From IMG/VR virus record IMGVR_UViG_3300031974_003988, positions 1 to 27,964 of that record: 27,964 nucleotides of DNA; one strand, 5' to 3'. Position 1 is the first letter of the stretch, and each line of letters begins with the position of its first letter. The notes below the pieces were generated by a model that saw only the letters and a program-made list of their open reading frames with translations, was not told the origin of the DNA and did no database searches. Both the position numbers and the translations under genes were made by a program. Source of the DNA: a virus. Shown one piece after another: positions 1 to 27,964 of this stretch.

Positions 1-2
1 TT

Positions 3-1340
3 AAGGATGTAGCTGGCTGTGATGAGGCAAAAGAAGAGCTTGAGGATCTCGTGGAGTTTTTGCGAAACCCTAAAAAATTTACAGATATGGGTAGCAAGCT
101 CCCAAAAGGGGTTCTTCTACATGGTCCACCAGGGACCGGCAAGACATTATTAGCCAAAGCCATGGCAGGCGAGGCAGAAGTGCCGTTTCTTCTTGCTGCC
201 GGATCAGACTTCGTGGAGATGTTTGTGGGCGTCGGAGCGTCTAGAGTTAGAGATCTGTTTGATCAGGCTCATCAGTTAGCACCATGTGTGGTCTTCATTG
301 ATGAGATCGATGCTATTGGAAAAAAGAGAGGCGGACCTGGCACTGGGGGCAATGACGAGAGGGAGCAGACTTTGAATCAAATGTTGGTCGAGATGGATGG
401 CTTCGGAGAGAATTCAGGCATTATTATTTTAGCGGCTACAAATCGAGTCGAGACGTTGGACAAGGCCTTAACCCGCCCTGGGCGCTTTGATAGAAAAGTT
501 TCTGTGGGTTTGCCCGATGCTGGTGGCAGAAAAGAAATACTAAAAATCCACACTCGCAAGGTGCCCATTCATACAAGCCTTGATCTTGAAATGATCGCCC
601 GTACAACCTCTGGCTTTTCTGGTGCTGATTTGGCAAATCTTGTTAACGAGGCTTCTATCATAGCCGCACTAGAAGAGGCTCCCGTGGTTGATGATGATCA
701 TTTTGATCGAGCGAGAGACAAAATTACCATGGGGAAGCCACGCAAGTCGATGGCGATGTCGGAGTCGTCACGTCGTGCTACAGCAATCCACGAAGCGGGA
801 CACGCTCTGTTGGCTTACTACCTAGAGGACGCCGACCCACTACACAAGGTCACCATCATTCCTCACGGCAGAGCCCTCGGCTTAACAATGCAACTCCCAG
901 AAGACGACAAATATTCGTGGAGCAAAAAAGAAAACATCGCAAGAATTAAAGTATTGCTGGGCGGCTACATCGCAGAGAAAATGTTTTATGGTATTGAAGG
1001 CACATCAACAGGCGTATCAAATGACTTATTGCGAGCCAAACAAATAGCCGAGACAATGGTCAAAGACTACGGAATGGGCTCAGTCGGTCCAGTCTATTTC
1101 GGCAATGCCGCCGCTTACGGCAATCGTGGTGCTGATATGTCTGACTTCACCAAAGAGCAATTCGACACAGCCGTCAATGAGATTATGACCCAAGCCCTGC
1201 GGGAAGCAGAAGAACTACTCAATGAAAAGCGAGAGCACATCGTCATTCTAACCAATATGCTCTTGGAGCAGGACACAGTCCTAGAAGAAGAGTTGGAAGG
1301 TATGTTCGGTCTCCTCGACATTTATTTTGAGGAAGACTAA
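3..1340 (+). CDS. ftsH: FtsH-like ATP-dependent zinc metalloprotease, 5' end cut by window edge
   Basis: AAA+ protease that unfolds and degrades membrane or soluble proteins. The frame is open from base 3 with FtsH-like residues ([13 protein letters not shown]), so the gene enters from the left. The GTG at 51 is an internal codon, not a start. In the visible 445 residues: Walker A GPPGTGKT at 41-48, Walker B VVFIDEID, second region of homology ending RPGRFDRKV, zinc site HEAGH at 263-267, and the third metal ligand Asp341 in STGVSNDLL. All key catalytic residues are present. The N-terminal membrane segments that normally anchor FtsH lie outside the window, so membrane anchoring cannot be judged. 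The family is certain. A phage-encoded copy is unusual and would sit well with the GroEL, FKBP and ClpP-like genes downstream. Confidence 0.95.
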
Positions 1341-1398
1341 AATAAAACTTGACCGATAGAAACCCTGTGGTAATGTAGTATCACAGGGAGGAAGGTAT
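1341..1398 (+). promoter_or_regulatory. sigma70-like promoter with an overlapping dyad (candidate operator)
   Basis: TTGACC at 1349-1354, a 16-bp spacer, then TAATGT at 1371-1376, preceded by an A-rich stretch (AATAAAAC). A perfect inverted repeat, CCCTGTG (1363-1369) and CACAGGG (1382-1388), straddles the -10 box. The right arm runs into the ribosome binding site AGGGAGGAAGG. The left arm lies in the promoter spacer and would not be transcribed, so a DNA-level operator fits better than an RNA hairpin. Confidence 0.6.
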
Positions 1399-1917
1399 AT
1401 GAATATCTTTGCTATTGAAGGCGATGCCGAAACTGGTCAAATTGACTGGGAAGCATCTGCTCGTTCTCAAGACAACTTGCGGGTCGTCAAAATGATCCTA
1501 GAGTCATGTCAGATTCTATCCACAGTATTGAACGAGCAGGGGATGAAAGCCCCTTATCGCTCTTTCAATCCAAAGCACCCTTCGTGCTTATGGGCTGCCG
1601 AGTCAGCCAACAACTTTACCAACCTTGCCCTACATTGTCAGGCAATGATTGACGAGTACGAGCATCGCTTCGGCAAGACACACAAGTGCCAAGCAGTCCT
1701 TCACAAACTTATTGAGATGTTTGACCCTGATCTGTTTCCACAGCAGGAATGTACTCCATTGCGGCTCGCTATGCCCGAAGAGTTCCACTCAGACAATCCT
1801 GTTGTGTCTTATCGCAAGTTCTATGCCTCGAAGCCACGCTTGCGTTATCCAGTAGACAAAATTCCACAATGGGTGTATGATTATCGCACGGAGCCATTTG
1901 AGGTGGTCAATGGATAA
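1399..1917 (+). CDS. conserved phage protein of unknown function (VVKMILE / RFGKTHK family)
   Basis: 172 residues. The pattern NIFAIEGD, then RVVKMILESCQILSTVL, HPSCLW, EYEHRFGKTHK, LAMPEEF, YRKFYAS and PQWV matches a protein family I recall from many phage genomes, where the usual N-terminal motif is CDKHVVKMI(L/V)E. Its biochemical activity is not known to me. Some database entries may link it to pyrimidine-dimer glycosylases, but I see no T4 DenV-like motif and do not claim that. The usual Cys-Asp-Lys-His before VVKM is replaced here by a sequence ending NLR, so a normally conserved stretch has been lost. The start has a strong AGGGAGGAAGG site and its own promoter. Confidence 0.75.
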   Translation: MNIFAIEGDAETGQIDWEASARSQDNLRVVKMILESCQILSTVLNEQGMKAPYRSFNPKHPSCLWAAESANNFTNLALHCQAMIDEYEHRFGKTHKCQAVLHKLIEMFDPDLFPQQECTPLRLAMPEEFHSDNPVVSYRKFYASKPRLRYPVDKIPQWVYDYRTEPFEVVNG

Positions 1918-2188
1918 GCGCCACAAGAAGAAGCTTAAGCGAGCGGCAAAGAAAAAGCAGGACAAAGCCAAAGCACAGCAGCATGAGCAAAAGCTTTCTA
2001 AGCAGATGAACATGTTTGATCGTCTTCCGAAAGCTTGTAGTTCCTGTTCTAAAAAATTTCCTAAGACTCGTGAAGCGCATATGACCTGGAAAGTCACAGT
2101 TAGAAACAAAGAACAACAAGTCAGGTTATTCTGTCCTGACTGTCTAGAAAAAGCCAAAGCGGCTGTGGAGAATAGTAATGAAATTTAA
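1910..2188 (+). CDS. small zinc-ribbon protein
   Basis: 92 residues starting at ATG 1910, which overlaps the previous stop by 8 nt and follows a GAGGTGG ribosome site. An earlier in-frame ATG at 1877 lies deep inside the preceding gene and is unlikely. The first 30 residues are very basic (DKRHKKKLKRAAKKKQDK), suggesting nucleic-acid contact. The C-terminal half carries two Cys pairs, CSSC and CPDC, about 35 residues apart, as in a zinc ribbon. Function is unknown. It sits between the conserved phage protein and IMPDH, and its stop overlaps the IMPDH start by 11 nt, so the genes are probably co-transcribed. Confidence 0.75.
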   Translation: MDKRHKKKLKRAAKKKQDKAKAQQHEQKLSKQMNMFDRLPKACSSCSKKFPKTREAHMTWKVTVRNKEQQVRLFCPDCLEKAKAAVENSNEI

Positions 2189-3221
2189 AGAAGCGGTTAC
2201 TTATGACGACATGTTGCTCGTGCCTCAGTACAGTGACATTACAAGTCGGTCGGAGGTAAACATCTCCAGTTGGCTTAACTCAGAGCACTCTTTGGGGTTA
2301 CCGATCCTTGCCTCACCGATGGATACGGTGTCTGAAGTAGACATGAGTATTGCCATGGCGCAAGCCGGCGGATTAGCTGTTATCCATCGTTATAATACCA
2401 TTCCTGAACAGGGAGCCTTGGTAAACCAAGCAGCTAATCATGCTAGCACATCTCTAGTCGCTGCAGCGATCGGGGTGACAGGCGACTATTTGGAGAGGGC
2501 TACCAGTGTTGTTTCACTTGGTGCCAATGTGCTTTGTGTGGACGTGGCTCACGGTCATCACGTCATGATGAAAAAAGCACTCGAACAATTACGCAAATCT
2601 TTCGGTGAAGATATTTATATTATCGCAGGGAATGTCTGTACGTTGGAGGGTGTAAACAATGTCAGTGATTGGGGGGCTGATGCTATACGCTGTAATATTG
2701 GTGGCGGCTCCATTTGTTCTACTCGGATTGTCACAGGGCACGGTTTACCCGGTCTCCAAACGATCTTCGACTGCGCCCGAACAGATCGTGATGTTAAGAT
2801 CATCGCAGACGGCGGCATCAAAACCTCAGGAGATATTGTCAAAGCCTTAGCAGCAGGCGCAGATTTTGTAATGTGTGGCTCTCTTCTAGCAGGCACCCAA
2901 GAAAGTCCAGGTCAGATTGTCACCCTTCCTGATGGTAGTCGCATGAAAGAGTACCGAGGTATGGCATCTAAGGATGCTCAGATGGATTGGCGGAATAAGT
3001 CTTCGACCCCAGAGGGCGTGGCATCGTACATTCCCTTCAAGGGTAGCGTAACGGATATTCTCGCCGATCTTCGAGGCGGTATTCAGAGCGGTCTTTCATA
3101 CTCTGGTGCTCGCACGATCGCCCAACTTCAACACAAGGCTGAGTGGGCTCGCCAAACATCGGCTGGCACTGTTGAGAGCGGCACCCACATTCTCACTGCT
3201 CAAGATGGGCGGAGGAAATAA
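2178..3221 (+). CDS. guaB: IMP dehydrogenase / GMP reductase family protein without CBS domains
   Basis: A 347-residue TIM-barrel enzyme of purine nucleotide metabolism. N-terminal TYDDMLLVPQYSD and SPMDTVSE match IMPDH. The catalytic loop GGGSICSTR places the nucleophile at Cys180. ADGGIKTSGDIVKALAAGADFVM is the phosphate-binding region. IMPDH has about 490 residues with a CBS pair after the first barrel strands; here the chain runs straight from VIHRYNTIPEQ to VAAAIGVTGDY, so the CBS pair is absent and the length equals that of GMP reductase. The C-terminal part (KAEWARQTSAGTVESGTHI) resembles IMPDH (AEFVRISGAGIQESHVHDV). The mobile-flap Arg-Tyr pair of IMPDH is not evident. I favour IMPDH activity, but GMP reductase is possible. 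Confidence 0.88.
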   Translation: MKFKEAVTYDDMLLVPQYSDITSRSEVNISSWLNSEHSLGLPILASPMDTVSEVDMSIAMAQAGGLAVIHRYNTIPEQGALVNQAANHASTSLVAAAIGVTGDYLERATSVVSLGANVLCVDVAHGHHVMMKKALEQLRKSFGEDIYIIAGNVCTLEGVNNVSDWGADAIRCNIGGGSICSTRIVTGHGLPGLQTIFDCARTDRDVKIIADGGIKTSGDIVKALAAGADFVMCGSLLAGTQESPGQIVTLPDGSRMKEYRGMASKDAQMDWRNKSSTPEGVASYIPFKGSVTDILADLRGGIQSGLSYSGARTIAQLQHKAEWARQTSAGTVESGTHILTAQDGRRK

Positions 3222-3222
3222 A

Positions 3223-3555
3223 ATGTTTTATCGTAAAGATGGAAAAGAACAACAAGACGAAATCAATCGCACCCCGACTCAAGACGAAGTTCAGTACGGA
3301 CCCAACCCAAAATGCTTCGAAGTCCACGAAAAGTGGCAGGTAGAATGTGATCAAACTAGTTGCCGCAATTGGATGAGCTACGAAGAAGACTTGAATTGCG
3401 CAATGGTCTGCGCAAGGAAATACCCAGCAGGTTTAAGTTTGCGAGAAGTTGCCGAAAGAATGGCAGTTAGTTTTCCTCGGGTTAGTCAAATAGAGCACGG
3501 AGCATTTAAAAAAATGAGAGATATGGGAATAATTAAGGAATTAGAAGACGAATAG
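3223..3555 (+). CDS. small sigma-70 region 4-like DNA-binding protein
   Basis: 110 residues starting at ATG 3223 behind GGAGG at 3211-3215. An upstream in-frame ATG lies inside IMPDH and is discounted. The C-terminal helix-turn-helix LSLREVAERMAVSFPRVSQIEHGAFKKMRDMG follows the sigma70 region 4.2 pattern (normally LREIGERLGVSRERVRQIEKKALRKLR). Before it lie the Cys-containing segments VECDQTSCRNWMSYEEDLNCAMVC, which I recall from short phage proteins often named sigma-factor-like. There is no region 2, so it cannot act alone as a sigma factor. It could be a transcriptional regulator or a partner of a phage sigma. It is the last gene before the first change of upstream signal. Confidence 0.7.
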   Translation: MFYRKDGKEQQDEINRTPTQDEVQYGPNPKCFEVHEKWQVECDQTSCRNWMSYEEDLNCAMVCARKYPAGLSLREVAERMAVSFPRVSQIEHGAFKKMRDMGIIKELEDE

Positions 3556-3628
3556 GTTCTTTTACAATATAACAAACTATTTATATTTGATTGCCTTTGG
3601 CGTCGAATACAACAAGGAGTATATTACA
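3556..3628 (+). promoter_or_regulatory. intergenic region with TATTTATA motif (candidate second-class promoter)
   Basis: A 73-nt gap without TTGACA- or TATAAT-like boxes at usual spacing. It carries CTATTTATA at 3577-3585, 43 nt before the next start. The same nine bases recur in the next clear gap (6176-6184). A ribosome site AAGGAG follows at 3614-3619. The promoter assignment is inference. Confidence 0.35.
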
Positions 3629-4357
3629 ATGACAAAGAAAGCTTCAAAGCTAATTAATGAACGTGTTATCCGCCGCTGGGGCAAGTTGGCAAACATGCCA
3701 GCACTCACCGAGAATTTTATCGATAGTCTCGAAGAAGATGCTATGGAAGATGAAATGGATGCCGCCGAAGACGAGGTCGCTGCTGGTGAAGCAGAGATGG
3801 AAGCCGGTGAAGAGGCTGAGGCTTCCCTAGAAGAAAAAGAAGCCGTAGAAAATATCGTACAAGCTGTCGTCGATGCCATCGCCGCCGAAACTGGTGTTGA
3901 TATCGAAGTCGAGGGCGGTGCTGATGAGAGCGCCATGGACGACATGGACGCCGGCATGGACGCCTCAGACGAACTTGATGACGATGCCGACATGGATATG
4001 GATGACGCTGACGCCGCAATGCGTGACAGCGATCCAGCTATGCGTGACAGCGATCCAGCTATGCGCAACCGTGTGGCTATGAACCGCACCGACGAGGGCA
4101 AGCATGGCATGGGCAAAGGTGACCAATCTAAGTCTCGTGCCGACTATGAAGGCGAAAAAGACAAGGACGCCAAAGAAGATAAGGAAGAGCGTGAAGCTTA
4201 TGACAAGAAGCACAAGGGCTCTGGCGCTCGCAAGGGCGACCAAAGCAAGTCTAAGGCTGACTTTGAAGAGGCTCTTGATCTTGAGATCGTTGACGACGAA
4301 GCTCTTACCGAAGCTGTCCTCAAGCGTGTCGTAGAACGCCTACTTAAAAAGAACTAA
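3629..4357 (+). CDS. very acidic, repetitive, probably virion-associated protein
   Basis: 242 residues starting at ATG 3629 after AAGGAG; the in-frame ATG at 3587 has no such site. After a basic N-terminus (TKKASKLINERVIRRWGKL), residues about 30-130 are dominated by Asp, Glu, Ala and Met. Two identical heptapeptides MRDSDPA follow at 131-144, then two copies of a KGDQSKS(R/K)AD(Y/F)E segment separated by a charged linker. The C-terminus is an amphipathic helix, LTEAVLKRVVERLLKKN. Strong acidity and low complexity recall head-core or scaffold-type proteins of T4-like phages, but no family motif proves it. It heads the 3.6-8.7 kb gene run. Confidence 0.6.
   Translation: MTKKASKLINERVIRRWGKLANMPALTENFIDSLEEDAMEDEMDAAEDEVAAGEAEMEAGEEAEASLEEKEAVENIVQAVVDAIAAETGVDIEVEGGADESAMDDMDAGMDASDELDDDADMDMDDADAAMRDSDPAMRDSDPAMRNRVAMNRTDEGKHGMGKGDQSKSRADYEGEKDKDAKEDKEEREAYDKKHKGSGARKGDQSKSKADFEEALDLEIVDDEALTEAVLKRVVERLLKKN
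4019..4060 (+). repeat. two identical 21-bp tandem repeats inside the acidic gene
   Basis: Two exact copies (4019-4039 and 4040-4060) each encode MRDSDPA, and the next codons (ATGCGCAAC) begin a degenerate third copy. Identity at the DNA level implies recent in-frame duplication. Confidence 0.9.
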
Positions 4358-4376
4358 TCTCAGAGAGGTTCTTCAC

Positions 4377-5210
4377 ATGACGAAGCCGCTGCCTTCTGTA
4401 AACTTACGCCACCTTGTGCGACAAGTAATTACGGAACAGCGGCATTCGTCTATGTTGTGCTCCCCTAAAGTAATTAAAGAAGGTGTATATGACCCAGGGA
4501 TTCTTAAGGCTGTATTCACAGCCGGCGGTCCTGGCAGCGGAAAGTCCTACCTAGCTGATGTGATCTTTGGTGTTCGGACTGGCAAGGGCAAGCCTTTCTT
4601 TGAAAACTCAAGCTTTTTAGGACCTACTGGGCTTAAGTATGTAAACTCTGATCGCTTCTTTGAGAGGGAGTTAGCTAAGCTAGGAATCAACCCAAAAGAC
4701 CTTCGGGACATATCCGAACTTCCAGGCAGCGAGCTTTGGGATATAGTTCAAGACCCTGATGAGCCAGAGTCGGCTCGTAACATAGCAAAAGGGCATTTGA
4801 AGAATTTACGTTCTTTGTACGAAAAAGGTCGCCTGGGCATGTTGATAGATGGAACTGGCAGCAAATTTGACAAAATGGTTAGAGAGAAGAAACTCGCCGA
4901 TGCCATGGGTTATGACACTTATATGCTTTTTGTAGATACATCGCTGCCTGTTGCTATAGAGCGGGATGCTAAGCGTGATCGCACCTTGGGTCCTGAACTG
5001 GTAGAAGAGATCTGGCAGGGCGTGCAGGATAACAAGGAAAAGTTCAAAGAATTGTTTGGAGATAATTTTTCCATAGTAGAGAACTCAGTTTATGGACCAC
5101 CACCTCAAGAGGTTGTGAAGAAGATTAATAAATTTGTAGAGGCTCCTGTAGAAAATCCAATCGGACAAGCTTGGATTCAGAGCGAACTAGCCAAGAAAAA
5201 ACAAAACTAA
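4377..5210 (+). CDS. P-loop kinase-like protein (zeta-toxin / AAA_33 type)
   Basis: 277 residues. Walker A GGPGSGKS at 50-57 is followed by a substrate-side acidic motif in VNSDRFFERELAKLG, then LIDGTGSKFDKMVREKK and MLFVDTSLPVAIERDAKRDR, where Arg residues form a lid-like segment. This order is that of small P-loop kinases and the zeta-toxin group. The N-terminus LRHLVRQVITEQRHS is an amphipathic segment like those at the ends of the neighbouring proteins at 3629 and 6216. The substrate (nucleotide, sugar, nucleic-acid end or protein) cannot be read from sequence. It follows the acidic protein by 19 nt with GAGAGG upstream. Confidence 0.7.
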   Translation: MTKPLPSVNLRHLVRQVITEQRHSSMLCSPKVIKEGVYDPGILKAVFTAGGPGSGKSYLADVIFGVRTGKGKPFFENSSFLGPTGLKYVNSDRFFERELAKLGINPKDLRDISELPGSELWDIVQDPDEPESARNIAKGHLKNLRSLYEKGRLGMLIDGTGSKFDKMVREKKLADAMGYDTYMLFVDTSLPVAIERDAKRDRTLGPELVEEIWQGVQDNKEKFKELFGDNFSIVENSVYGPPPQEVVKKINKFVEAPVENPIGQAWIQSELAKKKQN

Positions 5211-5223
5211 GAAGGGCGGCTCC

Positions 5224-5586
5224 ATGAAGAGCGTCTATAACTTACTTGTCGAACAAGGCTTCATACTTTTTCCAGAGGGTGAAAGTAATTTAATTAAAGC
5301 CCCTCGGGCGTTTTTTGCTGCCCGAGTAGTGGAGTGGATGAGGAGGAAAGGCAGAGATCCTGATTTTAACCTTAAGGACTATCTCGTAGCTTTAACTTAC
5401 TATAAACTTGGCATGGCTGATTTAAAGTTTCAAGAAGATGAGTTATTATATAGATACAGAGGCGTGACCCTGGGAGGAGTAGAAGGTGAATTTTCTCAAG
5501 ATAGTGCTGAACCTCTTTCTGCGTTCCACCGCCCAGGCGAGCCAGCCCCAACCCCTGAGGGACCTATTGACGACAAAGAACCTTAA
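5224..5586 (+). CDS. unknown protein, 120 residues
   Basis: I do not recognise it. It begins with a short amphipathic helix (KSVYNLLVEQGF), has a basic central segment (AARVVEWMRRKGRDPDFNLKDYLVAL), and ends in a proline-rich acidic tail (RPGEPAPTPEGPIDDKEP). It starts 14 nt after the kinase stop behind GAAGGGCGG. Its last 101 nt overlap the start of the next gene in another frame, and the tail is the part encoded there. The low-complexity tail may owe its composition to that overlap. Confidence 0.6.
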   Translation: MKSVYNLLVEQGFILFPEGESNLIKAPRAFFAARVVEWMRRKGRDPDFNLKDYLVALTYYKLGMADLKFQEDELLYRYRGVTLGGVEGEFSQDSAEPLSAFHRPGEPAPTPEGPIDDKEP

Positions 5587-6175
5587 GCGGGTCATGGGTT
5601 CTTCCAAATATGTTTTCTTTGATGGTGACAAGAAATTAAATGTAAACTTAGTGGGGATTCGGCGAGACAACGTTGGCACCAATAAGTTTGATGACTTCTT
5701 TGCGTTAATCTACAGAGACGAAAATCTCAAAGAAGTGTGTAATATTTATCCAATCACGACAGACCCAGGGGAACACTGGCTTATGAACCCCATCAATCCA
5801 AAGGGAACCGCTGTGCTGGTTCCCGGTCAGTACCGTGGTACCTGGAAGCTTGGAAAGCATCAAAATAAATATCCGGCTCTTGTTCAAGCCAAACCAGTTA
5901 AAGTTTGGCGGGACAACAACAAAGATAACGTTATAGATTATCATGGATTCAACACGATAAATGAAGGCTACTTCGGGATAAACATCCACAGGAGCAATCC
6001 CTACGACAAGTCGTACCTAGTAGAGAAGTGGAGTGCTGGATGTCAGGTGTTTCAATCGGTTAAGGATTACGATGAGTTTATGAAAATCTGTAAGAAGTCA
6101 GCCAATCTCTACGGCAACTCTTTTACTTACACTTTATTAACGGAACAAGAAATTAGGAAACACCTTGAGAACTGA
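5486..6175 (+). CDS. L,D-transpeptidase-like (YkuD-like) protein
   Basis: 229 residues from GTG 5486, chosen because GGGAGG at 5472-5477 lies 8 nt upstream. ATG 5594 would avoid the overlap and give 193 residues but has a poor ribosome site. The segment GYFGINIHRS with His168 and VEKWSAGCQVF with Cys186 has the order and spacing of the YkuD motif (His, then Ser-x-Gly-Cys), where Cys is the nucleophile that cross-links or modifies peptidoglycan. The standard final Arg is replaced by Gln, a variant I recall in related proteins. It could act on host cell wall during entry or lysis. Family assignment is by motif only. Confidence 0.55.
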   Translation: MNFLKIVLNLFLRSTAQASQPQPLRDLLTTKNLKRVMGSSKYVFFDGDKKLNVNLVGIRRDNVGTNKFDDFFALIYRDENLKEVCNIYPITTDPGEHWLMNPINPKGTAVLVPGQYRGTWKLGKHQNKYPALVQAKPVKVWRDNNKDNVIDYHGFNTINEGYFGINIHRSNPYDKSYLVEKWSAGCQVFQSVKDYDEFMKICKKSANLYGNSFTYTLLTEQEIRKHLEN

Positions 6176-6215
6176 CTATTTATAGTTAGTCTTATTTTAA
6201 TAAGGAGAAAAAACA
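6176..6215 (+). promoter_or_regulatory. short gap with TATTTATA motif and AAGGAG site
   Basis: CTATTTATA at 6176-6184 begins right after the preceding stop and sits 31 nt before the next start. ACTATTTATAGT is also a short palindrome. A good ribosome site, AAGGAG, follows. The exact nine-base match to 3577-3585 suggests a shared signal; promoter function is inference. Confidence 0.35.
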
Positions 6216-6476
6216 ATGTCCCAATATAAGATTTCTAAAAAACGGTTAGCTGAAATTATTAAAGAAGAATATGACGCTGCCATGAAGCGCACCGATGAAG
6301 CTCATTGTGGTACGCCAAATCGTGATGAAGACGATGCTAAGCCTGACTACATTGACTTGGACGGCGATGGTGATAAAGAGGAGCCAATGAAAAAGGCTGC
6401 CAAAGACAAGAAGATGAAGAAAGAGTCTCTTGATTCAATTCGTGCCCTTATCCAACAAGAACTTAAGAACCTGTAA
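6216..6476 (+). CDS. small EF-hand-like acidic protein typical of marine phages
   Basis: 86 residues. The motif DYIDLDGDGDKEEPMKKAAKD resembles a calcium-binding EF-hand loop (DxDxDG). I recall near-identical segments in many marine phage proteins of unknown role. The N-terminus SKKRLAEIIKEEYDAAM and the C-terminus LDSIRALIQQELKNL are short amphipathic helices resembling the ends of the proteins at 3629 and 4377. Function is unknown; virion association is a guess from this company. Its stop shares one base with the next start, so translation is probably coupled. Confidence 0.65.
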   Translation: MSQYKISKKRLAEIIKEEYDAAMKRTDEAHCGTPNRDEDDAKPDYIDLDGDGDKEEPMKKAAKDKKMKKESLDSIRALIQQELKNL

Positions 6477-7831
6477 TGAACTTAAAACCCCAGCAAGTTG
6501 GCTTGATTATCGCTAGTGGACCAGTTCGAGATGAGTTCTCTCGGAAGATTAAAGAATTAGATCGTCGTTTGAAAATGAACGGCATGAGCTATCCCCAGTG
6601 GGATACGCTCACTGATCATCAACAGGAGATCTTTATAGATAATCTATTTCTTGACGGCGAGTGTGCCGTTAGTCCAGAGAATTATGTCCACGGAGCAGTG
6701 TCTAGCTGTGGGTGTCCAGATGTAGTGGAAGACCTACACCACCACTCCCCAGTATTGATGAGGGAAATAGAAAAACAACAGGAAGCCATGCCTGACATGA
6801 CTTTGAGGGTCACTGAAGCCTTACAATCTTTAAACGAATTTATTGACACACAAGTCGATAAATTTAGACTGACTGAAAGCAAGACCCAACGAGCCTTTGA
6901 TCTGTATGAGCAAAAGGTTTATGGTGCCTGTGCCCAGACAGATATTCTAGGACCCTGGTCAATTGCTAAGGCTGGTGCTTCTCCAGATGAGACTGGACCA
7001 GATATCCAGATTCAAATACCAGGACTAGACCCAGCCTTTGTGGAAGTAAAGCTTAACCTAAAAGCCGGCATGGGCGAGGGTTCTGCTAATTACTCCCCAG
7101 AACAAGGAAAGTTTAATATTGTTGTCCCTCGGGACAAACCACCAATGGAACCAGAGTTCGCTGAGTTTGTACTTCAGGAACTGTACAGCAACGAGCAGAA
7201 CATTAAAGAGTTCGCCCTAGCGATCAGAGACTGGCGTCGTAAAGCAAGCTACAAGTGGGACTCCACACGAGGTGGCGATCCTAGTTTGTTCGCTTTTCCT
7301 TTTAGTACCACTTACGAAGCTTATGCCAACGCAGTCAAGGCAGGGTTGTACCGTAAAGCCTCCGAGTGGCCTACGGCTGGTGGCGGTGTGATGCTCCCTG
7401 ACTTCTTTATTCACAAGCTTTATGCCCGAAAGGATACTTTCTATATCCAAGTGGGGCGCAAGGGACTTTATTATTTGGCAGAGAACCCGCTGAATCTGCC
7501 AGTGCCGCAGTTCCCATCTAAGGCTGCTCTTATCTATCGCCCTAAGCCATCTGGCTCTAAGAAACTGCCACCAACACCAGAGCAAGCAGCACGGGGAGAA
7601 AAAGGAGATATTAATTACGGATGGGAGAGCCAAGACCCACGCCCTGAAGGAGAGCGTGATGATCGAAACTATTCCCCTTATAACGGAACGTTCATGATTC
7701 AGTCAAAGCTCCCCACAGGTGCCAACCTGCCCAGTTCGCCGTACACGCTAGATGACCCAGCAAGCATTGAGGCATTGCTGGCAGCACTAAATGTAGAGAC
7801 AGAACAACCGGAAGAAAGTGAGGGCTTGTGA
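6476..7831 (+). CDS. unknown 451-residue protein with a PD-(D/E)XK-like motif
   Basis: No family recognised with certainty. An early segment carries HHH and several Cys (SSCGCPDVVEDLHHHSP). The central segment GPDIQIQIPGLDPAFVEVKL has Asp176 and Glu190-Val-Lys192, the spacing and beta-hairpin setting of the PD-(D/E)XK nuclease core, followed by a Gly-rich stretch and SPEQGKFNIVV. The C-terminal 120 residues are rich in Pro, Gly and charged residues and look flexible. The start overlaps the EF-hand-like gene by one base, and the end overlaps the Mom-like gene by 4 nt (GTGA). It could be a nuclease acting with that protein, or a virion protein with a chance motif. Confidence 0.5.
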   Translation: MNLKPQQVGLIIASGPVRDEFSRKIKELDRRLKMNGMSYPQWDTLTDHQQEIFIDNLFLDGECAVSPENYVHGAVSSCGCPDVVEDLHHHSPVLMREIEKQQEAMPDMTLRVTEALQSLNEFIDTQVDKFRLTESKTQRAFDLYEQKVYGACAQTDILGPWSIAKAGASPDETGPDIQIQIPGLDPAFVEVKLNLKAGMGEGSANYSPEQGKFNIVVPRDKPPMEPEFAEFVLQELYSNEQNIKEFALAIRDWRRKASYKWDSTRGGDPSLFAFPFSTTYEAYANAVKAGLYRKASEWPTAGGGVMLPDFFIHKLYARKDTFYIQVGRKGLYYLAENPLNLPVPQFPSKAALIYRPKPSGSKKLPPTPEQAARGEKGDINYGWESQDPRPEGERDDRNYSPYNGTFMIQSKLPTGANLPSSPYTLDDPASIEALLAALNVETEQPEESEGL

Positions 7832-8748
7832 GAGCCGATCCATTTGAACGCTTCAAAGATCTAAAAGAAAATCACTGCTGGCAATACGAAGTAAGACTTC
7901 GCAACAGCAAGAAAGACCTACGAGAACTAGGCAAGGACCAGAAGTGGGCTGAGAGCCTACGGACTGATGACTTTGACTTTGCCTATGTTGATAAGGCAGC
8001 CAAAGCACAATGTGCTGAAATCAAAGCATTTATCGAACGCCACGAGTTCCTAGGCATTCTACCCAACCGACCAACTCACCGCTTCACTGCTCGGCTTAAG
8101 AACAGCGGAGTGTTGGCTGGCGTGGTTGTTATGGCGACGCCCAACACATTCAGCTTTCTGCTGGGGCGAGAAAATAGAGACATTATTAAATTGGTATCAA
8201 GAGGAGCATCAATTAGTTGGGCTCCCAAGAACCTAGGTTCATGGCTGGTGTCCCGTGCTTGTAAGTGGATGGTCCAAAACACAGAGTTCAGGTGCTTCGA
8301 AGCCTACAGCGATCCACTGGCTAAAGAGTTGGGAACAATCTATCAGGCACTGAACTGGACCTACCTTGGTCAAACTTCGGGCACAATAAAAATGTATAGG
8401 GACCCAGATGCCCTAGAGAAGGGCTGGTTTAGCGACCGAGAATTCCGAAAGAAATCTAAGTATCGTCGCTATGCTGAAGCAGCGGGCATCCCATACGAGG
8501 AATGGAAAAAATACCTAGGTAAATACACTCCTAAATGGGATGAAATGCCTTTTGGCTGGAAAGAAAAGGTCAAAGAACAAGAGAAGCTTTACCGAGAGAG
8601 TTGCGAGTGCCGAGTTGTGCCCTCGAAACACAAGTACTGCTACATTTTGGGCAGATCAAAAAAAGAAACTAAACAATTGCGCAATTTATTTGTACAATGT
8701 AATCCTAAACGGGCAAACCTGCCCTATCCTAAAGAAAGAGGAGAATAA
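7828..8748 (+). CDS. GNAT-fold protein resembling Mom DNA-modification family
   Basis: 306 residues from GTG 7828, overlapping the previous stop in GTGA. The core LVSRGASISWAPKNLGSWLVSRACKWM (APKN at 132-135), then YSDPLAKELGTIYQALNWTYLGQTSG (YSDP at 160-163), parallels the Mom pattern I recall from Mu-like proteins: a Ser-Arg strand, PKN-x-x-S helix, then YADP, GxxYQAxNW and YxG. Mom proteins add a carbamoylmethyl group to adenine and share the acetyltransferase fold. The C-terminal 100 residues are basic with Cys and Trp (CECRVVPSKHKYCYILG) and could bind DNA. A plain GNAT acetyltransferase is the main alternative. Confidence 0.55.
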   Translation: MRADPFERFKDLKENHCWQYEVRLRNSKKDLRELGKDQKWAESLRTDDFDFAYVDKAAKAQCAEIKAFIERHEFLGILPNRPTHRFTARLKNSGVLAGVVVMATPNTFSFLLGRENRDIIKLVSRGASISWAPKNLGSWLVSRACKWMVQNTEFRCFEAYSDPLAKELGTIYQALNWTYLGQTSGTIKMYRDPDALEKGWFSDREFRKKSKYRRYAEAAGIPYEEWKKYLGKYTPKWDEMPFGWKEKVKEQEKLYRESCECRVVPSKHKYCYILGRSKKETKQLRNLFVQCNPKRANLPYPKERGE

Positions 8749-8750
8749 AA

Positions 8751-9179
8751 ATGACGACCGTAACTAACGGAAGCACCGTGACCTTTCACTATAAGGGCAC
8801 ACTAGAAGATGGAACAGAATTTGATAGTTCCTATGGGCGTGATCAGCCCATGACCGCCACTACAGGTGAGAGTGGTTTAATCGCTGGTTTTGAAACCGCT
8901 CTAACGGGTATGACAGAGGGAGAGACAAAGACTTTTACCCTTGAGCCCGCAGAGGCTTACGGAGATCATAACCCTGAAGCCTTTACTCAGCTTGAAAAAT
9001 CTGTTTTCCCAGATGATTTTCCATTTGAGTCAGGCATGACCGTTCCGCTGATGGGTCCCAACGGTCAGGTTATGGCAACACTCACTGAGATCTCGGACAC
9101 AACAGTTACAGCGGATTTGAATCATCCTCTTGCTGGAAAAACATTGACGTTTGAGATTGAGGTCCTTACTATCAAGTAA
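8751..9179 (+). CDS. FKBP-type peptidyl-prolyl isomerase, SlyD-like
   Basis: 142 residues. The start VTNGSTVTFHYKGTLEDGTEFDSS and the segment LIAGFETALTGMTEGETKTFTLEPAEAYGDHNPE are the FKBP and SlyD hallmarks. An insert-in-flap region (FTQLEKSVFPDDFPFESGM) follows, then the closing strand TLTFEIEVLTIK. The His-rich metal-binding tail of bacterial SlyD is absent. It catalyses proline isomerisation and, through the insert, usually has chaperone activity. It starts behind GAGGAG, 2 nt after the Mom-like gene, and is followed 18 nt later by GroEL, so the two folding genes probably form one unit. Confidence 0.92.
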   Translation: MTTVTNGSTVTFHYKGTLEDGTEFDSSYGRDQPMTATTGESGLIAGFETALTGMTEGETKTFTLEPAEAYGDHNPEAFTQLEKSVFPDDFPFESGMTVPLMGPNGQVMATLTEISDTTVTADLNHPLAGKTLTFEIEVLTIK

Positions 9180-10784
<1,605 letters not shown>

Positions 10785-10827
10785 AAACGCAAGTCTAGCG
10801 ACTAATTAGAATAGCCGGTTACACTTC

Positions 10828-10864
10828 AAAAAGACCAGAGTATTTATTGCCTGGTCTTTTTTTT
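10828..10864 (+). terminator. Rho-independent terminator after groEL
   Basis: A perfect 11-bp inverted repeat, AAAAAGACCAG (10828-10838) and CTGGTCTTTTT (10851-10861), with a 12-nt loop and an eight-T run at 10857-10864. The loop contains TATTTATT (10841-10848). The next ribosome site (TGGAGG) follows within 10 nt, so the hairpin also lies in the leader of the next gene. Confidence 0.88.
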
Positions 10865-10880
10865 ATCTGGAGGCTTTCTA

Positions 10881-11339
10881 ATGAGTGATGAAACATTAAA
10901 ATTAGTTTTACAAAAGATTGAAGTCTTAGAGAGCAAAATCTGTAGTGCCAAGTCACTCAATGGAGGCTTTGATAAGTTAGCAAACGATGTGGAGCACATC
11001 AAAGAGAGCCAATCAGATATTCTCGATGGCATTCGTGGTGTAAAGCAAAACCTTTATGAGCCAGATTCAGGCTTGTTTAGTCGTGTAAAAGATTTGGAAG
11101 TAGAATCAATTCGTCGTCAAGAATTCATCAATGAAGTAAAGCCAATCATTACCCAGCATCAAGAAGTTGTCTTGTGGAAGAAACAAGCAGAGAAAGAAGT
11201 GGATGAAGTAGAAGAACTACGACACGAAATATCTAAACTTCAAGAATGGAAGTCTGGTATGCAAAGGGTCATCTGGTTAATTGCTACTGCCGCTGGTGGT
11301 ATGTGGGTCAAACACTTTATGGACTTGATGATGAAATGA
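10881..11339 (+). CDS. coiled-coil protein with C-terminal membrane segment
   Basis: 152 residues. Residues 1-130 are heptad-rich and charged (LKLVLQKIEVLESKI, LANDVEHIKESQSDILDGI, GLFSRVKDLEVESIRRQEF, VEELRHEISKLQEW). Residues about 130-150 (VIWLIATAAGGMWVKHFMDLM) form one probable membrane helix. This is the architecture of XhlA-like and other small phage membrane-anchored coiled-coil proteins, some of which assist lysis. The stop overlaps the next start (ATGA), tying it to another small membrane protein. A lysis role is inferred from architecture and neighbours only. Confidence 0.65.
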   Translation: MSDETLKLVLQKIEVLESKICSAKSLNGGFDKLANDVEHIKESQSDILDGIRGVKQNLYEPDSGLFSRVKDLEVESIRRQEFINEVKPIITQHQEVVLWKKQAEKEVDEVEELRHEISKLQEWKSGMQRVIWLIATAAGGMWVKHFMDLMMK

Positions 11340-11470
11340 TTATTCTAAGCATTATATCAGTTGCTTCTTTGTCTTCTGCTTTATACTACCGATATTTGTG
11401 GAAAGCTGAAAAGATACAAAAAGAAAACATGGCTAAAACCTTAAAAGCAATGGAGTGGTGGGGAGAATGA
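11336..11470 (+). CDS. 44-residue single-pass membrane protein
   Basis: Starts at ATG 11336, overlapping the preceding stop in ATGA; a longer in-frame reading begins inside that gene and is unlikely. Residues 1-20 (MIILSIISVASLSSALYYRY) form a membrane helix or uncleaved signal anchor. The rest is charged and Trp-rich (KAMEWWGE). The stop overlaps the next start (ATGA). Size and placement resemble holin- or spanin-like accessory proteins, but no family is recognised. Confidence 0.6.
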   Translation: MIILSIISVASLSSALYYRYLWKAEKIQKENMAKTLKAMEWWGE

Positions 11471-11826
11471 AGAACTGGAAACCAATCTTTATAGAGAACA
11501 GCAAAATACCTGTATGGTTATCTTACTTGGCTCCTATTAACATCGGTGCGATCACTCTATTTTTTCTCGTTTTCAGTCGTGGAGAAATCAGCGAAGAAAC
11601 AAAACGACACGAAACAATCCATTTTCAGCAAATGCTTGAAACTTTTGTAATTGGCTTCATAATCCTTTATTACTGGGACTATTTGAAGGGATACATAAAA
11701 TATAAGAATGGAAGAGTTGCCTACTTTAGTATTCGAGCAGAACAAGAAGCCTACCATAAAGCCTCGCTCAAATTTTATACAGAAGAGCGAAAGAGGTGGC
11801 AATGGATTTGGGATTATAAAGTTTAG
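11467..11826 (+). CDS. small HExxH membrane-associated protein, putative metallopeptidase
   Basis: 119 residues from ATG 11467. TKRHETIHFQQMLE has the zinc-binding HExxH with His48, Glu49 and His52. It is followed by a hydrophobic segment (FVIGFIILYYWDYL) and a later acidic motif (RAEQEAYHKAS) that could give the third ligand. A first hydrophobic segment (PVWLSYLAPINIGAITLFFLVF) precedes the motif. I recall similar small bacterial proteins with HEKIHxRQQ and FEREAY patterns. Catalysis is unproven. Both flanking junctions are tight, so it belongs to the run starting at 10881. Confidence 0.55.
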   Translation: MKNWKPIFIENSKIPVWLSYLAPINIGAITLFFLVFSRGEISEETKRHETIHFQQMLETFVIGFIILYYWDYLKGYIKYKNGRVAYFSIRAEQEAYHKASLKFYTEERKRWQWIWDYKV

Positions 11827-11838
11827 TGAGAATTTATT

Positions 11839-12165
11839 ATGTATGAGTATAAAGCACTGGTGACCAAAGTTTATGACGGCGACACCATCACCGTAGATTT
11901 TGACCTGGGCTTTGGTATTATGCTGAAGAAGCAAACCATTCGCTTGTTTGGAATTGACACCCCAGAAGTCAGAGGGACTGAGAAAGCCGACGGCATCATT
12001 TCCCGTGATGCCCTACGCCAAAGAATACTTGGTAAGCAAGTCATCATCAAGACTTCCAAAGACAAGAAGGGCAAGTACGGCAGATGGCTCGGCGAGGTTT
12101 TCGTGGAAGATGAAAATATAAATCAATGGCTCATCTCCGAAGGCTACGCAAAAGAATATAAATAA
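11839..12165 (+). CDS. thermonuclease (staphylococcal nuclease-like)
   Basis: 108 residues. VYDGDTITVDFDLGFG and TIRLFGIDTPEVRG match the SNase fold. Arg35 and Glu43 carry the same numbers as in the mature staphylococcal enzyme, and GRWLGEV gives the second catalytic Arg (82 here). QWLISEGYAKEYK closes the fold. The calcium-binding Asp residues (13, 15, 40) are present. The protein is shorter than the 149-residue staphylococcal enzyme and has no signal peptide, so it probably acts inside the cell, for instance on host DNA or RNA. Confidence 0.92.
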   Translation: MYEYKALVTKVYDGDTITVDFDLGFGIMLKKQTIRLFGIDTPEVRGTEKADGIISRDALRQRILGKQVIIKTSKDKKGKYGRWLGEVFVEDENINQWLISEGYAKEYK

Positions 12166-12217
12166 AAACTTGACCTCTTTGTAAGGTATGTTAATATACT
12201 AATACGAGGAGAGAGAT
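12166..12217 (+). promoter_or_regulatory. sigma70-like promoter
   Basis: TTGACC at 12170-12175, a 16-bp spacer and TAATAT at 12192-12197, preceded by AATAAAAAC. A ribosome site, GAGGAGAGAG, leads to ATG 12218. Its layout is the same as the promoters at 1349, 20846 and 23648. Confidence 0.65.
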
Positions 12218-12856
12218 ATGAGCTACTGGCATCAAATGTATCCTAAGAAAAAAGCCTCTGAGCGAGTGGAAGTTCCTAACGGCGAGGCTCGCTTTGAAGC
12301 ACTCCTCGCCAAAGAACTCAGCACTGGCGACCGCAAGTTCGCCACATCCCTGAGCGAGCAACTTAAGGACCAAGGCAAACTCTCTCCCAAGCAGGTTGAG
12401 TGCCTTGATCGTATGGAAGAGCGATATTCAGAAGAGGCTATGATTGCTCGCAAGAACTGGGAAGCGACCTACAAAGCAGAGCACCGCCAGACAGCGATTA
12501 TCTGTGCGAACTACTACGTCACGACCAGTTACTTCCGTGACCTCGCAGTCAAGATTGCGACCGACGAAGATTTCGTCCCCACTGAACGGCAGTACAATGC
12601 CCTCACCAAAAACAAGTATGCCCAGAAGGCTATCAAGGCTGCGACCGAGCCGCCTGCCTTTCCTATCGGCACCCTCGCCAAGGTGCGAGCCAACTACAAC
12701 TTGGTCAATGACCGCTCCCTCCACAACCAGATTGGTCTAGTGGTGGCGAACCACGCTAAAGGGCTCTACGCTTCCTCAACTATCCTTGTAAATGGGAAGC
12801 AACACAAGCTAGAAGACCGCTGCCTCAAGTCCGCTGCGGGCAAGAAAAAGAAATAA
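12218..12856 (+). CDS. unknown 212-residue basic protein with its own promoter
   Basis: Not recognised. The N-terminal 90 residues are charged and helical (EARFEALLAKELS, SPKQVECLDRMEERYSEEAM). The C-terminal 70 residues (FPIGTLAKVRANYNLVNDRSLHNQIGLVVANHAK) look like a small beta domain of the SH3/KOW type, ending in GKKKK. Codons are richer in G and C at third positions than in neighbours (for example GCC, CTC, AAG, GAC), as for a strongly expressed gene. Promoters lie directly upstream and downstream, so it is probably a single-gene transcript. An early, abundant host-directed protein is a guess. Confidence 0.65.
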   Translation: MSYWHQMYPKKKASERVEVPNGEARFEALLAKELSTGDRKFATSLSEQLKDQGKLSPKQVECLDRMEERYSEEAMIARKNWEATYKAEHRQTAIICANYYVTTSYFRDLAVKIATDEDFVPTERQYNALTKNKYAQKAIKAATEPPAFPIGTLAKVRANYNLVNDRSLHNQIGLVVANHAKGLYASSTILVNGKQHKLEDRCLKSAAGKKKK

Positions 12857-12907
12857 CTTAAAGAACACATAACGATAGGGTATAATCCTATAAAGGAGGG
12901 TTCGTAT
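12857..12907 (+). promoter_or_regulatory. sigma70-like promoter with consensus -10
   Basis: TATAAT at 12881-12886, with a weak -35 TTAAAG at 12858-12863 (17-bp spacer). AAAGGAGGG follows as ribosome site. The same TTAAAG and 17-bp spacer are seen before 19441. Confidence 0.6.
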
Positions 12908-13303
12908 ATGCGAGCAACAATTAGTTTTGAAGCCGACGTAGATCAGGTCAACGTCTTGATGGGGGCTCTTGTCAAACAGGAAGCCGAGCGCCTTCGAGAC
13001 CTAGCGCACCTCTTGTCGGTGGGAAAAGACCAACGACACCTTGTCGGCGAGAAGTTAAGCACAGGATTGGAGATGGTGCAAAAGATCGCCCATCAACTAA
13101 GTCAGTATAAAGATATGCTTGAGAGCTTTGAGAGGTCCAAATTTGAAACCATCTTGCCCCAGGCTGCCGCTCAGCCAGTAGCTAATCTTGGCGACGCCGT
13201 TGCTAATCTTAATAAATTTGGCAACTTTATTGATCGCCTCAATGATAATGCTTCCGAGGCTACTAGTGGAGAAGAAAATGACATTCCGTCCCAAGAAGGG
13301 TGA
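12908..13303 (+). CDS. unknown 131-residue protein
   Basis: Not recognised. It begins with a short strand (MRATISFEADVDQVNVLMG), then a long helical stretch (EAERLRDLAHLLSV to YKDMLESFERSKFETIL), a possible second helix (NKFGNFIDRLND) and an acidic tail. A mainly helical, soluble protein is likely. It follows its own promoter and a near-perfect ribosome site (AAAGGAGGG), and its last 26 nt overlap the next gene. Confidence 0.6.
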   Translation: MRATISFEADVDQVNVLMGALVKQEAERLRDLAHLLSVGKDQRHLVGEKLSTGLEMVQKIAHQLSQYKDMLESFERSKFETILPQAAAQPVANLGDAVANLNKFGNFIDRLNDNASEATSGEENDIPSQEG

Positions 13304-13520
13304 TCTAGTTTACCTTCCTTCGAATATTATGATCATCGGTGAAGGACTCGCTCAGAACACCAGCGTGCCTGATCGGTGGCTGAACCTGATTGAGCCAACG
13401 ATGGGCGTAGTGGTTGAACCAAATTATAACAACGAAAATATATATCACAAGGTCCACATCCAGGGTGACAATTGGCTTGTCAGAACTTTGGACACACTGG
13501 AGGTAGTGTCTCGTGCTTAA
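13278..13520 (+). CDS. small SH3/KOW-like protein, 80 residues
   Basis: Start taken at ATG 13278 behind GGAGAAG; a longer in-frame reading from 13188 lies inside the previous gene. The opening FRPKKGDLVYLPSNIMIIGEG and later MGVVVEPNYNN, YHKVHIQGDNWLVRTLDTLEVV form a strand-rich domain with the 'KxGDLV' start of small SH3-like barrels. The proteins at 19706, 19914 and 27784 open in the same way. Function unknown. The stop overlaps the next GTG start. Confidence 0.6.
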   Translation: MTFRPKKGDLVYLPSNIMIIGEGLAQNTSVPDRWLNLIEPTMGVVVEPNYNNENIYHKVHIQGDNWLVRTLDTLEVVSRA

Positions 13521-13818
13521 GTTAAACGAAATATATCAAACGACCGTAAAATACGAATCTTTACAGCAAAGCGATAAGGTTAGTATGCAACGCAGGACAA
13601 CCTACGAAAGTCGGGAATGTATGTTAAACCCTGACTACATTGTTGCTATTTATCCACACTATTTTGAGTCCTCATCGGATCGTAAAATGCTAGCGGACAA
13701 ATTCAAAGGTACTGAGCAGTTTGCTCGTATCGTTTTGGACGGAAATTCGTTTAGGAGTTCTGAAATTATTGTGTCGATGTCTTACGAAAAGTTGGCACGC
13801 TTGCTAGTTGAGACCTGA
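13513..13818 (+). CDS. unknown 101-residue protein
   Basis: GTG 13513 is supported by GGAGG at 13499-13503. No family is recognised. The sequence has a central segment with Cys and Tyr (ECMLNPDYIVAIYPHYFESS) that reads like a small alpha/beta domain, and ends in a helix (SYEKLARLLVET). The gene overlaps the SH3-like gene by 8 nt, and its stop abuts the next ATG, so it lies within one transcription unit from 12881 onward. Confidence 0.6.
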   Translation: MLKLNEIYQTTVKYESLQQSDKVSMQRRTTYESRECMLNPDYIVAIYPHYFESSSDRKMLADKFKGTEQFARIVLDGNSFRSSEIIVSMSYEKLARLLVET

Positions 13819-14706
13819 ATGAATCAGCATACATGGTATGATCTGGCGGACCATTTCTGTGCCAGAGAGAAATCTCTTCTCGACAAGGGCAAGAATAAAT
13901 ACTTTGAGCGCCTAGCCGCTCGACGTTACAATTACGCAAACAAAAACATAACAGGGGCGGTTCGTTTAGTCTTTTTGAAAGAGGTCGCCGAGGATAAGAT
14001 CAACAAGACTTTGGTTCGCAATGGTCGGTTTATCTGGTGTAAAAACCTCAGATACGAGGGTGTCAACGACGACGGTTATCGCACAATATCTTTTACTATT
14101 GCGGATGGTAATAAGAGGTTTTATGTTGCTGAGCGTCACGTTTTAGCGATCCCTCATAACACTTATATTAATAACAACTCATTTTTCATGAAGTATAATA
14201 AAGTCTTTGCTTCGTTCTCCTCTGTTTTTAGCTACCGTGAGGCAGCCAAGACAATGAAAAGAAACGATGATGGTCAATGGGAAGACCTAGACGACTTTAT
14301 AGACTATCTGCGGTGCGATACGCCGTTCCGCCCAGGCACTCTTGTTCGAGCCAGAAAAGGACTATTCTTCCCTAAGCTCAATAGACTTCAGGAGACAATG
14401 GCTACTCTTACTGAAAGATTCTGTGAGGAAAAGGGCTTGACAAAGCACAGCAAACGTTTGAATGAGTATTTGGCAGGAAGAGTCCACTCATACAAAACTT
14501 CGGATCAAGAATTGCTTGAGGTATTCTACCAGTTTAATGACTGGTGTGAGGACACCCCTGAGGCAGAACACCCAGTTGGTGTGGTTATCGGACCTGCTCG
14601 TGGTGTCTCTCCCCACTCAGGCAAGGAACTTTACCGAGTAAGCTTTGCGGAAACTATTTATGAAGAGGTACACCCTATCCAAATGGAGGTTTTAAATGAA
14701 GTTTAG
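13819..14706 (+). CDS. unknown 295-residue protein
   Basis: Not recognised. It is basic and aromatic-rich, with an N-terminal helical part (AREKSLLDKGKNKYFERLAARRYNYANKN), a strand-rich middle (RNGRFIWCKNLRYEG, GYRTISFTIADGNKRFYVAE) and a C-terminal part ending GVVIGPARGVSPHSGKELYRVSF, which looks like an SH3-like barrel. Two RPGTLVRARKG-like stretches suggest nucleic-acid or protein binding. It starts directly after the preceding stop with no gap and overlaps the glutaredoxin start by 11 nt. Confidence 0.6.
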   Translation: MNQHTWYDLADHFCAREKSLLDKGKNKYFERLAARRYNYANKNITGAVRLVFLKEVAEDKINKTLVRNGRFIWCKNLRYEGVNDDGYRTISFTIADGNKRFYVAERHVLAIPHNTYINNNSFFMKYNKVFASFSSVFSYREAAKTMKRNDDGQWEDLDDFIDYLRCDTPFRPGTLVRARKGLFFPKLNRLQETMATLTERFCEEKGLTKHSKRLNEYLAGRVHSYKTSDQELLEVFYQFNDWCEDTPEAEHPVGVVIGPARGVSPHSGKELYRVSFAETIYEEVHPIQMEVLNEV

Positions 14707-14953
14707 ATTGTATACAAAGAGCAACTGTCCTTATTGTCATGCGGCGATGAGCCTGCTCGCAGAGCATCAAAAAGAGTTTGAGTGTTATGGACTAGACAAG
14801 CAGCCAGAGTTGCTTACTGAAATTCAGAACACTTATAATTGGCGGACTGTTCCTGTGGTCGTCGAGATCACAGAGGGTCAAGAGAAGTTCATCGGCGGTT
14901 TTACTGACCTTAAAGAATATTTAAATAAAGGTAAACAATTATTAAAAGGATAA
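14696..14953 (+). CDS. glutaredoxin
   Basis: 85 residues. The redox site CPYC is at 11-14. The cis-Pro loop WRTVPVVVE and the GG motif in FIGGFTDLKEYLNK complete the glutaredoxin fold. It reduces disulfides with glutathione and in phages commonly supplies electrons to ribonucleotide reductase. No reductase gene lies in this window, but ThyX downstream also points to deoxynucleotide supply. Confidence 0.92.
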   Translation: MKFRLYTKSNCPYCHAAMSLLAEHQKEFECYGLDKQPELLTEIQNTYNWRTVPVVVEITEGQEKFIGGFTDLKEYLNKGKQLLKG

Positions 14954-14959
14954 AGTATT

Positions 14960-15562
14960 ATGCTATGGAAAACAGAGTTTTCATCACTTCTTAAAGATTT
15001 TGAACTAAAGCATCAGCCAGTTATTATTCGTGTGAATAGCTTTGATGAAAAAGCAGCCCGAGACTTTAATTCTAAAATGGCAGCCGCTCAGAGTACAGGA
15101 CAAAAGGTTGTTCCCGTGGTCATTGATTCTTACGGTGGGCAGGTGTACTCCTTGATGTCCATGATCTCAGCCATTAAATCATCAGAGATTCCAGTCGCCA
15201 CGATCGTAGAAGGTAAAGCTATGTCGTGCGGTGCCGTGCTTCTATCCTTCGGCGAGCAGGGTATGCGCTTTGCTGACGAAGATGCTACTATCATGATTCA
15301 TGATGTTAGCAGTGGCGGACGTGGAAAGATTGAAGAACTCAAAGCTGATGTTGCCGAGGCTGACCGCCTAGATGAAAAGATTTTCACCATGATGGCTCGC
15401 AACTGCGGCAAGAAGGATGACTATTTTAAAAAGAAAGTGTTCAATAAAAAGCACGCTGATTGGTTTATGGATGCTCAAGAAGCCAAGCGACACGGGCTGG
15501 TAAACCACATCAGGGTTCCCAAGATGACAGTGAAAGTAGACGTGGACATTGACTTCGAATGA
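14960..15562 (+). CDS. ClpP-like serine protease (S14 family)
   Basis: 200 residues. IDSYGGQVYSLMSMISAIKSS is the substrate and oxyanion segment. GKAMSCGAVLLSFG gives nucleophile Ser89, IMIHDVSSGG gives His114, and HADWFMDAQEAKRHGLVNHI gives Asp167. All three catalytic residues are in the usual order. The nucleophile motif is MSCG where ClpP has ASMG. ClpP normally needs a ClpX or ClpA partner; none is encoded here. It could use the host unfoldase, or be a prohead-type protease of the same fold, since some phage head maturation proteases belong to the ClpP fold. The start follows the glutaredoxin by 6 nt. Confidence 0.88.
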   Translation: MLWKTEFSSLLKDFELKHQPVIIRVNSFDEKAARDFNSKMAAAQSTGQKVVPVVIDSYGGQVYSLMSMISAIKSSEIPVATIVEGKAMSCGAVLLSFGEQGMRFADEDATIMIHDVSSGGRGKIEELKADVAEADRLDEKIFTMMARNCGKKDDYFKKKVFNKKHADWFMDAQEAKRHGLVNHIRVPKMTVKVDVDIDFE

Positions 15563-16062
15563 TAGACCTTATCACCGTGGCATTGACACTATTGGCATCA
15601 GGTCCCACGATGCCAATTTATTTCGACAAAGAACAGAAAGAAATCGGTCGTGAAATCATCAAAGAAGCGCACAAGCTCGGAGAAGACCCATACACTCTTA
15701 TGGCCATCGCCTGGCAAGAAACTAGGATTAGAAGAGGTCAAACGTCTCATACAGGAGATGTTGGAATATTCCAAATAAACTGGAGATTTTGGGGTAAGAA
15801 AATATGGAAGTACAAATCATACCGCCAGTTCGTCGAGGACATGGACAATGTTGAGCACGGAACCTTGGCTGCCGTCATGGTGCTGCGGGAGATGCGACTT
15901 TACAAGACTTGTGTAGGAATTAATTTATATGCTTGCTACAACGGCGGTCCAGCGTGGATGAAATCTAAAAACATAGACAAGATTGCAACTTATGCTCGCA
16001 GAGTCCACCATAAAAGAGAGCAATTTGTGAGAAAACATAAAAGCTGGATGAAGGTAAAATGA
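15559..16062 (+). CDS. lytic transglycosylase (SLT-type lysozyme fold), probable endolysin
   Basis: 167 residues, overlapping the ClpP-like stop in ATGA. LMAIAWQETRI with catalytic Glu54, then GDVGIFQINWRFWG and NLYACYNGGPAWM, are the three hallmark segments of soluble lytic transglycosylases, which cleave glycan strands of peptidoglycan. A hydrophobic N-terminus (MIDLITVALTLLASGPTMP) may act as an export or anchor signal. The C-terminus is strongly basic (KREQFVRKHKSWMKVK), which could bind the cell surface. Use in lysis is likely; a virion-borne role in entry is possible. Confidence 0.85.
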   Translation: MIDLITVALTLLASGPTMPIYFDKEQKEIGREIIKEAHKLGEDPYTLMAIAWQETRIRRGQTSHTGDVGIFQINWRFWGKKIWKYKSYRQFVEDMDNVEHGTLAAVMVLREMRLYKTCVGINLYACYNGGPAWMKSKNIDKIATYARRVHHKREQFVRKHKSWMKVK

Positions 16063-16391
16063 CAAAGAAGTCTTATGCTATGAAATACGACGAGTTGCTG
16101 AGAGGGATCGAAATCATCGGGGAAGATTTAGACTTTTTGTGTAGTCTATCGGAGAATCCTTCTGAAGAATATAAAATTCCAGATGCGGTAGAATACTCAC
16201 TGGCGGTTATAGCTCTCACTAATCAGTTGAGTTTTATGAGCCAAGAGTTGGCAACTAATAAATTATCAGAAGATGGAATTCATGTTATACTTACTAAGGA
16301 ACAAGTAGATACAATGAACGATCTTTATGAAGAGGTCGAAGAGGCTTTAGTGAGGTTAAGAAAATGTGGGATATCAATACAAATCAATTAA
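16059..16391 (+). CDS. unknown helical protein, 110 residues
   Basis: Starts in an ATGA overlap with the transglycosylase. Mainly helical and acidic (YDELLRGIEIIGEDLDFLCSL, QVDTMNDLYEEVEEALVRLRKCG). No family recognised. Its last 28 nt overlap the following membrane-protein gene. Confidence 0.55.
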   Translation: MTKKSYAMKYDELLRGIEIIGEDLDFLCSLSENPSEEYKIPDAVEYSLAVIALTNQLSFMSQELATNKLSEDGIHVILTKEQVDTMNDLYEEVEEALVRLRKCGISIQIN

Positions 16392-16570
16392 AATATTTGT
16401 CTTTTTACTATTTTTGGCTGTTCTTTTTGCCTATCTGTACCGCTTTTGACTTTTATATGGATACCGTCACGGGCTTTACATTTGGATACATGGGAGCGTT
16501 TGTATACATGTGGATCAGGTTTACTGAAGCCAAGAAACTACTAAGGGATGTGGAAGATGAGCAAAGATAA
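16364..16570 (+). CDS. 68-residue membrane protein, probably two transmembrane helices
   Basis: Two hydrophobic aromatic stretches, LSFYYFWLFFLPICTAFDFY and GFTFGYMGAFVYMWIRF, are followed by a charged C-terminal tail (TEAKKLLRDVEDEQR). Size and layout are compatible with a class II holin, and it lies two genes after the probable endolysin. No sequence family is recognised, so holin function is inference. The start is inside the preceding gene and the end overlaps the next one. Confidence 0.6.
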   Translation: MWDINTNQLKYLSFYYFWLFFLPICTAFDFYMDTVTGFTFGYMGAFVYMWIRFTEAKKLLRDVEDEQR

Positions 16571-16811
16571 AAAAAGATTAGTGGAGTCTTTTGATGTAGA
16601 GTACAACGCTCTGTCAAAAGCTTTAAAGATGAACTTGGTTCTTGACGAAGCAGCCATACGTCTCGTCATACAGACAACTGCTAAAGACATAAAATCTCCT
16701 GAGGAAGTCCAAGCCCAGGTGATAGAACTTCTTGAAAGATCTATCCACTTGAACCTGCCCGATGTTCGCCGGCAAGGACCCCACGGAAAGACATGGAACC
16801 ATGTGGAATAA
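16557..16811 (+). CDS. unknown 84-residue helical protein
   Basis: ATG 16557 (SKDKKRLVESF) is preferred to ATG 16548 because GGGATGTGGAAG lies at usual spacing before it. Helical segments EYNALSKALKMNLVLDEAAIRLVIQ and SPEEVQAQVIELLERSI are followed by a tail rich in Pro, Gly and His. No family recognised. It overlaps the previous and next genes by about a dozen bases each. Confidence 0.55.
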   Translation: MSKDKKRLVESFDVEYNALSKALKMNLVLDEAAIRLVIQTTAKDIKSPEEVQAQVIELLERSIHLNLPDVRRQGPHGKTWNHVE

Positions 16812-16908
16812 GGCAGTTCAGCTTGCGTGGAATGGGGCGGTCGGTCTTATATTTCTGGGCGTGATTGGTTTTACGATGACAGCCAAAGCTATGATTGAGA
16901 AGCGGTGA
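16801..16908 (+). CDS. 35-residue single-pass membrane protein
   Basis: ATG 16801 follows GGAAAG at 16785-16790. The peptide has one membrane helix (GAVGLIFLGVIGFTMTA), a short Trp-containing N-terminus (MWNKAVQLAWN) and a basic end (IEKR). The next gene starts on its stop (GTGA), which supports it being translated. Could be a holin-like or spanin-like helper; no family recognised. Confidence 0.55.
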   Translation: MWNKAVQLAWNGAVGLIFLGVIGFTMTAKAMIEKR

Positions 16909-17363
16909 ATATTTTAGACGAGCACCCATGGCGAACACTCGATGGCAAGCCCATTGATGATATCCGTCAGCACATTTTAGCACACCATGGTCCGACCTAC
17001 ACCCTGCACATAGGTACTGACACAAAGCCATACTTAGATTATACAACTGTGATCACGGCTATTTGTTTTAGGGAAAAAGGAAAGGGAGCAATTGTTGCTT
17101 ACCAGAAGTGTAAAACAAGCACTTTTCCATCTATGCGTGATCGGCTGTTTCATGAAACCTATGTATCTCTAGAGACAGCCGGAGCTATCTTAGAGCTTAC
17201 TGGTGACCGAGCTACAATTCATGCTGACGTTAATCCGAGAAAAGATGCCTTAAGTAATATCACTGTTGATGCTATAATGGGCATGATAAAGGGCATGGGT
17301 TATCCAGTCTTGGTCAAGCCAGAGGCATGGGCAGCAGATATCGCAGATATGTACACGAGGTAG
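16905..17363 (+). CDS. YkuK-type RNase H-fold protein (DUF458 family)
   Basis: 152 residues from GTG 16905, overlapping the previous stop. LHIGTDTKPYLDYTTVITAICF is the first strand pair with its Asp. SMRDRLFHETYVSLETAGAILEL gives the Arg and Glu segment, TIHADVNPRKDALSN the second Asp, and GMIKGMGYPVLVKPEAWAADIADM the closing motif. These match the YkuK-like family of RNase H-related proteins in bacteria and phages. The family's biological substrate is not firmly known to me; a nuclease or nucleic-acid-binding role is inferred from the fold. Confidence 0.8.
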   Translation: MNILDEHPWRTLDGKPIDDIRQHILAHHGPTYTLHIGTDTKPYLDYTTVITAICFREKGKGAIVAYQKCKTSTFPSMRDRLFHETYVSLETAGAILELTGDRATIHADVNPRKDALSNITVDAIMGMIKGMGYPVLVKPEAWAADIADMYTR

Positions 17364-17365
17364 CT

Positions 17366-17629
17366 TTGAATCAGAAACTTAATCATCGCAACTTGTTATT
17401 GCTTGCGGGGGCGAGCCAAGGTTTAACCTTGGGGCAAATTAATGACAAGCTAGAGAAAAGATTGCTCAAACCTATCAGCGCTCTTGATTGGGCATTGTGG
17501 ACAAACTTTTATTATCCACTGGCTAAACAAAATATAGTCTATGAGAAAGAATTGATTTACAACAACCGTTCATTATCATGGTTCGCTAACGATTTGAAGC
17601 AGCGGTACCAAAAACAGACGATCTCTTGA
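17366..17629 (+). CDS. unknown 87-residue protein, start uncertain
   Basis: The frame is open from ATG 17327, inside the previous gene. TTG 17366 (NQKLNHRNLLLLAGASQ) comes just after that gene ends and has GAGG a few bases upstream, so I prefer it. The reading LAGASQGLTLGQINDKLEKRLLKPIS resembles a helix-turn-helix or similar helical fold. YYPLAKQNIVYEKELIYNNRSLSWFANDLKQRYQ ends it. Function unknown. Confidence 0.5.
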   Translation: MNQKLNHRNLLLLAGASQGLTLGQINDKLEKRLLKPISALDWALWTNFYYPLAKQNIVYEKELIYNNRSLSWFANDLKQRYQKQTIS

Positions 17630-17640
17630 AAGGAGACGAC

Positions 17641-17997
17641 ATGACTGATGCGAAACACATTGAAAACTTTAAGCTGTTCTGTAAGAATAATAGGCTGCGC
17701 TTGCGAGAAGCAGGAGATTATTTGCCCATTGCTAAAGCCATTGGTAAGTTCGCCGAAGATCATTTTTTCTGTAATTTTAAAGAGGGAACCATTGGTGTTT
17801 ATGTAGCCCGAGATAGCCAACGGCAGTTTACTTACTTGAACAAGAAGCTTGTTAAGCTTGGTTGTGTCCCTACACAAGTAGGAGACTTCGAGGGTTGCTA
17901 TGATTTGGAGTGGATGAATATTCCTCCCGTCGCCCGACTACTTAAGATTAAGAAGGGAGCCGCCAAGGTTGCCGACCCCAAATGGCTTAGAGAGTAA
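17641..17997 (+). CDS. unknown 118-residue protein
   Basis: ATG 17641 sits behind AAAGGAG. No family recognised. An N-terminal helical part with Cys (IENFKLFCKNNRLRLREAGDYLPIAKAIGKFAEDHFF) is followed by strands (GTIGVYVARDSQRQFTYLNKKLVKLG) and a basic end (LLKIKKGAAKVADPKW). The last base of its stop is the first base of the next start. Confidence 0.6.
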   Translation: MTDAKHIENFKLFCKNNRLRLREAGDYLPIAKAIGKFAEDHFFCNFKEGTIGVYVARDSQRQFTYLNKKLVKLGCVPTQVGDFEGCYDLEWMNIPPVARLLKIKKGAAKVADPKWLRE

Positions 17998-18200
17998 TGA
18001 AAGAACATGATATTGTAAAAAGGGGCGAACAGTATTTGATGGAGATTGTTACCTCTAAAGATCCCACGTTTCTCCGCAATGCTTGCCTAGAGACTATCGT
18101 TTTGACGGGACACCTCTACCGCCGCATTCAAATTCATACTTTTCTACACCCTTTTTTCTTTTTGTTTGGTTTTTTAGCTTGCTATTTTTTTATGAAGTAG
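17997..18200 (+). CDS. 67-residue protein with C-terminal membrane helix
   Basis: A soluble N-terminal part (KEHDIVKRGEQYLMEIVTSKDPTFLRNACLETIV) precedes a strongly hydrophobic end (FLHPFFFLFGFLACYFFMK). A tail-anchored small protein is likely. The start overlaps the previous stop by one base (TAATG). No family recognised. The -35 box of the next promoter lies in its last codons. Confidence 0.6.
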   Translation: MKEHDIVKRGEQYLMEIVTSKDPTFLRNACLETIVLTGHLYRRIQIHTFLHPFFFLFGFLACYFFMK

Positions 18201-18230
18201 TATAATTCAACTACACGAAAGGAGCCTAAG
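18179..18230 (+). promoter_or_regulatory. sigma70-like promoter
   Basis: TTGCTA at 18179-18184, a 16-bp spacer and a consensus TATAAT at 18201-18206, then GAAAGGAGCC before ATG 18231. The -35 box lies inside the end of the preceding gene. Confidence 0.65.
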
Positions 18231-18482
18231 ATGGCTACACGACCCGGACGACTTCTCGATAAAACATTCACCTCTTTCACCGAAGCGAGCGGTCGCCTCG
18301 AAGACACAATCAATTGGGTCACGGCTGCGGAAGCCTTCGCTCACGAGTTCGAGCCTGGCTGCAAGGCAGAGGTCACGCTCCACCTGTTGGGCAAGGTCCT
18401 CGAAAAAGCGCACAAGGAATTAGACAAGGCGTCCGCTCAACTCGCCGAGGAAGTCTTCGGGGACACCGAGGGCACCTCATAG
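18231..18482 (+). CDS. unknown 83-residue acidic helical protein
   Basis: Not recognised. Helical throughout (EASGRLEDTINWVTAAEAFAHEF, EVTLHLLGKVLEKAHKELDKASAQLAEEVFG), rich in Ala, Glu and Leu. It has its own promoter upstream and a terminator directly after, so it is a single-gene transcript. Codons are richer in C and G at third positions than in flanking genes, as in the genes at 12218 and 20896. This suggests strong, perhaps early, expression. Confidence 0.65.
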   Translation: MATRPGRLLDKTFTSFTEASGRLEDTINWVTAAEAFAHEFEPGCKAEVTLHLLGKVLEKAHKELDKASAQLAEEVFGDTEGTS

Positions 18483-18496
18483 ATATATTTTCAGCA

Positions 18497-18532
18497 GGCA
18501 AAGGCAGGCGTCAGCCTTCGCCAAATTTTTTT
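18497..18532 (+). terminator. Rho-independent terminator
   Basis: GGCAAAGGC (18497-18505) pairs with GCCTTCGCC (18514-18522) with one mismatch and an 8-nt loop, followed by a seven-T run at 18526-18532. It closes the single-gene unit started at 18179. Confidence 0.75.
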
Positions 18533-18571
18533 CACAACTAGGCGCAGCAACCCAAAGAAAGGCAATCAAAA

Positions 18572-18811
18572 ATGACAACAACAGATAAAGACTTTGAAAA
18601 GAACGTCAAGGAGTTCGTAAATCGCTTGACAGAGATCGAGAATGAGATCACAATCCTTCGACAAGACCGTTCCGAATTGTTCGCAGAGATGAAAACCAAA
18701 CTAGATCCCCGATCATTCCGAGCAGCCCTCAAGATTCACAATCTACAAACGTCAACCCCAGATCAGTATTCTTTACAGAAAATTCTGAATGTTTTAGAGA
18801 CTACAGGATAA
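18572..18811 (+). CDS. GapR / DUF2312-like small DNA-binding protein (tentative)
   Basis: 79 residues. NVKEFVNRLTEIENEITILRQDRSELFAEMKTKLDPRSFRAALKI follows the pattern of GapR and related DUF2312 or UPF0335 proteins: a heptad helix ending in a charged pair, a short 'gfD.k.lr' turn, and a second helix. Those proteins bind overtwisted or AT-rich DNA in alphaproteobacteria and their phages. The C-terminal 25 residues do not match what I know of the family. A weak ribosome site (GAAAGG) precedes the start. If correct, it hints at an alphaproteobacterial host. Confidence 0.45.
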   Translation: MTTTDKDFEKNVKEFVNRLTEIENEITILRQDRSELFAEMKTKLDPRSFRAALKIHNLQTSTPDQYSLQKILNVLETTG

Positions 18812-18833
18812 TTATAACATATGGGGTAAACTG

Positions 18834-19382
18834 GTGAACATATGTATTGGTCTGTACAAGGGCGACGGACGCCTACATAACGCTATCGTAAGGCGGTGGA
18901 CAGACAGCATTTATTCACACGCAGAACTGATCCTACCCGACAGGACCTCAATTACCATATTTCCGTTTAGTCTTAAGGGCATCCACCGTGAGCCCTTCAA
19001 GATGAAAAATGAGAATGAATGGGACTTTTTGTGTGTGCCTGTGTCGCCTAAGCAACTGAGTATCATCGAGAAATTCTATGAACAAACCCAAGGTCAACAA
19101 TACGATTGGGTGGGCATGATTGCTTCACAAGTTGTGCCCTTCCATATCAAACACCAACATCGCTGGTATTGTTCCGAGTGGATTGCTTATGCGCTGCGAA
19201 GGGCTGGCATCATCAATGAATTACATGAGCAGGCTGATATGTCTCCCGAAGTATTGAGTCGGTTGCTACCGTACCGAGAAAAAATTAAATTTTCTGAAAT
19301 ACCCGAAAGCACTGACTGGAACGGCAGTTGGACCAAAGTCACACACTTTACACCCAATGATATTGACAAAAAAAATGTTTGA
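18834..19382 (+). CDS. permuted papain-like cysteine peptidase (NlpC/P60, YiiX-like)
   Basis: 182 residues from GTG 18834, with GGGG about 10 nt upstream. SIYSHAELIL carries His29. Then come QQYDWVGMIASQVV and HRWYCSEWIAYALRRAGI with Cys113. His before Cys is the order of the circularly permuted NlpC/P60 group (YiiX, LRAT-like), whose members act as peptidases, amidases or acyltransferases. The segment after Cys (ELHEQADMSPEVLSRLL) is typical of phage versions I recall. It may trim peptidoglycan or modify lipid-linked substrates. No signal peptide is seen. Confidence 0.7.
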   Translation: MNICIGLYKGDGRLHNAIVRRWTDSIYSHAELILPDRTSITIFPFSLKGIHREPFKMKNENEWDFLCVPVSPKQLSIIEKFYEQTQGQQYDWVGMIASQVVPFHIKHQHRWYCSEWIAYALRRAGIINELHEQADMSPEVLSRLLPYREKIKFSEIPESTDWNGSWTKVTHFTPNDIDKKNV

Positions 19383-19440
19383 AAATATTTATTAAAGATA
19401 GAATCATTACGGTTTACAATAGATTCATAAGGAGATACAC
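19383..19440 (+). promoter_or_regulatory. gap with sigma70-like -10 and TATTTATT motif
   Basis: TTAAAG at 19392-19397, a 17-bp spacer and TACAAT at 19415-19420, the same layout as the promoter at 12858. TATTTATT lies at 19386-19393. AAGGAG precedes ATG 19441. Both signal types are present, so the class is unclear. Confidence 0.45.
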
Positions 19441-19722
19441 ATGAATATTAATTTTCAACAAGTCTATGAGGATGAGCTTGAAGACGTCACCAAGGAGCTT
19501 CTTCAATATCCCCGCCGTTATAGCGAACTCCCCCACGAAGTTCAGCGACTAGTTGAAGACTTAATTACTGCCGGCTATCAACGTGCTCTGGAAGATGCGC
19601 TTGACCCTACTGTTTTGGAGGAAACGTCGGCTCTTTCTAGAGAGATGAGCACACAGCTATCCAGCATGTCAAACCTCATTGAAACATTCTTATCACAAAA
19701 GAATAGTGAAGGTACAAACTAA
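19441..19722 (+). CDS. unknown 93-residue acidic protein
   Basis: ATG 19441 behind AAGGAG. Acidic and helical (QQVYEDELEDVTKELLQYPRRYSELPHEVQRLVEDLITAGYQRALEDAL, SREMSTQLSSMSNLIETFL). No family recognised. Its last 17 nt overlap the next gene. Confidence 0.6.
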   Translation: MNINFQQVYEDELEDVTKELLQYPRRYSELPHEVQRLVEDLITAGYQRALEDALDPTVLEETSALSREMSTQLSSMSNLIETFLSQKNSEGTN

Positions 19723-19942
19723 TTATAAAGAGGGAGACCTCGTAAGGGTTAAAAGCCAAACTGGTTTTGAACAAAACCTTGGATTAATCGTCCAAGTTCT
19801 CAGAAATAAGCTCGATCAGCCACAGGGTTATCAAGTACAAATAGGTCAAAACGTTTTATTCTTTAAACATGTTTTAGCCAACAAATACTTTGAACTCGTG
19901 GAGAAGACTGACGATGAAAACGGGAGATCATGTACGATTTAA
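19706..19942 (+). CDS. small SH3/KOW-like protein, 78 residues
   Basis: GTG 19706 opens VKVQTNYKEGDLVRVKSQTG, the small-barrel start also seen at 13278. A longer reading from ATG 19679 lies inside the previous gene. The strands LGLIVQVLRNK, GYQVQIGQNVLFFKHVL and YFELVE fill out an SH3-like fold. The C-terminal tail is encoded in the overlap with the next gene. Function unknown. Confidence 0.55.
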   Translation: MKVQTNYKEGDLVRVKSQTGFEQNLGLIVQVLRNKLDQPQGYQVQIGQNVLFFKHVLANKYFELVEKTDDENGRSCTI

Positions 19943-20078
19943 ATCTTATGATGGTCAGGAGGAGTGGCAGCAAGGTCTTTTATTGCGCTATGATACCTTT
20001 CTCGGGGTAGGTGAGATCATCACGTTAGGTGGTATCATCTGTTATGCCCCGCTGCGATTAATTAAGGGGGTACCGTGA
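19914..20078 (+). CDS. small SH3/KOW-like protein, 54 residues
   Basis: ATG 19914 (KTGDHVRFKSYDGQEEWQQG) follows GGAG at usual spacing. It again opens with 'GDxV' and has strands GLLLRYDTFLGVGEI and GIICYAPLRLI. It overlaps the previous gene by 29 nt and the next by one base. Weak resemblance to the 19706 protein suggests an old duplication. Confidence 0.55.
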   Translation: MKTGDHVRFKSYDGQEEWQQGLLLRYDTFLGVGEIITLGGIICYAPLRLIKGVP

Positions 20079-20395
20079 TGTTAGAAGAGTATTTAACTTA
20101 TTTATATGCCTTCACGCAATCCCTGGTGTTTTTCATTTACTACCCTCATCTGATGAGCATCTGGAGATCGCCCAGAGCCGAAGCCATCAATGTCCCAGCC
20201 CAGTTTACATTCTTCTGTATTGGAGCAATTTCAGGACTATATATGTATATAGTAAACGGCGATCACCTCGCTACACTGGTTATATGTGGACACATTTTCA
20301 TCGGTAACCTTGCTTCTGCGGTGATGGCTTTTTACAAGCAACGGAAAGGCAGACTAGATGACCGAAGAAAAGAAAACGAAGCCCCGCAAAGATAG
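20078..20395 (+). CDS. 105-residue membrane protein, possibly PQ-loop/SemiSWEET-like
   Basis: ATG 20078 with GGGGG 8 nt upstream; a GTG one codon earlier is possible. Three hydrophobic segments: LYAFTQSLVFFIYYPHLMSIW, VPAQFTFFCIGAISGLYMYIV and LATLVICGHIFIGNLASAVMAFY. Half-transporters of the SemiSWEET type have three helices and a Pro-Gln in the first; here the place holds YYPHL, followed by a WRSPRAEAIN loop. The resemblance is suggestive only. The C-terminus is charged. It overlaps the next gene by 38 nt. Confidence 0.55.
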   Translation: MLEEYLTYLYAFTQSLVFFIYYPHLMSIWRSPRAEAINVPAQFTFFCIGAISGLYMYIVNGDHLATLVICGHIFIGNLASAVMAFYKQRKGRLDDRRKENEAPQR

Positions 20396-20672
20396 AATAC
20401 GGGCAAAAAAGAAAACATATAAACTTACCCCCAAACACGTAGAGATGATACGCTCTCAAAAGGGCAAGATGTCCGTGCGTAAGACTGCCAAATGGTTTCA
20501 GGAACAGACTCACTACATTTATAAAGTGTCCCCCTCGATGGTTCACCATATTTTTAGTGGACGTCGGCATGGGACGAAAGAGGATCAAGTTTCAATTTAC
20601 GATTTGATTGCTGAAGAAATGACTGAGGAAGAGCTTGACAACCTCGATCCCAAAAAGGTTAACTACGATTAA
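20358..20672 (+). CDS. basic helix-turn-helix-like protein, 104 residues
   Basis: The N-terminus is very basic (KTKPRKDRIRAKKKTYK). LTPKHVEMIRSQKGKMSVRKTAKWFQEQTHYIYKVSPSMVHHIFSG has the cadence of a homeodomain-like helix-turn-helix. The C-terminus is acidic (EEMTEEELDNLDPKK). A DNA-binding regulator is plausible. It is the last gene before a terminator and a long gap. Confidence 0.55.
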   Translation: MTEEKKTKPRKDRIRAKKKTYKLTPKHVEMIRSQKGKMSVRKTAKWFQEQTHYIYKVSPSMVHHIFSGRRHGTKEDQVSIYDLIAEEMTEEELDNLDPKKVNYD

Positions 20673-20718
20673 AATATTACCACCTTTGACCTTCCAAATG
20701 TCCGTAAACGCACATTAG

Positions 20719-20766
20719 GAATCCCTCGCCTGTGAGACAAAACCCCGTGGTTATGGGATTTTTTGT
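20719..20766 (+). terminator. probable Rho-independent terminator
   Basis: GAATCCC at 20719-20725 and GGGATTTTTT at 20755-20764 give a 6-bp perfect stem AATCCC/GGGATT over a 29-nt interval. CCCC at 20743-20746 can pair with the same GGG as a tighter alternative. A T-run follows. The structure is weaker than those at 10828 and 18497. Confidence 0.5.
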
Positions 20767-20895
20767 ATGATTATAAAAATAGAACGATTTTAAATCCAAA
20801 ACCGTCACTTTTACCACTTTTGGCGAAAAATAATAAAATAAAAACTTGACGTACTCCCTATCGGTGATAATATAAGATGTAAGGGAGATACAGAT
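20767..20895 (+). promoter_or_regulatory. A-rich leader and sigma70-like promoter with dyad
   Basis: An A/T-rich stretch (20767-20845, ending AATAAAAAC) leads to TTGACG at 20846-20851, a 16-bp spacer and TAATAT at 20868-20873. CTCCCT (20854-20859) and AGGGAG (20882-20887) form an inverted repeat, with the right arm at the ribosome site. The spacer reads TCCCTATCGGTGATA, which resembles the tet operator half-sites. Confidence 0.65.
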
Positions 20896-21807
20896 ATGGG
20901 TTATCGCACTAATCAATGCTCTGCTTGTGCCGGCTGGGGTCACAATCGTCGTGGTTGCCCTGAGATCAAAGCGGCTTATGAGAAGGTCGCCAAGCTCTGT
21001 GCTAAATACGGCATTGAACCTGACCCTGTAGCTTACCGCTCTACGTGGCTCGACCCCCTTCGAGAAAAGCAGATGGCAGCCCATGGTGTCAGCGACTACT
21101 ATGAGATTCACCACCTTGATCACGAAGAGCACATCAGCTACTGGGAAGCCTGCCGCTTTCAAGAGCACGGCGAGCGCCTCGCTGCCGCTGACCGACGCAA
21201 AAAGCGTGGCGTAAAGCGTCAATGTAGTTTCTGCGGCAAGACTGGTCACAACCGTCGCAACTGCCCAGAGAAGGAAGCTCACGAGCGTGAGTGCCGTGCG
21301 ATGAAAGCTCTGGCTCACCGAGTTGCTCGAATGACCTTTGAGGCTGCTGGCATTGTTCCCGGCGCTTTGATTCAGTATCGTGATTTTGATTACACCACGA
21401 GAGACTATGTTAATCGTGTCGGCTTGGTCCAGGGCATTGACTGGTCACAGATTGGCAAGCAAGACGTAGAGAATAGCAGCGGCTTGGGCAATGTACTTGA
21501 GTACTGGATCTTCCGTGGTAGCAAAGCCATTATCATCAAGGACCACGAAGGTCGCACTCGCCCCGTTGCGGTTCCCCGAAACATTGAACAGCAGAGTAAT
21601 TATTTTGCCAACTCGGGTCCCTCAGGCTTCGAACTGATCTGCCCCGTTCAGGGTTCCCGTGTGAACCTTGACGGCTACGAGGGCGACAGCGAGTTCCCTG
21701 TCAGTATGCCGGTCTACATGTGGGGTGGCGAGTGGGTGAGCAAGCGATTCGGCAACAAAATTATCAAGGCTATCAAAGAGGTTGGTAGCGAACTCATCGT
21801 AGCGTAA
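20896..21807 (+). CDS. protein with two CCHC zinc knuckles
   Basis: 303 residues. Two retroviral-type knuckles with exact C-x2-C-x4-H-x4-C spacing: Cys8, Cys11, His16, Cys21 (CSACAGWGHNRRGC) and Cys110, Cys113, His118, Cys123 (CSFCGKTGHNRRNC). Such knuckles bind single-stranded RNA or DNA. The region between them is helical and charged. Residues 150-303 are a strand-rich domain (GALIQYRDFDY, NRVGLVQGIDW) that I do not recognise. Codons are markedly G/C-biased at third positions, and the gene has its own strong promoter, pointing to high expression. Confidence 0.75.
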   Translation: MGYRTNQCSACAGWGHNRRGCPEIKAAYEKVAKLCAKYGIEPDPVAYRSTWLDPLREKQMAAHGVSDYYEIHHLDHEEHISYWEACRFQEHGERLAAADRRKKRGVKRQCSFCGKTGHNRRNCPEKEAHERECRAMKALAHRVARMTFEAAGIVPGALIQYRDFDYTTRDYVNRVGLVQGIDWSQIGKQDVENSSGLGNVLEYWIFRGSKAIIIKDHEGRTRPVAVPRNIEQQSNYFANSGPSGFELICPVQGSRVNLDGYEGDSEFPVSMPVYMWGGEWVSKRFGNKIIKAIKEVGSELIVA

Positions 21808-21818
21808 GGAGAAAAGCT

Positions 21819-22016
21819 ATGGAATTCAGTAACTTAGACCCCTATTCGCCAAACCTTTTAGATCGCATTGTTGCGTTTGATAAGATCTGGGAATTGCGAG
21901 AGCAGTACCATAAAGATGCTTATAGTCGCATTTTTGATGAGCCCGACTTTTGGGACCCGATGCTCCACAAGGAGTTTCGTGGTCAGCACGGTTGGACTCG
22001 GTTGGGGAGCGCATGA
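21819..22016 (+). CDS. unknown 65-residue protein
   Basis: ATG 21819 follows AAGGAGAAAAG. Acidic and aromatic (NLDPYSPNLLDRIVAFDKIWELREQYHKDAYSRIFDEPDFWDPMLHK). No family recognised. Its stop overlaps the start of the putative endonuclease; it could be a small partner of the R-M genes, but nothing in the sequence shows this. Confidence 0.55.
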   Translation: MEFSNLDPYSPNLLDRIVAFDKIWELREQYHKDAYSRIFDEPDFWDPMLHKEFRGQHGWTRLGSA

Positions 22017-22648
22017 TGAAAAACATTATTAAAGACTTTCTCAAGATGCCTTACTACCGAAACTATGCTGCGTGTAGTGGGAAGGTTCACAACGTAGCTA
22101 ACCACGAAAATGCGGTGGAAGACATCCTGATTAATCATGGACTCAGCGCCGTGGAGCGCAAGGTTGCCAAGGCAGAACGTGATGCGTGGCTAGCAGGCGA
22201 GGGCGATGATATGGAAGATAACACCTACATCAGCCAGCCTTGTGGCACTCACGACAGTCCTGATTTTATCATCAAAGAGTCAGGAAAGATGTACTTCGTA
22301 GAGTGTAAAAGTGTTAAGAAGGGCGGCACGCCAGTGTATAACAGCGGGCTCCCCAAGGAAAAGTATATTTATGTGTTTTCCTCTAAAAAGTATGATGAAA
22401 CCACGGTATACTTGGGTCGAGATGTTGTAGAGCCAGGAGTGTTCAAGGTCTTGAAAGAAATGGAACAGAAGATCAAAGACCTTTGCCACGACGCAACTCA
22501 GCAATTGCGTGAGGTAAAAGAAAACACTCACGGCTTGGGTATTTATGCCCGATCCATGTTTGGGCACTACGGCATCAAAGATAAGACTGATTACTTTCAC
22601 AACTCACGGCGACGTGAACTAGAACAAAATGTATTGGATTTCGTATGA
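22013..22648 (+). CDS. putative type II restriction endonuclease (PD-(D/E)XK fold)
   Basis: 211 residues from ATG 22013 (or the adjacent ATG 22016, better spaced after GGGGAG). SPDFIIKESGKMYFVECKS has Asp84 and Glu97-Cys-Lys99, the PD...ExK catalytic core on the expected hairpin. The preceding KVHNVANHENAVEDILINHG helical region matches what I recall of phage and bacterial type II endonucleases. GIYARSMFGHYGIKDKTDYFHN may be the target-binding part. The stop overlaps the methyltransferase start by 4 nt (ATGA). Neighbour and motif together make a restriction enzyme the best call. Recognition sequence cannot be read. Confidence 0.65.
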   Translation: MMKNIIKDFLKMPYYRNYAACSGKVHNVANHENAVEDILINHGLSAVERKVAKAERDAWLAGEGDDMEDNTYISQPCGTHDSPDFIIKESGKMYFVECKSVKKGGTPVYNSGLPKEKYIYVFSSKKYDETTVYLGRDVVEPGVFKVLKEMEQKIKDLCHDATQQLREVKENTHGLGIYARSMFGHYGIKDKTDYFHNSRRRELEQNVLDFV

Positions 22649-23487
22649 CAATCGATTTTAGAGTTGGCTCCTGTCTTGATGTTCTCGCTGAATATGATGA
22701 CAACACTTTTGACAGTTGTGTTACAGACCCTCCTTATGGAATGGGCATGGAAGCCTGGGATCACACAGTTCCTGGCAAAGAGTTTTGGGAAGAGATCAAC
22801 CGAGTTCTCAAGCCTGGTGCTTTTTGTTTGAGTTTTTGTAGCCCGCATCTTTATCATCGTCTCGCTTGCGCCATCGAGGACGCAGAGTTCGATATCAAGG
22901 ACCAGATTATGTGGATGATCACAACCAAGATGCCTGTAAAGAATCGCCTCAAGCAAGTTCATGAGCCAATCGCTGTGGCACAAAAGACCTTCAGCGGCAC
23001 ACTCAAAGCAAACTTTGAGGAGTGGGGCGTAGGACTGATCGATACTCAGAACACCCGTGTGCCCTGGGATGGCAAGCCGCCCACTGGCTGGGTCAAGGGC
23101 GGTCACCAGCGCCGAACCTTCGGCAAAGACGGCAAAACCACGGGAACACAAAAAGAGTTTGGTAAAGAAGATGCCAACCCAAAAGGGCGTTACCCATCTA
23201 ATATCATAGGGACAACGCTCCCTGAGCATCAAAAGTATTTCTACGCCCCTAGAGTGACTCGTAAAGAGCGTGGAGAGTACAACAATCACCCAACCCCTAA
23301 GCCTATTGCCCTGATGCAGTACCTTATTAAGATCTACACCCCCGAGGGCGGTACAGTTCTTGATCCCTTCTGTGGTAGTGGTAGCACAGGAATTGCTGCC
23401 ATGCTTGAGGACCGTAGCTTTCTAGGGATTGATCTTGACTCGGATTACATTGACATCGCTAAGCGTCGTGTAGAAGACTGGAGCTAA
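22645..23487 (+). CDS. DNA methyltransferase, N6-adenine or N4-cytosine, beta class
   Basis: 280 residues. DPPY at 28-31 is the catalytic motif IV. FCGSGSTG from 242 is the AdoMet-binding motif I, placed after motif IV, as in the beta class. HPTPKP before LMQYLIKIYTPEGGTVLDP is the usual motif X. DPPY favours adenine N6 methylation, though some N4-cytosine enzymes share it. The middle 100 residues (residues ~100-190, including GGHQRRTFGKDG) is the likely target-recognition region. It overlaps the putative endonuclease, so the two form a compact type II R-M pair. Confidence 0.92.
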   Translation: MTIDFRVGSCLDVLAEYDDNTFDSCVTDPPYGMGMEAWDHTVPGKEFWEEINRVLKPGAFCLSFCSPHLYHRLACAIEDAEFDIKDQIMWMITTKMPVKNRLKQVHEPIAVAQKTFSGTLKANFEEWGVGLIDTQNTRVPWDGKPPTGWVKGGHQRRTFGKDGKTTGTQKEFGKEDANPKGRYPSNIIGTTLPEHQKYFYAPRVTRKERGEYNNHPTPKPIALMQYLIKIYTPEGGTVLDPFCGSGSTGIAAMLEDRSFLGIDLDSDYIDIAKRRVEDWS

Positions 23488-23492
23488 AGAGT

Positions 23493-23592
23493 CTTTACAT
23501 ATATGTAAATGTATCAACTTTACATATGTCTAAATGTATCAACTTTACATATGTCTAAATGTATCAACTTTACATATGTCTAAATGTATCAA
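23493..23592 (+). repeat. four tandem 25-bp direct repeats
   Basis: Units at 23493-23517, 23518-23542, 23543-23567 and 23568-23592, with no spacers. Units 2-4 are identical and begin CTTTACATATGTCTAAATGT; unit 1 differs at a few bases (TATATGTAAA in place of TATGTCTAAA). Each unit holds the palindrome ACATATGT and TACAT...ATGTA half-sites. Each also begins with CTTTACA, the same as the -35 box of the promoter 55 bp downstream. Iteron, centromere-like or regulator-binding array are the options. Confidence 0.95.
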
Positions 23593-23717
23593 ATCCCAAT
23601 CAGTGACCTGACTGCCACACTCTGGCTAAAAAAACAAAAATAAAAACTTTACACCCTAAGACTCTGTGGTATATTACTAGCAGGCAAAAAAACAAAGACC
23701 TAGAAAGGGGAAAACAA
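23593..23717 (+). promoter_or_regulatory. sigma70-like promoter before the ParB-like gene
   Basis: TTTACA at 23648-23653, a 16-bp spacer and TATATT at 23670-23675, preceded by an A-rich stretch (AATAAAAAC). A ribosome site, GAAAGGGG, leads to ATG 23718. The 50 bases before the promoter (23593-23642) show nothing I can name. Confidence 0.6.
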
Positions 23718-25514
23718 ATGCCAAAAAGTGATCGATATAAGTGGTCGTCAAAGATTCACCAAAGAATGTTCTTAGAGCTAAGAGCAAGACTTGGGGTATA
23801 TAAGGTGTGGTCGGCTGTCATGCAGCCCCACAATGGACCTGGTCAAGCTGACCTTTACCAAAAGGCTTTAGAGGAAGTGGCGGCTGTTCTGGGAGAGGTA
23901 TTCCCAGCCCATGAATATACTGCTACGCAAGTTAAGCAGCAAATCAATTTCGCTCTTCAGCAAGGAATTCGAGCTAAGGGCTATAGTCACCAAAAGTCTT
24001 CACACCACAAGAACGCCTTGAGGGTTCTCAATGAAGCTCTCAGTACTGGCTTCATGGCGAAAGAAGACATTCACGGAAGCTTTTTTGGGTTTCTGAGCCA
24101 GGAGTCTGGGACAGATACGCCCGAGTTGAGCAAACTTCGTAGCTGGTTTCAAGCAAACAAGACTCACACACCTGCTAACTACACGCCAGATCTTGAGGAC
24201 TATCTCAAGTACGACCGCAATCTTCAAGACTGGGACTGGTCACAGGTAGATACTATCGTTCGCCGCCTTAATCGTGTGCTAACTCTGAGCAAGGCAAATT
24301 ATAGTAGAGCCGAGCTTAAGTCTGCTAAAACCCTTAAAAAGATTCTCAACCAATTTAAGACGGGTGAGCGCAAGCTCGAAATGATCTTGCCAGATCATGT
24401 AGTCAAGTTTGTCCAGGTGCGAAAAGTAGAGTTTGTAGATAAAAATCTGAAAAGGCTACTAGAAAGCATCCCAGAACGTGGTCTCGACGCTCCGTGCTTG
24501 GGAACCTGGGATGACATGATTGAGCGGACAGTGACGGGACACAACGGTAATCATCGCTGGGATGTTTGTCGTGATCTGATTGCGCTAGGTGTCCTCCCTC
24601 CTGATTTCAAGATGCCGTTCATGCTTCTTACTGAAGAGGAGCGCCTTAATTGCCACGCTGCCTTCAGAATGATTAAGGACATGGCAAACATTGAGGTGGT
24701 CCAAGCAGGAAGTGACATCTCTGATGTCGCCGAGTCTGCCAAGGATCTTATTCGCACCAACGGCTTGGGACCAAAGCTTTTAGATGTCGATCTCTCTAAG
24801 AATACTCTAGCTGGTAAGAAGAATCCGGCTGTCGTAATGGTACGTGAGCGCATGATCGACAGTTTCGGTGGTGGGGTACACACCAATACGCTTATCATTC
24901 GGACTGTCTACGATGTTATCCGATCGCTGGCAGCAAAAGCTAGCGATGACGGGAAGATCGAACACCGCAAAAAAGAGAAAATGTATGAAGAATTGGACAA
25001 GTACACTGGCTGGAAGGTCTTAGAGGGAACTAAAGCAACATTTACTCATCCTGGCGTAGGTAAATTTGCTGGATACTTTGGACCTCTGGGATCTGAGTGG
25101 AAGACGGCACTGATTGATAATCACTCTGGGACAACTGAGAACACTTACTTCCTCGGTGGACTAATCGATGCTAAAATTAATGGTCAAAAGATGCTTCACA
25201 TTATGCGAGACACAAAGCATAAGGGAGACGTCGAAAAGATTGTAGAAAACATCGAAAAGAAGTTTAACTTCTATAAAGTCTACAACGAGAAAGTTAAGGC
25301 AGCGATCTATGATGAGGCAGAGATGCTACTTCCAGATATGATTGCGGTTCCCAACTACTTTACTAAAGATTGTGAGTTTATGCTCCGTGGGAAAAAGGTA
25401 AAAGCAAAGAGCAACACAGGGGCTTTTATCTTCATCAAGCGATTCGAGCTAGAAAAATGGATAAAGTCAGATACAACCACGGTGCCACTTAGCTGGATTT
25501 TTAAGGTAAAATAA
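23718..25514 (+). CDS. 598-residue protein with a ParB/sulfiredoxin-like core
   Basis: Residues 1-215 are helical and unrecognised. Residues about 235-330 resemble a ParB N-terminal domain: VKFVQVRKVEFVDKNLKRLLESIPERGLDAPCLGTWDD, then GHNGNHRWDV at 274-283, where ParB proteins have the (D/N)GxHR signature (CTP or nucleotide binding), and ALGVLPPDFKMPFMLLTEEE. The remainder (380-598) has no clear family; it contains RERMIDSFGGGVHTNTLIIRTVYDVI and a basic C-terminus. It is the first gene after four tandem repeats and a promoter, which suggests it could bind them. The ParB match is by motif only. Confidence 0.5.
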   Translation: MPKSDRYKWSSKIHQRMFLELRARLGVYKVWSAVMQPHNGPGQADLYQKALEEVAAVLGEVFPAHEYTATQVKQQINFALQQGIRAKGYSHQKSSHHKNALRVLNEALSTGFMAKEDIHGSFFGFLSQESGTDTPELSKLRSWFQANKTHTPANYTPDLEDYLKYDRNLQDWDWSQVDTIVRRLNRVLTLSKANYSRAELKSAKTLKKILNQFKTGERKLEMILPDHVVKFVQVRKVEFVDKNLKRLLESIPERGLDAPCLGTWDDMIERTVTGHNGNHRWDVCRDLIALGVLPPDFKMPFMLLTEEERLNCHAAFRMIKDMANIEVVQAGSDISDVAESAKDLIRTNGLGPKLLDVDLSKNTLAGKKNPAVVMVRERMIDSFGGGVHTNTLIIRTVYDVIRSLAAKASDDGKIEHRKKEKMYEELDKYTGWKVLEGTKATFTHPGVGKFAGYFGPLGSEWKTALIDNHSGTTENTYFLGGLIDAKINGQKMLHIMRDTKHKGDVEKIVENIEKKFNFYKVYNEKVKAAIYDEAEMLLPDMIAVPNYFTKDCEFMLRGKKVKAKSNTGAFIFIKRFELEKWIKSDTTTVPLSWIFKVK

Positions 25515-25516
25515 TA

Positions 25517-25630
25517 ATGAAAGAAAAATTTGATAAATGGGTTGAAGGCTGGGGTGACGGCACATTACTTATTTACTTTACTGCCTTACATGTCCTAAGT
25601 ACTTTAGTTATATTAACTTCACTGAGGTAA
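25517..25630 (+). CDS. 37-residue single-pass membrane protein
   Basis: ATG 25517 follows the ParB-like stop by 2 nt. A charged start (MKEKFDKWVEGWGDG) is followed by one membrane helix (TLLIYFTALHVLSTLVILTSL). The next gene starts 4 nt after its stop. A ribosome site is weak (AAGG in the end of the preceding gene). No family recognised. Confidence 0.5.
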   Translation: MKEKFDKWVEGWGDGTLLIYFTALHVLSTLVILTSLR

Positions 25631-25634
25631 AGCC

Positions 25635-25931
25635 ATGAAAAAGATTATCCATGTAAACCAGCACGTCATCCGTCGGAATACAAAACAAGGCACTGACGAG
25701 CCTGTCTTAACGGTAAAGACATATAAAGAAAACAATTATGCCCACGAGGCTATAATCAAAACTAAAGATGGTGTAGAATTAGGAAGGGTCATTTACAGTC
25801 CGCACAAGCCCCTAAGTTGTGGAGCCCGAGTGTGGATTGAGATGGACACCGAAACTACTGATGTTGAGCTTGTTGTAAGAAAAGGAGAAGACGATGCCCA
25901 GCGGAACCCGGAGTTATGTGACAGTTTATGA
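25635..25931 (+). CDS. conserved phage protein of unknown function, 98 residues
   Basis: ATG 25635 after GAGGTAAAG. The pattern KKIIHVNQHVIRRNTKQGTDEPVLTVKTYKENNYAHE and PLSCGARVWIEM is one I recall from many phage genomes, without an assigned role. A strand-rich small domain is likely. The last 38 nt overlap the following gene. Confidence 0.7.
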   Translation: MKKIIHVNQHVIRRNTKQGTDEPVLTVKTYKENNYAHEAIIKTKDGVELGRVIYSPHKPLSCGARVWIEMDTETTDVELVVRKGEDDAQRNPELCDSL

Positions 25932-26394
25932 CTACAGTGCGGAAGAATTTGACAATTTGGAGTATTGTACAGATACCACAAGTGAAGATTTCTTTGAGCA
26001 CGTAGTTCCCTACCGTAAAGAGTGGGGAGATGTTAATCATATCGAACTTGAAGACCTCGAATATGAATCCGACGAGAAGATTCTCACTTTTACGTGCGAG
26101 ACCAAGTGGCATGGACCAGTTGATTGGTTGCGGGCTGCTAGTGTCAGTGAGTTTTTTACCAACAAGTTGATGACGATGGCAATCATCACAAGAGATGAGA
26201 CTGTTGTAGATGCCGTGGCTGTTATCGACCGAGACATTCTCCAGGAGCGAAACCTGGTTAGTCTCCCCTCGGAAACTGTTGGAGCACTATATGAAAATGA
26301 TGAAGTGGATGAGTTGGATAACTTGCTGTGGCAACCAATCAACGAGTTCAACAAAGAGTGTGCTGAACTCTACCTCATCCCGGAAGGAAGATAA
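25894..26394 (+). CDS. unknown 166-residue acidic protein
   Basis: ATG 25894 lies behind AAAAGGAGAAG, inside the end of the previous gene. Very acidic. LEDLEYESDEKILTFTCETKWHGPVDWLRAAS suggests a small alpha/beta domain resembling ferredoxin-like phage proteins with a 'W.gP..w' core. No family recognised with confidence. It is followed closely by the DUF3310 gene. Confidence 0.6.
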   Translation: MPSGTRSYVTVYDYSAEEFDNLEYCTDTTSEDFFEHVVPYRKEWGDVNHIELEDLEYESDEKILTFTCETKWHGPVDWLRAASVSEFFTNKLMTMAIITRDETVVDAVAVIDRDILQERNLVSLPSETVGALYENDEVDELDNLLWQPINEFNKECAELYLIPEGR

Positions 26395-26395
26395 A

Positions 26396-26605
26396 ATGAG
26401 TAACAATGTAAACCACCCCGAACACTACAACGCTGGTGTAGAGGCTATCGATGTAATTGAAAGCTGGGATCTCAATTTTAATGTTGGGAACGTGATTAAG
26501 TATATGCTTCGAGCGCCCCATAAAGGTGAGGAAATTCAAGACCTTGAAAAGGCAAAGTGGTATCTTGATCGGCACCTAGGGAATGTCAGGAAAAGGCAAC
26601 AATGA
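26396..26605 (+). CDS. DUF3310 family phage protein
   Basis: 69 residues from ATG 26396 behind GAAGGAAG. HPEHYNAGVEAIDVIESW, then NVGNVIKYMLRAPHKGEEIQDLEKAKWYLDRHL, is the complete DUF3310 pattern. The family is almost confined to phages and prophages; in some it is thought to affect nucleotide metabolism, though its role is unsettled. ThyX follows within 120 nt. Confidence 0.9.
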   Translation: MSNNVNHPEHYNAGVEAIDVIESWDLNFNVGNVIKYMLRAPHKGEEIQDLEKAKWYLDRHLGNVRKRQQ

Positions 26606-26724
26606 AAGTAGCAATCCTGGTTATGGCTATTGTGGTTGGCGGATTCTTTATGGGAAAAGTTACCCTAGAGTTCTTAGATATGTTGATTGAGAAACTTAAA
26701 GAAGAAAACAGAGACGATCGATAA
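26602..26724 (+). CDS. 40-residue single-pass membrane protein
   Basis: ATG 26602 overlaps the DUF3310 stop in ATGA. A hydrophobic start (MKVAILVMAIVVGGFFMG) is followed by a charged amphipathic helix (EFLDMLIEKLKEENRDDR). Its stop lies 1 nt before the ThyX start. No family recognised. Confidence 0.55.
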   Translation: MKVAILVMAIVVGGFFMGKVTLEFLDMLIEKLKEENRDDR

Positions 26725-26725
26725 A

Positions 26726-27397
26726 ATGACAGTAAAGCTTATCTCATACTCTCAGATCCCTGAGGGATCAGAGCTTGATCTTAATAATGTTCAGGAACTG
26801 ATTGCCTATTGTGCGAGGGTGAGCAACCCCAGCAATCAAATGAACAAGGAAACCTCTGAGCGATTGATCAAATACCTGATCAAACATGCTCACTGGTCAC
26901 CACTTGAGATGGTGAATGCTTGCCTGGAAATCAATACGACTAGAGACATTGCTCACCAGATTGTTCGGCACCGCTCTTTTGCTTTTCAGGAGTTCAGTCA
27001 GCGGTACGCTAACCCAGAAGAGATGGGCGACATGTTTGTTTTGCGGGAAGCAAGGCTACAAGATAAAAAGAATAGACAGAACTCACTTGATATCGATGAC
27101 GACACACTAAAAGAAGAATGGCAAGCCAGACAACTCTTCGTGATCGACAAAGCCAAGGAAGCATATGACTGGGCGATCGAGAACGGCATTGCTAAAGAGC
27201 AAGCAAGAGTTGTTCTACCTGAAGGCAATACCAAAACACGATTGTATATGAATGGAACACTCCGCTCGTGGATTCACTACATTGAACTGCGAGCAGCCAA
27301 CGGCACCCAAAAAGAACATATGGAAATAGCTCACGCTTGTGCGAAAGTGATTGCTGAGATCTTTCCACTAGCCAAAGACTTTATTGAAGGAGAGTAA
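26726..27397 (+). CDS. thyX: flavin-dependent thymidylate synthase ThyX
   Basis: 223 residues from ATG 26726. RHRSFAFQEFSQRY starting at Arg81 is the ThyX motif (RHR, then Ser-x-Arg). HAHWSPLEMVNACLEI and LPEGNTKTRLYMNGTLRSWIHYIELR are the usual dUMP and flavin-contact regions, and KEHMEIAHAC closes the fold. ThyX makes dTMP from dUMP with FAD, NADPH and methylene-tetrahydrofolate. The start is set where the reading leaves the previous gene. Phages of hosts with low thymidylate pools often carry it. Confidence 0.95.
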   Translation: MTVKLISYSQIPEGSELDLNNVQELIAYCARVSNPSNQMNKETSERLIKYLIKHAHWSPLEMVNACLEINTTRDIAHQIVRHRSFAFQEFSQRYANPEEMGDMFVLREARLQDKKNRQNSLDIDDDTLKEEWQARQLFVIDKAKEAYDWAIENGIAKEQARVVLPEGNTKTRLYMNGTLRSWIHYIELRAANGTQKEHMEIAHACAKVIAEIFPLAKDFIEGE

Positions 27398-27398
27398 A

Positions 27399-27782
27399 AT
27401 GAGAAAATTATTTATTCTTGGACTCCTAGTAACTGGAGCCTGTAACCATGTGGCAGAAAAGAAAGACACCAGAAGCTGCTGTGAGCGACTAAGCCTACAC
27501 GATAAAGAGATGCAAAAGTTTACTCGATATTGTAAAGTTGCTGTGTTCTTGAATAGAAGCAACTCGATTAATGACGCCAATATCAAAAAGAACGTTCAGA
27601 CAGCGGTTGATGTGTGTAAGTATGTATTTCGAACAGACACCGAGACTGATCTTATGACCAAAGTAGAACTTAATGACATGGGCTTTAGAAAAGTTCGCTA
27701 TTACATAATTGATAGCGAGTCAATGTTCTGGTCCGATGTTTTGCCTTGTGATCCCGAAGAGTTTACTTGCGAAGAGTTTTAG
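27399..27782 (+). CDS. exported, Cys-rich protein, possibly a lipoprotein
   Basis: 127 residues from ATG 27399 behind GAAGGAGAG. The N-terminus MRKLFILGLLVTGACNHVAEKK is a signal peptide with a Cys at 16 or so. The lipobox is imperfect (VTGAC instead of L-[AST]-[GA]-C). The mature part has several further Cys (SCCERL, RYCKVAVF, VDVCKYV, LPCDPEEFTC), so disulfides outside the cytoplasm are plausible. No family recognised. A spanin, superinfection-exclusion protein or virion protein are possible. Confidence 0.6.
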   Translation: MRKLFILGLLVTGACNHVAEKKDTRSCCERLSLHDKEMQKFTRYCKVAVFLNRSNSINDANIKKNVQTAVDVCKYVFRTDTETDLMTKVELNDMGFRKVRYYIIDSESMFWSDVLPCDPEEFTCEEF

Positions 27783-27783
27783 T

Positions 27784-27964
27784 GTGGTAATCGGGCAGCG
27801 TGTGATCATTGTGTGGACTTCTCAACATGAGCGAGACTGCTATGGCACACCCACTGGAGTCATCACGGCATACGACTCTGTTCGCCAATTGTACTTAGTA
27901 GAACACATCGAGCCCGACGGCATCCGAACCACTGGCTATTATTCTGCCGATGAGATGTCTTCAT
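27784..27964 (+). CDS. small SH3-like protein, 3' end cut by window edge
   Basis: GTG 27784 begins just after the previous stop, with a weak GAAGAG upstream. The frame stays open to the window end (60 codons). VIGQRVIIVWTS, YGTPTGVITAYDSVRQLYLVEHI and IRTTGYYSADEM give a strand-rich pattern like the other 'GDxV' or 'GQxV' small-barrel proteins here. Function unknown. Confidence 0.5.
   Translation, partial: MVIGQRVIIVWTSQHERDCYGTPTGVITAYDSVRQLYLVEHIEPDGIRTTGYYSADEMSS

Follow-up and report, generated by a model that had tools for sequence, protein, structure and literature searches.

Published work indicates that the ParB fold is re-used widely in phages, in proteins whose functions are unknown. 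Orphan phage proteins with this fold are often fused to N6/N4 methyltransferases, and they bind CTP, ATP or GTP (PMC12704722). ParB-like DNases are found in phage conflict proteins and in GmrSD (PMC5512222, PMC4619093). DndB, a DGQHR-motif protein, is also counted as ParB-like (PMC12704722), and it binds palindromes of the form TACG-N10-CGTA at the promoter of its own gene (PMC4507180). In TIGR arrays, two repeats of 8-12 nt alternate, separated by 9-nt spacers that vary, and a Nop-domain protein accompanies them (PMC12045711).

Here we investigated a locus that brings together a ParB-like gene, a repeat array and DNA modification genes. The window, a virus record of 27,964 bases, carries tailed-phage genes by Pfam and PHROGs annotation (head maturation protease, GroEL, IMPDH, a Mom-like protein and ThyX) and represents part of the genome of a large marine tailed phage. 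The features of the locus are given in Table 1. We propose, with a probability of roughly 0.6, that the 598-aa protein P598 serves a phage restriction-modification cassette as an orphan accessory with a ParB/Srx fold, that this cassette is carried in a horizontally acquired insert, and that the adjoining array is a recent duplication.

Table 1. Positions, in window coordinates, of the features in and around the insert
Feature	Position	Strand	Remarks
Small ORF, 65 aa	21819..22016	+	Left edge of insert; also in relatives without the cassette
Predicted PD-(D/E)xK restriction-type nuclease, 211 aa	22013..22648	+	phrog_18119, E 2.8e-30
N6/N4 DNA methyltransferase, 280 aa	22645..23487	+	Pfam PF01555, E 5e-38
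Tandem array, 4 x 25 bp, spacerless	23493..23592	+	Each unit with TACA-N10-TGTA
Possible sigma-70-like P598 promoter, TTTACA-16-TATATT, TG before -10	23648..23675	+	Consensus match only
P598, orphan 598-aa protein; probable ParB/Srx-fold domain at about residues 219-313	23718..25514	+	Profiles, AF2 segment model
P598 residues 215-345, modeled as a ParB/Srx domain	24360..24752	+	AF2 pLDDT 74.7, pTM 0.63
Small ORF, 37 aa	25517..25630	+	Right edge of insert; in relatives without the cassette
g98, conserved anchor gene adjoining variable slot	25635..25931	+	phrog_8676

The insert and the slot beside g98

Relatives of the phage were collected by a GroEL-based search, which returned 18 records with GroEL 77-91% identical to that of the window. 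Gene order is kept across most of the window in these records, and related phage records reach up to 190 kb in length. The searches covered collections other than metagenome records, and these collections may lack the record that the window comes from as well as its nearest neighbors. The order of the genes for an FtsH/clamp-loader-like AAA ATPase (51-1340), IMP dehydrogenase (2178-3221), the Mom-like DNA modification protein (7828-8748) and GroEL (9189-10784) is kept in many relatives. A 303-aa protein (20896-21807) with zinc-knuckle-like CxxC-GHxxxxC motifs and weak Pfam zf-CCHC matches also holds a conserved position in the phage group.

In the relatives, g303 and g98 lie close together, and g98 itself is 79-96% identical. 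The closest relative, G013, whose neighboring genes are 82-96% identical, has both flanking small ORFs directly adjacent to one another and thus presents an empty site. By blastn, DNA homology of the window to G013 ends at 21824 and restarts at 25514; the left small ORF is recognizable at the protein level up to its end, and the right one begins just past the restart. The left ORF is homologous to the small ORF between g303 and g98 in L125 (...DFWDPMLHKEFRGQHGWTRLGSA versus ...DFWDPFLHNEFQTRRGWHKLGSA). Since the site is empty in the closest relatives, the array and P598 form one inserted cassette together with the nuclease and methyltransferase genes. Judged from these alignments, the interval from 22013 to about 25514 (~3.5 kb) is a single scarless insert, horizontally acquired, with these four elements as its content. 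We regard the gene order, the insertion site, the absence from relatives and the family membership of the methyltransferase as established.

What do other phages of the group carry at this place? ParB-like genes lie upstream of g98 in four relatives (L129, L134, L135 and L159) and downstream of it in two (L132 and L123). The L159 protein is over the Pfam ParB_N cut-off (3.6e-8), and those of L129, L134, L135 and L117 give weak matches to PHROG ParB families. GmrSD-HNH genes occupy the slot in L120, where the match is over the Pfam cut-off, and in L141, where it is weak. Other genes around g98 include sugar-nucleotide enzymes and other methyltransferases. Read from these gene contents, the place beside g98 is a hot spot of gene exchange, a slot whose occupants change rapidly. 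In L129, L134, L135, L136, L159, L132, L133, L123, L120 and L141, the direct upstream or downstream neighbors of g98 are ParB-like or GmrSD-HNH genes that diverge widely from one another. Sugar-nucleotide epimerase, glycosyltransferase-like and mutase-like genes stand beside g98 instead at L104:2650-3630, L112:3741-6471 and L103:10009-13419.

The first two genes of the insert resemble a Type II restriction-modification system in that nuclease and DNA methyltransferase genes are adjacent, with functions predicted from sequence. The nuclease gene had been listed from a TTG at 21950. The ATG at 22013 overlaps the stop of the small ORF (ATGA overlap) and is probably the true start, the listed TTG being wrong. 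The conservation of P-D-F and E-C-K in at least 90% of aligned homologues suggests a PD-(D/E)xK nuclease, an activity predicted from this motif. The methyltransferase has relatives 65-78% identical in many marine phages. Record L053 holds a nuclease homologue, a methyltransferase homologue and then a ParB-like gene (1261-4151), the same order as in the window; its ParB-like protein has a homing-endonuclease-type N-terminus. Moreover, methyltransferases lie within ~2 kb of the ParB-like gene in L134, L135/136, L123 and L033. Against an accessory role for P598, the nuclease-methyltransferase pair recurs in many phages without it, and P598 is therefore not an obligate partner.

The ParB-like center of P598

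The first-pass annotation had pointed to a GHNGNHRW segment in the 598-aa ORF, proposed a ParB-type center, and suggested profile searches and structure prediction of the central region. The segment is present, at residues 274-281, and in the alignment G277, H279 and R280 fall on the G, H and R that are invariant, or nearly so, in the relatives (GxHR, P motif). ParB-domain profiles built from 12 and 18 domains match P598 weakly (E 0.02 and 0.015), scoring above all 2000 shuffles; the aligned stretch, residues 228-287, is in register. Pairwise comparison with four ParB-like proteins of the slot places the best P598 matches in one region, residues ~170-365.

We modeled the central segment with AF2 from an alignment of 11 distant relatives. 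The rows of this alignment are ParB-like and can bias the model toward a ParB fold, so that the model, of moderate confidence, is not independent of the sequence matches. In a Foldseek search of the PDB, Noc, ParB, plant sulfiredoxin and KorB were among the first matches (best E 3.5e-4, probability 1.00). VIA-align Z values were 8-9.6, with KorB at 9.6, Caulobacter ParB at 9.2 and sulfiredoxin at 8.7, and a viral structure library listed ParB-like phage proteins. Together, the ParB-like genes seen at the corresponding position in relatives, the profile scores and the matches of the segment model support a ParB fold. The proposal of a ParB-type center thus holds up: on the modeled structure, the domain probably has a ParB/Srx fold, in a very divergent form.

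The alternative is that P598 is not a ParB/Srx protein at all, that GHNGNHRW is a chance resemblance within another fold, and that the array is a neutral product of slippage. Even with permissive limits, the ParB segment matched nothing in Pfam, PHROG or the PDB sequences. In addition, GHNGNHR has extra residues relative to GHHR, and a whole-protein AF2 model from the single sequence was unusable (pLDDT 36). A chance resemblance would nevertheless have to account for the common region hit by four ParB proteins, the scores of two profiles over every shuffle, the match of the modeled fold to ParB, Noc, Srx and KorB, and the ParB-like genes at the same position in relatives. We therefore consider it rather unlikely and retain the ParB/Srx assignment.

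Long N- and C-terminal regions with no assigned fold flank the central domain. A C-terminal module common to P598 and the slot proteins seemed plausible by eye and failed against shuffles, and a C-terminal Pfam match to YpM (E 0.0084, below cut-off) was taken as chance. Searches for a P598 homologue came back empty, both by tblastn in phages and plasmids and by scanning viral and genome contigs with patterns from five query segments. Constraint on the protein therefore cannot be measured.

The repeat array: partition, origin or operator

Tandem Repeats Finder recovers the four spacerless repeats that had been described between the methyltransferase and the 598-residue ORF (period 25, 4.0 copies, 97% match, no indels). 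The units run head-to-tail, and two positions in copy 1 set it apart from copies 2-4, which are identical. The array has a GC content of 23%, begins 6 nt past the methyltransferase stop and ends 125 bp before the P598 ATG. Allowing up to three mismatches, we found the unit at four places in the window, each of them in the array, and in none of 100 shuffles. An exact copy is missing from the viral collection, a search with three mismatches in 20 related records was likewise negative, and the 400 bp upstream of the relatives' ParB-like genes hold no tandem array. The suggested search for the same repeat elsewhere was thus negative in these sequences. Because the units are nearly identical and absent elsewhere, the array appears to be a recent, lineage-specific tandem duplication upstream of the putative promoter of P598. 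As to function, it would be at most a lineage-specific operator.

Such arrays were seldom met in the 2 Mb examined, one comparable case being that of Synechococcus phage S-SKS1. There, 4.7 identical copies of a 22-bp unit (L003:10364-10467) lie where no annotated gene covers the array. Elsewhere in the window, a 21-bp unit is repeated 2.2 times with no mismatch (4019-4065) within a 256-aa ORF of unknown function. We also considered the array as an RNA element; it has no Rfam match, and its RNA fold z of -2.4 is what is expected from repeats pairing with each other.

Could the array and P598 form a one-protein partition system or replication origin, with the repeats as centromere or iterons and P598 as their binding protein? 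This proposal draws on the ParB fold and the directly repeated, AT-rich array that adjoins the gene. However, none of the 18 related phage records searched for P598 contains it. An iteron origin would have repeats conserved with an initiator gene and a replicon, and here both the repeat and P598 are absent from related records, including long ones. This absence and the empty site in close relatives indicate that neither element is needed for the replication or segregation of those phages. The remark that no ParA-like ATPase lies beside the gene proved correct: the window has no match to PF13614 or PF01656, which, the window being a fragment, speaks to nearness only. No ParA was found over the family cut-off in 14 related records, with controls found in 14/14 genomes, and a search of P598 for the ParA-binding motif defined for ParB, [LFI]G[KR]G[LFI] (PMC12704722), was negative. 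Moreover, the insert keeps company with restriction-modification genes. A function of P598 and the array in segregation or as an origin for the phage is thus unlikely, and a dedicated array-plus-protein system for segregation or replication, one of the possibilities that the first-pass annotation envisaged, is very improbable given that P598 is missing from 18 relatives, the repeat from 20, and ParA from the records searched.

An operator role is suggested by the form of the unit. As a DndB-like autoregulator, P598 would regulate its own gene or the cassette by binding all four units, which lie upstream of its promoter; the array would then be an operator, with cooperative binding from its four copies. 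TACA-N10-TGTA occurs in every unit, and the form TACN-N10-N'GTA arises in 0.36% of composition-preserving shuffled units. A promoter-like site with an extended -10 lies between the array and P598, 56 bp downstream of the array, and KorB, the best structural match by Z, is a transcriptional repressor. However, the motif comparison was post hoc, and the shuffle rate rises to 3.6% with any spacer of 4-14. Copy 1 contains a perfect 16-bp palindrome (p 0.03); a general dyad test of units 2-4 is not significant (p 0.6), the array lies upstream of the promoter-like site and not over it, and the relatives' ParB-like genes have no array. Sigma-70-like sites in the region are no commoner than in shuffles. 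Autoregulation by P598 is thus an unlikely reading, and the likeness of TACA-N10-TGTA to DndB sites is an after-the-fact lead for an operator role and no more. The fuller version of this idea, in which P598 would be a DndB-like ParB/Srx-fold controller of the restriction-modification cassette that reads four TACA-N10-TGTA operators, in a slot where relatives swap unrelated ParB-like proteins, seems to us quite unlikely.

P598 among known ParB-fold systems

We return to the reading of P598 as an accessory of the restriction-modification cassette. P598 may use its GxHR pocket to bind an NTP, and it would then act with the modification cassette as a protein that binds or nicks DNA under an NTP switch, with no part in partition. 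Its task in the cassette could be restriction, anti-restriction, or an attack on host or rival DNA. This role is proposed by analogy with the gene order of L053, the slot genes near methyltransferases and the published surveys. The locus and the slot of its relatives together provide about ten divergent ParB-like proteins, most of them beside one anchor gene and several adjoining DNA methyltransferases. Such a set would allow DNA modification conflicts to be tested against segregation as the role of phage ParB-fold proteins.

How does P598 compare with described systems? Canonical ParABS and Noc resemble it in the fold of the central domain, whereas the P598 locus has no ParA, no ParA-binding motif and no parS recognizable by sequence, and the phage group does not conserve it. 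TIGR-Tas systems that include tasParB likewise have a parB-like gene near an array in viruses. The unit structure rules out a TIGR array here, units 2-4 being identical and spacerless, and the annotated genes include no Nop protein. The type IV restriction enzymes GmrSD and BrxU share a ParB/Srx-fold domain with P598, their NTPase domain acts in restriction, and GmrSD-HNH genes fill the same phage slot in L141 and L120. However, P598 has no GmrSD_N or HNH match in Pfam and no DGQQR motif, and its structural match to BrxU is weak (Z 4.5).

DndB, of the DGQHR family and a regulator of DNA phosphorothioation, is similar in its ParB-like fold, its GxHR-type motif, its adjacent DNA-modification genes and the candidate operator geometry TACN-N10-NGTA. 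The P598 locus differs in that no Dnd genes are among the annotated window genes, the neighbors by Pfam and PHROGs being a methyltransferase and a nuclease-like gene, and in that its candidate sites form four tandem copies ahead of the promoter-like site. Compared with the orphan phage ParB-CTPase-fold proteins (PMC12704722), P598 falls below Pfam ParB_N detection and has unassigned N- and C-terminal regions, and its methyltransferase is a separate gene beside it, in contrast to the fusions in the surveyed proteins. Like them, P598 would carry a ParB-fold domain within a larger protein, has no neighboring ParA, resides on a mobile element and is linked to an N6/N4 DNA methyltransferase.
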